A program made the translations under genes and the position numbers. Positions 1 through 64,000 of a DNA stretch of 64,000 nt are shown in pieces; the stretch's first letter is position 1, and each line of letters starts with the position of its first letter. Origin of the DNA: Comamonadaceae bacterium (GTDB taxonomy: Bacteria > Pseudomonadota > Gammaproteobacteria > Burkholderiales > Burkholderiaceae_C). Where the stretch lies: positions 62,001 through 126,000 of the forward strand of contig CANGLW010000004.1 in the NCBI GenBank assembly GCA_947454955.1, given 5' to 3'. Under the pieces are notes generated by a model. The model worked only from the letters and a program-made list of their open reading frames with translations, had not been told where the DNA came from and made no database searches.

Positions 1-743
1 CTTGAGGTGAGCGAGGCCGAGCCGCCGAACCACGGCGCCATGTTGTCCCCCAACACGTATTTGGAAATCACGCCGGCTTCAAGCACACGGGTGGTGCCGT
101 TCAAGCGGCCAATGGTGCCGGTGGGCTCCAGGGTGTAGCAGCCTTCAATTTGGCCAGCCGCCAAAGCAGCCACGTGCTGACCGATGGGCAACTCCACCAC
201 GGTGCAGCCGGTGGCGCCGCCGCGCTCCAAAATGGTTTTGGCAAGGGTCAAATTTTGAATGCCGGGGCCGCAACCGATGCGCTTGCCCTTGAGGTCAGCC
301 ATGACCTTGGCGGTGCTGGTGACGGGCACCAACATCTCGTCCAACACGTTCTTCACATTGCTGGGGTTGGAGCAGAAAATTTTGAAGGTGCCAGGTGCGG
401 CCAGTTCGCCAATGGCGATGTTGGCTGAGCCCGTGCCGTTGGCACTGCCGTCGGTGCGGTCGGCCAACATGGCTTCCATGATCTGCTGAGCGCCGGCGTA
501 ACGCTGCACTTCCACGTTCACGCCCGCCTCTTTGAAGTAACCCAATTCAATGGCGGCGTAAAAGGGCAAGCCGGCTGCAATCGGCCAGTAACCGATGCGA
601 ATTTTCGGGCCACTTTGGGCCAGCACTGCAGGTGCACCCAACACGCTTGTGGCCACGCCGACCGCGCCAGCTTTGAGCAGCTGGCGACGTGTGGCGCTGG
701 TAGAGGTGAGGTCGGTGGTCGATATGGTTGGTTTTGAGGTCAT
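1..743 (-). CDS. ABC transporter substrate-binding protein, NMT1/SsuA type (C-terminus cut by window edge)
   Basis: About 247 residues are visible; the C-terminus lies beyond the left edge. The start is the ATG whose reverse complement ends at 743, preceded by an AGGAG-type ribosome site near 748-753. The N-terminus carries a twin-arginine-like signal (TRRQLLKAG near residue 18) and an APAVLAQ cleavage region, so the protein should be periplasmic. The mature part begins IRIGYWPIAAGLPFYAAIELGYF, typical of nitrate/taurine/urea-region binding proteins. It lies 17 bp downstream of the allophanate hydrolase gene in the same direction, which suggests import of a urea-like or other nitrogen compound. 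That substrate is an inference. The rest of the transporter would be to the left. Confidence 0.8.
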   Translation of the reverse strand, partial: MTSKPTISTTDLTSTSATRRQLLKAGAVGVATSVLGAPAVLAQSGPKIRIGYWPIAAGLPFYAAIELGYFKEAGVNVEVQRYAGAQQIMEAMLADRTDGSANGTGSANIAIGELAAPGTFKIFCSNPSNVKNVLDEMLVPVTSTAKVMADLKGKRIGCGPGIQNLTLAKTILERGGATGCTVVELPIGQHVAALAAGQIEGCYTLEPTGTIGRLNGTTRVLEAGVISKYVLGDNMAPWFGGSASLTS

Positions 744-760
744 CACGGGCTCCTAAAAAA

Positions 761-2458
761 TCAAGGTTGAAGGTGGTTGATGTAGGCGCGCCAGCCGCCA
801 AAGCGGCTGATGTCTTTGGCGCCCAAAGTGGCTTGCGCTTCGCACAAGAAACCTTGCACGCTTTGGCCGTCGTCGAGTTGCAAACTGCCGATACCCAAGG
901 GCGCAGGAATGAGGGCCACAAAGGTGCCGAAATGAGCGGCAGACATTTCCCAAATTTCCAGCGCTACCGGCACGCCCTGGCCTTTGGCCACGCGCAACAA
1001 GCCAGGCTTGGGGGGTTGGGTGTTGCCCAGGGCGAACAACAAATAATCGGGCGCGGTGCGGGCCTCGCCCACAAAGCGTGCATGGCGTTCGGTGAGTTGT
1101 TGGTGCAGTGGCATGCCACGCAAATGCGCACCCACCACCGCCACACGCACCCAGGCTTGGGTGGTCAATCCTTCGATGGCTTCAGGCTCAGGCAAAGGCA
1201 AACCGGTGGCGCCTTGGGTCATGTCGCTGGCATGGTGAAAACGCTGGCCCAATTCAGCCAACTGCCAATCACTGCCGCAAGGGCCAATTAAGGTCACCCC
1301 AAATGGCAAGCCGTCGGGGCGGATGCTGCTGGGCACCGAGAGGGCCGCGTAGTCCAGCAGGTTCACAAAGTTGGTGTACGCGCCCAGGTTGCGGTTGAGC
1401 ACAACCGGGTTGGCCTGCATGTCGGCGATGGTGTAGTGCGTGGGTGCGGTGGGCACCAGCATCACGTCCATCTCGCACCACATGGGCAGCACCTGCTGGG
1501 CCAGGGCTTTGAGCTCGGTTTGTGCTGCGTACACCTGCCCTGCCGTGTAGCTGCGACCTTTGGCAATGATGCTGCGCACAGGCTCGATGACCTGGTCTTC
1601 GTGCGCATCAAAAAATTCAGCAATGGCTGTGTAACGCTCGGCCACCAAAGCGCTTTCGTAAAGCAGCGCAGCAATTTTTTCCAGCGGCTCGTAGTCGATG
1701 GTGACGCGCTCGCCACCGAGCGCTTCGAGCTTTTCAATGGCCAAGTCAAACGCGGCCTGGCTGTGGCCGTCGCCATCGAAATACAAACGCGAAGGCACGC
1801 CGAATTTGAATGCGCGCGGCAAAGGCGAGGTGTGGAGTGGCAAGGGGCGCGAGTAAGGATCTTGCGCGTCATAGCCCATGGCTTGTGCCAACACCTTGGC
1901 AGCGGTAGCCACCGTGCGTGCAAAGATCGACACGCAGTCCACGCTTTGTGCGGCAGGCACCACGCCAAGCGCGCTGATGAGCCCTTTGCTGGGCTTGAGG
2001 CCCACGATGTTGTTGAGGCCCGCAGGCACACGGCCCGAGCCTGCGGTGTCGGTGCCCAGGGCAAAGTCCACCTCGCCACGCGCCACGGCCACGGCCGAGC
2101 CTGCGCTTGAGCCGCCTGACACATACGCCGGGTTGAACGCATTGGGCACCGCACCATAAGGTGAGCGCGTGCCGTTCAAACCACAGGCGAATTGGTCAAG
2201 GTTGGTTTTGCCTTGCAGGGCCGCACCGGCTTGGAGCAACCGCTGCACCACCGTGGCATGCGCCTTGGGTGTGTAGGCGAAAGCAGGGCAAGCTGCGGTG
2301 GTGGGCACACCTTGCACATCAATATTGTCTTTGACCACAAAGCGCAAACCACCCAGGGGCAGGCCATCGGGGCTGGTGGGCGAGACGCGCAGGGGCGCAT
2401 CGAACCGCGTGATCCACGCTGCATCACATGCACCAACATCGGTTTGCGAACGCACCAT
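761..2458 (-). CDS. atzF: Allophanate hydrolase (amidase signature family)
   Basis: A 565-residue protein of the amidase signature family. It should hydrolyse allophanate to ammonia and carbon dioxide, the second step of ATP-dependent urea breakdown. The Ser-cisSer-Lys triad is visible: Lys43 in FVVKDNID, the GGSSAGS motif near 115-121, and nucleophile Ser141 in TDTAGSGRVPA. The region after about residue 440 (HLRGMPLHQQLTERHARFV and the later SAAHFGTFVALIPAPLGIGS) matches the small C-terminal domain specific to AtzF-type enzymes and absent from plain amidases. It is followed by an ABC receptor gene. No urea carboxylase is seen in the window, so its partner is either elsewhere or past the left edge. 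Confidence 0.9.
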   Translation of the reverse strand: MVRSQTDVGACDAAWITRFDAPLRVSPTSPDGLPLGGLRFVVKDNIDVQGVPTTAACPAFAYTPKAHATVVQRLLQAGAALQGKTNLDQFACGLNGTRSPYGAVPNAFNPAYVSGGSSAGSAVAVARGEVDFALGTDTAGSGRVPAGLNNIVGLKPSKGLISALGVVPAAQSVDCVSIFARTVATAAKVLAQAMGYDAQDPYSRPLPLHTSPLPRAFKFGVPSRLYFDGDGHSQAAFDLAIEKLEALGGERVTIDYEPLEKIAALLYESALVAERYTAIAEFFDAHEDQVIEPVRSIIAKGRSYTAGQVYAAQTELKALAQQVLPMWCEMDVMLVPTAPTHYTIADMQANPVVLNRNLGAYTNFVNLLDYAALSVPSSIRPDGLPFGVTLIGPCGSDWQLAELGQRFHHASDMTQGATGLPLPEPEAIEGLTTQAWVRVAVVGAHLRGMPLHQQLTERHARFVGEARTAPDYLLFALGNTQPPKPGLLRVAKGQGVPVALEIWEMSAAHFGTFVALIPAPLGIGSLQLDDGQSVQGFLCEAQATLGAKDISRFGGWRAYINHLQP

Positions 2459-2559
2459 TTTGAAACATCCTGTTCATGGGTCTTGTGCCCATACAGGGTG
2501 CATCGCAAGGTGTGTGCCAAGCCAAGACGCTGCCGCGCAGGCTTGGGGTGAAAAGTGTT

Positions 2560-3381
2560 TTAACGCGCGGCTTTGGCCCGCTCGTAAAGCGGCAACACCT
2601 TGTCGAGATTGCGCTCTATTTGGTCGATGCGCGTACGGCCTGAGGGGTGGGTGGACAACCACTGCGGTGGCGCGTCTTTGTTCGACGCGCTCATCTTTTC
2701 CCACAAGCTCACGCCAGCGCGCGGGTCAAAGCCAGCGCGAGCGGCGAGCTCCATACCCACCAGGTCAGCCTCGGTTTCGTCTTCGCGGCTGAACTCCAGG
2801 CTGAGCAAGTTGGCACCACCGCGGGCAATGCTGTCGGTGATGCGCGGGTCAATGCCAAAAATGCTGGCGGCCAGCACGCCACCGATGCGCGCAGCCCCCT
2901 GGGTGACGGTGGTTTTGCCCATGCGTTCACGCGCGTGCTCACGCAAAGCGTGCGCCACCTCGTGGCCCATGACCATGGCGACCTCGTCGTCGCTGAGCTG
3001 CAGTTGGTCCAAGATGCCGGTGTAAAACGCGATCTTGCCCCCAGGCATGCAAAACGCGTTGATCTGTTTAGAGCCAATCAGGTTGACTTCCCACTTCCAA
3101 TTTTTGGCGCGTGGGTTCCATTCCAAAGCATGGGGAATGATCTTGTTGGCGATTTGGCGCAGCCGCACCACCTGCGGGTGGTTGGGTTGGCCCAGGGCGT
3201 TCTTCTTATCAGCCTGGGTGAGCAACTGCAGGTACTGCTGCTTGGCCTGTTGCTCCACATCATCCGCAGGCACCAGCTGGCTGAACTTGGACGCCTCGCC
3301 CACCTCCACGCCCTCGCGCGCCTGCACAACCGGCAGGGCAAGAGCACACATCAGGGCGGTAAGGCAGCAGCGTTTGAACAT
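2560..3381 (-). CDS. M48 family metalloprotease, secreted
   Basis: The reading frame is open to 3462, but the ATG at 3381 is chosen because it begins a clear signal peptide (MFKRCCLTALMCALALPVVQA). The 273-residue product has the zinc motif HEVAH at about 140-144 and a downstream EDETEAD segment that supplies the third zinc ligand. It is therefore a peptidase of the Oma1/BepA-like M48 group acting in the periplasm or at the outer membrane, probably in envelope protein quality control. There is no TPR extension, so it is the short form of the family. It stands alone, divergent from the ampG-like gene. The 100 bases between it and atzF hold no recognised feature. Confidence 0.87.
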   Translation of the reverse strand: MFKRCCLTALMCALALPVVQAREGVEVGEASKFSQLVPADDVEQQAKQQYLQLLTQADKKNALGQPNHPQVVRLRQIANKIIPHALEWNPRAKNWKWEVNLIGSKQINAFCMPGGKIAFYTGILDQLQLSDDEVAMVMGHEVAHALREHARERMGKTTVTQGAARIGGVLAASIFGIDPRITDSIARGGANLLSLEFSREDETEADLVGMELAARAGFDPRAGVSLWEKMSASNKDAPPQWLSTHPSGRTRIDQIERNLDKVLPLYERAKAAR

Positions 3382-3489
3382 CCGAAAATCATAAGGCCAG
3401 CGCACCAAGTCTGCACAGCAAAAGGGTGTTGGGCGGAATGGTGCGTCATGGCACCTCATCACAGCTCATCGCCCGATTTATGATGCGGC

Positions 3490-4827
3490 ATGCCTCAGAA
3501 CTCGCCAGCAGCCAGCCCGCCAGCGCCCATGCCACCGCGGCCCACCTGGCTCCAGACGCTGAAGGTGTACCAGGAGAGCGCCACCCTGCGCATGTTGCTG
3601 CTGGGTTTCTCAGCGGGTCTGCCACTGCTGCTGGTCTTGGGCACCTTGAGCTTTCGACTGCGCGAAGCGGGCATCGACCGCACCACCATTGGTTACTTGA
3701 GTTGGGTGGGCCTGGCCTACGCCTTCAAATGGGCTTGGGCACCGTTGGTCGACCGCTTGCCCTTGCCCTTGCTGCAACGTTGGCTGGGTTGGCGGCGCAG
3801 TTGGTTGGTGCTCTCGCAAGTTGTGATTGCCGCAGGCCTGGCGGGCATGGGCCTGTGCGACCCGCGCGATGGTCTGGAGCCGCTGGTGTGGTGCGCACTG
3901 GTGGTGGCCTTTGGCTCGGCCACACAAGACATTGCGCTGGATGCGTTTCGCATTGAATCAGCCGGTGCCGAGCGTCAAGCCGCGCTGGCTGCGGCCTACC
4001 AAACCGGTTACCGCCTGGCCATGATTTGGGCGGGTGCTGGCGTGCTGTGGGTGGCCGCGCGTTTTGAAATGGGCAGCGGCGGCTACCAGCAAGCGGCCTG
4101 GCAAATGGCTTATTGGGTGATGGCCCTGAGCATGGCGCCAGGTTTGATCACCGTGCTGCTGAGCCCCGAACCCGCCAGACGAGAAGTCACACCCGCGCGC
4201 AACTTGGCCACGTGGCTGCGTGAGGCACTGGTCGCGCCCTTTGCCGATTTTGTGCAGCGCCACCGCTGGCAAGCCGCACTGATTCTGGGTTTGATTGCGG
4301 TCTACCGCATCAGCGATGTGGTCATGGGCATCATGGCCAACCCGTTTTATGTGGACATGGGTTACAGCAAAGACGAGGTGGCCGCGGTCACCAAGGTGTT
4401 TGGCGTCATCATGACCTTGGTGGGCGCCTTCATCGGCGGGGTGCTAGCCATGCGCCTGGGCGTGATGCGCGTGCTCATGCTCGGTGCGGTACTCAGTGCA
4501 GCCAGTAACTTGTTGTTTGCTTGGTTGGGCACACGCGGGCACGACCTGCACGCGCTGGTGTGGGTGATCTCGGCCGACAACTTGTCCAGCGGCATTGCGT
4601 CGGCTGCGTTCATTGCGTATTTGTCGAGCCTGACCAACATCCAGTACTCGGCCACGCAGTACGCGCTGTTCAGTTCCATGATGCTGCTTGCCCCCAAATG
4701 GCTGGCAGGGTTTTCAGGAAGGTTTGTGGACCTGTATGGCTACGAGCATTTCTTCATCGCCACCGCCTGCTTAGGCTTGCCTGTGCTGTTGTTGATTGCC
4801 TTGGCCAAGCGTTTCACCCATACTTGA
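3490..4827 (+). CDS. ampG: AmpG-like muropeptide permease (MFS)
   Basis: A 445-residue major facilitator with about 12 hydrophobic segments. The N-terminal region (LLLGFSAGLPLLLVLGTLSFRLREAGIDRTTIGYLSWVGL, written here only to identify the family) and the motif SATQDIALDAFRIE are characteristic of AmpG. AmpG imports anhydro-muropeptides from the periplasm for cell-wall recycling and beta-lactamase signalling. A proline-rich stretch (residues 6-18) precedes the first membrane segment. It is divergent from the M48 protease and followed 5 bp later by a response regulator gene in the same direction. No ampC or ampR is nearby, so a resistance role is not indicated by context. Confidence 0.85.
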   Translation: MPQNSPAASPPAPMPPRPTWLQTLKVYQESATLRMLLLGFSAGLPLLLVLGTLSFRLREAGIDRTTIGYLSWVGLAYAFKWAWAPLVDRLPLPLLQRWLGWRRSWLVLSQVVIAAGLAGMGLCDPRDGLEPLVWCALVVAFGSATQDIALDAFRIESAGAERQAALAAAYQTGYRLAMIWAGAGVLWVAARFEMGSGGYQQAAWQMAYWVMALSMAPGLITVLLSPEPARREVTPARNLATWLREALVAPFADFVQRHRWQAALILGLIAVYRISDVVMGIMANPFYVDMGYSKDEVAAVTKVFGVIMTLVGAFIGGVLAMRLGVMRVLMLGAVLSAASNLLFAWLGTRGHDLHALVWVISADNLSSGIASAAFIAYLSSLTNIQYSATQYALFSSMMLLAPKWLAGFSGRFVDLYGYEHFFIATACLGLPVLLLIALAKRFTHT

Positions 4828-4832
4828 GCTTC

Positions 4833-5213
4833 ATGCCCAACAAAAAAACCGTTCTGTGCGTCGACGACAACGCAGCCAACCTGCGCTTGCTCGAAGGCAT
4901 GTTCAAGATGCGTAGCCATCTGCAGGTGCTCAGCGCGGCCACCCCTGAAGAAGGCTTGGAGCTGGCCCTGGCGCATCACCCTGATTTGATTTTGCTCGAC
5001 ATCTCCATGCCGCGCCTGGACGGCTACGAGGTGCTCTCGCGTCTGCGGCAGCACGCCACACTGACGAACACGCCCATCGTGGCGGTCACGGCCAAAGCTC
5101 AATTGCTTGACCGCATGAAAGGTTTGGCCTTGGGTTTCAACGACTACGTGACCAAACCCATCGACGTTCAGAGCCTGCTGAACAAAGTCGATAGCCTTCT
5201 GTCACCCGACTGA
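4833..5213 (+). CDS. Single-domain response regulator (CheY-like)
   Basis: A 126-residue stand-alone receiver domain. The start is the ATG at 4833, five bases after the ampG stop; the longer upstream frame overlaps ampG and is not used. The acidic pair Asp11-Asp12, phospho-acceptor Asp56 (LILLDISMP) and Lys108 (VTKPI) are all present, so it should be phosphorylated. There is no output domain, so it probably acts by protein-protein contact, in phosphorelay or chemotaxis-like signalling. No histidine kinase is adjacent, so its partner cannot be named. DivK/CheY-like proteins of this layout are common as orphans. Confidence 0.88.
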   Translation: MPNKKTVLCVDDNAANLRLLEGMFKMRSHLQVLSAATPEEGLELALAHHPDLILLDISMPRLDGYEVLSRLRQHATLTNTPIVAVTAKAQLLDRMKGLALGFNDYVTKPIDVQSLLNKVDSLLSPD

Positions 5214-5443
5214 GCCTTCTCGAGTCTCATTGACGCTTCTTGGGTTCTCTTAGACCCTGGATTCACCTAGGTGCCCCATATTCATGGGATGCGCCTCAGG
5301 GGGGTCGCTTTTACAGTCGATACCTGTCACACATCAAGGTGCTCAGGGTCAGAGTGGTTCACACCGCCATGCGCACAAGTTCCAACGACGTTCCTTCGGG
5401 AACACTTCACAAGCCACCTCAGCAATGGGGTGGCTTCTTTTTT
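5214..5443 (+). ncRNA. Possible structured RNA ahead of a terminator (uncertain)
   Basis: This 230-base non-coding stretch is less GC-biased than its neighbours and contains several small hairpins: CCCAT/ATGGG at 5275-5288, GTTCC-TTCG-GGAAC near 5389-5402, and a terminator at its 3' end. A structured leader followed by a terminator could be a small RNA or simply the response regulator's 3' UTR. I do not recognise an Rfam family in it (6S, SRP, RNase P and tmRNA were considered and do not fit). A frame of 87 residues crosses the region but looks non-coding. Confidence 0.3.
5411..5443 (+). terminator. Rho-independent terminator
   Basis: An 8-bp stem AAGCCACC (5411-5418) / GGTGGCTT (5429-5436) with a 10-base loop is followed by a T-rich run. 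It would end transcripts from the ampG/response-regulator unit or from the structured RNA upstream, 57 bases before the nitronate monooxygenase start. Confidence 0.85.
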
Positions 5444-5499
5444 TGTTCGTGCTGCTCTGAGGTGCTGCACGGTAGCGCCCATGCAGCGACAATGCGCCC

Positions 5500-6525
5500 A
5501 TGAGCACCTTACACACCCGTTTCACGCGCGCATGGGGTTTGCGCACACCCATTGCACTAGCGCCCATGGCCATGGCCAGCGGTGGCACCCTGGCAGCAGC
5601 TTGCGCACACGCCGGTGCCTTGGGCCTGGTGGGTGGCGGCTATGGCGACCTGACCTGGACGCAACGCGAATTCCAGCTTGCTCTTGGTTTGATAGCGCCC
5701 AAAGACCGTGGACGCTTGGGTTTGGGCTTCATCACCTGGAAACTCGATGAGAACGCCAGTGCCTTGGACTGGGCACTGAGCTTGCCCGAAGGGGATCGGC
5801 CGCGTACCGTCATGCTGTCCTTTGGCGACCCGCGACCCTTTGCGTCGCGTATTGCGCAAAGTGGTGCGAAACTGATGTGCCAAGTGCAAGGGCTGGCGCA
5901 AATCGACCAGGCGTTAGAAGCCGGGGCCTCGGTCATCATCGCCCAAGGTGGTGAGGCAGGTGGGCATGGTGCCTCAGCGCTTGAGGGCCGCGCCACCTTC
6001 ACCCTGGTGCCGGAAATTGCGGACCACCTCGCGCGACACGCGCCCGACACCTTGCTGCTCGCTGCCGGCGGGGTGACCGATGGTCGCGGCTTGGCCGCAG
6101 CGCTGACGCTCGGCGCTGATGGCGCGCTGGTGGGCTCGCGCTTGTGGGCCAGCCAGGAAAGCCTGGCCGCACCTGGCGCCATCACCGCAGCCCTGGCAGC
6201 GGGTGGCGATGACACCGCACGCAGCAGCGTGTTCGATGTGCTGCGCCGCATGAACTGGCCTGCACCCTACAACTTTCGCGCCCTGCGCAACACATTGCAC
6301 CGGCAATGGGAACAGCGTGTGGACGAGTTACGCGCCAACCCCGATGACGCGCGTGCCGAGTTTGATGTGGCCTTGGCTGCAGGCGACTTCAGCCGTGCGC
6401 ATGTGACGGTAGGCGAAGGCGTGGGGCTGATGCGTGATGCGCCAGCTGCTGCTGAGTTGGTGCAACGCATGACGCGCGAGGCACGCGCTGCACTCACACA
6501 AAAAGCGGCCCTACTTGGTCCGTGA
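5500..6525 (+). CDS. Nitronate monooxygenase / NPD family flavoprotein
   Basis: A 341-residue TIM-barrel flavoprotein of the 2-nitropropane dioxygenase family. It would use FMN and oxygen to oxidise alkyl nitronates. The family signature is visible: an N-terminal IALAPMAMASGGTLAAA segment, AGASVIIAQGGEAGGHG near residues 141-157, and an AAGGVTDGRGLAAALTLGADGALVGSR phosphate-binding region in the second half. It begins 57 bases after a terminator, so it likely has its own promoter, and it is convergent with waaF. Some family members are enoyl-ACP reductases (FabK) or 2-nitropropane oxidases, so the substrate is not certain. Confidence 0.85.
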   Translation: MSTLHTRFTRAWGLRTPIALAPMAMASGGTLAAACAHAGALGLVGGGYGDLTWTQREFQLALGLIAPKDRGRLGLGFITWKLDENASALDWALSLPEGDRPRTVMLSFGDPRPFASRIAQSGAKLMCQVQGLAQIDQALEAGASVIIAQGGEAGGHGASALEGRATFTLVPEIADHLARHAPDTLLLAAGGVTDGRGLAAALTLGADGALVGSRLWASQESLAAPGAITAALAAGGDDTARSSVFDVLRRMNWPAPYNFRALRNTLHRQWEQRVDELRANPDDARAEFDVALAAGDFSRAHVTVGEGVGLMRDAPAAAELVQRMTREARAALTQKAALLGP

Positions 6526-6540
6526 TTTTTGGGATGAGTG

Positions 6541-7572
6541 TCAACCCAGCGCGGCCAACACACGCTGCGGCGTGATGTCGTTCAAGCAACGCAGATGGCC
6601 CAGCGGGCACTCGCGCTCGAAGCATGGCGCGCAGTCCAGCGCAGGCTGGTAAGCTGGGTCGTTTTTCAACCAGATCACAGTGGCCGCATCACTCAGTGGC
6701 GGTGTGTGTTCGGGGCTGGACGAGCCAAACACCGCGACCTGCTTCACATGCAAAGCGGCAGCCACGTGCATCAGGCCAGTGTCGTTGCTCACCACCTGGC
6801 GCGCACCAGCAATCAGGGCCATGGCCTCGTCCAAGCTGGTGCTGCCCGCCAGGTTCAACAGTCGCGCGCCTTCAGGCACTTGAGCTGCGGATGCAATCTC
6901 GTTGCAAATCTCAGCCTCTTTGCCAGAACCGAGTAAAAGCGCCGCAGATACTGATGTTGCTGCTTCGTTATTTGTAGCGCCCAACAAACTCGACGCCAAA
7001 GCAGCAAAGTGCGATGTGGGCCAGCGTTTGGCCGGGCCGTACTCAGCGCCAGGTACCATCACCACGTACGACTGTGCTGCCAAGCCGAGCTTCTTGAACA
7101 CCTGCGCGATGGCTGCTTGCGGCACCTGAAGCTTGGGCACGTCTTGCGCCACATCTGCCGCGCCACTGAGGTCCGAGTAAAACGCCACCATGGGCGGGCG
7201 GTTCTTGGGGTTTTTCAGGCGGTGCGTCAGCAAGCCCACGCGCGACTCACCGAGGTAACCCACGCGTTTGGGAATATCAGCCAGCCAAGGCAGCAAAGCG
7301 CTTTTGATGGAATTGGGCAGCACATACGCGCAGTCATACCGCCCTTGCATTTGCCGCGCGATGCTACGCCGCGCTTTGAACTGCAAGCCGCCGTGGGCAA
7401 AGGGGAATTCAATCACCTCGTCCACACAGGCCATGGCGCGGTACACCGGCGCCACCCAAGGCAAAGCACCCACCGTGAGTTTCTCGCCACGCGCATGCAA
7501 ACGCCGCATCAGCGGCTCGGTCATGACGGCGTCACCGATCCACTGCGGGGCAATGACCAGGCTGGACGTCAT
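6541..7572 (-). CDS. waaF: ADP-heptose:LPS heptosyltransferase II
   Basis: A 343-residue glycosyltransferase family 9 enzyme that adds the second heptose to the inner core of lipopolysaccharide at the cytoplasmic face of the inner membrane. The N-terminus (MTSSLVIAPQWIGDAVM) and VPGAEYGPAKRWP and SNDTGLMHVAAAL motifs are typical of WaaF. Residues about 193-209 (GATNNEAATSVSAALLL) are encoded by an AT-rich patch (6932-6982) absent from a canonical WaaF and look like a repeat insertion that kept the frame. A 25-base palindrome sits just upstream of the start, and no clear ribosome site is visible. It is last in the ilvE/zinc-finger/waaF run. Confidence 0.92.
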   Translation of the reverse strand: MTSSLVIAPQWIGDAVMTEPLMRRLHARGEKLTVGALPWVAPVYRAMACVDEVIEFPFAHGGLQFKARRSIARQMQGRYDCAYVLPNSIKSALLPWLADIPKRVGYLGESRVGLLTHRLKNPKNRPPMVAFYSDLSGAADVAQDVPKLQVPQAAIAQVFKKLGLAAQSYVVMVPGAEYGPAKRWPTSHFAALASSLLGATNNEAATSVSAALLLGSGKEAEICNEIASAAQVPEGARLLNLAGSTSLDEAMALIAGARQVVSNDTGLMHVAAALHVKQVAVFGSSSPEHTPPLSDAATVIWLKNDPAYQPALDCAPCFERECPLGHLRCLNDITPQRVLAALG

Positions 7573-7579
7573 GGTTCAG

Positions 7580-7604
7580 TTAATTGGGGTCTGACCCCAA
7601 TTAA
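7580..7604. repeat. REP-like perfect palindrome between the zinc-finger gene and waaF
   Basis: Two 12-base arms, TTAATTGGGGTC (7580-7591) and GACCCCAATTAA (7593-7604), flank a single base. The core GGGGTCnGACCCC resembles palindromes scattered in many proteobacterial genomes. There is no T-run, so it is a poor terminator. In mRNA it forms a hairpin seven bases before the waaF start. Confidence 0.8.
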
Positions 7605-7606
7605 TT

Positions 7607-7813
7607 TCAGTGGCCGGCGTGCACGTGTTCGCCGGCTTTGAGCTGGTACACCGTACCGCAGTACGGGCACTTGGCTTGGCCGGTGCGCGCCACGTCCAGG
7701 TAGACCTTGGGGTGGCTGTTCCACAGCTTCATGTCGGCCTTGGGGTTGGGGCAAAACACCCCGCCCTGGTGGTTGAGGTCCTGGCCCAGCAGTTCAACGG
7801 TTTGTTCACTCAT
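7607..7813 (-). CDS. Small zinc-finger protein (CHCC type)
   Basis: A 68-residue protein with the zf-CHCC arrangement: Cys21, His34, Cys49 and Cys52 (CPYC). The same fold is found in the mitochondrial complex I accessory subunit NDUFS6; in bacteria the function is unknown. The ATG at 7813 is preferred over an in-frame start 30 bases upstream because that would overlap the ilvE stop region. It sits 11 bases downstream of ilvE and is followed by waaF, a conserved arrangement I recall in Burkholderiales. It is probably co-transcribed with ilvE. Confidence 0.8.
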   Translation of the reverse strand: MSEQTVELLGQDLNHQGGVFCPNPKADMKLWNSHPKVYLDVARTGQAKCPYCGTVYQLKAGEHVHAGH

Positions 7814-7824
7814 GAAGCGCTCGC

Positions 7825-8763
7825 TCAAACCTTGGTCAACCAATGTGCGTACTTGGGGTTGCGACCGTTGACGATGTCGAAGAAGGCGGTCTGCACTTTT
7901 TCGGTGATTGGGCCGCGGCTACCCGAACCCAACTCAATGCGGTCGAGTTCGCGGATGGGCGTGACTTCAGCAGCCGTGCCGGTGAAGAAGGCCTCGTCGG
8001 CGATGTAGACCTCGTCGCGGGTGATGCGCTTTTGCACGATCTCCAGCCCCAAATCTTTAGCGATGTGGAACACCGTGTTGCGGGTGATGCCGTTCAAAGC
8101 GCCGGCCGACAAATCGGGCGTGTAGATCACGCCGTTTTTGATCACAAAAATATTCTCGCCCGCACCTTCAGACACAAAGCCCGAGGAGTCCAGCAACAAG
8201 GCCTCGTCGTAGCCGTCGTCGGTGGCTTCCATGTTGGCCAGAATGGAGTTGGTGTAGTTGCTCACCGCCTTGGCTTGCGTCATGGTGATGTTGACGTGGT
8301 GGCGGGTGTAGCTGCTGGTCTTCACGCGGATGCCGCGCTTCATGCCGTCTTCACCCAGGTACGCACCCCAGGCCCAAGCCGCCACCATCAAGTGGATGGT
8401 GTTGCCCTTGGGCGAGACGCCGAGTTTCTTGTCGCCAATCCAGGTCAGCGGGCGCAGATAGCCCGACTCCAAATTGTTCTCACGCACCACCGCGCACTGG
8501 GCGGCGTTGACCTCTTCTTTGCTGAAGGGGATCTGCATGCGCAAAATTTTGGCGCTGTTGAACAGTCGCTCGGTGTGCTCTTGCAAACGGAAGATGGCCG
8601 TGCCGTCGGCGGTTTTGTAAGCGCGCACGCCCTCAAACGCACCGCAACCGTAGTGCAGGGTGTGGCTCAGCACGTGGATCTTGGCGTCGCGCCAGTCCAC
8701 CATCTGGCCGTCCATCCAGATTTTGCCGTCGCGGTCAGACATCGAGGGTGGTAGGGGGCTCAT
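7825..8763 (-). CDS. ilvE: Branched-chain amino acid aminotransferase
   Basis: A 312-residue class IV PLP aminotransferase that interconverts leucine, isoleucine and valine with their 2-oxo acids, using glutamate/2-oxoglutarate. The N-terminal SMSDRDGKIWMDGQMVDW segment, HYGCGAFEGVRAY motif and the PLP lysine near Lys165 (TQAKAVSNY) followed by EALLLDSSGFVSEGAGENIF are all typical of IlvE. Length matches the family. It is the first gene of a unit with the zinc-finger gene and waaF. Confidence 0.93.
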   Translation of the reverse strand: MSPLPPSMSDRDGKIWMDGQMVDWRDAKIHVLSHTLHYGCGAFEGVRAYKTADGTAIFRLQEHTERLFNSAKILRMQIPFSKEEVNAAQCAVVRENNLESGYLRPLTWIGDKKLGVSPKGNTIHLMVAAWAWGAYLGEDGMKRGIRVKTSSYTRHHVNITMTQAKAVSNYTNSILANMEATDDGYDEALLLDSSGFVSEGAGENIFVIKNGVIYTPDLSAGALNGITRNTVFHIAKDLGLEIVQKRITRDEVYIADEAFFTGTAAEVTPIRELDRIELGSGSRGPITEKVQTAFFDIVNGRNPKYAHWLTKV

Positions 8764-8796
8764 GAAGGGGTTCCTTGTGAAGTCAATCGGTAGATT

Positions 8797-9261
8797 TTAC
8801 GTGCCCGAAGGGCCGGCAGGTTCGGTGGATGCGCCCAGTGCTGGCACAGCCTCCGGCTCATCCGTGGGGCGCTCCAGCGTCCAGCTCACCAGCTTGCCGC
8901 CCACGAGTTCGCAGGTCACGCTGGATTCAGACGCATCGCGCCAGCGAAAACGCTCGGGCTGGACGTCTTTGGGGGTGAGCAACTCGCCCAGCGAACGGGT
9001 CAGGGCGATGATGTGCATCAGCGGCACACCCGGGCGCAACTTGGCATTGAGCATGACCGCGCTGTCCACATGGCCGATGGGACGGTTGGTGGCGCGCTTC
9101 AAGACCTGCATCATGCGGGTGAAGTGCAGCAGCACCCACATGACCAGGGCACCGGCAGACAGGGCCACGCCAGGCCAGCCGAAATGGCGGTAAGCCAGCC
9201 CCACGGCGCACAGGACGGCCAGCGGAACCAGGATCCGCATCAAAGTGTGTTGAATTTGCAT
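8797..9261 (-). CDS. Conserved hypothetical membrane protein
   Basis: A 154-residue protein with two hydrophobic segments near residues 8-45 (PLAVLCAVGLAYRHFGW and VALSAGALVMWVLLHF), then a soluble domain of about 100 residues ending in a proline/alanine-rich tail. I do not recognise a functional family. The start codon is followed by a membrane segment without a cleavable signal, so it is probably an inner-membrane protein with a cytoplasmic tail. It is 33 bp upstream of ilvE in the same direction and may be co-transcribed with it. Confidence 0.7.
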   Translation of the reverse strand: MQIQHTLMRILVPLAVLCAVGLAYRHFGWPGVALSAGALVMWVLLHFTRMMQVLKRATNRPIGHVDSAVMLNAKLRPGVPLMHIIALTRSLGELLTPKDVQPERFRWRDASESSVTCELVGGKLVSWTLERPTDEPEAVPALGASTEPAGPSGT

Positions 9262-9358
9262 GCTTGTTTGTGTGAAGAACGCTCATTTTCCTTGATTCTT
9301 CGCAAGCCCTTGCCGCCAGAGTTTTTTAGAGTGGTTTCATCACCCTGAAAGGCAACGC

Positions 9359-10048
9359 ATGAGCCACATCATCAAAACCCGCCGCGGCTACGTGGCCGAC
9401 ACCCCCCGCTGGTTCAAGCTCAGCTTGCTGGTGCTGGCCTCTTACCTATTGGGCTTGTTCACACCACGCTTGTTGACGGTAGGCATGCTGTCTTTGAGTT
9501 TGTTCACGCCCAACGGATGGGCGCAGTCGGTCACGCCAACCAGCCCACCTCAAGCGCTGACCCCGCAACAACGCTACAACGCCGACCTCAAGCTGTGTGC
9601 TGATGAACCCTCATCCACCGCCAGACTTCAATGCCGCAGAGACGCCAAAGCTGAGATGGACACGAGCAATGCCGCTCTTAAAAACATAGCAAAGCCTGTC
9701 TCACCAGCTGTGGCCTGCCCAGACTGCGGCCGGGTGAGTGCGGTGAGCATCACTGAAAAAGAGGGCGAAGGCAGCGCCTTGGGCATGATCGGCGGCGGTG
9801 TGGTGGGCGGGCTGATTGGCAACCAAATGGGCGGGGGCATCGGCAAGGACATTGCCACCGTGGCCGGCGCGGTAGGGGGTGCTTATGCAGGCAAAGAGAT
9901 CGAGAAGCGCGCCAAATCCCACAAGGTGTGGAGCGTGAGCGTGCGCTTTGAAGGTGGTAACACCGCCAAGTTTGATTTTGCAGAAGACCCCGGCTATGCG
10001 GTGGGCGATGCGGTGCAGCGCAGCGGTAACTCGCTGGTGCGACGTTGA
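9359..10048 (+). CDS. Glycine-zipper 2TM domain protein (17-kDa-antigen-like)
   Basis: A 229-residue envelope protein. A hydrophobic segment lies at about 22-58, ending near GWAQS, and may be a signal anchor or signal peptide. A CPDC motif lies near 119-122. The glycine-rich segment LGMIGGGVVGGLIGNQMGGG near 141-160 is a glycine-zipper 2TM domain seen in outer-membrane lipoproteins of the Rickettsia 17 kDa type. There is no lipobox, so it is probably anchored or secreted. A short AT-rich patch at 9671-9696 encodes the segment AALKNIAKPV. It is divergent from the hypothetical gene at 8797 and convergent with radA. Confidence 0.75.
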   Translation: MSHIIKTRRGYVADTPRWFKLSLLVLASYLLGLFTPRLLTVGMLSLSLFTPNGWAQSVTPTSPPQALTPQQRYNADLKLCADEPSSTARLQCRRDAKAEMDTSNAALKNIAKPVSPAVACPDCGRVSAVSITEKEGEGSALGMIGGGVVGGLIGNQMGGGIGKDIATVAGAVGGAYAGKEIEKRAKSHKVWSVSVRFEGGNTAKFDFAEDPGYAVGDAVQRSGNSLVRR

Positions 10049-10051
10049 TCT

Positions 10052-11461
10052 TTAGCCCAGGCCGCGCACGATGTCCATGGCCTGCTCCACCCGCTCCACC
10101 GCGTGGATGGTCAGGCCCTCAATGGCTTGCTTGGGTGCGTTGGCCTTGGGCACCACCGCCACGCTAAAGCCGAGCTTGGCCGCTTCACGCAAACGCTCTT
10201 GACCGCGGGGCGCAGGTCGCACCTCGCCAGCCAGCCCCACCTCGCCAAACGCAAAAAAACCTTTGGGCAGCGGCTTGCCACGCAAGCTGGAGGTGATCGC
10301 CAAGAGCACGGCCAAATCGGCTGCGGGCTCGCTGATGCGCACCCCACCTACCGCGTTCACAAACACGTCCTGGTCCATGCAAGCCACACCAGCGTGGCGA
10401 TGCAAAACGGCCAAGAGCATGGCCAGGCGGTCGCGCTCCAGGCCCACGCTCAGGCGTCGTGGAGAAGGTCCGCCGCTGTCCACCAGCGCTTGAATTTCCA
10501 CCAACAGCGGGCGCGTGCCCTCCAGGGTCACCATCACACAACTGCCGGGCACGGGCTCACTGTGTTGGCTCAAGAAGATGGCGCTGGGGTTAGACACACC
10601 CTTCAAGCCCCGCTCGGTCATGGCAAACACGCCAATCTCGTTGACCGCACCAAAACGGTTTTTGATGGCGCGCACCAAGCGGAACTGGCTGTGGGTGTCA
10701 CCCTCGAAATACAGCACGGTGTCGACCATATGCTCCAGCACGCGCGGGCCGGCCAACGCGCCTTCTTTGGTCACATGGCCCACCAGCACAATGGTGGTGC
10801 CGCTGGCCTTGGCCGCGCGGGTGAGGTGCGCGGCACACTCACGCACCTGCGCCACCGAACCCGGTGCGCTGGTCAGCTCACCCGAGTACACGGTTTGAAT
10901 CGAGTCGATGACCGCAATGGCCGGTTTGGTGGCCGCAAGCGTGGCCAAAATTTTGTCCAGCTCAATCTCAGCCAACACCTTCACCTGCGAGCGCTCCAGC
11001 CCCAGGCGGCGCGAGCGCAGCGCCACTTGCGCGCCACTTTCTTCACCGGTGACATACAGGGTGTGGCCGCCACCGCCTTGTCGCTCGCCTGAACCCTGGC
11101 CAAGACGTTCGCCCTGTCTTTCGATGGCATCCAAAGCCTGCAACAGCAAGGTGGATTTGCCGATGCCCGGGTCACCGCCAATCAGCACCACACCGCCTTC
11201 GACCATGCCGCCGCCCAGCACGCGGTCAAGCTCTTCCATGCCGGTGGGGGTGCGGGCCACTTCGGTGGCTTCGATGTCGGCCAGCACCGCCACTTCGGCA
11301 GTTTTGGCCAGGGCCGCAAAACGGTTTTTGCTGGGCGCGGCTGATTCCGCCACGCCTTCGACCAGCGTGTTCCAAGCATTGCAGTGCGGGCACTTGCCCA
11401 GCCAGCGTGGGGTGGTGCCACCGCACTCGCTGCAGGTGTAAACCGTTTTTTCTTTGGCCAT
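10052..11461 (-). CDS. radA: DNA repair protein RadA
   Basis: A 469-residue RecA-like ATPase that helps process recombination intermediates by extending strand exchange. The ATG at 11461 is chosen because MAKEKTVYTCSECG begins the canonical zinc finger (CSEC..CPHC); the longer frame is not conserved. Walker A (GGDPGIGKSTLL, about residues 90-101), the RadA-specific KNRFG motif (IKNRFGAVNEIG) and the C-terminal Lon-protease-like domain (ISEPAADLAVLLAI and later) are all present. It is divergent from a DMT permease; the 89-base gap between them should hold both promoters. Confidence 0.95.
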   Translation of the reverse strand: MAKEKTVYTCSECGGTTPRWLGKCPHCNAWNTLVEGVAESAAPSKNRFAALAKTAEVAVLADIEATEVARTPTGMEELDRVLGGGMVEGGVVLIGGDPGIGKSTLLLQALDAIERQGERLGQGSGERQGGGGHTLYVTGEESGAQVALRSRRLGLERSQVKVLAEIELDKILATLAATKPAIAVIDSIQTVYSGELTSAPGSVAQVRECAAHLTRAAKASGTTIVLVGHVTKEGALAGPRVLEHMVDTVLYFEGDTHSQFRLVRAIKNRFGAVNEIGVFAMTERGLKGVSNPSAIFLSQHSEPVPGSCVMVTLEGTRPLLVEIQALVDSGGPSPRRLSVGLERDRLAMLLAVLHRHAGVACMDQDVFVNAVGGVRISEPAADLAVLLAITSSLRGKPLPKGFFAFGEVGLAGEVRPAPRGQERLREAAKLGFSVAVVPKANAPKQAIEGLTIHAVERVEQAMDIVRGLG

Positions 11462-11550
11462 GGCGGCATGATACTGGATAAATCCACAGCCCAACCACTG
11501 CTGACGCGCAGACGTCAGCCCGTCGAGCCCGCCTTGGTTAGCATGCAGGC

Positions 11551-12456
11551 ATGAACGCACCCACCCAAGCCATCAGCCGTTCGGCTTTCATCACCCTGCT
11601 CTTGTTGGCCTGCCTGTTCGGGGCCAACCATGTGGCCGCGCGCTTTGCCTTCAACCACGGGGTGGATGTGGCCACTGCGGTCACCGTGCGCAGCCTGGCG
11701 ACTTGCCTGGTGGTGGCCTTGGTGGTGTGGCACCAGGGTGTGGCCTGGAACCTCAACGGCCGCCAGCGCGTGGTGATGCTGGGCGTGAGCTGCTTGATTG
11801 GCATCCAAAGCCTGTGCCTGTATTCGGCCGTGGCGCGCTTGCCGGTGGCCCTGGCCCTGCTGGCCTTCAACACCTACCCGCTGTGGACCGCGATGTGGGA
11901 CGCGGTGCTTTACCGCCGTGTGCCGGAGCGCAAAGTGCTGCTGGCCATGCCCGTGCTGTTGATCGGCCTGGCGCTGGCCTTGGATGTGGTGGGTGCTGCA
12001 TCCGGCTTGAGTGCCGCCGAACAATGGGGGCGCATTGGCGCAGGTGTGGCGTTTGCGCTGACCGCCGGGGCGAGTTTTGGTATTGCCATGGTGCTCACCC
12101 AGCATGAAGCGGCGGACGTGGACGGACGGGTGCGCACGGTGATTTCCATGGGCTTGGTGGGCGTGCTGGCCGCCCTGGGCGCCTTGGCGCAAGGTGGCTT
12201 GCACCTGCCCGATGCGCCAGCGGGCTGGTGGGGCCTGGCGTGTTTGACGCTGTTTTACGGCACCGCGTTTTCCATCATGTTCACCCTCTTGCCCAAGCTC
12301 GGTGTGGTGGGCAGCTCGCCCATCATGAATGTGGAACCGGTGGCCGCTTTGGTGATGGCCTGGGCGCTGTTGGACCAACGCATTGCCGCCATGCAAGTGG
12401 CTGGCGCGCTCTTGGTGGTGGGCACGGTGATGGCGCTGGGTTTGCGAAAAAAATGA
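11551..12456 (+). CDS. DMT-family (EamA) permease
   Basis: A 301-residue inner-membrane transporter with about ten hydrophobic helices forming two EamA repeats. Typical EamA features are FGANHVAARFAFNHGV in the first helix and SSPIMNVEPVAALVMAWALLDQ near residues 254-275. The substrate cannot be told from sequence. Its stop overlaps the start of the next EamA gene (ATGA), so the pair is translationally coupled and may act together or as paralogues with different substrates. Confidence 0.85.
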   Translation: MNAPTQAISRSAFITLLLLACLFGANHVAARFAFNHGVDVATAVTVRSLATCLVVALVVWHQGVAWNLNGRQRVVMLGVSCLIGIQSLCLYSAVARLPVALALLAFNTYPLWTAMWDAVLYRRVPERKVLLAMPVLLIGLALALDVVGAASGLSAAEQWGRIGAGVAFALTAGASFGIAMVLTQHEAADVDGRVRTVISMGLVGVLAALGALAQGGLHLPDAPAGWWGLACLTLFYGTAFSIMFTLLPKLGVVGSSPIMNVEPVAALVMAWALLDQRIAAMQVAGALLVVGTVMALGLRKK

Positions 12457-13319
12457 CCCTGCAGGTCATGCTGGTGGTGCTGGGCTCGGCCCTGCTGCAT
12501 GCGCTGTGGAACGCGCTGGTGCGCAGCGCGGCCGACAAGTTCAGCAGCACGGTGTGGATCGTGTGTGGCGCTGCGGTGTGGGCCTTGCCACTGCTTGGCA
12601 CCGCACCGGTGCCTGATGTTGCCAGCTGGCCTTACCTCATCGCCTCCGTGTTGATCCACGGGGTGTACTTCACTTTGGTTGCCCTGGCCTACCGCGGCTC
12701 GGAACTGGGCGTGGCTTACCCGCTGATGCGCGGCAGTGCCCCCGCGCTCACCGCGCTCTTGGGCGTGTTGGTGCTGGGTGAGACCTTGAGCTTGGGCGCA
12801 GGCCTGGGTGTGGCGTTGGTGTGCGCGGGCGTGCTGGGCATGGGCATGGCCGCGTGGCGCGCGCAAGCCAGCGTGCCGACCTTCACTGTGCTGGTGGCTT
12901 TGCTCAACGCGGTGGTGATTGCCATCTACACCTTGGTGGACGGCGCGGGTGTGCGCCTGGCAGGCAACGCTTTGGGCTACACCCTGTATTTGTTCATCGG
13001 CACGGCGGTGTTGATGCTGCTGATGGCCGTTGCCAGACATCGTTACGCGTCTGTGGATGCAGGCTCAAGACCGATCATCACAACACGCGACGGTTTGAAA
13101 TTGGCGGCTTGGGGCGGCGCAGGCACGCTGGGCGCTTATGGCTTGGTGTTGTGGGCGTTTGCGCAAGCACCGGTAGCCTTGGTGGCCGCACTGCGCGAAA
13201 CCTCGATTGTGTTTGCGATGGTGATCGGTGCGGTGTTTTTGAAAGAGCGCCTCACGCCACCCAAACTCATCGCGGTAGCTTTGATCGCCGCGGGTGCGGT
13301 GTGTCTGAAGTTGGGTTAG
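12453..13319 (+). CDS. DMT-family (EamA) permease, second of a coupled pair
   Basis: A 288-residue inner-membrane transporter with about ten helices. The start is the ATG at 12453, inside the ATGA overlap with the previous gene; a longer frame beginning at 12228 lies over the neighbour and is rejected. The AYPLMRGSAPALTALLGVLVLGE segment is a typical EamA repeat end, with ALRETSIVFAMVIGAVFLKE as its counterpart in the second half. Substrate unknown. It is convergent with the HD-GYP-like gene, the two stops being 8 bp apart. Confidence 0.85.
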   Translation: MTLQVMLVVLGSALLHALWNALVRSAADKFSSTVWIVCGAAVWALPLLGTAPVPDVASWPYLIASVLIHGVYFTLVALAYRGSELGVAYPLMRGSAPALTALLGVLVLGETLSLGAGLGVALVCAGVLGMGMAAWRAQASVPTFTVLVALLNAVVIAIYTLVDGAGVRLAGNALGYTLYLFIGTAVLMLLMAVARHRYASVDAGSRPIITTRDGLKLAAWGGAGTLGAYGLVLWAFAQAPVALVAALRETSIVFAMVIGAVFLKERLTPPKLIAVALIAAGAVCLKLG

Positions 13320-13326
13320 CAGGACG

Positions 13327-14637
13327 TCACGCTGGCACCGCCACGCGGTCACGCGCACGGCGGATTTTTTCCAGGTTCAGACTCAGGCGCACCTTCTCAA
13401 AATTCACCGCCTGCGCAATGCCATGCGTGCGGCTGGCGTCATACGCGGTGAAGTGGCCATAAGGCATGCTGTTGCTGTCCGCAATCGGCACCACCCAGGG
13501 CGTGTTGGCCTGTGCGCCGCGGCGCACGCAGATCGCAGTATCGCCATTGGTCAGCCGCACATAACTGCCCGGCGGAAAAAACCCGATGGCCGAGGCCATG
13601 GCCGCGCTCACTTGCAAACTCAAGGCGCCCTCAGCAGCGTTGCTTGAGGCTGTCGCGTGATCAGCTGGGCTTTGGTGCGCCACCGCATCGAGGTACAGCG
13701 CACGCTCTGCTGTTTTCGGCACCAGCGAGCTTCGGGTCTGACGCGAAGCCATTTTGGCCACCAGCACATTGGCCAGGTGCAACACCAAGCGGGGCAACAG
13801 CTTGTCGGCCAAGGCTTGCGAGTTAGCAGGCTCGTGGTGCCAGCGCACCAGGTCGAGCACCAGTGGGTCATCCAAACCAAAGCCTTGCAAAATATCGTGA
13901 CTGATTTGCGGGCGAGCCTGCACCTGCGCACGTTGTGCTGGCGTGAGGGGCGTGGTCTGCAGCGCCATCGCGTCTTGAATGCGACCGATGCCGATGTTCA
14001 TGGTCAACGCGGCCATGCGCAGTGCACGACGCTGCGCTTGCGGCAAGCCTAATTTTTCAGCGGTGAGTTGCGTGATGACCAGGCAAAGCAAGGCATGCGT
14101 GGCGCAGTAACCCAGGCTGGGCGTGGCCAGGGCTTGGAAGAGGCTGAGCATGCTGTCGTCGGCATCCGTCTGCAGCCACTGCATGGCGCGCTCTTCCATC
14201 ATGCGCAGGCGCGGCAGCGGGTCCATCGCCAGCCCGCCATGGAACAACAACACACGCAGCACCTCTTGCGCGTCCAACCAGCCGCCTTTGAGGAACTGCG
14301 TGGGCAGCTCGGCATAGTCTTGCGCCTCGATGGTGGCGGGCAATTGGTCAAGAAGCAGGTCGTGACTCAAAGAGCCATCTCGGAGCTGGCGCTGCACCGC
14401 ACGCTCGTAGGCTCGCTGCCAGGCCCGCGCATCGGCCACGCTGATGCACGGCTTGTGCGCGCGCAGGCGCTGCAGGTGAGCCTCGTCCACCAGCAACTCA
14501 CCCCGACGCAAGAGCAACTGACCCTGAGGGTTGCGAATATCCACTGGCACCGCAGCACCAGAGACGAGCAAATTCAGGGGGACAGGTACATGGTTCAATC
14601 CACAAGGTCCACAGGCACGCGCGCCGCCAGGGCGCAC
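13327..14637 (-). CDS. Degenerate HD-GYP-type domain protein
   Basis: A protein of up to 436 residues built like an HD-GYP phosphodiesterase: an N-terminal region with ISVADARAWQ, a central HD-like domain near 170-300, and a C-terminal segment starting GFFPPGSYVRLTNGDTA that follows many betaproteobacterial HD-GYP domains. The catalytic motifs have decayed: the usual HDIG is MNIG (near 213-216) and GYP is missing after HHE (267-269). It is therefore unlikely to cleave cyclic-di-GMP and may bind or regulate. The start is ambiguous: the frame opens at 14637, inside alr, while a TTG at 14598 overlaps the alr stop by 4 bases and is plausible. Confidence 0.7.
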   Translation of the reverse strand: MRPGGARACGPCGLNHVPVPLNLLVSGAAVPVDIRNPQGQLLLRRGELLVDEAHLQRLRAHKPCISVADARAWQRAYERAVQRQLRDGSLSHDLLLDQLPATIEAQDYAELPTQFLKGGWLDAQEVLRVLLFHGGLAMDPLPRLRMMEERAMQWLQTDADDSMLSLFQALATPSLGYCATHALLCLVITQLTAEKLGLPQAQRRALRMAALTMNIGIGRIQDAMALQTTPLTPAQRAQVQARPQISHDILQGFGLDDPLVLDLVRWHHEPANSQALADKLLPRLVLHLANVLVAKMASRQTRSSLVPKTAERALYLDAVAHQSPADHATASSNAAEGALSLQVSAAMASAIGFFPPGSYVRLTNGDTAICVRRGAQANTPWVVPIADSNSMPYGHFTAYDASRTHGIAQAVNFEKVRLSLNLEKIRRARDRVAVPA

Positions 14638-15689
14638 ATCAACTCGTAACCAATCGAGCCAGCCGATTGGGCCACCTCATCTATCGGCAACAAGTGGCCT
14701 TGACTTGAAGACCCCCACAGCGTGACCTCGCTGCCCATACCGGCATCGGGCAGGTGGCTCAGGTCCACGGTGATGAGGTCCATGCTCACCCGCCCTACGA
14801 TCTGGGCGCGTTGGCCGTCCACCAGCACCGGTGTGGGGCTCACGCTGCCGCTGCTGCGCAAATAACCGTCGGCATAACCGCAGGCCACCACGCCGATGCG
14901 CATGGGGCCAGGTGCGGTGAAGCGCGCGCCATAGCCCACGGTGTCGCCCGCTTGCAGTTGCTGCACACCCACCACCCGAGAGCGCAGGCTCATGGCGGGT
15001 TGCAGGCCCCAGTCTTGCGCGGTGTGCGCAGGAAAATCGGGCGATGCGCCGTACAACAACACGCCGGGGCGCATCCAATCCGAAGGCAGATTGCAGGTGC
15101 GCAAAAGCGCTGCGCTGTTGCTCAAAGAGCGTTCACCGGGCAGGTCGTGGGTGTGGGTTTCAAACACCTCAATTTGGCGGGCAATGCCGCCGTCTTCGTC
15201 GGCACACGCAAAGTGGGTGAAGTGCGAAATTTCTTCCACCTGAGGCAAGGCGCTCAAGCGGCTCCAGGCGGCGCGGTAACGCTGGGGCGCAAAACCCAGG
15301 CGGTTCATGCCGCTGTTCATTTTCAAAAACACGCGGTGGCCCACATGGGTTTTGTGGGTGGCCAGCATGTCAATTTGTTCTTCGCAGTGCACGGTGTGCC
15401 ACAGCCCCAGGCGTGAACACAGCTCCAGGTCACGCTGCTCAAACACACCCTCAATCAACAAGATGGGACCACGCCAACCCAGGTCGCGCACACGCTGGGC
15501 TTCGTTCAAATCCAGCAGAGCAAAACCATCGGCGCCACGCAAACCTTCAAACACGCGCTCGATGCCGTGGCCATAGGCATTGGCCTTGACGACCGCCCAC
15601 AGCTTGGCATCGGGCACCAGCGCGCGCGCCCGGGCCAGGTTATGGCGCAGGGCCTCGGTATGGATGGTGGCGCGGATGGGGCGGGACAT
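14595..15689 (-). CDS. alr: Alanine racemase
   Basis: A 364-residue PLP enzyme that supplies D-alanine for peptidoglycan. The ATG at 15689 is chosen because MSRPIRATIHTEALRHNL is the canonical beginning. The PLP lysine is Lys35 in VVKANAYGHG, and the catalytic tyrosine lies in the VGYGARF segment near 250. The C-terminal region (VGRVSMDLITVDLS) matches the family. The downstream HD-GYP-like gene overlaps its end. It is divergent from lplT, with a 145-base shared intergenic region. Confidence 0.94.
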   Translation of the reverse strand: MSRPIRATIHTEALRHNLARARALVPDAKLWAVVKANAYGHGIERVFEGLRGADGFALLDLNEAQRVRDLGWRGPILLIEGVFEQRDLELCSRLGLWHTVHCEEQIDMLATHKTHVGHRVFLKMNSGMNRLGFAPQRYRAAWSRLSALPQVEEISHFTHFACADEDGGIARQIEVFETHTHDLPGERSLSNSAALLRTCNLPSDWMRPGVLLYGASPDFPAHTAQDWGLQPAMSLRSRVVGVQQLQAGDTVGYGARFTAPGPMRIGVVACGYADGYLRSSGSVSPTPVLVDGQRAQIVGRVSMDLITVDLSHLPDAGMGSEVTLWGSSSQGHLLPIDEVAQSAGSIGYELMCALAARVPVDLVD

Positions 15690-15834
15690 GTCTTGAAATA
15701 ACGCACAAGATGAAGGGACAAACCAGATTCTGACATCTGGGCGCGTGCTATAACCTGCCAACGACAGTTCTTTCAGGTTCAGCCTCCTTCATGCCCCCTT
15801 AGCCACCCGCCCACGGTGGCCGATCAGTGTCTCA

Positions 15835-17118
15835 ATGAAACGCGGTTTTTACACCATCATGTCGGCGCAGTTTTTCAGCTCGCTGGCAGACAACGCCTTG
15901 TTTGTGGGTGCAGTGCAATTGCTACGCGGTGCCGGTGCACCCGAGTGGCAGCAGGCAGCGCTGGTGCCGATGTTCGCTTTGTTTTATGTGATTTTGGCGC
16001 CCTTCGTGGGCGCTTTTGCTGACGCCTACCCCAAGGGCAAGGTGATGCTGATGAGCAACACCATCAAGGTCATCGGCTGCCTGATGATGCTGTTTGGCTC
16101 GCACCCGCTCATGGCTTACGCGGTGGTGGGTTTGGGCGCGGCGGCTTATTCGCCGGCCAAGTACGGCATCTTGACCGAGCTCTTGCCAGCTTCTCAATTG
16201 GTCAAAGCCAATGGCTGGATTGAGGGCCTGACCATCGCCTCCATCATTCTGGGTGTTTTGCTTGGCGGTCAGTTGGTGGGGCCGATGATCTCCACCCACC
16301 TGCTGGCGATTGACTTCCCCCTCATCAGCACCAGCATCGACACCGCGCCTGAAGCGGCCATCAGCGTGTTGATTTTCATCTACATGCTCGCAGCCTGGTT
16401 CAACACCCGCATTCCCGCCACCGGCGTGGAGATGCGCCCCATGCCGCGCAACCTCTTGGCCCTGCTGCCCGATTTTTGGCGATGCAACACCGCCTTGTGG
16501 CGCGACAAACTCGGCCAAATTTCTTTGGCTACCACCACCTTGTTTTGGGGCGTGAGCGGCAATTTGCGTTACATCGTGTTGGCCTGGGCCGCAGCGGCTT
16601 TGGGCTACAGCGTCACCCAAGCCTCGTCGCTGGTGGGCGTGGTGGCCATTGGCACGGCAGTGGGTGCGGTGGTGGCGTCCATGCGCATGCGCCTGGAGCA
16701 CGCCACGCGTGTGATGCCCCTGGGCATCGGCATGGGTGTGCTGGTGATCTTGCTCAACTTCATCGACAACGTGTGGGTGGCTGCCCCCTTCCTGGTGCTG
16801 CTGGGCGGGCTGGGCGGCTTTTTGGTGGTGCCCATGAACGCGCTGCTGCAGCACCGCGGCCACAACCTGATGGGGGCGGGCCGCTCCATTGCCGTGCAGA
16901 ACTTCAACGAGCAAGCTTGCATTTTGGGTTTGGGTGGGCTTTACAGCTTGTCCACTGGCCTGGGGCTCTCGGCCTTTGGCGCCATCACCGGTTTTGGTTT
17001 GGTGGTGGCGGGCTTCATGTGGCTGATTCAACGCTGGCACCAGACCAACTGCGTCAAGCACGCGGTGGAGATTGACCGCCTCATGGACATCGCCCGCAAC
17101 GACAACTTGCACGGCTGA
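15835..17118 (+). CDS. lplT: Lysophospholipid transporter LplT
   Basis: A 427-residue MFS protein of about 12 helices. The N-terminus (MKRGFYTIMSAQFFSSLADNALFVGAVQLL) and TELLPASQLVKANGWIEGLTI are signatures of LplT, which flips lysophospholipids from periplasm to cytoplasm for re-acylation. The usual partner, acyltransferase/ACP synthetase Aas, is not next to it. Instead a DMT permease starts six bases after its stop, and a glutathione peroxidase follows. The three genes form a likely operon. Confidence 0.9.
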   Translation: MKRGFYTIMSAQFFSSLADNALFVGAVQLLRGAGAPEWQQAALVPMFALFYVILAPFVGAFADAYPKGKVMLMSNTIKVIGCLMMLFGSHPLMAYAVVGLGAAAYSPAKYGILTELLPASQLVKANGWIEGLTIASIILGVLLGGQLVGPMISTHLLAIDFPLISTSIDTAPEAAISVLIFIYMLAAWFNTRIPATGVEMRPMPRNLLALLPDFWRCNTALWRDKLGQISLATTTLFWGVSGNLRYIVLAWAAAALGYSVTQASSLVGVVAIGTAVGAVVASMRMRLEHATRVMPLGIGMGVLVILLNFIDNVWVAAPFLVLLGGLGGFLVVPMNALLQHRGHNLMGAGRSIAVQNFNEQACILGLGGLYSLSTGLGLSAFGAITGFGLVVAGFMWLIQRWHQTNCVKHAVEIDRLMDIARNDNLHG

Positions 17119-17123
17119 GCGCC

Positions 17124-18017
17124 ATGGCGCAAGCTCTGGCCGCACTGGCGCTGGTGCTCAACGCGCTGATCTGGGGTCTGTCGTGGTGGCCGTTTCGCGA
17201 AATGCAGTTGCTCGGCCTGCACCCGCTGTGGGCCACGGGGGTGCTGTACGCCATCGCACTCGCGGTGTTGCTGCTGTGGCGCCCCCAAGCCTTGCTGGCC
17301 TGCCGGCACCACCCCGAGTTGCTGTGGCTGGCCCTGGCTGCGGGCCTGACCAATGTGTGCTTCAACTGGGCTGTGACGCTGGGCGACGTGGTGCGCGTGG
17401 TGCTGCTTTTTTACCTCATGCCCGCCTGGGTGGTGCTGCTGGCCTGGCCCCTCTTGGGTGAGCGCCCCACCCCCGGCGCTTTGGCGCGTTTGGCCCTGGC
17501 GCTGGCTGGGGTGGTGGTGGTGCTCAAAACACCCGAAGCCCCATGGCCCTGGCCGCAACAAGGCACCGATTGGCTGGCCCTGGCAGGCGGCATGTGCTTT
17601 GCACTCACCAATATTTTGTTGCGGCGTTTTCAGCGCGCACCCGAAGGCACCCGCATGGTGGCCATGCTGATGGGGGGCAGTGGTATGGCCTTCATGGCCG
17701 CGTTGTTGGTTGGGTTTGTCGCGGTAGGTTTGACTGACGCTGGCATGGCCGCATCTGTTCAACCACCGCAGGACTGGGCTTGGCTGCCCTGGGCTGCTGG
17801 CACCGGCTTGGCGTTTTTGCTGGCCAACTTGGGTCTGCAATACGGTGCGGCGCGCTTGCGTGCGAACGCCACCTCGCTCATCATGTTGACGGAAGTGGTG
17901 TTTGCCACCACCAGCTCGGTGCTGCTGGGGGCCAGTTCCCTGGAGTTGCGCACGCTCTTGGGTGGCGCTTTGATTTTGGCTGCGGCCCTGTGGGCGGCTT
18001 TGGAGGGTTCCTCATGA
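17124..18017 (+). CDS. DMT-family (EamA) permease
   Basis: A 297-residue membrane protein with about ten helices and two EamA repeats (LNALIWGLSWWPFREMQ at the start; ANATSLIMLTEVVFATTSSVLLGA near 250-273). Substrate unknown. It begins six bases after lplT and overlaps the glutathione peroxidase gene by four bases (ATGA), so the three are probably transcribed together. This is the third EamA permease in the window and it resembles the other two only at family level. Confidence 0.85.
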   Translation: MAQALAALALVLNALIWGLSWWPFREMQLLGLHPLWATGVLYAIALAVLLLWRPQALLACRHHPELLWLALAAGLTNVCFNWAVTLGDVVRVVLLFYLMPAWVVLLAWPLLGERPTPGALARLALALAGVVVVLKTPEAPWPWPQQGTDWLALAGGMCFALTNILLRRFQRAPEGTRMVAMLMGGSGMAFMAALLVGFVAVGLTDAGMAASVQPPQDWAWLPWAAGTGLAFLLANLGLQYGAARLRANATSLIMLTEVVFATTSSVLLGASSLELRTLLGGALILAAALWAALEGSS

Positions 18018-18499
18018 CCAGCGTTTTTGATTTTCAAGCCCAAACCATCGAAGGCGCAGATCTGCCCTTGCAAGACCTGCATGGCAAGGTGCTGCTCATC
18101 GTCAACACCGCCAGCGCCTGCGGCTTCACGCCGCAATTTGCGGGCTTGGAAGAACTGCACAAAACCTATGGCGAACGCGGCCTGGTGGTGATGGGTTTTC
18201 CGTGCAACCAATTCGGTAGCCAAGACCCAGGCAGCGCGCAAGAAATCCACACCTTTTGCCAGCGCAACTACGGCGTGAGCTTTCCCATGATGGCCAAGGT
18301 GGAGGTGAATGGCGCGGGCGCTCACCCGCTGTTTGCCTGGCTCAAACAAGTCGCCCCCGGGCTGTTGGGCACCGAGGGCATCAAGTGGAACTTCACCAAG
18401 TTTTTGGTGGGCAAAGACGGTCAGGTCATCAAACGTTATGCGCCCACCGACAAGCCTGCTGGCATGGCCAAAGACATCGAGGCAGCATTAGCCGCCTGA
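18014..18499 (+). CDS. Glutathione peroxidase-like thiol peroxidase
   Basis: A 161-residue protein of the GPx family that reduces hydrogen and lipid hydroperoxides. The start is the ATG at 18014 in the ATGA overlap. The peroxidatic residue is Cys36 (NTASACGFTPQF), not selenocysteine; the FPCNQFG motif follows, and the active-site tryptophan/asparagine motif WNFTKFLV is near residues 126-133. The family usually depends on thioredoxin or glutathione. Its place after lplT suggests, without proof, a membrane lipid-repair role. Confidence 0.92.
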   Translation: MTSVFDFQAQTIEGADLPLQDLHGKVLLIVNTASACGFTPQFAGLEELHKTYGERGLVVMGFPCNQFGSQDPGSAQEIHTFCQRNYGVSFPMMAKVEVNGAGAHPLFAWLKQVAPGLLGTEGIKWNFTKFLVGKDGQVIKRYAPTDKPAGMAKDIEAALAA

Positions 18500-18516
18500 G
18501 CCCCAGAGCCAGCGTC

Positions 18517-19584
18517 TTACTTGTTCAAACGCGGCGCGCGGGCCAGCTCTTCAGCCAGCGCTTGCTTCCACCATTTGGCCTGCGCGGTCGTGCCGTGGCC
18601 CGCGGTCTCGGGGCTCGCGGGAATCAAAAACAAACGTGCGTTTTTGATGCGCGGCAGTTCACGCTCCATCACCCCCAGTGAAGGTGGGTTGCGTTCATCA
18701 TCGGCCGAGTTGACCACCAGCACCCGCGCGCGGATGTTCTCCAAACCTTTGGAGGGGTCGTAGTCACCCGACGATTCCCACTGGTAGAGGTGGTCGTTCG
18801 CATCGCCAGCGTAGGGGCCATTCAAACGCGCGTTCAGCACCGCATCGGCCTTCTCGCGCGTGGGTGCTGCTTTGTACAAAGCTTGGTCGCCACCGAGCGT
18901 GGCAGTGGAATAAAACACGCTGGCAAATTGCCAGCTGCGAGGCTGCTTGGTGTAGTTGCCGCCCATCCACTCGGGGTCGTTGCGGATCGAGTCGATGATG
19001 AGGCGGCGCATCATCCAGTTGCGGCCTGACATGGCCACAGGCATGGAGGCCATGGGCACGGCCAGGTCGATCATGCCGGGCCAACGTTGCGCCCACATCC
19101 AGGTTTGCATGCCGCCCATGCTGTTGCCAATCACCACACGCAGGTGCTTGATGCCCAGGTGTTCGGTGACCAAGCGGTGCTGGCCGTTGACCATGTCATC
19201 GTAGTTGTAGCGCGGGAACTTGGCGCGCAAACCGTCAGAAGGTTTGGTGGATTTGCCGGTGCCAATCGCATCGGGCAGGATCACGTAGTACTTGCTGGCA
19301 TCGAGCGGTTGGCCGGGGCCAAACAACTCGCCACCAAACGGCGCGCCCAGCATGCCCGCGCCACTGCCGGTGGTGCCGTGCAGGATCAACACCGCTTCGT
19401 TTTTGGGGTCGCCCAGGGTGGTGTAGTTGAGTTTGACGTCCATCACCTCACCCGTGCTGAACTTGAAACCCTTGACTTCAAAACTGCCTTCTTTGCGGCC
19501 CACAAAGTCTTGCGCTTGCGCCAAGCCGATGAACGCGCACAAAGCGCCCAACAATAACCACCAGGTTTTGAATCGAACCGTCAT
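18517..19584 (-). CDS. Secreted alpha/beta-hydrolase, homoserine O-acetyltransferase-like
   Basis: A 355-residue alpha/beta-hydrolase. The ATG at 19584 starts a clear signal peptide (MTVRFKTWWLLLGALCAFIGLAQA), so the protein is exported. The nucleophile elbow is GNSMGG, preceded by ILHGTTGSGAG, and the acid/histidine end is AGHGTTAQAKWW. The order of motifs follows the MetX family, but a true homoserine acetyltransferase is cytoplasmic, so a different ester or amide substrate is likely. It is convergent with the glutathione peroxidase gene. Confidence 0.8.
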   Translation of the reverse strand: MTVRFKTWWLLLGALCAFIGLAQAQDFVGRKEGSFEVKGFKFSTGEVMDVKLNYTTLGDPKNEAVLILHGTTGSGAGMLGAPFGGELFGPGQPLDASKYYVILPDAIGTGKSTKPSDGLRAKFPRYNYDDMVNGQHRLVTEHLGIKHLRVVIGNSMGGMQTWMWAQRWPGMIDLAVPMASMPVAMSGRNWMMRRLIIDSIRNDPEWMGGNYTKQPRSWQFASVFYSTATLGGDQALYKAAPTREKADAVLNARLNGPYAGDANDHLYQWESSGDYDPSKGLENIRARVLVVNSADDERNPPSLGVMERELPRIKNARLFLIPASPETAGHGTTAQAKWWKQALAEELARAPRLNK

Positions 19585-19699
19585 GTCAATCTCCAATCCA
19601 CACACAGACTGCCATGCTAGCAAGGCCACGCGAGGTGGCTATGGGTATTGACCCGCAGTCATGCGCGCCAATCCAGCAAACTTTTGTCTTGAGCTGGAA

Positions 19700-20926
19700 C
19701 TACGAAGATGTGTTGAGCGCCGCGTCCAACACTTCCACCCAGTGCTTGACCGGTGTGGCTGTGCCCGACTGCAGGTGGGTGATGCAACCGATGTTGGCCG
19801 ACACGATCACCTCGGGCGTCATTTGCTGCAAGTGGCCGAGTTTGCGGTCGCGCAGCTGGTAAGCAATGTCCGGGTTGAGCACGCTGTAGGTGCCAGCCGA
19901 GCCGCAGCACAGGTGCGGTTCGTTGTTGGCCACCTTGACCGCAAAGCCCAAGTCACCCAAATGCTTTTCCACACCACCGCGCAGCTTTTGGCCGTGCTGC
20001 AAAGTGCAAGGCGGGTGAAACGCCACTTGCGCGACGTTCACGCTCACTTTGTCTTTCAGGGCGTTCACCAAATCAGGCAGCAACTCGCTCAGGTCTTGGG
20101 TGAGCTCGCTGATGCGCGCCGCTTTGGCTGCGTATTGCGGGTCGTCTTGCAAGATGTGGCCGTATTCTTTGACAGTCACACCACAGCCCGAGGCGTTCAT
20201 CACAATCGCTTCAACTAGCTCGACCATCGGCCACCAAGCGTCGATGTTGGCGCGCATCTGGGCTTTGCCGCCGTCCTGGTCGTTGAGGTGAAATTTCACC
20301 GCGCCACAGCAACCCGCTTTGGGCGCAATCACAGCTTGAATGCCCGCGGCGTCCAACACGCGCGCTGTGGCTGAGTTGATGTTGGGCATCATGGCCGGCT
20401 GCACGCAGCCTTCGAGCATCAGCACCTTGCGGGCGTGTTCGCGTGTGGGCCAGCGGCCCGCGTTTTGCGGCGCGGGCACTTTGGCTTTCAAAGCATCGGG
20501 CAACAAGCCGCGCACCATCTGGCCCATCTTCATGGCCGGTTTGAACAGGGGCGAAGGCAGGCCTTCTTTGAGCGCCCAACGCAGCAGTTTTTCGCCAGCG
20601 GGGCGTTCCACTTTCGCGTCCACCAACTTGCGGCCGATGTCCACCAAATGCCCGTAGTCCACACCCGAGGGGCAGGTGCTTTCGCAGTTGCGGCAGGTCA
20701 GGCACCGGTCCAGGTGCTGCTGGGTTTTACGGGTGGGCGTTTGGCCTTCAAGCACCTGCTTCATCAGGTAAATGCGACCGCGCGGGCCGTCAAGCTCATC
20801 ACCCAACAGCTGGTAGGTGGGGCAAGTGGCGGTGCAAAAACCGCAGTGCACGCACTTGCGCAAAATGGCTTCAGCGGCTTGGCCGTCGGCGGTGCCTTGG
20901 TATTCGGGGGCGAGGTTGGTTTGCAT
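19700..20926 (-). CDS. glcF: Glycolate oxidase iron-sulfur subunit
   Basis: A 408-residue protein with two CxxCxxCxxxCP ferredoxin motifs (CVHCGFCTATCP and CLTCRNCESTCP in the first 100 residues), followed by two CCG-type domains (GCCGAVKFHL and LCCGSAGTYSV). With GlcD and GlcE it forms the membrane-associated glycolate dehydrogenase. The ATG at 20926 is chosen as the family start; the frame runs on upstream into glcE. It begins 13 bases after the glcE stop, so the two are one operon. Confidence 0.92.
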   Translation of the reverse strand: MQTNLAPEYQGTADGQAAEAILRKCVHCGFCTATCPTYQLLGDELDGPRGRIYLMKQVLEGQTPTRKTQQHLDRCLTCRNCESTCPSGVDYGHLVDIGRKLVDAKVERPAGEKLLRWALKEGLPSPLFKPAMKMGQMVRGLLPDALKAKVPAPQNAGRWPTREHARKVLMLEGCVQPAMMPNINSATARVLDAAGIQAVIAPKAGCCGAVKFHLNDQDGGKAQMRANIDAWWPMVELVEAIVMNASGCGVTVKEYGHILQDDPQYAAKAARISELTQDLSELLPDLVNALKDKVSVNVAQVAFHPPCTLQHGQKLRGGVEKHLGDLGFAVKVANNEPHLCCGSAGTYSVLNPDIAYQLRDRKLGHLQQMTPEVIVSANIGCITHLQSGTATPVKHWVEVLDAALNTSS

Positions 20927-20939
20927 GAGGTTTCGCCGA

Positions 20940-22073
20940 TCAGAGGTCCGGGTACAAACGGCCGCGGTTGAAAATGTTGGCGGGGTCGAACTGGCGTTTG
21001 AGTTCGCGGCTGATGCGGTCCAGCGGCGCTTTGAGCGCGTCAAACACTTGCGCATTGGCCGCGTGTTTGCCGGTTGGCTCAACAAATAGGGTGGCAGACC
21101 CGCCCACAGCTAGTGCTTTAGCTCTTATTTTTGTAGCGGATTCGGTGTTGCCAGCTGCCACGAACACCCAGCGTTGGCCGCCCAGCCATTCAATCAGGGT
21201 GTCGCCAATATCAAGTGGTGCGGTGGTTTGAGGCACCGAGAGGCGCCACAGCGCATCACCCCGGGCAAAGCCTTCGGCAAACCAGGGCAGCAACAGGTCG
21301 CGGGCCTTGGCCCAATCGGCGCGGGTTGGGGCGTCGTCCAGGCGGGTACCGCTCACTTCAGCGAGTAACTTTTGGCTGGCTGACTCCACCGCTGCCACCG
21401 CACCGCGCAAGCGCAGGTACAGCGTGGGTTGGCCGTTCTCCATCACCCACGAACTGGCGTTCAGGGGCAGGGGCTGACCGGCCCAGGCGTTGAGTTTTTG
21501 CAGCGCGCTGGCTTCGTCCAGCACAAAGCGCAACGTGGTTTCTGCAGGGGCCACCGGCAAGACCTTCAGGCTCACATCGGTCATCAAACCCAAGGTGCCC
21601 AAGCTGCCGGCCATCAGGCGCGAGACGTCATAGCCCGCCACGTTTTTCATGACCTGGCCGCCAAAGCTCAAATACTCGCCTTTGCCGTTGATGAGGTTGA
21701 CACCCAAGATGTAGTCGCGCACCGCACCGGCGGTGGCGCGTGCCGGGCCAGACAAACCAGCGGCCACCATGCCACCAACCGTGCTGTTCTCAGAAAAGTG
21801 CGGGGGCTCGAAAGGCAGGCACTGGCCTTTCTCAGCCAGCGCGGCTTCCACCTCAGCCAAACGGGTGCCGGTGCGCACACGCACCACCAGTTCGCTGGGC
21901 TCGTAACTCATGATGCCGCCCAGCTCCCGGGTGCTGAGCAGCTCGCCGGTCAAGCCTTGGCCGTAAAAGTCTTTGCTGCCCCCGCCGCGCAGTCGCAGCG
22001 GCGTGCCGTTGGCCGCGGCAGCGCGGATGCGGTCGATGTAAGGCGCAATGTGGGTTGATTGGGCTGTGTCCAT
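20940..22073 (-). CDS. glcE: Glycolate oxidase FAD-binding subunit
   Basis: A 377-residue FAD-binding (PCMH-type) subunit with LRLRGGGSKDFYG near the N-terminus and HFSENSTVGGMVAAGLSGPAR near 91-111. It works with GlcD and GlcF in oxidising glycolate to glyoxylate. No glcD lies upstream; the next gene is amt. Residues near 309-320 (KIRAKALAVGGS) are encoded by an AT-rich patch (21107-21143) of the dispersed type found elsewhere in this window. Promoter presumably in the 22074-22170 interval. Confidence 0.9.
   Translation of the reverse strand: MDTAQSTHIAPYIDRIRAAAANGTPLRLRGGGSKDFYGQGLTGELLSTRELGGIMSYEPSELVVRVRTGTRLAEVEAALAEKGQCLPFEPPHFSENSTVGGMVAAGLSGPARATAGAVRDYILGVNLINGKGEYLSFGGQVMKNVAGYDVSRLMAGSLGTLGLMTDVSLKVLPVAPAETTLRFVLDEASALQKLNAWAGQPLPLNASSWVMENGQPTLYLRLRGAVAAVESASQKLLAEVSGTRLDDAPTRADWAKARDLLLPWFAEGFARGDALWRLSVPQTTAPLDIGDTLIEWLGGQRWVFVAAGNTESATKIRAKALAVGGSATLFVEPTGKHAANAQVFDALKAPLDRISRELKRQFDPANIFNRGRLYPDL
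21107..21143. repeat. AT-rich GCTA-type patch inside glcE
   Basis: A 37-base low-GC stretch with two GCT(A/T)-like motifs and a T-run. It keeps the glcE frame and resembles patches at 6932-6982, 29151-29186 and others in this window. Confidence 0.55.
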
Positions 22074-22169
22074 CCAGCTATGTTAATGGCTCAGAGCCGC
22101 CAGACTTGTGCAGGAACAGGTCGGACACCCTGAACCGCAGGAGATACGCCGTCACCGAGGAGACCCACG

Positions 22170-22203
22170 TAAAAAACCCGCCAGGGCTTGCGCCTTGGCG
22201 GGT
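22170..22203 (-). terminator. Rho-independent terminator of amt
   Basis: On the minus strand an ACCCGCCAAGG / CCTGGCGGGT stem (one mismatch, short loop) is followed by TTTTTT (the A-run at 22171-22176). It lies 32 bases after the amt stop and would end the porin-glnK-amt transcript. Confidence 0.85.
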
Positions 22204-22234
22204 ATGAGGGGGAGACTTTCTCGAAAAAGACAGA

Positions 22235-23779
22235 TCAGCGGTTGTAAGCGCTCTCGCCGTGCGAGGCGATGTCCAGACCTTCGCGCTCTTCTTCTTCAGT
22301 GACACGCAGACCGATGGTCATGTCCACAATCTTGAAGGCCACGAAGGAGACCACACCCGACCACACGATGGTGATGAGCACGGCTTTGAGCTGTGTCCAC
22401 ACCTGGCCGAAGACCGAGAAGTCAGCTGCGGTGATGGCAGTGGCCGTGACCCAGTCAGCCACGAAGCCGGGGCCGCCCAGGGAGGGCGAGTTGAACACGC
22501 CGGTCAACAGCGCACCCAAGATACCGCCCACGCCGTGCACGCCGAACACGTCCAAGGTGTCGTCAGCGCCCAGCATCTTCTTCAGACCGGTCACGCCCCA
22601 CAGGCAGATGAAGCCAGCCAGCAAGCCGATGATCAACGCACCACCGATGCCGACGTTACCAGCGGCGGGGGTGATGGCCACCAAGCCAGCCACCGCGCCG
22701 GAAGCAGCGCCCAGCATCGAGGCTTTGCCACGGTGCATGGCTTCACCCAGGCACCAGGACAACACGGCTGCAGCGGTTGCCGCGAAGGTGTTCACGAAGG
22801 CCAGACCAGCGAAACCGTTGGCTTCCAGGGCAGAGCCGGCGTTGAAACCGAACCAACCCACCCACAGCAGGGAAGCACCCACCATGGTCAATGTCAGGCT
22901 GTGAGGGGCCATCGACTCTTTGCCGTAACCCAGACGCTTGCCAGTCATGTAAGCACCCACCAAGCCAGCCACAGCGGCGTTGATGTGCACCACAGTACCG
23001 CCAGCGAAGTCCAGCGCGCCCATTTGCCAGATGTAACCGGCTTTGCCGTTCATCGCGTCCACCACGTCAGCGGCGGTGTAGGCATCAGGACCCATCCAGA
23101 ACCACACCATGTGGGCGATAGGCGCATAGCTGAAAGTGAACCACAGGGCCATGAACAACAGCACAGCCGAGAACTTCATGCGTTCTGCGAAAGCACCGAC
23201 GATCAGCGCGCAAGTGATGCCAGCGAAAGTGGCTTGGAAGGCAGCAAACACGATCTCAGGAATCACCACACCTTTGGAGAAGGTGGCGGCGTTCGCAAAG
23301 GTGCCTGCAGCGTTGTCCCAAACACCGTTCATGAACAGGCGGTCAAAACCACCGATGAACGCGTTGCCTTCGGTGAACGCCAAGCTGTAGCCATACAGGA
23401 ACCACAGCACGACGATCAGCGAGAAGGTCACCATGACTTGCATGAGCACCGACAGCATGTTCTTGCTGCGGACCAAACCGCCGTAGAACAAGGCCAGACC
23501 GGGCACGGTCATCAAGATCACCAACAGGGTGGAGACCATCATCCAGGCGGTGTCGCCTTTGTTGGGCACAGCAACAGGGGCTGCGTCAGCCGCTGCGGGC
23601 GCAGCAGGAGCAGCAGCGCCAGCGGCGGCGGCAGGCGCTTCAGCTTTGGCTGCAGGGGCCTTGGCTTCTGCTTTGGCTTCAGCGGCAGGCGCTGCCGCGG
23701 GGGCGGCTTGGGCAAATGCAGCCGTACCAGCGGTCAGCATTCCCCATCCGAGGGCGAGGGAGACAAGTAGTTTTTTCAT
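22235..23779 (-). CDS. amt: Ammonium transporter with signal peptide and Ala-rich leader
   Basis: A 514-residue Amt/Rh/MEP channel for ammonium uptake across the inner membrane. The ATG at 23779 starts a signal-like peptide (MKKLLVSLALGWGMLTAGTAAFAQA), then an Ala/Glu/Lys-rich low-complexity segment to about residue 75. The Amt core begins GDTAWMMVSTLLVILMTVPGLALFYGGLVRSKN; pore histidines are visible in AVVHINAAVAGLVG (THINAA-type) and in the later DDTLDVFGVHGVGG. The frame remains open 200 bases upstream through glnK but that part is not conserved. It follows glnK by 31 bases. Confidence 0.95.
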   Translation of the reverse strand: MKKLLVSLALGWGMLTAGTAAFAQAAPAAAPAAEAKAEAKAPAAKAEAPAAAAGAAAPAAPAAADAAPVAVPNKGDTAWMMVSTLLVILMTVPGLALFYGGLVRSKNMLSVLMQVMVTFSLIVVLWFLYGYSLAFTEGNAFIGGFDRLFMNGVWDNAAGTFANAATFSKGVVIPEIVFAAFQATFAGITCALIVGAFAERMKFSAVLLFMALWFTFSYAPIAHMVWFWMGPDAYTAADVVDAMNGKAGYIWQMGALDFAGGTVVHINAAVAGLVGAYMTGKRLGYGKESMAPHSLTLTMVGASLLWVGWFGFNAGSALEANGFAGLAFVNTFAATAAAVLSWCLGEAMHRGKASMLGAASGAVAGLVAITPAAGNVGIGGALIIGLLAGFICLWGVTGLKKMLGADDTLDVFGVHGVGGILGALLTGVFNSPSLGGPGFVADWVTATAITAADFSVFGQVWTQLKAVLITIVWSGVVSFVAFKIVDMTIGLRVTEEEEREGLDIASHGESAYNR

Positions 23780-23810
23780 GTCAATTTCTCTTGGGTTGTG
23801 GGGATGGGGA

Positions 23811-24975
<1,165 letters not shown>

Positions 24976-25014
24976 AACTACTCCATGTAAAAAAGGGAAA
25001 GAGACGGACTGATC

Positions 25015-25032
25015 TAGCAGTTACCGTGCCAG
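25015..25032 (-). promoter_or_regulatory. Sigma-54 (-24/-12) promoter of the porin-glnK-amt operon
   Basis: Read on the minus strand the site is CTGGCACGGTAACTGCTA. It matches YTGGCACGrNNNTTGCW at all fixed positions except one (CTGC for TTGC). It lies about 40 bases upstream of the porin start at 24975, giving a normal-length leader. Confidence 0.75.
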
Positions 25033-25138
25033 CATTGGGGTTTTTACCCATCCTCAGGGTAGACACCATCGACAACAGGGGTGGGTTCCGCTTGAATCAT
25101 GGGCTGCGACAACCCAACAAGCCTAGGCTCACCTGGCT

Positions 25139-25155
25139 TGCACCAGCTTGGCGCA
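25139..25155. promoter_or_regulatory. NtrC-like enhancer site
   Basis: TGCACCAGCTTGGCGCA matches TGCACCANNNTGGTGCA at all fixed positions except one. It lies about 110 bases upstream of the sigma-54 promoter (minus strand), the usual distance for an enhancer. It is also 48 bases before the comM start, but no sigma-54 element faces that way. Confidence 0.65.
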
Positions 25156-25202
25156 CATCAACAAACGCACCAAAAGAGTGCTTTTTCAGGGAGAACACCA
25201 CC

Positions 25203-26768
25203 ATGAGCCTCGCTTTGGTGCAAAGTCGCTCGCTCGTCGGGCTCAAAGCCGCGCCGGTCACCGTCGAAGTCCACCTGGCAAACGGGCTGCCGGCCTTCAA
25301 TTTGGTGGGCCTGGCCGATGTGGAAGTGAAGGAAGCGCGCGAGCGGGTGCGCTCAGCCATCCTCAACTCGGGTCTGAGCTTTCCGAACAACCAGCGCATC
25401 ACCGTCAATCTGGCCCCGGCCGACCTGCCCAAAGACTCGGGTCGCTTTGACCTGCCCATCGCCTTGGGCATTCTGGCGGCGGACGGTCAGTTGGATGCCG
25501 CGAAGTTGGCAGCCTATGAATTTGCGGGGGAGTTGTCGCTCTCTGGCGAGTTGCGCGCGGTGCGTGGCGCCCTGGCTGCGGCCTTGGCCTTGCATGACCT
25601 CAGCAACACATCTGGCACCTCCAACTCGGGCGTTCGCTTGGTGCTGCCGCCGCAAAGCGCGCAAGAAGCCGCTCTGGTGCCCGAAGCCCGTGTCATCAGC
25701 GCCAAGCACTTGTTGGATGTGGTGGCGCAGCTCCTGCCCGAAGGACAAGCCGAAGCCCTGGGTGGCATGGGCAGCACCGTGCCCGGTGAGGGCTGGCAGG
25801 TGGTGCGCGCGCAAGCGCCGCAAAACGTTATGTCGTTGCCTGACCTGAACGAGGTACGCGGCCAAAGTGCAGCCAAACGAGCTTTGGAAATTGCAGCCGC
25901 TGGCGGCCACAGCCTTTTGATGAGTGGGCCGCCAGGCTCGGGCAAAACCATGTTGGCCCAGCGGTTTGCTGGCTTGCTGCCGCCCATGAACACGCACGAG
26001 GCACTGGAAAGCGCCGCCATTGCCAGCCTGGCCGGGCGCTTCAAATTGGAAGACTGGGGCCAACGCCCCACCCGCAGCCCGCACCACTCGGCCAGCGCGG
26101 TGGCGCTGGTAGGCGGCGGCTCACCACCCAGACCAGGCGAAATTTCTCTGGCCCACCATGGCGTGCTGTTTTTAGATGAGCTGCCGGAGTTTCCCCGCAG
26201 TGCTTTAGAGGCCTTGCGCGAACCTTTGGAAACCGGGCACATCACCATCTCACGCGCAGCGCAACGCTCAGAGTTTCCCGCGCAGTTCCAGTTGGTGGCC
26301 GCCATGAACCCCTGCCCCTGCGGTTATGCGGGGGCCAGCCACCGCGTGTGCAAATGTACGCCTGACCAGGTGGCGCGTTACCAGGCGCGCCTCAGCGGCC
26401 CGCTGCTTGACCGCATTGATTTGCATGTGAGCGTGAGCGCCCTGCCCGCACAAGAGCTACTGCAAACCACACGCCACGAAGAAAGTTCTGAAGCAGTCCG
26501 CACACGTGTGCAAGCCGCACGTCGCGTGGCCGAACAGCGTCAAGGTTGCAGCAACCAAAGTTTGAACGCCGGCATGTTGGACGCCCACATTCGCCTCGAC
26601 GATGCCGCCCGCAGCTTTTTGAACCACGCCGCCACCCGCCTGGGCTGGTCAGGCCGCGGCACCCACCGCACCCTCAAAGTGGCCCGCACCCTGGCCGATC
26701 TGGCCAACAGCCCGCAGGTACTCACCGAACACGTGGCCGAGGCCCTGCAATACCGACCGGCGATGTGA
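25203..26768 (+). CDS. comM: ComM/YifB-family Mg-chelatase-like ATPase
   Basis: A 521-residue AAA+ protein. The ATG at 25203 gives the canonical MSLALVQSRSLVGLKAAPVTVEVHL start; the frame runs 177 bases further upstream without conservation. The Lon-like N-terminal domain is followed by Walker A GPPGSGKT (about 243-250), a Walker B-type LFLDELPEF near 323-331, and a C-terminal Mg-chelatase domain. The zinc-type cysteine cluster MNPCPCGYAGASHRVCKC lies near 365-382. ComM promotes branch migration during natural transformation. It stands alone after the nitrogen-operon promoter region and is followed by the BrnT/BrnA genes. Confidence 0.9.
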   Translation: MSLALVQSRSLVGLKAAPVTVEVHLANGLPAFNLVGLADVEVKEARERVRSAILNSGLSFPNNQRITVNLAPADLPKDSGRFDLPIALGILAADGQLDAAKLAAYEFAGELSLSGELRAVRGALAAALALHDLSNTSGTSNSGVRLVLPPQSAQEAALVPEARVISAKHLLDVVAQLLPEGQAEALGGMGSTVPGEGWQVVRAQAPQNVMSLPDLNEVRGQSAAKRALEIAAAGGHSLLMSGPPGSGKTMLAQRFAGLLPPMNTHEALESAAIASLAGRFKLEDWGQRPTRSPHHSASAVALVGGGSPPRPGEISLAHHGVLFLDELPEFPRSALEALREPLETGHITISRAAQRSEFPAQFQLVAAMNPCPCGYAGASHRVCKCTPDQVARYQARLSGPLLDRIDLHVSVSALPAQELLQTTRHEESSEAVRTRVQAARRVAEQRQGCSNQSLNAGMLDAHIRLDDAARSFLNHAATRLGWSGRGTHRTLKVARTLADLANSPQVLTEHVAEALQYRPAM

Positions 26769-26826
26769 TTTGAGGTCCGACAAGCAGTCTCGCAACAGGA
26801 ATTTTGTACATGATGGTAATATACAG

Positions 26827-27129
26827 ATGATCGATTTTGCCAAGATCACAGGTTTTGAATGGGACGCTGGGAACGCCCGTAAAAGCGAGACCAAGCACGG
26901 GGTGTCGCAAGCTGAGGCAGAGCAGGTATTCTTCAATGTGCCCCTGCTCACCCTACATGACCCAGCGCACAGCCAGCAAGAGATACGAATCCACGCACTT
27001 GGCAGAACAGATGAAGGGCGCCAACTGCACATCACCTTCACGCTGCGCCAACAAGGGCAGTTGATCCGGGTGATTTCAGCACGCGACATGCATCGCAAGG
27101 AGCGAATGATTTATGAGCAAGCCAACTAA
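26827..27129 (+). CDS. brnT: BrnT-family toxin
   Basis: A 100-residue BrnT/DUF497 protein, a RelE-fold ribonuclease toxin. The motifs FEWDAGNARKSETKHGVSQAEAEQVFF and RVISARDMHRKERMIYE fit the family. The ATG at 26827 is the first in frame; a TTG at 26770 is unlikely. No obvious ribosome site precedes it, so the gene may be weakly translated. It overlaps the antitoxin gene by 17 bases, the usual toxin-first BrnTA order. GC looks a little lower than in the neighbours. Confidence 0.85.
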   Translation: MIDFAKITGFEWDAGNARKSETKHGVSQAEAEQVFFNVPLLTLHDPAHSQQEIRIHALGRTDEGRQLHITFTLRQQGQLIRVISARDMHRKERMIYEQAN

Positions 27130-27382
27130 AAAAGCCGTCCCCACCTTCGCATCGGAAGCTCAAGAACGTGCGTACTGGGAATCGCATGACTCTAGCGAGC
27201 ACGTGGACTGGTCCCAAGCGAAACGCGTGAGCTTGCCCAACCTCAAGCCCAGCACCAAAACCATTTCCTTGCGCTTGCCTCAACACCTGTTGGATGCGAT
27301 CAAAGCTGCGGCCAACTCGCGTGATGTGCCTTATCAGTCACTCATCAAAGTGTGGCTGCAAGAAAAAGTGCACAGCCACTGA
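27113..27382 (+). CDS. brnA: BrnA/CopG-type ribbon-helix-helix antitoxin
   Basis: An 89-residue protein. Its C-terminal half (STKTISLRLPQHLLDAIKAAA) is a ribbon-helix-helix DNA-binding segment; the N-terminal half, SEAQERAYWESHDSSEHVDW, is typical of antitoxins paired with BrnT. It would neutralise BrnT and repress the operon. The start overlaps the toxin end. Confidence 0.85.
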   Translation: MSKPTKKAVPTFASEAQERAYWESHDSSEHVDWSQAKRVSLPNLKPSTKTISLRLPQHLLDAIKAAANSRDVPYQSLIKVWLQEKVHSH

Positions 27383-27387
27383 GGCGA

Positions 27388-28593
27388 TCACACCCCCACC
27401 AACCGCTCACGCTGCGCGATGCCGCGGGAGAACATCCAGCCCAGGCCGGTCATGACCACCGCGCCCAGGGTGATCACCCAGGCTGAGCCGAGGATCCCGG
27501 TCAGGCTGGCGGCGGTGATCACGCCCACCGATTGGCCCATGAACAAACAGGCCGCAAAGGTCGACATGGCGGTGCCGCGCGCGGTGGGTGCCATTTGGCT
27601 GGCGTTGGTTTGCATGGTGTTGTGGAACATGAAAAACCCAAAGCCGGCCAACAAGCACGCCGGCAGGGCCAGCCACCACACCGGCGTCCAGGCCAGCACC
27701 AGAGCAAAAGCACCCATGATGGTTGCGCCCCAGGCGCTCAAGCCCGTTTCGCCCAAACGGGCGATGAGTTTTTTAGACCGCATGATGTAGCCCACACCAC
27801 CCAAGCCAAACAGCGCGGCCACGCCGCCCGAGGCGCTGAGCGACAAGCCCAGTTCATGGTGCATGTGCGAGGCCCAAATGGCCATCATGCCAAAGCCGGC
27901 CGCACCTTCTATGAACGCGGTGATGAGCACCAAGCGCGACCAGGGTCCGCATGCGATTTGCCAGGCCTGACGAACAAAGCTGATCGGCGTTTCTTGCGTG
28001 ACCGGCGCAGCAGCAGGAAAGCCCTGGCGACGCCAATCTCTGAACAGCAACCAAGCCACCACACCGAACTGCGCGGTCATGAGCGCAAAAGCCCAACGCC
28101 AGCCCATCGTGTCGGTGAACACACCGCCAAACAACTGCCCACCCACAATGCCCATGGTGCTGCCCAGGCTCAGGCGCGCCAGGGTTTCCTGGCGCTTCTC
28201 GTAAGGCACGTTGTCGCCCACCCACGCAATCGACATGGGAATGATGGCCGCCGCACCTAAGGCCACCAACACACGCGCCAACACCAGCACCGTGAGGTTG
28301 GGCGCAAAGGCCGAGAGCACACTGCCCACGCTGCACGCCAGAGTGGCCGCGGTGATGACTTTGAATTTACCCAGACGGTCACCGAGCGGGCCGTAGATGA
28401 GTTGCGCCAAGCCATAGGTGACAGCAAACATCGACACGGTTTGGGCCGACTCGGTGAGCGAAGCGCCAAACTCGCGCGAGAGCTCGGGCAGCATGGCGTC
28501 GCAAATGCGCTGAGCCACCATGCTCGAAAACGTGGCGCACGACAAAAAGAAAATCGACCGACGTACCAGCGCTGGCACGTTTGCCGTGGTCAC
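27388..28593 (-). CDS. MFS transporter (drug:H+ antiporter-like)
   Basis: A 401-residue major facilitator with about 12 helices. GPLGDRLGKFKVITAATLACSVGSVLSAFAPNLTVLVLARVLVALGAA near residues 70-117 is the MFS motif A and the helix after it. The substrate cannot be predicted; arabinose-efflux/YgaY-like members are closest in pattern. It is convergent with BrnA and 43 bases downstream of metH, so its transcription could continue from metH. Nothing unusual in length. Confidence 0.8.
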   Translation of the reverse strand: MTTANVPALVRRSIFFLSCATFSSMVAQRICDAMLPELSREFGASLTESAQTVSMFAVTYGLAQLIYGPLGDRLGKFKVITAATLACSVGSVLSAFAPNLTVLVLARVLVALGAAAIIPMSIAWVGDNVPYEKRQETLARLSLGSTMGIVGGQLFGGVFTDTMGWRWAFALMTAQFGVVAWLLFRDWRRQGFPAAAPVTQETPISFVRQAWQIACGPWSRLVLITAFIEGAAGFGMMAIWASHMHHELGLSLSASGGVAALFGLGGVGYIMRSKKLIARLGETGLSAWGATIMGAFALVLAWTPVWWLALPACLLAGFGFFMFHNTMQTNASQMAPTARGTAMSTFAACLFMGQSVGVITAASLTGILGSAWVITLGAVVMTGLGWMFSRGIAQRERLVGV

Positions 28594-28636
28594 GCGCGCC
28601 CACCTATCTCAAGCGTTACCCATAGCAAGGGTTGCG

Positions 28637-31375
28637 TCATAGATTGGGTGCGAGCAAACGCTCAAGGTCTTTTTCTGCCACCTGTCGGCGCTGGGCCATG
28701 TCCACCAACTGGTCATGCCCGATGCGGCCCACATTGAAGTAAGTGCTCTCGGGGTGCGCCATGTAAAAACCGCTCACACTGGCTGCAGGTGTCATGGCCA
28801 GGCTCTCGGTCAGGCCCATGCCGATGTCGGCGCACTGCAGCAGTTCAAACATCTCGCGCTTGAAGCTGTGGTCGGGACAAGCGGGGTAACCCGGCGCGGG
28901 GCGAATGCCGCGGTACTTCTCGGCAATCAGGTCTTCGGCGCTGAGCTGTTCATCGGCCGCGTAACCCCACAGGTCGGTGCGCACGCGGTGGTGCAAGCAC
29001 TCGGCAAAGGCTTCGGCCAAGCGGTCGGCCAGGGCCTTGAGCATGATGGCGGAGTAGTCGTCATGGTCATCCATGAAGGCTTTTTCTTTTTTCTCTACGC
29101 CCAAACCTGCGGTGACGGCAAACACACCGATGTAATCGGGTTTGCCGCTCGAAACATTATTTGCTCCTGATTTAGGAGCAACAAAGTCTGCCAGGCAGCG
29201 GCTGGGGCGCATTTTTCCATCCACCGCTGTTTTTTCAGTTTGCTGGCGCAAGCCGTGCCAAGTCATGGCCACTTGGCTGCGGGTCTCGTCGGTGTAGAGC
29301 TCAATGTCATCACCCACCGCGTTGGCAGGCCAAAATCCCATGACCGCATTCGCAGTGAGCCAACGGCCTTCAATCAAACGCTGCAACATGCGCTTGCCGT
29401 CTGAGAACACACGCTGTGCTTCGTGGCCCACCACCTCGTCTTTGAGGATTTGCGGGAACGGTCCGGCCAAGTCCCAGGTCTGGAAGAACGGGCCCCAGTC
29501 GATGAACTTGGCCAACTCAGCCAGGTCAAAGTTTTTGAACACGCGTCGGCCGATGAACTTCGGTTTGGGTGGCGTGTAGTTGGCCCAAGAAATGGGCGTG
29601 GCATTCGCGCGCGCTTGGGCCAGCGGCCACAAGGGGGTTTGTTTTTTGTTGGCGTGCTGTTGGCGTACGCGCTCGTAGTCGGCGTTGAGTTCGTCGATGA
29701 ACTTGGTGGCCTGATCTGACAACAAACCTTGGGCCACGCTCACGCTGCGCGAAGCATCGGGCACATACACCACCGGGCCTTCGTAATGCGGCGCAATTTT
29801 CACAGCAGTGTGCACGCGGCTGGTGGTGGCCCCGCCGATGAGCAGCGGGATTTTTTTGATGCGGAAATGCGCGTCTTTTTGCATCTCGGCGGCCACGTAC
29901 TGCATCTCTTCCAGGCTGGGCGTGATCAAGCCGCTCAGGCCCACGATGTCTGCGCCCTCCACTTTGGCGCGCGCCAAAATTTCGTGGCAAGGCACCATCA
30001 CGCCCATGTTGATGACCTCGAAGTTGTTGCACTGCAAGACCACGGTGACGATGTTTTTGCCGATGTCGTGCACATCGCCTTTGACAGTGGCAATCACAAT
30101 CTTGCCCTTGGCGCGCACGTCTTGACCGGCCGCTTCTTGCTGGCGTTTTTCTTCTTCAATATAGGGGATCAAATGCGCCACGGCTTGCTTCATCACGCGC
30201 GCACTTTTCACCACTTGGGGCAAAAACATTTTGCCCGCGCCAAACAAATCGCCCACCACGTTCATGCCATCCATCAACGGGCCTTCAATCACGTGCAACG
30301 GGCGTCCGCCTTTGGCCAGTATGGCTTGGTAGGCCTCTTCGGTGTCCACGGTGATGAAGTCGGTGATGCCATGTACCAGCGCGTGGCTCAAACGTTCATT
30401 CACGTTGCCCGCGCGCCAGGCCAGCTTTTGCGTTTCGTCTTTGGCAGCGCCCTTGGCGTTCTCAGCAATTTCCACCAATCGCTCGCCCGCGTCCGCGCGG
30501 CGATTGAGCACCACGTCTTCCACCCGCTCGCGCAGCTCGGGCTCGATGTCGTCGTACACGCCCACCATGCCGGCATTCACAATGCCCATGTCCATGCCCG
30601 CGGCAATCGCGTGGTACAGAAACACGGTGTGAATCGCCTCGCGCACCGGGTCGTTGCCGCGGAATGAAAAGCTCACATTGCTCACACCGCCCGACACCTT
30701 GGCGCCAGGCAGGTGTTGCTTGATCCAGCGCGTGGCCTCGATGAAGTCCACCGCGTAGTTGTTGTGCTCTTCAATGCCGGTGGCAATGGCGAAGATGTTG
30801 GGGTCAAAAATGATGTCTTCGGGCGGGAAGTCCACCTCGTCGACCAGCACGCGGTAAGCGCGCTCGCAAATCTCGACCTTGCGCTGGTAAGTGTCAGCCT
30901 GGCCTTGTTCGTCAAAGGCCATCACCACCGCGGCGGCGCCATAGCGTTTGATGAGCTTGGCCTGGCGCTTGAACTCGTCCAGGCCTTCTTTCATGGAGAT
31001 GGAGTTGACGATGCCCTTGCCTTGCACGCAACGCAAACCGGCCTCAATGACGCTCCATTTGCTGGAGTCAATCATGATCGGAACCCGCGAAATATCTGGC
31101 TCTGACGCTATCAAATTGAGAAAACGCACCATGGCGGCCTGGCTGTCGAGCATGGCCTCGTCCATGTTGATGTCGATGATCTGCGCGCCGTTTTCCACCT
31201 GCTGACGCGCTACGGCCAGGGCCTGCTCAAACTCACCATTGAGGATCATGCGGGCAAAGGCTTTGGAGCCGGTGACGTTGGTGCGCTCACCCACGTTCAC
31301 AAACAAACTGCCCGCACCCAGCGTGACCGGCTCAAGGCCAGCGAGCATCATTGGGGGTACGGAATGTGGGGTCAT
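28637..31375 (-). CDS. metH: Methionine synthase, folate/cobalamin/activation part (split MetH)
   Basis: A 912-residue protein comprising the C-terminal three-quarters of B12-dependent methionine synthase. The pterin-binding domain starts [20 protein letters not shown] (about 25-44). The cobalamin domain has the DxHxxG lower-ligand motif ([12 protein letters not shown] near 434-445). The SAM activation domain is at the end ([18 protein letters not shown]). It lacks the homocysteine-binding domain, which is encoded by the gene at 38152-39216. The start is the ATG at 31375, just after an SAH riboswitch. Two AT-rich patches (29151-29186 and 31095-31125) lie inside it and preserve the frame. Confidence 0.93.
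29151..29186. repeat. AT-rich hairpin patch inside metH
   Basis: It contains a perfect 8-bp hairpin TTGCTCCT-gattt-AGGAGCAA and flanking A/T bases. It is one of the dispersed AT-rich GCTAT/ATAGC-type patches and is translated in frame. Confidence 0.6.
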
Positions 31376-31378
31376 GGT

Positions 31379-31398
31379 CTCACCTGTGGCTAGGTGAG
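31379..31398 (-). promoter_or_regulatory. Shine-Dalgarno-sequestering hairpin of the SAH riboswitch
   Basis: CTCACC/GGTGAG (6 bp, 8-base loop) covers the ribosome-binding AGGTGAG that precedes the metH ATG by three bases. It is the likely expression platform. Confidence 0.7.
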
Positions 31399-31453
31399 CG
31401 TCGTTGAATCAATCTCAAGCCTGACCCTGTTGGGCTGCAACGCTCCTTGAGAG
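31393..31453 (-). promoter_or_regulatory. S-adenosylhomocysteine (SAH) riboswitch of metH
   Basis: On the minus strand a P1 stem TCTCAAG (31452-31446) / CTTGAGA (31419-31413) encloses AGGAGCGTTGC and the CAGGCTTGAG segment, all conserved in SAH riboswitches. The pseudoknot is GAGCGTTG (31445-31438) with CAACGACGCTC (31406-31396). The pseudoknot strand overlaps CTCACC (31398-31393), which can instead pair with GGTGAG (31384-31379), the metH ribosome site. SAH binding would therefore free the ribosome site (ON switch). Confidence 0.88.
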
Positions 31454-31516
31454 AGCATGATTTTAACCGAGCCACTCGCTCTCGTGTGAGCTTTGTTGCG
31501 CAGCCCGAAAGACGGG

Positions 31517-32092
31517 TCAGTTCGCACCCTTCATGTTCACCCCTGTGCCTTGTAAAAAGCCCAGGGGGTTGGTGAGCGACTCGGTTTCTTCGATCTTAGG
31601 TTTGCCGTTCCACTGCTTGTAAACCACGCGCTCGTTGACCACCACGATGAGCGCGCCGAACTTCCAGCCTTTGATCAGCGTTTTGCGCTTGAAGCCCAGC
31701 AGGTCCAACAGCACATTGCCCTGGCGCTCGTAGTCCACATGCGTGGGCTCCATCAGGTAGCCCACGCACTGGTCTTGCGCTTTCATGCAGTCCTCAATGC
31801 CCTGCGGAATGGCGATGTGGTCTTGCGCCCTTGACGGCAAGACCGCACGCACCACTTGCGAGTGGTTGAGGATTTGCAGGTTGGGTGTTTTGTCCGGGTC
31901 AAAGCCCAGCGCTTTGACTGAAGCCAAATCAGACTGGTAGGGCTCGATGCGGTCGTAGCTGGCCTTGACCTCCTCAAACCCGGCCCAGCGCCGGCTCACA
32001 TCTTGTTCACCGGTGGGCAGCAAGAAGCTGCAACCCGTCAGAGCGCTGACGCAAGTCAGGGTCAGGGTGGTTTGGCGAAGTGTGGACAGCAT
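31517..32092 (-). CDS. Putative lipoprotein of unknown function
   Basis: A 191-residue protein. The ATG at 32092 gives a signal peptide ending in the lipobox LTGC (MLSTLRQTTLTLTCVSALTGC), so it is probably a lipoprotein of the envelope. The mature part, which contains VSRRWAGFEEVKASYDRIEPYQSDLASVKALGFD and EDCMKAQDQCVGYL, resembles a conserved betaproteobacterial group without known function. The 124 bases between it and the riboswitch-controlled metH hold no further gene. Alternative upstream starts do not add conserved residues. Confidence 0.75.
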   Translation of the reverse strand: MLSTLRQTTLTLTCVSALTGCSFLLPTGEQDVSRRWAGFEEVKASYDRIEPYQSDLASVKALGFDPDKTPNLQILNHSQVVRAVLPSRAQDHIAIPQGIEDCMKAQDQCVGYLMEPTHVDYERQGNVLLDLLGFKRKTLIKGWKFGALIVVVNERVVYKQWNGKPKIEETESLTNPLGFLQGTGVNMKGAN

Positions 32093-32195
32093 GGCGGGCA
32101 AGTCGGCTTGAAACAGTCTAGCAAGGCAAAGCTGTTTCAGTGGCAAATATTGATGCCAAAACCTGCCCTATCCCCCAGTCACATCAAACAACACC

Positions 32196-32217
32196 GTGCC
32201 CGACCGAGGCCGGGCAC
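32196..32217 (-). terminator. Possible terminator downstream of dadA
   Basis: GTGCCCG (32196-32202) / CGGGCAC (32211-32217) forms a 7-bp stem, 16 bases beyond the dadA stop. The following minus-strand bases are T/G-rich rather than a clean T-run, so confidence is moderate. Confidence 0.5.
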
Positions 32218-32233
32218 TGAAGCAGTGGCCTGC

Positions 32234-33505
32234 TTACGCCTGGCGCAAGCCCGTCTGAGGCATGACAAGGTTCAAGGCCGGTGCGTGCAGGTTTTGCGCC
32301 ACTACACCAGCCACCATGTCAGCGGTCACGGCGCTGAGCGTCCAGCCCAGGTGGCCGTGGCCGGTGTTGTAGAACACATTGGCTGCTTTGCCGCGACCTA
32401 CGCGGGGCATCATGTTGGGCATCATGGGGCGCAGGCCGGCCCATGGCACCACCGAGCGGGTGCTCACTTTGGGAAAGCACTGGTTGACCCAGTCCACCAG
32501 CGGCTTGATGCGGTCCGCGCGGATGTCGCGGTTGATGCCGTTGAACTCAGCCGTGCCCGCCACGCGGAAACGGTCTACGCCCAAACGGCTGGTCACCAGC
32601 TTGGTTTCATCGTCCAGCAAGCTCACCTGTGGCGCGCCTTGCTGGCTCACCTCGTCGTTCAAATTCACGGTGATCGAGTAGCCCTTGACCGGGTACACGT
32701 TCACGCGGTCGCCCAACTGCGAGGCGAAATCGCGGCTGGCCGTGCCAGCGCACACCACCATCGCATCAAAGCTGTGTTGGGTCACGGCGCCGTCGTCTTG
32801 CGTGACGCTCACCAAAGCTTGTGTGCCGGTGCTCTTCACACCGCTCACGTTTTGGCCGTACAAAATTTTCACGCCCAGACGTTGTGCAGCCGCTGCCAGG
32901 CCGTTGGTGAATTTGTGAATATCGCCCGTGCTGTCGCTTTCGGTGAAGTAGCCACCGTAGTAGTCGCCAGCCAAGGTGGGCTCAATGGCGCGCATTTCTT
33001 CCAGGGTGACAGCGCGTCGCGGCAAGCCGCCTTGGGCCAACAACTTGGAGACACGGCCTGCATGTTCAAAGCCACTCTTTTGGCGGTAGATGTGCAGGAT
33101 GCCTTCTTTTTTCAAATCGAAATCAATGCCTTCTTCTTGTGCCCAGGCAAACAGGTGTTTGCGCGCTTCAATGGCCAAGCGGGTGGTCTCGATGGTGTTG
33201 CGCTCGTACTGCGGAATGGACGCGATGAACTCGGCAAACCAGCTCAGTTTGTGCCAGCTTGGCTTGGGGTTGACCAGCAATGGCGCGTCGCTTTTGAGCA
33301 TCCACTTCAAACCTTTGATGAAGGTGCTGGGGTGCGTCCACACCTCGGCGTTCGAGGCCGAGAGTTGGCCGCCGTTGGCAAAGCTGGTTTCCATGGCCGC
33401 GTAGCGCTGACGCTCGAACAAGGTGACGCTGTAACCGCGTTTGGCCAAGGCGTAAGCGGTGGTGACGCCGGTGATGCCGCCGCCGATGATGGCAAGAGTA
33501 GTCAT
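32234..33505 (-). CDS. dadA: D-amino acid dehydrogenase-type FAD oxidoreductase
   Basis: A 423-residue FAD-dependent dehydrogenase. The start ATG at 33505 gives MTTLAIIGGGITGVTTAYALAKRGYSV with the GxGxxG dinucleotide fold. The later motif GIDFDLKKEGILHIYRQ and the C-terminal GHGHLGWTLSAVTADMVAGVV are typical of the DadA small-subunit family, which oxidises D-amino acids and passes electrons to the respiratory chain. Because it lies behind a glycine riboswitch, its real substrate may include glycine. A family annotation as D-amino acid dehydrogenase is safe; the glycine role is inference. Confidence 0.85.
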   Translation of the reverse strand: MTTLAIIGGGITGVTTAYALAKRGYSVTLFERQRYAAMETSFANGGQLSASNAEVWTHPSTFIKGLKWMLKSDAPLLVNPKPSWHKLSWFAEFIASIPQYERNTIETTRLAIEARKHLFAWAQEEGIDFDLKKEGILHIYRQKSGFEHAGRVSKLLAQGGLPRRAVTLEEMRAIEPTLAGDYYGGYFTESDSTGDIHKFTNGLAAAAQRLGVKILYGQNVSGVKSTGTQALVSVTQDDGAVTQHSFDAMVVCAGTASRDFASQLGDRVNVYPVKGYSITVNLNDEVSQQGAPQVSLLDDETKLVTSRLGVDRFRVAGTAEFNGINRDIRADRIKPLVDWVNQCFPKVSTRSVVPWAGLRPMMPNMMPRVGRGKAANVFYNTGHGHLGWTLSAVTADMVAGVVAQNLHAPALNLVMPQTGLRQA

Positions 33506-33513
33506 GATGAGCT

Positions 33514-33576
33514 CCAAAACGTCAAGGGTTGAGGCCGTGATGACGACATGCCATCTCGGCGCCCCCTCTGTTTTGG
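33514..33576 (-). promoter_or_regulatory. Predicted expression platform of the glycine riboswitch (anti-SD pairing)
   Basis: In the dadA leader, TCCAAAAC (just after aptamer 2) can pair over 8 bp with GTTTTGGA at the ribosome-binding site (33520-33513 on the minus strand). The pairing would hide GGAG. This is a model from complementarity only. Confidence 0.55.
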
Positions 33577-33728
33577 ACCTGAGAGATTCGCCCTAAGGCT
33601 TGCTCCTGCGGTGTACTGGCAGACGAGGCCAGCAGCTCTTCAGAGTTTGTGCATAACACCGGTCCTTTTGCCTGAGAGATTCCGGGGCGGTTGCTCCTTC
33701 GGCGCTGCGTGTGCAGACTCTCCCGATG
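33576..33728 (-). promoter_or_regulatory. Tandem glycine riboswitch upstream of dadA
   Basis: Two glycine aptamers are read on the minus strand. Aptamer 1 (33662-33726) has GCGCCGAAGGAGCAACCGCC and GGAATCTCTCAGGCA; aptamer 2 (33576-33648) has CCGCAGGAGCAAGCC and GCGAATCTCTCAGG. Both are the conserved cores of the gcvT-type riboswitch. The first aptamer begins about 20 bases after the M20 amidohydrolase stop. Confidence 0.92.
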
Positions 33729-33748
33729 TTTGCGTGATTGTAAAAGCT

Positions 33749-34987
33749 TCAGTGCTGATGCGCTCCTTGAGGCAAGTCAAATGTCAGCACGTCTTGCACC
33801 AGCGCGACCCAATAGGACGCACCGATGTCGATGATGTTGTCGTTGAAATCGTAGCCCGGGTTGTGCACCATGCAAGCGTGCGGCAGATGAGCTGCATCTT
33901 GTGTATTCACGTCACCATTCACGCCACTTTTCACGCCGTTCCCGATCAACAGATAGCTGCCGGGCACACGCTCGAGCATGAAGGCAAAGTCTTCACTGCC
34001 GGTGAGCGCTGGGCCATGCAGGTTCACGCCATCTTGACCACACACCTGCACACCCACGCGGCGTGCGATGGCGGTGGGCTCGTCATGGTTCACCAGCACG
34101 CAGTAACCAGGCCGCCAATCGATCTCGGCACGCACCCCAAAACTTTGTGCTTGTGCGTGCACCAGGTCTTTGATGCGCTGCTCCAGCAAGGAGCGCACGT
34201 GCTGGTCTAAAGCGCGCACGCTGAGTTCCAACTTGGCCAGCGCAGGTATCACGTTGTTGGCTTGGCCGGCGTTGAACGCGCCCACCGTGACCACCGCGGT
34301 ATGCTGCGGGTCCACGTTGCGCGAAACCACGGTTTGCAGCGCCAACACCATGCTAGATGCCGCCACCACCGGGTCTGTGCCCAAGTGCGGCATGGCACCG
34401 TGCCCACCCACGCCATGCACACGGATGGTGACGTAGTCGCTCGAAGCCATCATGGCGCCATCGCGAAACACCAGCTGGCCAGCGGGCACGCCGGGCATGT
34501 TGTGCATGGCAAAAATCATGTCGCAGGGGTGTTGCTCAAACAGGCCGTCTTGCATCATGCGCAAGGCGCCACCACCACCTTCTTCGGCGGGCTGAAAAAT
34601 CACATTCAGCGTGCCATGAAATTCCAACTGCGACAAGGTTTTCGCTGCAGCGAGCAGCATGGCGGTGTGGCCGTCATGTCCGCAAGCGTGCATCAAACCA
34701 GGCTTGGTGCTGGCCCAGGGCAGGCCGTTGGTTTCTTGAATGGGCAGCGCGTCCATGTCGGCGCGCAAGCCCAGGGTGCGTGTGCTGCTGCCCTTTTTAA
34801 GCGTGCCCACCACACCGGTGCCACCCAAGCCGCGATGCACTTGGTAGCCCCAACCCTCGAGCTTGTTGGCCACCAGGTCTGCGGTGCGGTGCTCTTCAAA
34901 GGCCAGCTCGGGGTGTTGGTGAATCTCGCGACGCAGCGCGATGAATTCACCCACACGCTCGGTCAGCGCTTCACGCAAATAGCTCAT
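33749..34987 (-). CDS. M20 family amidohydrolase (hippurate/N-acyl-amino-acid hydrolase-like)
   Basis: A 412-residue metallopeptidase of the M20D type. The ATG at 34987 gives MSYLREALTERVGEFIALRREIHQHPELAFEEHRT, the canonical start; the open frame upstream is not conserved. Zinc-ligand motifs are visible: GLRADMDALPI, HACGHDGHTAMLL, and FQPAEEGGGGALRMM, then a dimerisation segment and a terminal GSEDFAFML. It should cleave an amide such as an N-acylglycine to a carboxylate and an amino acid. It directly follows the Bug receptor gene and directly precedes the glycine riboswitch. Confidence 0.87.
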   Translation of the reverse strand: MSYLREALTERVGEFIALRREIHQHPELAFEEHRTADLVANKLEGWGYQVHRGLGGTGVVGTLKKGSSTRTLGLRADMDALPIQETNGLPWASTKPGLMHACGHDGHTAMLLAAAKTLSQLEFHGTLNVIFQPAEEGGGGALRMMQDGLFEQHPCDMIFAMHNMPGVPAGQLVFRDGAMMASSDYVTIRVHGVGGHGAMPHLGTDPVVAASSMVLALQTVVSRNVDPQHTAVVTVGAFNAGQANNVIPALAKLELSVRALDQHVRSLLEQRIKDLVHAQAQSFGVRAEIDWRPGYCVLVNHDEPTAIARRVGVQVCGQDGVNLHGPALTGSEDFAFMLERVPGSYLLIGNGVKSGVNGDVNTQDAAHLPHACMVHNPGYDFNDNIIDIGASYWVALVQDVLTFDLPQGAHQH

Positions 34988-34988
34988 G

Positions 34989-35975
34989 TCACTGCGGCTG
35001 CAGGTTGATGGACTTGGCAATCGCGCGGAACTGCGCGGTGCCGTCGGCATACGCCTTGCCCACCTCAGCCAGGGACAAGGGCTTGGCCAGCAACTGGCTG
35101 TTGGCTTCCAGGCCGGTGCGCACGCCTGCATCGCTCAAGGTGTCGGTGATGGCTTTGTGGATGACTTGCACGATGGCCTCGGGCGTGTCTTTCTTCACAA
35201 AGTAACCGGTCCAGATGGTGAAGGTGAAATCTTTGAGGGCTTTGCTCTCGGTGATGGCGGGGAAATCTTTGACCATCGGCAGGCGTTCGCTGTTGAGCAC
35301 GGCCAGCACTTTGAGCTTGCCGGTCTTGTGCATCTCTTCGTATTTTTTGCCGTAAGGCGCCAAGAAAATATCGACCTGGCTGCCCATCAAATCTTGCTCA
35401 GCGGGTGCCGCGCCTTTGTAGGGCACGTGGGTCATCTCGATGTGGGTGACTTTGGAGAGGTGTTCGCCCAGCAGGTGATAGAACGAGCCTGGCCCCACGC
35501 TGGCGTAGGTGATGGGCTTGCCTTCTTTGGCCATCTTGGCCGCATACGCCACAAACTCGTCCACCGTGTTGACCGGCAAATCTTTGCGCGCCAAAAAGCC
35601 GATTTGCGCGGTGGCAATCATCTGCACCAGGCGGAAGTCTTCGCTCTTGAACTTCACCGCGGCATTGGCCAGGGGCGAGAGGATGAGCTCGTTGGGCGAG
35701 CCCTGAAAAATCATCATGCCGTCGGCCGGAGCGCTGAGCACTTTTTGCGCGGCAATCGCGCCACTCACACCACCCAGGTTTTCAATGATGACGGGCTGGC
35801 CGAAGTTTTTAGCCAGTGTGGTGTTGACGGTGCGGGCAATCACGTCCGACAGACCGCCGGCGGGGTAGGGCACCATCAAGGTGACGGGGCGGGCGGGGTA
35901 AGTTTGGGCGTGGGCCGCGCCACACAGCAGCAGCGCGGCTGCCAGGGCTTGGAGGGTGCTTGCAATGCGCTTCAT
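34989..35975 (-). CDS. Bug-family (tripartite tricarboxylate transporter) receptor
   Basis: A 328-residue periplasmic solute-binding protein with a signal peptide (MKRIASTLQALAAALLLCGAAHA) and the PARPVTLMVPYPAGGLSDVIARTVN start of Bug/TctC proteins. It is one base from the M20 amidohydrolase start, so the two are co-transcribed, and the receptor may bind the substrate that the hydrolase cleaves. No membrane genes (tctA/tctB) are near. It is divergent from a LysR regulator. Confidence 0.85.
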   Translation of the reverse strand: MKRIASTLQALAAALLLCGAAHAQTYPARPVTLMVPYPAGGLSDVIARTVNTTLAKNFGQPVIIENLGGVSGAIAAQKVLSAPADGMMIFQGSPNELILSPLANAAVKFKSEDFRLVQMIATAQIGFLARKDLPVNTVDEFVAYAAKMAKEGKPITYASVGPGSFYHLLGEHLSKVTHIEMTHVPYKGAAPAEQDLMGSQVDIFLAPYGKKYEEMHKTGKLKVLAVLNSERLPMVKDFPAITESKALKDFTFTIWTGYFVKKDTPEAIVQVIHKAITDTLSDAGVRTGLEANSQLLAKPLSLAEVGKAYADGTAQFRAIAKSINLQPQ

Positions 35976-36049
35976 GACGGTCTCCTGTTGGGGTTTCTCT
36001 TGGGTTGTCTGATCTCTATGGCTTCATCGTAAGTACACTGGTTTTGTGC

Positions 36050-36091
36050 GTCCAATGCATTTTGCAGCATCAATGTATGCATTGAATGCAT
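36050..36091. promoter_or_regulatory. LysR-type operator between the Bug receptor and the LysR gene
   Basis: The perfect palindrome ATGCATTGAATGCAT lies at 36077-36091. A further AATGCAT lies at 36054-36060, giving a T-N11-A type site flanked by a second half-site. It lies 14 bases before the LysR start at 36105. Confidence 0.65.
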
Positions 36092-36104
36092 AATTAGGCT
36101 CACC

Positions 36105-36989
36105 ATGACCCTGGTTCAGTTGCGGCACCTCATCGAATTGGCCAACACCGGCTCTTACAGCCTGGCGGCCACTCGCCTGTTTCTGACCCAACCGGCCTTG
36201 AGCCGCAGCATCGCTGCGCTGCAAGACGAGCTGGGCCAGCCCCTGTTTGACCGGGTGGGCCGCAAAGTAGAACTCACCGCTTTTGGGCGGCAGACCGTGC
36301 AGCGCGCGCGCGAACTGGTGGAAGCCGCACAAGACCTGGTGAAAAACGCCAAGCAAGTGGGCCGCGGTGAAACCGGGCAGGTGCGCTTGGGGCTAGGCTC
36401 GGGCGCAGGCGCCATGCTCATGACACCTTTGCTGCTGCACATGGCCCAGCAATACCCGCAAGCTCAGCTAGACATTGCGCGTGGCAACACCGATTTGCTG
36501 GTGCGCGCCCTGCGTGAGCGGCAGTTGGATGTGCTGGTGATTGACCTGCGATCCCTCAAACCCGCCAGTGACCTGAACGTGCTGCAAGTGGGCGAATTGC
36601 CCGGTGCGTTCATGTGCCGCAAAGGTCACCCGCTATCAAAAAAGAAGCAAGTGAGTTTGGAGATGGTGCGCAACTACCCGGTGGCCTCCACCCCGCTGAG
36701 CGACGAAGTGGCGCGTGTGTTGATTGACCGCTATGGCCCAGAGGCGCACCCCGAGCAACTCATCACCCTGCGCTGTGAAGAAATTTCCAGCCTGCTCGAT
36801 GTGGCCCGCACCAGCGATGCGGTGGTGGTGGCGGTACGCGCCGTGGCCCCTGATTTGCAAGAACTGCGCATGCACCCGCCGCTCAATGCCACCGCGCGTT
36901 TTGCTTGGGTTACTTTGAAAAATCGCAGCGTGCCGCCGCTGTGCGATGCGCTGCAAAGCGAGGTGCGCAAGTTGTTGGCACCTGCTTGA
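36105..36989 (+). CDS. LysR-type transcriptional regulator
   Basis: A 294-residue LysR protein. The helix-turn-helix is near residues 18-45 (SYSLAATRLFLTQPALSRSIAALQDELG); the effector-binding domain runs from about 90. It is divergent from the Bug receptor/M20/dadA unit and probably controls it. The intergenic repeats suggest autoregulation as well. Residues near 176-183 (GHPLSKKKQ) are encoded by an AT-rich patch at 36631-36655. Effector not predictable. Confidence 0.87.
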   Translation: MTLVQLRHLIELANTGSYSLAATRLFLTQPALSRSIAALQDELGQPLFDRVGRKVELTAFGRQTVQRARELVEAAQDLVKNAKQVGRGETGQVRLGLGSGAGAMLMTPLLLHMAQQYPQAQLDIARGNTDLLVRALRERQLDVLVIDLRSLKPASDLNVLQVGELPGAFMCRKGHPLSKKKQVSLEMVRNYPVASTPLSDEVARVLIDRYGPEAHPEQLITLRCEEISSLLDVARTSDAVVVAVRAVAPDLQELRMHPPLNATARFAWVTLKNRSVPPLCDALQSEVRKLLAPA

Positions 36990-37037
36990 GCGCGTCGGAA
37001 TGACGCAAAATGCGCACATTCATAATCAGGAGACACC

Positions 37038-37328
37038 ATGGCCACCTATCTCATCGTCGACGGCATCGTCCACAACCCTGAGGGCTACGAAGCCTACAAA
37101 CTCAAGGCCCGCCCGGCAGTAGAAATGTATGGCGGCGAGTACCTGGCGCGTGGCGGTGAGTTGGACGTGAAAGAGAACGACCTGTGGACGCCCACCCGCG
37201 TCGTGCTGATTCGCTTCCCCGACATGGCCAGCGCCCAGCGCTTTTACAACTCGCCCGAGTACCAGGCGGTGCTGCCCATCAGCAAAGCCAACGCCAAGCG
37301 CACCGTGTTTTTTGTTGAAGGCATGTGA
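37038..37328 (+). CDS. DUF1330 family protein
   Basis: A 96-residue protein with the DUF1330 pattern: ATYLIVDGIVHNPEGYEAYK at the start, GGEYLARGGE in the middle, and RFPDMASAQRFYNSPEYQ in the second half. These are small dimeric alpha/beta-barrel proteins with no assigned role. The start has an AGGAGACACC ribosome site. It stands just downstream of a LysR gene and is convergent with the TSUP permease. Confidence 0.85.
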   Translation: MATYLIVDGIVHNPEGYEAYKLKARPAVEMYGGEYLARGGELDVKENDLWTPTRVVLIRFPDMASAQRFYNSPEYQAVLPISKANAKRTVFFVEGM

Positions 37329-37334
37329 GCCAAG

Positions 37335-38099
37335 TCAAGGCTTGAGGAGCATCACCACGCCGGTGATGCCCATCAACACACAAAACAGCGCGCGCAAAAG
37401 CCGCTCTGGCAAACGGTGGGCCAAGGCCACACCCAGGGTCATGCTCAGCATGCCGCCCACGGCCAAAGGCAGGCCCACCGCCCAATCGACTTTACCGGCC
37501 TGCGCGTAGGTGGCCAGCGCCACCACGGCGCCCGGCGTCACGGTGGCCAGTGCCAGGCCCTGGGCCATGGTTTGCTTGGGTACGCCAAACCATTTGATGA
37601 GGGCGGGCGCCACCACCAAGCCGCCACCCACGGTGAACAAACCCGAGAACACGCCACTGACCAGCCCCAGCGCCGGCAACCAGGCTTTTGACAAGGTGAT
37701 GCGCGGCGCAGCCACAGATGCCAAAGTGCGAGGCCGCAAACCCCAAGCCATGTAGACCGACAAGGCCAACAAGAAAGCAGCGAACATCAGGCGCATGGTG
37801 TGCATGTCCAGGTTGGCCGCCACCTTGGCCAGCACGTAAGTTGAGACGATGGAGCATGAACCCAACAAACAAGCCGAGCGGATGTCGATGGGGTTGTGTT
37901 GGCGGTAGCGCCAAAAACCCAGCAGCACATTGGGCGCAATCATCACCAGCGCGGTGCCCTGAGCCAAGGCCTGGTCCATGGCGAACAAACCCACCAGCGC
38001 GGGAATCGCCATCAGCCCGCCGCCAATGCCAAAAATACCCCCCAACCACCCCAGCAACAAGCCCAGGCCCAGTTCGCCCAGCAGCGTCATCCAAGTCAT
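37335..38099 (-). CDS. TSUP (TauE/SafE) family permease
   Basis: A 254-residue membrane protein with about eight helices. The ATG at 38099 gives MTWMTLLGELGLGLLLGWLGGIFGIGGG, the usual TSUP start; residues further upstream are not conserved. The glycine-rich repeat is mirrored in the second half (LVSGVFSGLFTVGGGLVVAPAL). Members move sulfite, sulfonates or organic acids; the substrate is not evident. It follows the metH N-terminal gene in the same direction. Confidence 0.82.
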   Translation of the reverse strand: MTWMTLLGELGLGLLLGWLGGIFGIGGGLMAIPALVGLFAMDQALAQGTALVMIAPNVLLGFWRYRQHNPIDIRSACLLGSCSIVSTYVLAKVAANLDMHTMRLMFAAFLLALSVYMAWGLRPRTLASVAAPRITLSKAWLPALGLVSGVFSGLFTVGGGLVVAPALIKWFGVPKQTMAQGLALATVTPGAVVALATYAQAGKVDWAVGLPLAVGGMLSMTLGVALAHRLPERLLRALFCVLMGITGVVMLLKP

Positions 38100-38151
38100 G
38101 GTGAAAGCTGCTGGCTCAGAAAGGTCTGATGCACCAGCGCTTGAACAATCG

Positions 38152-39216
38152 TCAAGCGGCGGCCGCGTAAAACGCACCGCGGCTCAAGGCGCGGGCGTGC
38201 AGCGGCTTGACCGCCTCGCCGATGGCGTGGATGTGCTCGGGCGTGGTGCCGCAGCAGCCACCCACGATGTTGACCAAGCCTTCGGCTGCAAACTCTTGCA
38301 GCAATCGGCTGGTGACCTCGGGCGTTTCATCAAAGCCGGTTTCGCTCATGGGGTTGGGCAGACCGGCATTGGGGTAGCAGCTGATGAAGGTGTCGCCCGC
38401 CACCCGCGCCAACTCCTGGATGTAGGGGCGCATCAAGGCCGCGCCCAAAGCGCAGTTCAAACCCACCGCCAGGGGTTGGGCGTGGCGCACGCTGTGCCAA
38501 AACGCCGTCACCGTTTGGCCGCTCAAAATCCGACCCGACGCATCGGTCACCGTGCCGCTGATGATGAGCGGCAAGCGCTCACCGCTGGCTTCAAAGTATT
38601 CGTCAATCGCGAACAGCGCGGCCTTGGCGTTGAGGGTGTCAAAAATCGTTTCGACCAGCAGCACATCAGAGCCGCCTTCCACCAGGGCCTGCACTTGTTC
38701 GTAGTAGGCCGCGCGCAGTTCTTCGAAGTTGATGTTGCGCGCGCCGGGGTCGTTCACATCGGGGCTGATGCTGGCGGTCTTGGGCGTGGGGCCGAGCGCG
38801 CCCACCACAAAGCGGGGTTTGTCAGGCGTGCTGAATTTGTCGCAAGCCTCGCGCGCAATGCGGGCCGACTGCAGGTTCATCTCGCGCGCCAGGTGTGCCA
38901 TCTCGTAATCGGCCTGGGCGATGGTGGTGGCGCCAAAGGTGTTGGTCTCGATCATGTCGGCACCCGCGGCCAGGTAGCCTTCGTGGATGTCGCGAATCAC
39001 ATCGGGGCGGGTGATGCTGAGCAGCTCGTTGTTGCCCTTCACGTCTTTGGGCACGTCGGCAAAACGGGCCGCTTGCGCCGTGCCTTCGCCGCGGTACTGC
39101 GCCTCGCTCAATTTGAAGCGCTGGATCATGGTGCCCATGGCCCCGTCCAGAATGGCGATGCGCTGTTGCAGGATGCCTGGCAAGGCCTGGGCGCGGGTGT
39201 AGGTCACGGGTTTCAT
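38152..39216 (-). CDS. metH: Methionine synthase, homocysteine-binding part (split MetH)
   Basis: A 354-residue protein corresponding to the N-terminal domain of methionine synthase. The start [31 protein letters not shown] is the canonical MetH beginning. The zinc ligands for homocysteine are the cysteines in [17 protein letters not shown] near the end, plus an upstream Cys (NCALGAAL). It must act with the larger part at 28637-31375, about 6.8 kb away. This part has no SAH riboswitch in its leader. The same split is seen in many Burkholderiales. Confidence 0.92.
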
Positions 39217-39330
39217 GCCTCTATTGTAAAAACCGTGACAATCAAGGTGTGAAGTTTATGTTTTCGGCCTTACCAGGCGATGAATTTCCAGCCTTTTTGA
39301 TGGCTCCAGGCCACACCCCGACTGACTGAG

Positions 39331-39356
39331 CAGCTCTTTTTTTGATAGCACTTCTT
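39331..39356. repeat. AT-rich GATAGC patch containing the recQ start
   Basis: CAGCTCTTTTTTTGATAGCACTT begins here. It is one of the dispersed AT-rich patches, and here it supplies the TTG start codon of recQ. Confidence 0.55.
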
Positions 39357-41219
39357 CCATCCATCCTGCGTGAGGTTTTTGGCTTTGACGCCTTTCGCGG
39401 CCCGCAGGCCCAGATCATCGAGCACGTGTTTGGCGGCGGCGACGCCCTGGTGCTCATGCCCACCGGCGGGGGCAAAAGCCTGTGCTACCAGGTGCCCGCC
39501 ATTGCGCGCCAGCGCGCAGGCCACGGCACTGCGCTGGTCATCTCGCCGCTCATTGCCCTCATGCACGACCAGGTGGGCGCCTTGCACGAGGCCGGGGTGG
39601 AAGCAGCTTTTCTCAACTCCACCCTGAGCAATGAAGACGCCAGCGCGGTCGAAAAACGCCTGCTCAAGGGCGAGCTCACTTTGCTCTACGCCGCGCCGGA
39701 GCGGGTCACCACGCCACGCTTTTTGGCGCTGCTCGATTCACTGTTTGAACGCGGCGCACTCTCGCTGTTTGCCATTGATGAAGCGCATTGCGTGAGCCAG
39801 TGGGGCCACGACTTCCGCCCCGAGTACCGCGCGCTCACCGTGCTGCACGAACGCTACCCCGGTGTGCCACGCGTGGCCTTGACCGCCACCGCTGATGCGC
39901 TCACTCGCGCCGACATTGTGGAGCGCTTGCAGCTTGAAGACGCGCAGCAATTCGTCAGCAGCTTTGACCGCCCCAACATCCGCTACACCATTGTCGAGAA
40001 AAAAGACGCGCTCACACAAATGGTGCGCTTCATCGAGCGCGAGCACGCTCTCGATGCCGGCATTGTGTATTGCCAATCGCGCAAGAAAGTCGAAGACGTG
40101 GCGCAAAAGCTGGTGCAAGCTGGCATCGCCGCGCTGCCTTATCACGCCGGGCTTGACCCGGAAGTGCGCCAGCGCCACCAAGACCGGTTTTTGCGCGAAG
40201 ACGGTCTGGTGATGGTGGCCACCATCGCTTTTGGCATGGGCATCGACAAGCCCGATGTGCGCTTTGTGGCGCACCTGGACATGCCCAAAAACATTGAAGG
40301 CTATTACCAAGAGACCGGCCGCGCCGGGCGCGATGGGCAAGACGCCAACGCCTGGATGGCCTACGGCTTGCAAGACGTGGTGAACCAGCGCCGCATGATT
40401 GACGAGAGCCCGGCCGACGACACCTTCAAACAAGTCATGCGCGGCAAGCTCGAGGCTTTGCTGTCATTGGCTGAGAGCACCGATTGCCGCCGTGTGCGTT
40501 TGCTGTCTTACTTTGGTGAAACCTATATGGGGCCTGCGGGCTCACACACCTTTTGTGGCAACTGCGACAACTGCCTGCAGCCCCCCGCGCTGTGGGACGG
40601 CACCGAGGCCGCGCGCAAGCTGCTGAGCTGCATCTACCGCATCCAGCAAATGAGCGGCCTGAGTTTTGGTGCCGGGCATGTCATGGACATTTTGCGCGGC
40701 AAGGTGACCGACAAGGTCACCCAGCACGGGCACGCCACCTTGAGCACCTTTGGCATCGCGGCCGATTTGTCCGAGACCCAGTTGCGTGGTGTGCTGCGCC
40801 AACTCATCGCGCTGGGCGCTTTGTCGGTGGATGAGTTCAGCACCTTGCAGTTGACCGAAGCCTCGCGCGCGGTGCTCAAGGGCGAGGTGCCCATCCAGTT
40901 GCGCTTCTCGGTGGCCGAGCCGGCAGACAAGCGGCGTAGCGGTGTGAAAACCTCTGCCCACCCCGACCTGGACGCGCCCGCCCAAGCACGCCTGGCCGCC
41001 CTCAAAGCCTGGCGTGCCGAGGTGGCGCGCGAGCACAACTTGCCTGCCTATGTGATTTTTCATGACGCCACCCTGGCCGCCATTGCCAGCCAAGCGCCCA
41101 CCAGCCTGGACGCGCTGCAGGGCATCAGCGGCATTGGCCTGAAAAAGCTCGAAGCTTATGGGCAGGATGTGCTGCGGGTGGTGGGGCTCAAGGCGGCCGA
41201 AGCGCCCTTGGACGCCTGA
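39342..41219 (+). CDS. recQ: ATP-dependent DNA helicase RecQ
   Basis: A 625-residue 3'-5' helicase with Walker A ([13 protein letters not shown]), a DEAHC box near residues 146-150, a zinc-binding domain with Cys-rich CGNCDNC, and a C-terminal HRDC domain (about 540-620). It unwinds recombination and replication intermediates. The first in-frame start is a TTG at 39342 that lies inside an AT-rich repeat patch; a stop (TGA) lies 13-15 bases upstream, so no ATG is available. An earlier N-terminus may have been lost. Confidence 0.93.
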
Positions 41220-41230
41220 CCACCCAGGCG

Positions 41231-41256
41231 AAAAAAAGCCCCGACCAGCGGGGCTT
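41231..41256 (-). terminator. Rho-independent terminator
   Basis: AAGCCCC (41236-41242) / GGGGCTT (41250-41256) with an A-run at 41231-41237 gives a T-run on the minus strand. It ends transcription of the gene at 41277-41579 and sits just after the recQ stop. Confidence 0.85.
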
Positions 41257-41276
41257 GATGTCGAAATGAGGGGGTT

Positions 41277-41579
41277 TCAGTGCGTGCGGTGAAAGCTCGC
41301 CTCGTAGGCCATGGCCGCACCGGTCATGGTGTTTTGCAGGCGCTCAATGGCACGACGGTGACGGGCTGAGGCACCAGCACTCAATTGGCTGGTGTGACGC
41401 TGCATCAGCGCATCGAGCTTTTGGCGGCAGGGGTCGAGCACACCGGCCATGTGCAGCGCAATGTAAGCCACGTGGTCCGCATGGGTGGTGCGGAACTCAT
41501 CGGCCCATTGCTTGAACATTTGCCACTTGTAAGTGCCACGTTCGGGGGCTTGAATGACTTCTTTAGCTGCTGTGATCAT
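41277..41579 (-). CDS. Hypothetical protein
   Basis: A 100-residue soluble protein, likely helical (RTTHADHVAYIALHMAGVLDPCRQKLDALMQRHTSQLSAG). No family was recognised. It ends 22 bases from a good terminator and has no co-directional neighbour, so it is a single-gene unit. The product is small and the composition is normal for coding. Confidence 0.6.
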   Translation of the reverse strand: MITAAKEVIQAPERGTYKWQMFKQWADEFRTTHADHVAYIALHMAGVLDPCRQKLDALMQRHTSQLSAGASARHRRAIERLQNTMTGAAMAYEASFHRTH

Positions 41580-41885
41580 GGTGTCTCAACTTCTGTCAGC
41601 CGGGAGAATTCCCTGCAGGTCTAGCCATCACGTTCGGGCTGACGCTTTGGTTGACGCGGATCAGCGGTTTTTTGAAAAATCAGGCTCGCCAAGCCCTGTT
41701 TTGAGGGTTTACCCCGTGTTTTCGGGGCTAAGTTCGCCTCTTTGGGTGGTCATTACCCCTTGCCTAAAAAGCCACGATGCCGGCCTTTTCAACGCCTGGA
41801 AACGACGGAATGGTCTGAAACCGGACCTGACAAAGGCCCCAAGGGCGGGTAAAATGCCGCCAGTTTTGCAAATTTAGGAAAAATA
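41580..41885. other. 306-base non-coding gap
   Basis: It holds no convincing gene or RNA. A small stem CCCCG/CGGGG occurs near 41711-41726 with no T-run. Promoters for both the 41277 gene and the small protein at 41886 should lie here. The right end carries an AGGAAA ribosome site. Confidence 0.6.
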
Positions 41886-42026
41886 ATGTCTCACCATCAC
41901 GCCTCCCACAAGCCCGAACCCGCTGACGCGATCGAGGCGATTGTTCCGAGCATCCCCGTGGTCATCCCGGTGGTGGGCGCCATCCTGATCTTCCTGTTGG
42001 CGTTCATCGCCGTGGTCATGGCCTGA
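41886..42026 (+). CDS. Small single-pass membrane protein (46 residues)
   Basis: The frame from ATG 41886 (ribosome site AGGAAAAATA just before) encodes 46 residues: MSHHHASHKPEPADAIEA followed by a continuous hydrophobic stretch (VPSIPVVIPVVGAILIFLLAFIAVVMA). The N-terminus is His-rich. It has its own upstream region and a good terminator 78 bases downstream. I do not recognise a function; similar His-rich small membrane proteins are conserved in betaproteobacteria, to my memory. It is too short for most gene finders. Confidence 0.75.
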   Translation: MSHHHASHKPEPADAIEAIVPSIPVVIPVVGAILIFLLAFIAVVMA

Positions 42027-42103
42027 TCAGGTCGCTTCGGGTGAGGTCTGGCACGCGCTTGGCCCTCAAGAAACCCGAAACCTAACCGTAACTTTTTCTC
42101 CCC

Positions 42104-42125
42104 AACCCTGACTTGTCAGGGTTTT
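42104..42125 (+). terminator. Rho-independent terminator of the 46-residue gene
   Basis: AACCCTGA / TCAGGGTT (8-bp perfect stem, 4-base loop) ends in TTTT. It lies between the small membrane protein and pckG. Confidence 0.85.
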
Positions 42126-42231
42126 GTCGTCGATTCAGGATTTGTCCGTTTTTTGAGCTTCACGCCTTAAATTCACATGTAACCGCGCTGTAACTTGCGG
42201 GCCCGATTTCAACATCACTAGGAGTTTTCTC

Positions 42232-44097
42232 ATGAGTTCAACCCCCACTGCGCTCAACGCGCCAAGTTACATCAAGCACCCCAAGCTGCTGGCCTGGGTG
42301 GCAGACATGGTGGCCCTGTGTAAGCCCGCCCGCGTGGAATGGTGCGACGGCAGCGACGCCGAGTACCAGCGCCTGTGCCAGTTGCTGGTGGACGCCGGCA
42401 CCTTTGTGAAGCTCAACCCCGCCAAGCGCGCCAACAGCTTTTTGGCCTGCTCTGACCCGAGCGACGTGGCCCGCGTGGAAGACCGCACCTTCATCTGCTC
42501 GCAGACCAAAGAAGGCGCTGGCCCCACCAACAACTGGGTCGACCCCCAAGAAATGCGCACCCTGATGCAAACCGGCTCGGCGGGCAAGCCCGCCTTGTTT
42601 GACGGTTGCATGGCCGGGCGCACCATGTATGTGGTGCCCTTCTCCATGGGCCCCCTGGGCAGCCCGATTGCCCACATCGGCATTGAGCTTTCCGACAGCG
42701 CCTACGTGGCCGTGAACATGAAGCTCATGACCCGCATGGGCAAAGCCGTGTACGACGTGCTGGGCACCGATGGCGAGTTTGTGCCTTGCATGCACACCGT
42801 GGGCGCGCCCCTCAAAGCTGGCGACAAAGACAGCAAGTGGCCTTGCAACCAAACCAAATACATCGTGCACTACCCCGAGACCCGCGAAATCTGGTCTTAC
42901 GGTTCGGGCTACGGCGGCAACGCGCTGCTGGGCAAGAAGTGCTTTGCGCTGCGCATCGCCTCCAACATGGGCCGCGACCAGGGCTGGTTGGCCGAGCACA
43001 TGCTGATTTTGGGCGTGACCAACCCCCAAGGCAAAAAATACCACGTGGCTGCGGCCTTCCCCAGCGCTTGCGGCAAGACCAACTTCGCCATGCTGGTGCC
43101 ACCCACCGGCTTTGAAGGCTGGAAAGTCACCACCATCGGTGACGACATCGCCTGGATCAAACCGGGTGCTGACGGCCGCATGTACGCCATCAACCCCGAG
43201 GCCGGTTACTTCGGCGTGGCGCCTGGCACCAACACGCTGACCAACCCGAACTGCATGGCCAGCCTGGACAAAGACGTGATCTTCACCAACGTGGCCCTGA
43301 CCGACGACGGCGACGTGTGGTGGGAAGGCATGTGCGAGGCCCCTGCCCACGCCATCGACTGGCAAGGCAAAGACTGGACCCCTCAGCTGGCCAAGGAAAC
43401 CGGCGCCAAAGCCGCTCACCCCAACGCCCGCTTCACTGTGGCAGCCACCAACAACCCCGCGCTGGACCCCGAGTGGGACAACCCCGCTGGTGTGGCGATT
43501 GACGCCTTCATCTTCGGCGGCCGTCGCTCCACCACCGTGCCTTTGGTGACCGAGGCCCGCAACTGGGTCGAAGGCGTGTACATGGCTGCCACCATGGGTT
43601 CGGAAACCACCGCGGCCATCATTGGCCAACAAGGTGTGGTGCGCCGCGACCCGTTTGCCATGCTGCCCTTCACCGGCTACCACATGGGCGACTACTTCCA
43701 GCACTGGCTCAACCTGGGCGAGAAGGTGGCCAACACCGCTGCCGCCCCGCTGCCCAAGATCTTCACCACCAACTGGTTCCGCAAGGGCGAAGACGGCAAG
43801 TTTGTCTGGCCTGGCTATGGCGAGAACATGCGCGTGCTGAAGTGGATGATCGACCGTATCGAGCAAAACGCCACCGGCGCTGAGCATTTCTTCGGCGTGA
43901 GCCCCACTTACAGCGAATTCAACTGGACCGGTCTGAACTTCAGCACCGAAGAATTCAAGCAAGTGACCCACATCGACAAAGACGCTTGGATGAAAGAACT
44001 GGCCCTGCACGACGACCTGTTCGCCCAGCTCGACAAAAACCTGCCCAAAGCCCTGGCCGAGACCCGCGCCCGCATTGAGCAGCTGCTGACCGCTTAA
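42232..44097 (+). CDS. pckG: Phosphoenolpyruvate carboxykinase (GTP)
   Basis: A 621-residue enzyme of the GTP-dependent PEPCK family. It converts oxaloacetate to phosphoenolpyruvate in gluconeogenesis. The P-loop [13 protein letters not shown] is near residues 281-293, followed by [10 protein letters not shown] and by [16 protein letters not shown]. The start has a TAGGAGTTTTCTC leader. Length is normal for the family. It is a single-gene unit between two terminators. Confidence 0.96.
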
Positions 44098-44123
44098 AAC
44101 TTTTCAGTCACCCTGAGAAGTCG

Positions 44124-44153
44124 GCCCGGGCGCCACAAGTGCCCGGGCTTTTT
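44124..44153 (+). terminator. Rho-independent terminator of pckG
   Basis: GCCCGGGC (44124-44131) pairs with GCCCGGGC (44141-44148), followed by TTTTT. It ends pckG. Confidence 0.9.
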
Positions 44154-44191
44154 CATGTCCGGCGTTTGCTTGGTTGAGGACATCACAGACG

Positions 44192-44234
44192 AAAAAAAAC
44201 CGCCCCAACATGACGTTGTGAGCGGTTTTATTTT
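44192..44234 (-). terminator. Rho-independent terminator
   Basis: The minus-strand transcript of the gene at 44260 can form AAAACCGC/GCGGTTTT with an inner CAAC/GTTG stem, followed by a long T-run (A-run at 44192-44199). Confidence 0.75.
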
Positions 44235-44235
44235 T

Positions 44236-44252
44236 GCTACAGAAACTGTAGC
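44236..44252. repeat. GCTACAG-aaa-CTGTAGC hairpin
   Basis: A 7-bp perfect inverted repeat with a 3-base loop, next to the terminator. It resembles the dispersed AT-rich patches. Confidence 0.5.
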
Positions 44253-44259
44253 TAGATAT

Positions 44260-44670
44260 TCAGTCGCGGCTAGCTGCCACGATGTCTTTCATCACACGTG
44301 CGTCTTTCTGGGCAATGGCCCACAGACGGGCATCGGCGCGGCGCTGGGCCACGCGGGCTGACCAGGCATCCAAGCGGGTCACCAACAAGCCGGCCAAGCG
44401 GCGAGCAGCGGGGGCCAGGAAAGCCATGGCGGTGAAGGCCATCACCCACATCAACACCCAGGCGGCCAGCAAATGGCCGTCGGCCCAGGTGTCAATCAGC
44501 TGGTCAGCCACCACCAGCAAAGCCGCCACCATGGCGGTCAGCAGCATGCCAGCCAGGCTGCGCGAGGTGCTCAGGCTGCGTTTGAACGAAGCCGCGTGGG
44601 CCACGGTCGATTCAAAACGGGCCACACCGGGGTGGCTCTTGGGCATGTCAACGTGTACGAATTCAGTCAT
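44260..44670 (-). CDS. Putative membrane protein of unknown function
   Basis: A 136-residue protein with a soluble N-terminus (MTEFVHVDMPKSHPGVARFESTVAHAASFKRSL), two hydrophobic segments near 40-58 and 68-86, then a charged C-terminus (DARLWAIAQKDARVMKDIVAASRD). Family not recognised. It is divergent from the LysR gene at 44795, with 124 bases between, and ends at a good terminator. Confidence 0.65.
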   Translation of the reverse strand: MTEFVHVDMPKSHPGVARFESTVAHAASFKRSLSTSRSLAGMLLTAMVAALLVVADQLIDTWADGHLLAAWVLMWVMAFTAMAFLAPAARRLAGLLVTRLDAWSARVAQRRADARLWAIAQKDARVMKDIVAASRD

Positions 44671-44747
44671 GGTGTTCTTCCTGCTGGATAGTGTCTATCT
44701 CAGATGGGGTAATCCTAGGGTTTTCCCGTGTGTTGTTCAACTTTATA

Positions 44748-44778
44748 TTGGTGATACAAGTTATTCACAATGGTGATA
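44748..44778. promoter_or_regulatory. Candidate operator with repeated TGGTGATA
   Basis: TTGGTGATA (44748-44756) and TGGTGATA (44771-44778) are spaced 22 bases apart, about two helical turns. The interval also holds an imperfect GTGATA/TATTCAC inverted repeat at 44751-44768. It is just upstream of the LysR start and divergent from the membrane-protein gene. Confidence 0.4.
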
Positions 44779-44794
44779 TATTGGGTTCCCTGCC

Positions 44795-45760
44795 ATGGCC
44801 GAGCTCAATTTCCGCACCCTGGACCTCAACCTCTTGCGCGTTTTCAACGAGGTGATGACCGAGCGCAGCCTCACCCGCGCGGCGGTCAAGCTCTCCCTCA
44901 CCCAGCCCGCGGTCAGCAACGCGCTGCGCCGCCTGCGTGAGGCGCTGGACGACGACCTGCTGCGCCGCAGCGGCCAAGGCCTGGTACCCACCGCGCGTGC
45001 CCTGGCCCTGTGGCCCACGGTGCAAGACGCGCTGCGGCAGCTGCAAGACACCCTCTCGCCCGGGGCGTTCGAGCCAGCGCAGGCCAGCACTACGTTTGTG
45101 ATGGCCATGGCTGATGCCACCGCGGCCGAGCTGATCCCCGGCCTCATCAAAGTGATGGACCAGCAAGCACCCGGCGTGTCGGTGCGGGTGGTGCCGCTGA
45201 CTACGCGCGACCCGCGCCGCCTGCTCGAACAAGACCAGGCCGGCCTGGCGATTGGCTATTTCCCGGCACTGCTGGCCAGTTTGGTGGCCCAGGCCCAGGC
45301 CGGTGAAACCCCCGCCTTTCACCACCAGCGCCTGTACGACAGCCAGTATGTGTGCGTGATGCGCCGCGGCCACCCGCTGGCCGATGCCCCGCTCACGCTG
45401 GACGCGTTTTGCGCCGCGCGCCATTTGCTGGTGAGTTTTTCCGGCCGGCCTTATGGCTTCATCGACGAAGCCCTGGCCGGCTTGGGCCGCCAGCGTCAGG
45501 TGGTGCTCACCGTGAACCAATTTTTCACTGCAGGCCGGGTGGTGGCCACCTCCGATTTGCTCACCGTGCTGCCGCGCCATTTCTTGAGCGTGACCGGCAT
45601 TGCCGACAGCCTGGTGGTGCACGAGTTGCCCTTCAAAGTGCCGCCCATCCACGTGGACATGCTGTGGCACCGCCGCCTGGAACACCAAAGCCAGCACCAG
45701 TGGCTGCGGCAGATCATGCAGCAGTTACCGCAACAACGCTTGTCAGCGCAAGTCACATGA
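44795..45760 (+). CDS. LysR-type transcriptional regulator
   Basis: A 321-residue LysR protein. The HTH is near residues 22-48 (TERSLTRAAVKLSLTQPAVSNALRRLRE) with an effector domain of NodD/NahR-like pattern. Its end overlaps the metallophosphoesterase start (ATGA), so it is coupled to that gene. The effector and target are unknown; the divergent membrane protein gene is a candidate target. Confidence 0.87.
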   Translation: MAELNFRTLDLNLLRVFNEVMTERSLTRAAVKLSLTQPAVSNALRRLREALDDDLLRRSGQGLVPTARALALWPTVQDALRQLQDTLSPGAFEPAQASTTFVMAMADATAAELIPGLIKVMDQQAPGVSVRVVPLTTRDPRRLLEQDQAGLAIGYFPALLASLVAQAQAGETPAFHHQRLYDSQYVCVMRRGHPLADAPLTLDAFCAARHLLVSFSGRPYGFIDEALAGLGRQRQVVLTVNQFFTAGRVVATSDLLTVLPRHFLSVTGIADSLVVHELPFKVPPIHVDMLWHRRLEHQSQHQWLRQIMQQLPQQRLSAQVT

Positions 45761-46572
45761 AGATCCAACTGCTCTCTGACCTGCATCTGGAGACGCACCC
45801 GCAGTTTGTGCCGCAGCACGCCAGCGGCGCCGATGTGCTGGTGCTGGCAGGTGACATCGGCTCATACCAAAGCGGCAGCAGTTTGAGCGGCGATGATTTT
45901 GGCCTGAGTCGTTTTGCCAACTGGCCCGTGCCGGTGGTGTTTGTGCCGGGCAACCACGAGTACGACGCGCTGGACTTTGACGAGGCCCATGCGCGACTGC
46001 AAGCCATTTGCGCGCGCTATGGTTTTCATTGGTTGGAGCGCGGCGTATTGACCCACACCGATTTGGATTTACGTGTACCGCCCGTGCGCTTCATCGGCAC
46101 CACGCTGTGGACCGACTTTGATGCCTTGATTCCTGCAACGGCCACCCCCACTGCAGCGCTGCGCGCCCGCGAGAAAGCCTTTCGCGCCGCCAACTTTTAC
46201 TTGCGTAAAACCACCACCACGCGCCACGGCCAGCCCTTCTTGGCCGAGCAGGTGCGCGAGCAAAGCTTGCTGTGCCAAGCCTGGTTGCGCAACGCGTTGG
46301 CCCAGCCCTTTGAAGGCCATACCGTGGTGGTGACGCACTTCGCACCCAGTTTGCAAAGCGCTGACCCGCGCTACGGCATGACGCCAGGCACCGCAGGCTT
46401 TTGCAACAACTTGGATGACTTGCTGCCGCAAGCGCAACTGTGGCTGCACGGGCATTTGCATTGCCCGCAAAACTACGTGGTCGGTGGATGCCGCGTGGTG
46501 GCCAACCCGCTGGGCTATGCGCGCAAAAACGAACAGCTGCATTTCCAAGCCAACAGTGCTATCACTTTGTGA
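45757..46572 (+). CDS. Calcineurin-like metallophosphoesterase
   Basis: A 271-residue phosphoesterase with metal-binding motifs SDLHLE at the start, AGDIG near 31-35, GNHEYD near 65-70, VVTHFAPS, and HGHLHCPQNY. It is cytoplasmic, without a signal peptide. The ATG at 45757 overlaps the LysR stop. The last codons (NSAITL) arise from an AT-rich patch at 46552-46573 that also supplies the stop, so the C-terminus may have been altered. Substrate unknown. Confidence 0.85.
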   Translation: MKIQLLSDLHLETHPQFVPQHASGADVLVLAGDIGSYQSGSSLSGDDFGLSRFANWPVPVVFVPGNHEYDALDFDEAHARLQAICARYGFHWLERGVLTHTDLDLRVPPVRFIGTTLWTDFDALIPATATPTAALRAREKAFRAANFYLRKTTTTRHGQPFLAEQVREQSLLCQAWLRNALAQPFEGHTVVVTHFAPSLQSADPRYGMTPGTAGFCNNLDDLLPQAQLWLHGHLHCPQNYVVGGCRVVANPLGYARKNEQLHFQANSAITL

Positions 46573-46611
46573 GCGTGGTGTGATGGCCGTGCCTTCTGAG
46601 TCGATAAAAGC

Positions 46612-46625
46612 TTGACGCGCGTCAA
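46612..46625. promoter_or_regulatory. FNR/CRP-family box upstream of uspA
   Basis: TTGACGCGCGTCAA is a perfect palindrome of the TTGAC-N4-GTCAA type. If centred at -41.5 the start would be near 46660; TAGAGT at 46647-46652 then fits as a -10 hexamer (4/6), 24 bases before the uspA start codon. Confidence 0.6.
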
Positions 46626-46675
46626 ACCGCGCCGGCCCCAGGCGCCTAGAGTCGGTCTTGCAAAGGAGACCGCTC

Positions 46676-47098
46676 ATGAAAATTTTGCTGGCCATTGATG
46701 GCAGTGCCTACACCAAGAAAATGGTGGCCTACCTGGTCACCCACGCTGACATGTTCAGCGCAGCCAACACCTACACCTTGTTCCATGCGCAGCCGCAATT
46801 ACCCGGGCGCGCACGCGCAGCCGTGGGTGCGAGCGTGGTCAAGCAATACCAGTCTGAAGAAGCCGAGAAGGTGCTCGGGCCTGTGTCGAAATTTTTGGTG
46901 CGCCACGGCCTGGATCCGAAAAGCGAATGGCATGTGGGCCACGCGGCCGATGAGATTGCCCGCGCCGCACAACGCGGCGACTACGACCTCGTCATCATGG
47001 GCTCACACGGTCACACCGCGCTGGCCAATTTGGTGATGGGCTCGGTGGCCACCAAGGTGCTGGCCTCGTGCGATGTGCCGGTGCTGCTGGTGCGTTAA
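46676..47098 (+). CDS. Universal stress protein (UspA family)
   Basis: A 140-residue Usp domain. The ATG at 46676 is used, with a GGAGACCGCTC ribosome site. The ATP-binding motif GSHGHTALANLVMGSVATKVL is near residues 114-134 (G-2x-G-9x-GS), so it is the ATP-binding class. Usp proteins of this type often respond to low oxygen or energy stress. The FNR-like box ahead suggests anaerobic induction. It is convergent with paaK. Confidence 0.9.
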   Translation: MKILLAIDGSAYTKKMVAYLVTHADMFSAANTYTLFHAQPQLPGRARAAVGASVVKQYQSEEAEKVLGPVSKFLVRHGLDPKSEWHVGHAADEIARAAQRGDYDLVIMGSHGHTALANLVMGSVATKVLASCDVPVLLVR

Positions 47099-47117
47099 TC
47101 GTCGCTTAATTCGTGCG

Positions 47118-48428
47118 TTAATTTTTCGGCCGCTTGTCCACCACACGACGGGCTTTGCCGGTTTGGGTGCGCTCAATCGCACCGGGTGCCAGCACCTGCA
47201 CACGGGTGCTGATGCCCACCAAGGTCTTGATGCGGCCCTGCAAATGCTGGGCAATACCGGCCACCTCGTCCGCGCTCAGGTTGGCGTGCTGGGGCTGCAG
47301 CTCACTCAAGACCTCCACCTCGTCGAGCTTGCCTTCGCGGCTCACCACCACTTGGTAAAGCGGCGTGAGTTGGCCTTGCTTGAGCACGATCTCTTCGATT
47401 TGCGTGGGGAACACATTCACACCACGGATGATGAGCATGTCGTCGGATCGACCCACAATTTTGCCCATGCGCCGAAACGCGCGTGCGGTGGGCGGCAGCA
47501 AACGCGTGAGGTCGCGCGTGCGGTAGCGAATGATGGGAAACGCCTCTTTGGTGAGTGAGGTGAACACCAACTCGCCCTCTTCCCCATCGGGCAGGACCTC
47601 GCCGGTGACCGGGTCGATGATCTCGGGGTAGAAGTGGTCTTCCCAAATCACCGGGCCGTCTTTGGTCTCCACGCATTCGCTGGCCACGCCCGGTCCCATC
47701 ACTTCCGACAGGCCGTAAATGTCCACCGCATCAATGCCCGCTTGCGCTTCGATCTCGGCGCGCATGGCCTCGGTCCACGGCTCGGCACCGAAGATGCCGA
47801 TCTCCAACGACGTGTCGCGCGGGTCGATGCCCTGGCGCACGAACTCTTCCATCACCACCTGCATGTACGAGGGCGTGACCATGATGATGCGCGGCTTGAA
47901 GTCGGTGATGAGTTGCACCTGCTTCTCAGTCTGCCCGCCCGACATCGGAATCACCGTACAGCCCAAACGCTCAGCACCGTAATGCGCACCCAAGCCACCG
48001 GTGAACAAACCATAACCGTAGGCCACATGCACCAAGTCACCTGCGCGGCCACCGGCGGCGCGTATGGAGCGCGCCACCAAATCAGCCCAGTGGTTGATGT
48101 CGTTGAGGGTGTAGCCCACCACCGTGGGTTTGCCGGTGGTGCCAGAAGATGCGTGCACCCGCGCCAGCTGCGTGCGCGGCACGGCGAACATGCCAAAGGG
48201 GTAGTTGTTGCGCAGGTCTTGCTTGACGGTGAAGGGGAACTTGCTCAAGTCCGACAGCGTTTTGAAATCACTCGGGTGCACGCCCGCAGCGTCAAAGGCT
48301 TGGCGGTAATGCGCCACGTTGGCGTACACATGCTCAAGCGTGTGGCGCAGGCGCTGGGTTTGCAGCGCGGTGATCTCGTCGCGGCTGGCGGTTTCAATCG
48401 GGTCTAGGCCCGTGGGGGTGCTGTGCAT
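47118..48428 (-). CDS. paaK: Phenylacetate-CoA ligase
   Basis: A 436-residue adenylate-forming enzyme that activates phenylacetate with CoA and ATP, the first step of the paa pathway. The P-loop-like SSGTTGKPTVVGYT lies near residues 93-106, and the later YGLSEVMGPGVASECVETKDGP and IIRYRTRDLTRLL are typical of PaaK. It follows paaG by 60 bases and is the last gene of the minus-strand paa run. Confidence 0.93.
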   Translation of the reverse strand: MHSTPTGLDPIETASRDEITALQTQRLRHTLEHVYANVAHYRQAFDAAGVHPSDFKTLSDLSKFPFTVKQDLRNNYPFGMFAVPRTQLARVHASSGTTGKPTVVGYTLNDINHWADLVARSIRAAGGRAGDLVHVAYGYGLFTGGLGAHYGAERLGCTVIPMSGGQTEKQVQLITDFKPRIIMVTPSYMQVVMEEFVRQGIDPRDTSLEIGIFGAEPWTEAMRAEIEAQAGIDAVDIYGLSEVMGPGVASECVETKDGPVIWEDHFYPEIIDPVTGEVLPDGEEGELVFTSLTKEAFPIIRYRTRDLTRLLPPTARAFRRMGKIVGRSDDMLIIRGVNVFPTQIEEIVLKQGQLTPLYQVVVSREGKLDEVEVLSELQPQHANLSADEVAGIAQHLQGRIKTLVGISTRVQVLAPGAIERTQTGKARRVVDKRPKN

Positions 48429-48488
48429 CTTGTCTCCTGGGGTCGTGCGGTCTCGTTGATCGCGTGGGGCCTCTTCGTGCCCTGAGTT

Positions 48489-49286
48489 TCATCGGCCTTT
48501 GAACACCGGCGCGCGCTTCTCGCCAAAGGCTTTCACGCCTTCAGCGTAATCATCGGTCGCGCCCAACTCGCGTTGCAAATCGCGCTCTAAATTAAGTTGC
48601 GTGTCCAGGTCGTTGTGCGCGGCAGCGTCAATGGCTTGCTTGATGCGCGCAAAACCTTGCGTGGGGCCACTTGCCAATTGCGCAGCCAAAGCTTGGGTGT
48701 GCGCTTCCAGGGCTTCGGGGGCCACGGCCTCCCAAATCAAGCCCCATTGCACAGCTTGCTCGGCGGTCAAGGTGCTGCCCAACATGGCCAGGCCCATCGC
48801 GCGCGCGCGGCCCACCAACTGCGGCAAATACCAGGTGCCACCGGCATCGGGCACCAGGCCGAGCTTGGCAAAAGGCTGGATGAATTTGGCAGCAGTAGAG
48901 GCCACCACGATGTCGCACGACAAAGCGATGTTGGCGCCCGCACCAGCGGCCACACCATTGACCGCGCAGACCACCGGTTTGGGCATGGCGCGCAAGCGAC
49001 GCACCAAGGGGCCGTAGTATTTTTCTAAAGACTCACCCAGATCCGGGCGCGTGCCACTGGGGGCCACCGCACGGTCGCCCAGGTCTTGGCCTGCGCAAAA
49101 GCCGCGGCCTGCACCGGTGAGCAAGACCGCGCGCACATCGGTGTTGTCACGCGCTTCGTCCAGCGCGCGGTGCAACTCCAGATGCATGGCCACGGTGAAG
49201 CTGTTGAGCTTGTCGGGGCGGTTGAGGGTGATGCGGGCTACGCCGTCGCGCACCTCCACCAGCAAGTTTTCAAAGGGCTGACTCAC
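48489..49286 (-). CDS. paaG: Enoyl-CoA hydratase/isomerase PaaG
   Basis: A 265-residue crotonase-fold enzyme. In the paa pathway PaaG isomerises the ring 1,2-epoxide to an oxepin. The family motif AGRGFCAGQDLGDRAVA is near residues 57-73, with AVNGVAAGAGANIALSCD for the oxyanion hole. It starts 9 bases after paaE and ends 60 bases before paaK. PaaF/paaG paralogues are hard to tell apart; position favours paaG. Confidence 0.88.
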   Translation of the reverse strand: MSQPFENLLVEVRDGVARITLNRPDKLNSFTVAMHLELHRALDEARDNTDVRAVLLTGAGRGFCAGQDLGDRAVAPSGTRPDLGESLEKYYGPLVRRLRAMPKPVVCAVNGVAAGAGANIALSCDIVVASTAAKFIQPFAKLGLVPDAGGTWYLPQLVGRARAMGLAMLGSTLTAEQAVQWGLIWEAVAPEALEAHTQALAAQLASGPTQGFARIKQAIDAAAHNDLDTQLNLERDLQRELGATDDYAEGVKAFGEKRAPVFKGR

Positions 49287-49295
49287 GTTGTCTCC

Positions 49296-50378
49296 TCAAT
49301 GTTGTTCGGCGTCGTAATTGATCACCAGCTTATCGCTGACCGGGTAGCTCTGGCAACCCAGCACAAACCCACGCGCGACCTCGTAGTCTTCCAGCGCGTA
49401 GTTGATGTCCATGTCCACCTCGCCCTGGGTGACCTTGCAGCGGCAGGTGGAACACACCCCGCCCTTGCACGAGTAAGGCAACTCAATGCCCTGGGCCAGC
49501 GCAGCGTCCACCAGGTTTTTATCTTTGGGCATGTGGAACACGCGCTGGGCGCCATCCATCACCACCGTGACTTCGCAGCCCGCATCGGTCGTTGCCACAA
49601 CGCGGGGTGCGCGGTCATTCGTGTTCGCAGTGCCAAACAATTCCACCTTGATGCGCTCTTTGGCAATGCCTGCGTCTTGCATGGCTTGTGAGGCCGCGAG
49701 CATCATGCTTTGCGGGCCGCAAATGAAAGCGACATCCACCGTGCTGGCATCGACCCAGTGCTTCATGATTTGCGAAATTTTCTCGCCGTCAATGCGGCCG
49801 TTGAAGAGCGGCACATCTTGCGTTTCGCGGCTCATCACCCACACGATGTTCAATCGCGTGAGGAAACGGTCTTTGAGGTTTTCGAGTTCTTCTTTGAACA
49901 TCACGCTGCCCGAGGCGCGGTTGCCATAGATGAGCGTGACGCGGCTGTGGGGCTCGGCAAGCAGCGTGCTCTCCACAATCGACAACACCGGTGTGATGCC
50001 ACTGCCCGCAGCCACGCACAAGACATGGCGTGCGGACTCAGGCGCCAAGGGCATGGTGAAGTGGCCTTGCGGGGGCATGACCTCCAAGCTGCTGCCGGGC
50101 TGCAGGTTGTCGAGCGCCCAATTGGAAAATACGCCGCCATTCACCCGCTTGATGGCCACGCGCAATGGACCTCCTTGCTGCTGGCTTTGGGCGGATGCGC
50201 AAATCGAGTACGAGCGACGAAGCTCAGAGCTATCAATTTGAGAGCGCAGAGTGAGGTACTGACCGGGCACAAAATGAAATGTCTCTTGCAAGTCAGCGGG
50301 CACCGCGAAAGTGATGGCGGCTGAGTCGCGGGTCAGGGGCGTGACCGATTGCACGGTCAGGGCATGGAAATGGTGCAC
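49296..50378 (-). CDS. paaE: Phenylacetyl-CoA epoxidase reductase PaaE
   Basis: A 360-residue reductase: an FAD/NAD(P)H domain in the first two-thirds, with RRSYSICAS and GSGITPVLSI, and a C-terminal plant-type 2Fe-2S domain (LPYSCKGGVCSTCRCKV). It transfers electrons to the PaaAC oxygenase. The start is probably the GTG at 50378, with a GAGGA ribosome site and 9 bases after the paaD stop; the frame runs to 50498 but overlaps paaD. An AT-rich patch at 50219-50251 encodes residues around RSQIDSSELRR. Confidence 0.93.
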   Translation of the reverse strand: MHHFHALTVQSVTPLTRDSAAITFAVPADLQETFHFVPGQYLTLRSQIDSSELRRSYSICASAQSQQQGGPLRVAIKRVNGGVFSNWALDNLQPGSSLEVMPPQGHFTMPLAPESARHVLCVAAGSGITPVLSIVESTLLAEPHSRVTLIYGNRASGSVMFKEELENLKDRFLTRLNIVWVMSRETQDVPLFNGRIDGEKISQIMKHWVDASTVDVAFICGPQSMMLAASQAMQDAGIAKERIKVELFGTANTNDRAPRVVATTDAGCEVTVVMDGAQRVFHMPKDKNLVDAALAQGIELPYSCKGGVCSTCRCKVTQGEVDMDINYALEDYEVARGFVLGCQSYPVSDKLVINYDAEQH

Positions 50379-50386
50379 GTCAGTCC

Positions 50387-50878
50387 TCAGTGCGGTTTGA
50401 AGTAATCGAAGGGTTCGAGGCAACTGTTGCAGCGGTACAGCGCCTTGCAAGCGGTCGACCCGAATTGCGAGATGAGCCGGGTGTGGGCCGAGTTGCACAG
50501 CGGGCAGGCCACCGCTGCGCCAGGCTTTTGCAAATGCACCACCGTGTCATGGCTCAAATGTGCGGGCGGCGCAATGCCATAAGCGCGCAGGGCCTCGCGG
50601 CCACGCTGGCTCATCCAGTCACTCGTCCAAGGCGGGGCAATTTGGGTGCGTATCTTGGCTTGCAAGCCGTGTTGTTGCAAGGCTTGGGTGATGTCATTTG
50701 CTATGACTTCAGTAGCAGGACAGCCGCTGTAAGTGGGGGTCACCACCACTTCTACCTCAACACCTTGCACAGAGACCTCGCGCACAATGCCCAAATCCAC
50801 CACCGAGACCACCGGCACCTCGGGGTCCATGACGGCATCGAGCCATTGCCACACCTCGGCTTTGGTTGCGGTAGTCAT
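50387..50878 (-). CDS. paaD: Phenylacetyl-CoA epoxidase assembly protein PaaD
   Basis: A 163-residue protein with an N-terminal MIP18/DUF59-type domain (WLDAVMDPEVPVVSVVDLGIVREV) and a C-terminal zinc motif (CPLC...CNSC). It assists iron-sulfur cluster assembly of the PaaABCE epoxidase. The ATG at 50878 is preferred over a TTG six bases earlier. An AT-rich patch (50694-50720) falls in the segment TEVIANDITQ. The next gene is paaE. Confidence 0.92.
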   Translation of the reverse strand: MTTATKAEVWQWLDAVMDPEVPVVSVVDLGIVREVSVQGVEVEVVVTPTYSGCPATEVIANDITQALQQHGLQAKIRTQIAPPWTSDWMSQRGREALRAYGIAPPAHLSHDTVVHLQKPGAAVACPLCNSAHTRLISQFGSTACKALYRCNSCLEPFDYFKPH

Positions 50879-50908
50879 CGCCAAGGCTTCACAGCAAGGT
50901 GGTGAGGT

Positions 50909-51652
50909 TCACCACTGCGCGCCAGGGTAGGTTCGCTGCAGGAACTGCATGTCAGCCAGCATGTAGCCCAGGTGCTCGGTGTGCACGCCACGCTTGCCAC
51001 CTTTTTGGTGACCCTCAAACGTGGGCATGGTCAAAGTGGCTGCGCTCAAGACCTCGCTCACCAACGCCAACCATGGCGCTTGCAGGCTGCTGGCCAGGGG
51101 CGCGGTGCCTTGCTCGGCACAGGCCTGGTCCACCGCGTCGTCCATGAACCACTCTTGCGCGTAGGGCCACAGCAGGTCGAGTGCAGCTTGCATGCGGGTG
51201 TGGCTCTCGGCGGTGCCGTCGCCCAAAGCGCGCACCAAATGGCTGCTGCGCTCGAGGTGGTAGCGCACTTCTTTGGCTGACTTTTGCGCGATCTCGGCCA
51301 CGCGTGCATCCGCACTGCGGCTCAAAGCGCCCAGCAACAAATGGTGCCAAGCGTCAAACAAAAACTGGCGCATCACGGTGTTGCCGTAGTGGCCGTTGGG
51401 TTGCTCCACCAACAACAGGTTGCGGAACTGGTGCGCATCGCGCCCATAAGCCAGGGCGTCTTCATCACGCCCCCGGCCTTCAACTTCACCAGCGTAGGTG
51501 AGCCACAAGCGGGCTTGACCCAGCAGGTCCAGCGCGGTGTTGGTCAGGGCCAGGTCTTCTTCCAGCGCGGGGCCGTGGCCGCACCACTCGCTCAAGCGGT
51601 GCGACAAGATCAAGGCGTTGTCGCCCAAGCGCAGCAGGTAGTCAAGGTTCAT
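50909..51652 (-). CDS. paaC: Phenylacetyl-CoA epoxidase subunit PaaC
   Basis: A 247-residue ferritin-like structural partner of PaaA. The start MNLDYLLRLGDNALILSHRLSEWCGHGPALEEDLALTN is typical; the family lacks a full set of iron ligands. It is essential for the oxygenase complex. Spacing to paaB (4 bases) and paaD (about 30 bases) shows an operon. Confidence 0.93.
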   Translation of the reverse strand: MNLDYLLRLGDNALILSHRLSEWCGHGPALEEDLALTNTALDLLGQARLWLTYAGEVEGRGRDEDALAYGRDAHQFRNLLLVEQPNGHYGNTVMRQFLFDAWHHLLLGALSRSADARVAEIAQKSAKEVRYHLERSSHLVRALGDGTAESHTRMQAALDLLWPYAQEWFMDDAVDQACAEQGTAPLASSLQAPWLALVSEVLSAATLTMPTFEGHQKGGKRGVHTEHLGYMLADMQFLQRTYPGAQW

Positions 51653-51656
51653 GGCA

Positions 51657-51956
51657 TTACATGTTCTTCACGCCCTCGGGCGTGGGGAAAAACGTGGGGT
51701 GGCGGTAGACCTTGCTTTGCGCGGGGTCGAACAGCGCGTCTTTGTCAGCCGGGTCGCTGGCCACGATGTCGGCGGCGCGCACCACCCAAATGCTCACGCC
51801 TTCGTTGCGGCGGGTGTAGACGTCGCGCGCGTGTTGCACGGCTGCAGTGGCGTCGGCCGCGTGCAAGCTGCCCACGTGTTTGTGCGAGAGGCCGTGTTGG
51901 CTGCGGATGAAAACTTCCCATAAGGGCGAGGATGCCGTGGTCGTGGTGTTGCTCAT
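51657..51956 (-). CDS. paaB: Phenylacetyl-CoA epoxidase subunit PaaB
   Basis: A 99-residue small subunit with WEVFIRSQHGLSHKHVGSLHAADATAA and the later IWVVRAADIVASDPADKD. It organises the PaaAC core into the larger complex. Operon position between paaA and paaC is canonical. Confidence 0.93.
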   Translation of the reverse strand: MSNTTTTASSPLWEVFIRSQHGLSHKHVGSLHAADATAAVQHARDVYTRRNEGVSIWVVRAADIVASDPADKDALFDPAQSKVYRHPTFFPTPEGVKNM

Positions 51957-51971
51957 GGTGTCCCTTTGAAT

Positions 51972-52967
51972 TTACGCAGCCTGCTGGGTGTGCGCTGCCG
52001 CTTGTTTGTCGGCGTGGGCACTCAGCGCCTCACGCACCCACGCGCCTTCGTCCCAGGCTTTTTTGCGGGCGGCCAAGCGCTCGGCGTTGCAAGGGCCTTT
52101 GCCGTTGACCACGTTGAAAAACTCCACCCAATCGATCTGGCCGAAGTCGTAATGGCCGCGCGCCTCGTTCCACTTCAAATCGAGGTCGGGCAACTCAAGC
52201 CCCAGAAATTCGATTTGCGGCACGGTCTGGTCGATGAAGCGCTGGCGCAACTCGTCGTTCGAATGGCGCTTGATTTTCCAAGCCATGCTTTGCGCGCTGT
52301 TGGCTGATTTGTCATCGGCCGGGCCGTGCATGGCCAGCGACGGCCACCACCAGCGGTTGAGCGCGTCTTGCGCCATGGCCTTTTGCTCGGGCGTGCCGCG
52401 TGCCAAGGTGGTCATGATCTCAAAGCCCTGGCGTTGGTGGAAGGACTCTTCTTTGCACACCCGCACCATGGCGCGTGCATACGGGCCATAGGAGCAGCGG
52501 CACAGCGGGATTTGGTTGACGATGGCCGAGCCATCCACCAGCCAGCCGATGGCCCCAATATCGGCCCAGCTCAGCGTGGGGTAGTTGAAGATGCTGGAGT
52601 ACTTGGCTTTGCCGGCCAGCAGGTCCTGGTAGAGGTCGTCACGCGCCACGCCCAGGGTTTCGGCCGCGCTGTAGAGGTACAGGCCATGGCCCGCCTCGTC
52701 TTGGATTTTCGCCATCAAAATGGCTTTGCGCTTGAGGGTGGGCGCGCGGGTGAGCCAGTTGGCCTCGGGCAGCATGCCCACGTACTCGGAGTGCGCGTGC
52801 TGCGAAATTTGACGCACCAGGGTCTTGCGGTAAGCCGCAGGCATCCAGTCGCGCGGCTCGATCTTGATGCCCGCGTCCACACGCTCTTGAAACGCGCGCT
52901 CTTGCGGCTCCATGGCTTCGAGCTTTTTCACCGACGTGCTGCCGGTTTCCACCATTTGTGCGTACAT
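51972..52967 (-). CDS. paaA: Phenylacetyl-CoA epoxidase catalytic subunit PaaA
   Basis: A 331-residue ferritin-like di-iron oxygenase that forms the ring 1,2-epoxide on phenylacetyl-CoA. Carboxylate/His iron ligands are visible in [14 protein letters not shown] and [12 protein letters not shown]. It is the first gene of the minus-strand operon paaABCDEGK. A PaaX-type operator lies between it and paaX. Confidence 0.95.
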
Positions 52968-53021
52968 CTTGTCCCCAAAGTTTGCGCTGGATCATGGCCA
53001 ACTTGAAGCCATCATCGTATT

Positions 53022-53058
53022 GATACAAAATGTATCCAACAACTGAATTCTTTGTATC
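53022..53058. promoter_or_regulatory. PaaX-type operator between paaA and paaX
   Basis: GATACA-AAA-TGTATC (53022-53036) is a perfect inverted repeat, and another TGTATC occurs at 53053-53058. The site lies 55 bases before the paaA start and just ahead of the paaX TTG, consistent with shared repression by PaaX. Confidence 0.7.
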
Positions 53059-53061
53059 ACT

Positions 53062-53958
53062 TTGTCCGGTCTGCACATCACCAACCCTGCCCTGCTGGCC
53101 CTTAAAAAGGGCCTGGTATTGCGCGCCAACTCGCTGCTGATGACCATGGTGGGCGACGCCCTGGCCCCGCGTAAACAAGCGGTGTGGTTGGGCAGCCTGA
53201 TTGAGATGGCCGGCTTGTTTGAGGTGTCCTCGCGCCTGGTGCGCACCAGCGCGTTTCGGCTCACCGCGGATGACTGGTTTGAAGTGGAGCGGGTCGGGCG
53301 GCGCAGTTACTACCGTTTGTCTGCGGCCGGTTTGGCGCGGGTGCTGCATGCCGACAAGCGCATTTACGAGTTTGAGCTGCCACCGTGGGACGGGCTGTGG
53401 ACGCTGGTGATGTTGGATGGGCGTCTGCGTGCGAGCCTGCGCCAAGACCTCAAGCGTGAACTCAAGTGGCAAAGCTTTGGGCAACTCTCGCCCACCATGT
53501 TTGCGCACCCGCAGGTGGACCGCAAATCGCTGGCCGACATCTTGAAACAAACCCGCACCCAAGACCAGGTGGCGGTGCTGCAAGCGCAAAGCCTGGGTGG
53601 CACAGCGGCCTTGCAGTCCATCATGGCGCAGACCTTCAAGCTGCCGCAAGTCGCGCAGATGTGGGCGCAGTTCATCAAGCGTTTTGCGCCCCTGCGCGCC
53701 GCAGGCCTCAAGCCCCATGAAGCGTTTTATGTGCGCACACTCTTGATTCACGAGTACCGCCGCGTGCTCTTGCGCGACCCGAATTTACCCGCCGAATTTT
53801 TACCGCCCGCTTGGCCTGGCTTGCAGGGCCGCGCCTTGTGCAAAGCGCTGTACCGTGACTTGTTGGCGGGCAGTGAACGCTATGTGATGGACCAGCTCCA
53901 AACCAGCGCAGGGCCGCTGAAGAAAACGCCGCGTGCGATCGAGCGGCGGGTGGTGTGA
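53062..53958 (+). CDS. paaX: Phenylacetic acid degradation repressor PaaX
   Basis: A 298-residue protein of the PaaX family, a winged-helix repressor relieved by phenylacetyl-CoA. The N-terminal ANSLLMTMVGDALAPRKQAVWLGSLIEMAG and the later SSRLVRTSAFRLTADDWFEVERVGRRSYYRLSAAG are typical. The only upstream start is a TTG at 53062; an ATG at residue 27 would cut the domain, so the TTG is preferred. It is divergent from paaA. Confidence 0.88.
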   Translation: MSGLHITNPALLALKKGLVLRANSLLMTMVGDALAPRKQAVWLGSLIEMAGLFEVSSRLVRTSAFRLTADDWFEVERVGRRSYYRLSAAGLARVLHADKRIYEFELPPWDGLWTLVMLDGRLRASLRQDLKRELKWQSFGQLSPTMFAHPQVDRKSLADILKQTRTQDQVAVLQAQSLGGTAALQSIMAQTFKLPQVAQMWAQFIKRFAPLRAAGLKPHEAFYVRTLLIHEYRRVLLRDPNLPAEFLPPAWPGLQGRALCKALYRDLLAGSERYVMDQLQTSAGPLKKTPRAIERRVV

Positions 53959-54010
53959 GGCAGGCCGTGCCTAGAATGCAGCGAATCACAAAAACCAAAA
54001 GAGGACGACC

Positions 54011-54454
54011 ATGAGCAACACCTACGCTGACCCCCAAGCCCTGGCGCACGCTGTGGGGCAAGCCATGTTTGCGGTGGACACCGCCAGCAAAGACACCATG
54101 GGCATGACCCTGGTGTCGTGCACACCGGGGCGCGCGGTGATGCGCATGCCCGTGCAACAACTGCACCTCAACGGCCATCAAATTTGCCACGGTGGTTTCA
54201 TCTTCACCCTGGCCGATTCCACCTTTGCGTTTGCGTGCAACAGCTACAACCTCAACACCGTGGCCTCGGGCTGCAGCATCGAGTTTTTGCGCCCCGGCAA
54301 AGCGGGCGATGTGCTGACCGCCACCGCACAAGAGCAGGTGCGCAGCGGGCGCCATGGTATTTACGACATCGAGGTGCGCAACCAGCGTGACGAAGTGGTG
54401 GCCATGTTTCGCGGCAAAAGCGCGCAAATTCAAGGCACCGTGCTGCCCGACTAA
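54011..54454 (+). CDS. paaI: Hydroxyphenylacetyl-CoA thioesterase PaaI
   Basis: A 147-residue hotdog-fold thioesterase that releases CoA from dead-end phenylacetyl-CoA intermediates. The motif NGHQICHGGFIFTLADSTFAFACNS is near residues 54-78 (catalytic Asp in LADS). It is on the plus strand, downstream of paaX and away from the paaA-K operon. Start with AGAGGACGACC ribosome site. Confidence 0.9.
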   Translation: MSNTYADPQALAHAVGQAMFAVDTASKDTMGMTLVSCTPGRAVMRMPVQQLHLNGHQICHGGFIFTLADSTFAFACNSYNLNTVASGCSIEFLRPGKAGDVLTATAQEQVRSGRHGIYDIEVRNQRDEVVAMFRGKSAQIQGTVLPD

Positions 54455-54511
54455 GGCTGACGCACGCCCTACGGCCGCGCAAGGTCTTGTGCCTGCGGGG
54501 ATAATCCACAG

Positions 54512-55027
54512 ATGACAGCCCCCGCATCTCCCCTGGCCCGAGCCCCGAGTTTTGACACCGCCGCATTTCGCGGTGCTTTGGGCATGTTCGCCACGGGTGT
54601 GACCATCGTCACCGCGCGCGCGGAAGATGGCAGCTTGGTGGGCCTGACAGCCAGCTCCTTCAACTCGGTCTCGCTCACCCCGCCGCTGGTGCTGTGGAGC
54701 TTGTCGCAAAAAGCCTCGAGCATGGCCACCATGCGCACAGCCTCGCACTACGCCATCAATATTTTGTCAGCCGAGCAGCAGGGCTTGGCCTTGACTTTCG
54801 CGTCCAAAGACGCGGACCGTTGGGCGGGTGTGTCGTTTGAATTGGGGCGCAGTGGCGCGCCACTCTTGCATGGCGCGGTGGCCAGTTTTGAATGCTTCAA
54901 CCGCAGCCGCTACACCGAAGGCGACCACGTGATTTTTGTGGGCGAGGTTGAACATTGCCAGCACCAAAGTGGCGCTGCACCTTTGCTGTACCACGGCGGC
55001 AAGTTCTACACCGAACACCCGCTCTGA
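54512..55027 (+). CDS. Flavin reductase-like domain protein
   Basis: A 171-residue FMN-binding reductase of the HpaC/flavin-reductase type: FRGALGMFATGVTIVTA near 19-35, and LVGLTASSFNSVSLTPPLVLWSLS near 41-64. It would supply reduced flavin to a partner monooxygenase. It follows paaI by 57 bases. Its partner could be elsewhere; no matching two-component monooxygenase is in the window. Confidence 0.85.
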   Translation: MTAPASPLARAPSFDTAAFRGALGMFATGVTIVTARAEDGSLVGLTASSFNSVSLTPPLVLWSLSQKASSMATMRTASHYAINILSAEQQGLALTFASKDADRWAGVSFELGRSGAPLLHGAVASFECFNRSRYTEGDHVIFVGEVEHCQHQSGAAPLLYHGGKFYTEHPL

Positions 55028-55116
55028 CCTTGGCCTTGATGGCTCAAAACCTCAAGGTGAATGACTGACGTCATCAGACGGCGTCATCACACGCCACGCT
55101 TCCTGCTCTCAATTGT

Positions 55117-56142
55117 CTAGCGTGATGGGCTGTAAGCACGCGGCTCAAAGCTGAATACCACTTTGCTTTGCGGATCGATGGTCACGCGCGTCCACCCCAT
55201 GAAGGGTGAGCCGTAAGTCTCCACCCGCGTGAAGTTCAGCACAGTTTTTCCTTGCGCGTCTTTGAGGGGTTGGTTGATTTTTTCCAAATGCGTGTCGCCA
55301 TGCACCAGCACCACCGGCTTGGCAAAACGCTGCGTCTCGTCGCGCAACTGCGTCAAAAATTCACGGTAGCCCTCTGGCCCTTTGCCTTGGTTGAAGGCTT
55401 CGATCTCGGGGTTGCCCTGGATGATGAGCATGAGACCGGCGAGGTTCTGCGCACGCGCCAGCTCAAAGGCCTGCGCCACCCAGGCGCGCGTGACGGGCAA
55501 GCGTGCGAGGTACTCGGCAGACGGGCCACTGCCGCGCTTGGTGCCATCAAAGTTGTTGTCAGAGCCTGGCAGGTTCAAGCCCACAAACAACACACCACCC
55601 TGCACCCAACGCACGTTCTCGCGGTAGGCGGCCCAGGTGGGCTCTTGGCTGGCTTGATCGCTTTGGCGCTCGAGTTTGAAGGTGCGTTGGCCCAAAGATT
55701 CAGGGCTGGCAAAGAACATCTCGCGCAATTTACCCAGGCGCTCCACCGGGTCAAACGGGCCGTTGTTGGGGCGGTGGCAATCGGTCCAGTCGTTGTCACC
55801 AGGCACGTAAATCAGCGGGTGCGCTGAAGTTTGAAAATAGTTCAAGGCCTCATTGAATGCGGCATCGCTGCACAGGCTAGAGCCACTTTTGAAATCGCCA
55901 TCGTGCACCACAAATGCCAGCGACTCGCGGTTCATCTCGGCCATCAAACCAGGCAGGGCTTGCTTTTCAAAGCTGCTGTAACCGGTGTCGCCAAACAAGC
56001 CGATCTGAAAGGCTTGTGGACTTGCTGGTGTGGTGCTGCAAGCGCTGATGGCGGTCAGTGCAGTCAAGCACAGTGCCAACAGCACAGGTTTGAAAGAGGC
56101 GATGCGCCTCCATGCGGTCTTCACGTTGTGGCGGTTTGTCAT
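55117..56142 (-). CDS. Lipoprotein metallophosphoesterase
   Basis: A 341-residue protein of the calcineurin-like superfamily. From the ATG at 56142 there is a signal with a lipobox-like ISAC (near residue 35), then FQIGLFGDTGY, VVHDGDFKSG, VPGDNDW and VLVHGDTHLEKIN metal-ligand motifs. It is an exported lipoprotein. The family is related to secreted phosphatases but the substrate is unknown. A start at 56151 or 56208 is possible but longer N-termini lack support. It is convergent with the flavin reductase gene. Confidence 0.78.
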   Translation of the reverse strand: MTNRHNVKTAWRRIASFKPVLLALCLTALTAISACSTTPASPQAFQIGLFGDTGYSSFEKQALPGLMAEMNRESLAFVVHDGDFKSGSSLCSDAAFNEALNYFQTSAHPLIYVPGDNDWTDCHRPNNGPFDPVERLGKLREMFFASPESLGQRTFKLERQSDQASQEPTWAAYRENVRWVQGGVLFVGLNLPGSDNNFDGTKRGSGPSAEYLARLPVTRAWVAQAFELARAQNLAGLMLIIQGNPEIEAFNQGKGPEGYREFLTQLRDETQRFAKPVVLVHGDTHLEKINQPLKDAQGKTVLNFTRVETYGSPFMGWTRVTIDPQSKVVFSFEPRAYSPSR

Positions 56143-56214
56143 GCCCAACATCTTGCCTGCAGCGCGTGAACGCTGTGTGACCTTGCTGTGAAAGTGCACA
56201 TCAGTCACACAGCA

Positions 56215-57465
56215 TCACACCACGCCACGGTCTTGCAACTTCGCAATCGCTTGCGCGTCCAGCCCCAACTCGGACAGCACCTCATGGGTGTGCTCGCCCA
56301 ATGCGGGTGGGGCGCGGCGCAACACCGGTGGTGTGTCCGTCAAACGCAGCGGGCTGGCCACACTGCCAATCGACGCGATGCCAGTTTGCGCAGCCACCTC
56401 ATCACTGCGCGCTTGCGTGATGGCATGCCCGCGCGCTTGAACCTGCGCATCAGCAAAGGCCTGGCCAATGTCGTTGATGGGGCCGCAAGGCACAGCCTTG
56501 TCGTCGAGCAAATCCACCCACTCGCCGGTGGTACGTGTTCGAGTGACATCGCTCATCAGCGGCACCAAAATCTCGCGGTGCTGCACACGCTGCGGGTTGC
56601 CCATGAAGCGCGGGTCTTGCGCCCACTCGGGGTAACCGGCCGCCGCGCAAAAGCGGCTGAACTGACCGTCGTTACCAATGGCCAGCAGCATCGCGCCGTC
56701 TTTGGTGGGGAAGTCTTGGTAAGGGACCAGGCTGGGGTGGCTGTTGCCCTGGCGCATGGGCACCTTGCCGGTGTTGAGAAAACCGCCGGCCTGGTTGGCC
56801 AAAATCGCCATGCCCACATCCAGCAGGGCCATGTCGATGTGCTGGCCCACGCCAGTGCGGTGGCGCACCTCAAGCGCCGCAAGGATGGCGCTCGACGCAT
56901 ACACACCGGTGAACAAATCGGTCAGCGCCACACCCACACGCAGCGGGCCACCGCCGGGCACTTCGTCAGGACGACCGGTGATGCTCATCATGCCGCTCAT
57001 GGCCTGAATCATCAGGTCGTAGCCCGCACGTTCGGCGTACGGCCCGTCTTGCCCAAAGCCGGTCACCGAGCAATAAATGAGCCGCGGGTTGATGGCCTTG
57101 AGGCTCTCGTAATCCAAGCCGTAATGCTTCAAGCCACCCACCTTGAAGTTCTCCACCAACACATCGCTTTGCGCCGCCAACTGCTTGATGAGCGCTTGGC
57201 CATCGGGGGTGGCCATGTCGATGGTGATGGAGCGTTTGTTGCGGTTGGTGCAAGTGAAGTAGGCCGCGTGTTCGGTGGTCTGGCCTTGCGCATCTTGCAA
57301 GAAGGGCGGCCCCCAGTGACGCGTATCGTCACCGGCACCAGGACGTTCCACCTTGATGACATCCGCCCCCAGGTCGGCCAAGATTTGCGTGCACCACGGG
57401 CCGGCCAGCACGCGTGAGAGGTCGAGCACTTTGATGTGGGGCAGGGCGGAGGGCTTATCGCTCAT
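56215..57465 (-). CDS. CaiB/BaiF family CoA-transferase (probably glutarate CoA-transferase)
   Basis: A 416-residue family III CoA-transferase. The ATG at 57465 gives MSDKPSALPHIKVLDLSRVLAGPWCTQILADLGADVIKVERPGAGDDTR, the usual start. The nucleophilic Asp is near residue 150 (AERAGYDLMIQAMSG). It lies just downstream of gcdH (560 bases) in the same direction, and in Burkholderiales such pairs convert glutarate to glutaryl-CoA. That substrate is inferred from context only. Confidence 0.82.
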   Translation of the reverse strand: MSDKPSALPHIKVLDLSRVLAGPWCTQILADLGADVIKVERPGAGDDTRHWGPPFLQDAQGQTTEHAAYFTCTNRNKRSITIDMATPDGQALIKQLAAQSDVLVENFKVGGLKHYGLDYESLKAINPRLIYCSVTGFGQDGPYAERAGYDLMIQAMSGMMSITGRPDEVPGGGPLRVGVALTDLFTGVYASSAILAALEVRHRTGVGQHIDMALLDVGMAILANQAGGFLNTGKVPMRQGNSHPSLVPYQDFPTKDGAMLLAIGNDGQFSRFCAAAGYPEWAQDPRFMGNPQRVQHREILVPLMSDVTRTRTTGEWVDLLDDKAVPCGPINDIGQAFADAQVQARGHAITQARSDEVAAQTGIASIGSVASPLRLTDTPPVLRRAPPALGEHTHEVLSELGLDAQAIAKLQDRGVV

Positions 57466-58028
57466 GGTGTTCTTTCTTTGTCTTTTTGTTGTGTGTGCTT
57501 GTTGTGTGCTTATTGGTTTTTTACTGTGCTGGTTGGCCATCAGTGCTGAGGCCGGGGCGCTCATACTGCCAAATGCGCAGAAATCGCGCCCCAGCCTCAG
57601 CACTGACGGCTTGCGAAGAGGGCTGTTGAATTAAGAAAGAAAGCCGCTCTCTTTATCTCAAGCTCTTTTTCAATGCCCCGCGCGAATCTCAGCTGAATAC
57701 CTCACATGCGGCATTCATATCTGTCGCTGACCCAACATCTTCGCAGCTGAGTTGGGGTGAGGGTGGGGGCCGATGTGGCAAAGCGAAGCGCCTCTGAGGC
57801 CCCCGCCCTCACCCTAACTCAGCCCTCCAAATCAGCCACCCAACGACAGAGCTTAAAAACAAAGGCTCAGCACGAACGAATCATAAGAGCCACCAAGCCC
57901 AGCACACCTGCGAATTGTCAAAGCACGAAAGCAGGCAGGGCTTGGGTGACTTGACCGATTTCTGCGGCACGCAGTATGAGGGCAAGGCGCCTAAGCCCTG
58001 TCAGCGAAACCAGCGAGACGACAAACCA
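57466..58028. other. 560-base intergenic region with a long inverted repeat
   Basis: No gene is supported here. The left part (57466-57545) is T/G-rich and may hold the promoter of the CoA-transferase. A 24-base inverted repeat at 57748-57821 dominates the middle. The right part (57822-58028) shows nothing I recognise. Confidence 0.6.
57748..57821. repeat. Long inverted repeat, REP-like
   Basis: The left arm (57748-57771) starts TGAGTTGGGGTGAGGGTG and the right arm (57798-57821) ends CCGCCCTCACCCTAACTCA. They pair over 24 bases with two mismatches across a 26-base loop. The GGTGAGGG/CCCTCACC core is like known REP units. Confidence 0.75.
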
Positions 58029-59225
58029 TCAATTCGCAAACGCAGCAATACCCGTCTGCGCACGACCCAAAATCAGCGCGTGAATATCGTGGGTGCCCTC
58101 ATACGTGTTCACCACTTCAAGGTTGACCAAATGGCGTGCCACGCCGAACTCATCGGAAATGCCGTTGCCACCCATCATGTCGCGCGCCAGGCGGGCGATG
58201 TCCAGGGCTTTGCCGCAGGAATTGCGCTTGAGGATCGAGGTGATTTCTACCGCCGCGGTGCCTTCGTCTTTCATGCGACCCAAACGCAGACAGCCTTGCA
58301 GACCCAGCGCGATTTCGGTTTGCATGTCGGCCAGCTTCTTTTGAATCAGCTGGTTGGCTGCGAGTGGGCGGCCAAATTGTTTGCGGTCCAGCACGTACTG
58401 GCGTGAGCGGAACCAGCAGTCTTCGGCAGCACCCAAAGCGCCCCAGGCAATGCCGTAACGCGCAGAGTTCAGACAAGTGAACGGGCCTTTGAGGCCTTGC
58501 ACTTCGGGGAAGGCGTTTTCTTCGGGGCAGAACACGTTGTCCATCACGATCTCGCCGGTGATCGACGCACGCAGGCCCACCTTGCCGTGCACCGCAGGCG
58601 CGCTCAAACCAGCCATGCCTTTTTCCAGCACAAAGCCGCGGATGGGGCCGCTCTTGCCGGTCTCGCTGACCTCACGCGCCCACACCACAAACACATCGGC
58701 AATGGGGCTGTTGGAGATCCACATTTTGTTGCCGGTGAGCTTGTAGCCACCCGCCACTTTTTGCGCGCGGGTGATCATGCTGTTGGGGTCTGAGCCGTGG
58801 TCGGGTTCGGTCAGGCCAAAGCAGCCGATCCACTCGCCAGTAGCCAATTTAGGCAGGTATTTTTGACGCTGGGCTTCGGTGCCAAATTCAAAAATCGGCA
58901 CCATCACCAGCGAGCTTTGCACGCTCATCATCGAGCGGTAGCCGCTGTCCACGCGCTCCACCTCGCGGGCGATCAAGCCGTAGGCCACGTAGTTCAAGCC
59001 AGGGCCGCCATAGGCTTCAGGGATGGTGGGGCCGAGCAGGCCGAGTTCGCCCATTTCACGGAAGATGGCCACATCGGTTTGCTGGTTGCGAAACGCCTCG
59101 GTCACGCGGGGCAGCAGTTTGTCCTGGCAATAAGCAGCGGCAGCGTCACGCACCATGCGCTCATCGTCGGTGAGCTGCTGGTCGAGCAAAAACGGGTCAT
59201 TCCATTGAAAAGCGGCGTTGGCCAT
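58029..59225 (-). CDS. gcdH: Glutaryl-CoA dehydrogenase
   Basis: A 398-residue acyl-CoA dehydrogenase. The ATG at 59225 is chosen for its own GGAGAAC ribosome site. [14 protein letters not shown] and [22 protein letters not shown] are the GcdH signatures, with the catalytic Glu in TYEGTHDIH. It oxidises and decarboxylates glutaryl-CoA to crotonyl-CoA. The same frame continues upstream without a stop into the isomerase gene, so the two read as one 641-residue ORF; the joint is discussed separately. Confidence 0.93.
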
Positions 59226-59954
59226 CGAAAGTTCTCCAGAAAAGTCCGCTGATCTTAGCGGCTCTCGAGGGTCAACATGGCGCTTTTGGTGAACAGGCCG
59301 CAAGCGCGGTCGGGATTGTGGGGGCTCAGGGTGATAGCAAGCCGCCTGGTGGGCCACGATCGCCTCTTCCACATCCCGCAGGCGGTCTTTGCCGAAATAG
59401 ATGTCGCCATTCACAAAAAACGTGGGCGAGCCAAAGGCGCCGCGCTCGAACGCGTTTTGGGTATTGGCCAGCAACTGGTTTTTCACCTCGGGGGTTTGCG
59501 AGGCTTCCAGAATGGCCGCGGTGGGCAGGTTGGCCGCGTTCAAGACCTCGGTGATTTGCGCCAGATCGTCCATGTTGCGGCCCTGCTCCCACATGGCCGC
59601 GTACACCGCCTGCACATAGGGCTCAAAGCACCCGAGGGTTTGCGCAGCCACCGCACCGCGCATGATCTTCAAGGTGTTGACTGGGAAATTCGGGTTCCAA
59701 CGGTATGCGTTGAGTTGATGGCGCTTGATGAAGCGCTGCATTTCCAGCTGGTCATACGCGCGCTTGTTGGCAATGCCCGCAAACGCCTCGGCGGGTGAGC
59801 GGTTGTTGCTGAGCTTGAACAGGCCGCCCAGCAAAATGGGCACGTACTGCATGGCCACGCCGGTGCGCGCTTGCATGGCCGGGATGACCTGGTGACACAG
59901 GTAAGCGTTGGGGCTGCCGAAATCAAACAAAAACTCTGCGTTCACTTGGGCCAT
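59226..59954 (-). CDS. 2-hydroxychromene-2-carboxylate isomerase-like (GST-kappa/DsbA fold); no stop before gcdH
   Basis: About 200 residues of the frame that starts at 59954 are a GSH-dependent isomerase of the NahD/GST-kappa type: [21 protein letters not shown] at the start, [21 protein letters not shown], and [21 protein letters not shown] near 172-192. Residues after about 210 ([15 protein letters not shown]...) look like translated intergenic DNA. No stop occurs before the gcdH start, so the product may be a longer fusion or the stop may have been lost; a TGA lies in another frame right at the C-terminus. An AT-rich ATAGC patch is at 59331-59342. Confidence 0.78.
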
Positions 59955-59971
59955 GTCGGGTTCCTAAAAAA

Positions 59972-60700
59972 TCACCAGGGTTCCATCCAAGGGCGCAGCT
60001 CAGTCTCGTGCGTCCAGGCATCACGCGGTTGTTGGTGGATGGTCAGGTAGGCCTGCGCGATGCTCTCGGGGCTCAGAATGCCCTGCTGGTCTTTGAGCGC
60101 ATAACGCTGCGGAAAATTGGTGCGGATGAACTCGGTGTCGATGGCCCCGTCAATGATGAGGTGCGCCACATGGATGCCCTTGGGCCACAACTCGCGCGCC
60201 ATGCTTTGGGCCAGTGCGCGCAGCGCATGCTTGGCGCCGGCAAAGGCGGCAAAGCCCTCGCGCCCGCGTAGGCTGGCCGTCGCCCCGGTGAAAATGATGG
60301 TGCCCCGACCACGCGGCAACATGACCCGCGCGGCTTCACGGCCGGTTAAAAAGCCGGCAAAGCAAGCCATTTCCCACACCTTGGTGTACACACGTGCGGT
60401 GGTTTCGGTGATAGAAAAACGCACGTTCGCGCCGATGTTGAACACCACCACCTCGATGGGTGCAATCTCGCGCTCGATCTGGTCAAAGAGCGCGATCATG
60501 TCTTCCTCTTTGCGCGCATCGGTGCCAAAGGCATGGGCTTGCCCACCCTCGGCTTGAATGGCTTGCACCAAGGGGGCGAGCTTGTCGACATGACGCCGCG
60601 TCATGCAGGCCACATAACCTTCGCGCGCAAAGCGCTGCGCCACCGCACCACCCGTGGCGTCGCCCGCACCCACCACCAGAATGGCTTTTTTCTCGGTCAT
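59972..60700 (-). CDS. SDR-family protein with the catalytic Tyr replaced
   Basis: A 242-residue short-chain dehydrogenase/reductase fold with an altered glycine motif (GAGDATGG near 11-18) and NIGAN in place of NNAG. The YxxxK site reads FAGAK (Phe153, Lys157), so the catalytic Tyr is absent. It may be a non-catalytic or atypical enzyme. It is followed 17 bases later by the isomerase gene. Substrate unknown. Confidence 0.82.
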   Translation of the reverse strand: MTEKKAILVVGAGDATGGAVAQRFAREGYVACMTRRHVDKLAPLVQAIQAEGGQAHAFGTDARKEEDMIALFDQIEREIAPIEVVVFNIGANVRFSITETTARVYTKVWEMACFAGFLTGREAARVMLPRGRGTIIFTGATASLRGREGFAAFAGAKHALRALAQSMARELWPKGIHVAHLIIDGAIDTEFIRTNFPQRYALKDQQGILSPESIAQAYLTIHQQPRDAWTHETELRPWMEPW

Positions 60701-60710
60701 CGTTGGCCTT

Positions 60711-60742
60711 TGTGCTATTTATTTGATAGCAATTAGTTTTTA
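60711..60742. repeat. AT-rich TGCTAT/ATAGCA inverted-repeat patch
   Basis: TGCTAT-ttatttg-ATAGCA plus an A/T-rich tail lies between the SDR and Mpo1-like genes. It belongs to the family of dispersed AT-rich patches. Confidence 0.6.
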
Positions 60743-61270
60743 GCCTTGCGCTGTTTGTTGTTGCTTCATCAAACGCACCGGCCCCACGCGCGACTCGATC
60801 TCGCGGCGCAGTTCACGGCGCATGCCCAAACCGAACACGAGCTCCACCACCACAAACAAAGGCCCGATGATCAGGCCGGTGATGTCGTCCACAAAGGCGG
60901 GCTTTTTGCCCTCGAAGTAGTGGCCCCAAAACTGGATGGCCCAGCCCACCACAAACAGACCGATGCCCATGCCCAGCCAGGGCGCAAACGCCCACTCAGC
61001 GATGGCATGCCCGCCTTGGTGCATCACCGCCAACAGCAGGCTCATCAGCACGCCCAGGGGCAAGTCCAGCCACAGGTAAAACAAACAGGTGATGACCACC
61101 AACCCAGTGGCCACCGACACAGGCACGCCCGCAAGCTCGGTGTGCCAGCGCGAGAGCAGCACCACGATGGACAGCACGATCATGGGAATGCCCACCAGGT
61201 GGGTGACGATGTTGCGCTGGTCGCGGTGGTAGGCCGCGTACATGCTCAAATGATCAACCAAGGTCTTCAT
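60740..61270 (-). CDS. Mpo1-like/DUF962 membrane protein
   Basis: A 176-residue protein with about four hydrophobic segments. MYAAYHRDQRNIVTHLVGIPMIVLSI and QFWGHYFEGKKPAFVDDITGLIIGP match the DUF962/Mpo1 family; the yeast member is a 2-hydroxy fatty acid dioxygenase. The conserved His residues (H15, H24 and WGHYFEG) are present. It lies downstream of the DUF1080 gene and upstream of the SDR gene, all in one direction. Confidence 0.82.
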   Translation of the reverse strand: MKTLVDHLSMYAAYHRDQRNIVTHLVGIPMIVLSIVVLLSRWHTELAGVPVSVATGLVVITCLFYLWLDLPLGVLMSLLLAVMHQGGHAIAEWAFAPWLGMGIGLFVVGWAIQFWGHYFEGKKPAFVDDITGLIIGPLFVVVELVFGLGMRRELRREIESRVGPVRLMKQQQTAQG

Positions 61271-61303
61271 GGCTTGCTCCTGAATTGATAGCTTGGTGAC
61301 TCA

Positions 61304-61921
61304 TCAAAGCTCACGCACCATGACCTTGCGCCACTTGATGGCACCACCCGTGGCGCCTTTCACACCTGGGCCGAACTGCAGCGCAAACGGACCTTGGGCG
61401 AATTTGTCGTTCACCATTTGTGAGGTCACCACGCCATTGAGCTTGACCATCACCCAGTTGCCTTTGGCAGTGACTTCCATGGTGTTCCAGCGCCCGCCGG
61501 CTTTGTGCACCACGGGCACAGGCACGTTGGCAAAGCCCACGATCGCACCGGTGGCGTAAGTGGGGTCGGGTCGGATGTCCCAGATGTTGACCTCGTAAGA
61601 GGTGTCCGCACCCACCACCTTGGGGTCTTGCGCGCGGATGAAGATGCCGCTGTTGGTGTCAGCCTCGGCGTAAAACTCGGCGTAGATCTCGAAGTTTTTG
61701 TACGACTTGGGCGTCACCAGAAAACCTGCTTTGCCCTGGTCGGCCACGATCACGCCTGCCTGGGTGTCGGCGCGCCAGTTGGCATCGCCCACGCGGCTCC
61801 AGTTGTCCAAGCCGGTGGCACCATCGATCAGCGTGGTCCAGGGGTTACCGCCCAGGTTGGCGCAGCCACTCAAAGCAAGTGCTGCGACCGAAGCGGCCAA
61901 AAGTGTGCGACGTGTGTTCAT
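61304..61921 (-). CDS. DUF1080 (3-keto-disaccharide hydrolase-like) lipoprotein
   Basis: A 205-residue exported protein. The ATG at 61921 gives MNTRRTLLAASVAALALSGC, a lipobox. The domain (NPWTTLIDGATGLDNWSRVGDANWRADTQAGVIVADQG) is DUF1080, a concanavalin-like fold linked to glycoside hydrolysis of keto-sugars. An in-frame TTG three bases upstream is less likely. It is directly followed by the Mpo1-like gene. Confidence 0.85.
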   Translation of the reverse strand: MNTRRTLLAASVAALALSGCANLGGNPWTTLIDGATGLDNWSRVGDANWRADTQAGVIVADQGKAGFLVTPKSYKNFEIYAEFYAEADTNSGIFIRAQDPKVVGADTSYEVNIWDIRPDPTYATGAIVGFANVPVPVVHKAGGRWNTMEVTAKGNWVMVKLNGVVTSQMVNDKFAQGPFALQFGPGVKGATGGAIKWRKVMVREL

Positions 61922-61957
61922 CAAGTCTCCTGTGTGTGTTGGTTGTTAGTTGAGAAA

Positions 61958-62974
61958 TCAATCAGCCTCAATCTTGGCGGTTTTGACCACCTGCGTCCAT
62001 CGGGAAACCTCTTGTTTCACCAGTTCGCCCATTTGCTGCGGGTTAAGGTAGTCGGCCTCGGCGCCCAGCTCGATGGCGCGTTGTTTGAAAGCGGGTGTGG
62101 CGGTGATTTTGGCGATCTCGGTACTCAATTTGTCCACCACCGCCTTGGGCGTTTTCGCTGGGGCAAACACCCCGAACCACGAGGACGCATCGAGCTTGGG
62201 CAAACCCGCCTCGGTGGCGGTGGGCACATCAGGCAGGCTGGGCAGGCGGGCCTTGCCGGTCACCGCCAGGGCGCGCAATTTACCGCTTTGGATGTGCGGC
62301 ACATAGGGCGGGGGCGTGCCAAAGGTCAGGTCCACCTGGTTGCCCAAAAGGTCGGTCAGGGCCAAGCCGCTGCTGCGGTAGGGGATGGGCGTCATTTGAA
62401 TGCCGGCCTGCTGCTCGAGCATGGCGCCGGTGACGTGCTGCAGCGAGCCGTTGCCCGAGGTGGCGTAGTTGAGCTTGCCCGGGTTGGCTTTGGCATAAGC
62501 GATCAACTCGGCCATGGTTTTGACCGGCAAGCTGGCGCGCACCAAAATCACTTGCGGGGCCGAAATCACATTGGCCACCGGCTGCAGGTCTGAGAGCTCC
62601 CAGCCCAGCGGACTCTTGCTCACCAGCGGGGTGATGACGTGGTAGCCCGAGTACTGCATGAGCAGGGTGTGCCCATCGGCGTCGGCGCGCTTGACGAGTT
62701 GCGCGGCAATTGCCCCGTTGCCCCCGCTCTTGTTGTCCACCACCACCGACTGACCCAGGGCGGTGCCCAAGGCGGGTGCCAGCATGCGCGCGGCAATGTC
62801 GGTGGTGCCGCCGGTGGCGGCCGGCAAGATGAGCGTGACGGCTTTGTTGGGAAAGCTCTGCGCCGTGGCGTTCATGCCCAGGCAGGACAGCAGCGCTGCG
62901 AGGGCCGTGGCATGCAGCGCTGTGCGGCGCGCAAAGCTGCTTGCTTTGCCGTGTGCATTGAGGTGTGTATTCAT
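61958..62974 (-). CDS. Bug-family receptor
   Basis: A 338-residue periplasmic binding protein of the tripartite tricarboxylate transporter type. The ATG at 62974 starts a long signal sequence ending LGMNATAQS, then FPNKAVTLILPAATGGTTDIAARMLAPALG, the Bug start. No tctA/tctB genes are nearby. It is divergent from another Bug gene, with 92 bases between. The ligand is unknown. Confidence 0.85.
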   Translation of the reverse strand: MNTHLNAHGKASSFARRTALHATALAALLSCLGMNATAQSFPNKAVTLILPAATGGTTDIAARMLAPALGTALGQSVVVDNKSGGNGAIAAQLVKRADADGHTLLMQYSGYHVITPLVSKSPLGWELSDLQPVANVISAPQVILVRASLPVKTMAELIAYAKANPGKLNYATSGNGSLQHVTGAMLEQQAGIQMTPIPYRSSGLALTDLLGNQVDLTFGTPPPYVPHIQSGKLRALAVTGKARLPSLPDVPTATEAGLPKLDASSWFGVFAPAKTPKAVVDKLSTEIAKITATPAFKQRAIELGAEADYLNPQQMGELVKQEVSRWTQVVKTAKIEAD

Positions 62975-63066
62975 CACCAGTCTCCTTGTTTTGAAACAGT
63001 TTGCCATAGGTGCTGGCTGGGGGTTGGGGCGTGCCGTAAGATGTGCCCACAACAAAGAGGACCGCC

Positions 63067-64000
63067 ATGAGCACACGCAGACACCTGTTGGGTTTGAGCT
63101 TGAGTACCTTGGTGCTGGGCGCTTGGAACGCCAGCGCCTTCGCGCAGGAATTTCCACCGAAAAAAACCATCACCATGGTGGTGGGCTTTGCGCCCGGGGG
63201 TGCGGCAGACACGGCGGCGCGCATCATCGCGAAAAAGTTGGGCGAGAACCTGGACGTGTCGGTGGTCATCGACAACAAGGCCGGCGCCGGCGGCAACATC
63301 GCCCACCAGTTTGTGGCCAACGGGCCGGCTGATGGCAGCACAATTTTGCTCGGGTCGGTGGGGCCACTCACCATCGCACCGCACTTGATGAAGGTGATGT
63401 ACGACCCCTTCAAAGACCTCGCGCCCCTGACCATGGCCGCGAGCTTTCCCAATGTGCTGGTGGTGCATGCGGGCACCGGCATCAAAACCTTTGCCGAGTA
63501 CATTGCCTACGCCAAAAAGAACCCGGGCAAGTTGGACTTCGCCTCCACCGGCCCGGGTTCGGCCTCGCACTTGGCCGGCGAGTTGCTGGACGACACCGCG
63601 AAAATTGAAACGGTGCATGTGCCCTACAAAGGCGGCGCACCGGCCATGCAAGACCTGCTGGGCGGACGGGTGGCAGCGCACTTTTCCACCGTGTCCACCG
63701 CCATGCCCTACATCGAAACCGGCAAGCTCATTCCCCTGGCAGTGACGAGCAAACAGCGCGCCCCGGCCTTGCCCAAGGTGCCCACGATTGCCGAGTCGGG
63801 CTACCCCGACTACAGCGCCACCAACTGGTACGCGTTTGTGGCCTCAAGCAAAGTGCCCAAGCCGGTGCTGGACCGCTGGAATCTGGAATTGGTCAAGGTG
63901 CTCAAGTCGAGCGACGTGGTGGAGCAACTCAACAAACACGGCACCACCCCAGCCCCGGGCAGCCGCGAGGACCTGGCCAAAACCATGCGCAGCGACTACG
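63067..64000 (+). CDS. Bug-family receptor (cut by window end)
   Basis: The ATG at 63067 opens a frame that runs off the right edge; about 311 residues are visible. A signal peptide (MSTRRHLLGLSLSTLVLGAWNASAFAQ) precedes FPPKKTITMVVGFAPGGAADTAARIIAKKLGENL. The pattern is Bug/TctC, nearly complete. The ribosome site is AAAGAGGACCGCC. It is divergent from the other Bug gene at 61958-62974. Confidence 0.85.
   Translation, partial: MSTRRHLLGLSLSTLVLGAWNASAFAQEFPPKKTITMVVGFAPGGAADTAARIIAKKLGENLDVSVVIDNKAGAGGNIAHQFVANGPADGSTILLGSVGPLTIAPHLMKVMYDPFKDLAPLTMAASFPNVLVVHAGTGIKTFAEYIAYAKKNPGKLDFASTGPGSASHLAGELLDDTAKIETVHVPYKGGAPAMQDLLGGRVAAHFSTVSTAMPYIETGKLIPLAVTSKQRAPALPKVPTIAESGYPDYSATNWYAFVASSKVPKPVLDRWNLELVKVLKSSDVVEQLNKHGTTPAPGSREDLAKTMRSDY

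Follow-up and report, generated by a model that had tools for sequence, protein, structure and literature searches.

Organisation of the locus

The window, by which is meant the whole stretch of 64,000 nucleotides of Comamonadaceae DNA that was analysed, carries on its minus strand, one after the other, a tctC gene, a gene for an M20 amidohydrolase, a glycine riboswitch at 33735-33558 and a gene for a DadA-type FAD dehydrogenase, referred to below as dadA (Table 1). A sequence-only reading of the same DNA had placed a tandem glycine riboswitch at 33576-33728, directly before a DadA-type gene. The adjacency is borne out, and the RF00504 search which that reading proposed returns both aptamers above the gathering score of 32 bits (70.9 and 37.4 bits); the interval covers both aptamer cores, yet it trims the element at both ends and leaves its strand unnamed.

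Table 1. Features of the minus-strand dadA locus (coordinates are positions in the window)
Feature	Position	Strand	Basis or remark
TctC-type solute-binding protein	34989..35975	-	PF03401, 146.9 bits; one base from the M20 gene
M20 amidohydrolase gene, directly upstream of the riboswitch	33749..34987	-	TIGR01891, 358.3 bits
TACAAT, possible -10 box of a promoter of its own	33737..33742	-	seen in the sequence; a guess
Glycine aptamer 1	33650..33735	-	RF00504, 70.9 bits, all 94 model positions
CGCCCC in aptamer 1, taken as P3b loop; putative partner of 33560-33565 (P5-type pseudoknot)	33684..33689	-	sequence
Glycine aptamer 2, weaker	33558..33653	-	RF00504, 37.4 bits, all 94 model positions
CCAAAAC, aptamer 2 joining strand to first P1 base; predicted anti-ribosome-site strand	33570..33576	-	predicted fold and covariation
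GGGGCG directly after aptamer 2; putative partner of 33684-33689	33560..33565	-	sequence
GUUUUGGAG, dadA ribosome-binding site region; predicted partner of 33570-33576	33512..33520	-	predicted fold and covariation
dadA-type FAD dehydrogenase gene, 423 aa	32234..33505 (ATG 33505)	-	NF009074; PF01266 (DAO)

A relative of the M20 gene adjoins dadA on its upstream side in 35 of the 80 named loci described below, and the amidohydrolase may act as a supplier of glycine, released from N-acyl-glycine. A promoter scan of the leader region gave no match. An intrinsic terminator was considered as the expression platform, and none was found at the riboswitch leader. In a related genome (G011, locus L149) the M20 gene lies upstream of the riboswitch as in the window, and the next gene encodes an E. 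coli-like DadA (36% identical); there, the enzyme behind the riboswitch may have been exchanged.

A second riboswitch, of the SAH class (31389-31454, minus strand; RF01057, 48.3 bits), lies directly before the gene for a methionine synthase of 912 aa, which is without the N-terminal part of the family profile. The methionine synthase is split between two minus-strand genes about 7 kb apart (28637-31375 and 38152-39216), profile positions 339-1229 lying in one and 7-338 in the other.

The tandem aptamers

The leader is, judged by its sequence, a glycine riboswitch of the RF00504 class, for which glycine binding is predicted. Aptamer 1 has an E-value of 8.5e-13 (64-kb window searched against all families), and aptamer 2 one of 6.1e-6 in a search of the whole genome, where it occupies positions 95558-95653 of contig 4 (the window being 62001-126000). 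Its absence from the all-family listing of the window is probably due to the dropping of lower-scoring overlaps of the same clan, the two aptamers overlapping by 4 bases. The source genome (2.78 Mb, 94.8% complete) yielded no further glycine riboswitch.

Two marks of ON-type glycine riboswitches are found in the leader. One is the presence of two aptamers, the first better conserved; aptamer 1 also outscores aptamer 2 in the five named loci where both are listed, with a model built mostly from strong aptamers. The other is the C-tract/G-tract pseudoknot after aptamer 2, both strands of which are present in the sequence and are predicted to pair. The two tracts occur together in 76 of 76 named leaders; in five loci CACCCC with GGGGUG replaces CGCCCC with GGGGCG, a matching change on both sides, and in one (L110) a single side of the pair is changed. 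Such a pseudoknot is described as common among ON glycine riboswitches and missing from OFF ones in the available part of PMC13104608, which cites Torgerson 2020 and there leaves unnamed the aptamer that bears the C-tract.

Conservation of the pairing between riboswitch and dadA

An aptamer model, for which relatives supplied 25 aptamers, was used to search 80 named loci; these belong to the 80 best-scoring out of at least 540 DadA relatives. An aptamer lies upstream of dadA in 76 of these nearest named loci, among them loci of Limnohabitans, Rhodoferax, Curvibacter, Malikia, Hydrogenophaga and Variovorax, as well as of Cupriavidus, Trinickia, Stutzerimonas, Halopseudomonas and Pseudomonas. 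One further locus (L065) is cut by a contig end and still retains the end of aptamer 2; the remaining three (L060, L061 and L067) gave no riboswitch match, and in them the M20 gene ends less than 90 bases from dadA. All of eight more distant, plasmid-borne copies, chosen from 731 records with a match, likewise have an aptamer before dadA (Halomonas, Paraburkholderia, Shinella, Mesorhizobium, Agrobacterium, Bosea, Cupriavidus metallidurans and Massilia), so that the pairing spans alpha-, beta- and gammaproteobacteria. In five distant plasmid copies (L152-L156) the stretch after aptamer 2 looks different by eye.

The association also follows the protein family. In 60 genomes (59 relatives and the source genome itself) the riboswitch lies directly before 15 of the 16 PRK12409 genes scoring above the cut-off, the sixteenth being cut by contig ends; other DadA-like matches of at least 200 bits, below the PRK12409 cut-off, in the same genomes have a riboswitch upstream in 9 of 65 cases and none in 56 (by hand). 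A wider set added 12 genomes with a PRK12409 gene above the cut-off, ten of which have the riboswitch directly before such a gene; two gcvP-less genomes of one genus (G128 and G231) have the gene and no RF00504 match, and a second PRK12409 gene of G235 has no RF00504 match nearby. A tandem glycine riboswitch was also seen in genome G032 (L014, from 1501), before a gene with a secreted-protein-like start, as judged by eye.

The DadA-type protein

The protein scores 738.3 bits against NF009074 (PRK12409, 'D-amino acid dehydrogenase'), well above the curated cut-off of 494, and stays below those of E. coli-type DadA (PRK00711; 342.3 bits, cut-off 383) and of ThiO (TIGR02352; 144.2 bits, cut-off 250.8). 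Its best matches among PDB sequences are glycine oxidases, at weak scores. Arg302 of ThiO, the carboxylate-binding residue, aligns with the arginine of WAGLRP (counted by hand), and Tyr246 of ThiO aligns with a lysine (by hand).

The DadA6 protein of Cupriavidus necator is called a glycine oxidase in PMC11879842, as far as the text at hand goes, and its gene was deleted there; the consulted part of PMC12421819 also treats it as a glycine-oxidising enzyme. The first of these sources reports that an engineered C. necator gained nothing from the deletion, a result that says little about the natural role of the gene. The dadA6-rev check primer matches, with one mismatch, 1163 bases upstream of dadA and 888 bases before the riboswitch in C. 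necator UYPR2.512 (L063), a strain other than the published one; the forward check primer gave no match at up to 5 mismatches in five Cupriavidus loci, and neither primer matched at up to 3 mismatches in the other 111 loci. With one of the two primers matched, the riboswitch-linked dadA of C. necator is probably the DadA6 gene.

From gene context and the published role of DadA6, the assignment of the window protein as a glycine-oxidising enzyme appears well supported; the protein may also act on D-alanine.

A predicted helix between aptamer 2 and the ribosome-binding site

The joining strand of aptamer 2 (33570..33576), here labelled J3/1, is complementary to the start region of dadA. Fold prediction for the window leader pairs UUUUGG of the ribosome-binding site with CCAAAA of J3/1 at a probability of 0.87. 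Covariation was assessed in 92 leaders, namely those of 77 named loci, the window and 14 relatives; the 77 named leaders comprise 74 distinct ones, two of the relatives have the same leader as a named locus, and distinct pairs were tested. The two strands change together: Stutzerimonas has TCCAGAAC with GTTCTGGA, three loci (L073, L076 and L088) have TACCAAGAC with GTCTTGGA, and L057 has TCTAAAAAC with GTTTTTAGGA; their lengths co-vary as well. For 72 distinct pairs, the duplex energy averages -6.77, while re-paired strands average -4.72 (sd 0.20; 0/10000); when each of the 22 distinct J3/1 sequences contributes a single pair, the averages are -6.20 and -4.19 (sd 0.36; 0/10000), the significance of this permutation test being inflated by the kinship of the leaders. 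Two control stretches of the same leaders gave no signal (2738/5000 and 4228/5000). In an earlier run a control stretch consisting of the 13 bases upstream had come out at 15/5000, a signal put down to ribosome-site segments that were wrongly chosen at some loci.

Pairing is poor in six leaders (L034, L042, L048, L052, L062 and L081), and the start codon was mis-picked in four (L112, L016, L017 and L019), which were retained and weigh against covariation. When J3/1 of the window leader is kept from pairing in the energy model, the ribosome site becomes free in part only, and much of it pairs elsewhere. Possibly only some members of the family have the J3/1 platform.

As to the direction of the switch, the available text of PMC13104608 proposes, from gcvT mutants of Neisseria gonorrhoeae, a translational ON switch whose OFF state has bases of aptamer 2 paired with the start region. 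Taken together, the ON-type marks of the leader, the covariation between J3/1 and the ribosome site and the N. gonorrhoeae case lead to the prediction that the dadA leader is a translational ON switch.

Glyoxylate as the likely product

Malate synthase G uses glyoxylate. In Mesorhizobium loti NZP2037 its gene starts 18 bases after dadA, before which lies a glycine aptamer. Among the 60 plasmid dadA records listed (65 in total; lists compared by hand), at least 15 have a malate synthase G gene adjoining dadA in the same orientation, one of the pairs spanning the start of a circular record. Ten of the 15 pairs are from Aminobacter, and the check for an aptamer covered one of the 15, that of M. 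loti. None of the other dadA loci examined has a malate synthase G gene. Since malate synthase G adjoins dadA in plasmid records, these pairs point to glyoxylate as the product of the DadA-type enzyme. Away from the dadA locus, the source genome has genes for malate synthase G (1182.5 bits) and for glyoxylate carboligase (1103 bits).

The glycine cleavage system

Neither gcvP nor gcvT was found in the source genome. Among 26 genomes of the source genus (its own included, some of them incomplete), a PRK12409 dadA is present in 16 and gcvP in four, never together, which corresponds to a hypergeometric probability of about 0.014 (by hand, uncorrected for kinship or incomplete genomes); the exclusion may represent one or two events. 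One member of the genus (G018) has gcvT without gcvP, and no PRK12409 gene. A mutual exclusion of dadA and gcv throughout the family was considered and rejected: over 250 genomes PRK12409 occurs in 7 of the 31 without a gcvP match, 11 of these 31 being deduced from the compared genome lists, versus 37 of the 219 with one.

Outside the source genus, 16 of 28 gcvP-less genomes have a glycine riboswitch and 12 have none. A DadA-type gene follows the riboswitch in 15 of the 16, and gcvT (by eye) follows it in the last, a genome 78% complete. A glycine riboswitch is present in all 28 gcvP-positive controls, picked by hand at about even steps, and precedes a DadA-type gene in at least 16 of them (by coordinates); in G124 and G257, for instance, the pairing with dadA exists alongside a gcvP that has a riboswitch of its own. 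Hence, dadA is a common second target of the glycine riboswitch in the source family and, where gcvP is missing, it is nearly the sole target seen, apart from the gcvT just mentioned and a 42.4-bit match in G152 that lies at a contig end (C802). In two genomes gcvP is followed immediately by dadA in the same orientation (L147 in G124 and L148 in G255), with a glycine riboswitch between them in G124.

Interpretation

The reading that I regard as probable, and hold with some confidence, is that a surplus of glycine acts through a tandem riboswitch to turn on the translation of a DadA-type dehydrogenase that oxidises glycine. In the absence of the ligand, J3/1 of aptamer 2 would pair with the ribosome-binding site of dadA and block it, the helix being backed by covariation and the OFF state being its presumed place; upon glycine binding the two aptamers would fold and dock, the C-tract/G-tract pseudoknot would hold and the site would be freed. 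DadA passes electrons to the respiratory chain. The enzyme would convert glycine into glyoxylate and ammonia, the electrons probably entering that chain too, and malate synthase G and glyoxylate carboligase, both encoded in the source genome, could take up the glyoxylate. With no glycine cleavage system found, the DadA-type route may be the main outlet for glycine in the source bacterium. The suggestion of the sequence-only reading that the protein serves to oxidise glycine or to deal with a surplus of it thus gains support from the pairing in three proteobacterial classes, from the lack of gcvP and gcvT matches, from the malate synthase G pairs and from DadA6. Its view of the target as unusual needs correction: a DadA-type target is not rare in the source family, occurring in at least 16 of the 28 gcvP-positive controls.

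Glycine competes with D-alanine in wall synthesis. One may accordingly conceive of the enzyme as a true D-amino-acid dehydrogenase, glycine being only the signal, whose surplus disturbs the D-alanine metabolism of the cell wall; the name that NCBIfam gives to the PRK12409 family fits this picture, and the M20 neighbour could free D-amino acids as well as glycine. I consider it improbable, for the dadA-malate synthase G pairs point to glyoxylate, the riboswitch precedes a DadA-type gene in 15 of the 16 gcvP-less genomes that have a riboswitch, and DadA6 of C. necator is reported, in the portion of PMC11879842 consulted, as a glycine oxidase.

The direction of control could also be the opposite one, the helix between J3/1 and the ribosome site forming when glycine is bound and the leader being an OFF switch. 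In SAM-II and preQ1 riboswitches the ribosome-binding site is blocked when the ligand is bound, and the covariation of J3/1 is silent on the state in which the helix exists. A catabolic gene, however, is expected to be switched on, the leader bears the marks reported for ON switches and the gcvT mutants of N. gonorrhoeae suggest an OFF state with the start region masked by bases of aptamer 2 (both from the text at hand of PMC13104608), which leaves the OFF switch slightly less probable still than the D-amino-acid enzyme. As for the riboswitch being the relic of a lost gcv operon, useless at dadA, the failure to find gcvP and gcvT in the source genome speaks for it; the pairing in 76 of 80 named loci from many genera, the covarying platform and the occurrence of the pairing where gcvP is kept behind its own riboswitch make it scarcely credible. 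Both the relic reading and that of a chance match were rejected on the scores and the conservation.

A wider proposal, to which I give little better than even chances, is that the whole PRK12409 family is misnamed and would be a glycine dehydrogenase, forming with malate synthase G or glyoxylate carboligase a mostly riboswitch-controlled route from glycine to glyoxylate across alpha-, beta- and gammaproteobacteria, which would stand in for glycine cleavage in some of the lineages lacking it, the switch of the beta- and gammaproteobacteria being a helix from J3/1 to the ribosome site not described before. The riboswitch class, and a glycine-oxidising DadA in one species, are already known; what seems new is the general link between riboswitch and dadA, the likely correction of the family name and the J3/1-to-ribosome-site platform. 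If true, the proposal would provide a substrate for a large enzyme family named D-amino acid dehydrogenase in databases, an alternative RNA-controlled outlet for glycine where the glycine cleavage system is not found, and a compact, covariation-backed model of translational control by a tandem glycine riboswitch.

Comparison with known systems

In the available part of the literature, no link between a glycine riboswitch and dadA and no J3/1 platform was found; Torgerson 2020, Ruff 2016 and Claassens 2020 may mention them. The sections at hand of Sun 2013 (PMC3766115) distinguish twelve groups of glycine-metabolism genes, the word 'dadA' being absent from the main text. In the consulted text of PMC6944388 the only 'D-amino acid' belongs to a reference title, and in three other papers that contain both terms 'dada' stands for Dickeya dadantii or Dadabacteria.

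The leader resembles the ON-type tandem riboswitch before gcvT, as far as the latter is described in the text at hand of PMC13104608, in its two aptamers with one platform, its stronger first aptamer and its C-tract/G-tract pseudoknot; it differs from it in that the target is a DadA-type dehydrogenase and the ribosome site itself can pair with J3/1, whereas in some gcv leaders the stretch before the ribosome site seems, by eye, to match the 3' strand of P1 instead. As in N. gonorrhoeae gcvT, a translational ON switch with pairing between aptamer 2 and the start region in the OFF state is predicted here. In Neisseria, according to the same part of that paper, nucleotides of P3a, P3 and P1 pair with the bases immediately preceding the start codon, and conservation of the platform sequence within the genus is poor, whereas the strands of the dadA leaders covary across genera.

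Among enzymes, DadA6 of C. necator, with glycine oxidation reported in the portions at hand of PMC11879842 and PMC12421819, probably belongs to the same family as the window protein; those portions mention no glycine riboswitch linked to it. ThiO of the Bacillus type shares the DAO family with the window protein, and E. coli-type DadA the superfamily, the score of the window protein lying below the respective cut-offs of TIGR02352 and PRK00711. A related logic is found in Pelagibacter, where, according to the consulted part of PMC2211319, a glycine riboswitch precedes the malate synthase gene glcB and glycine controls a glyoxylate-using step; there the control bears on the glyoxylate sink, in the window on the putative glycine-oxidising enzyme.
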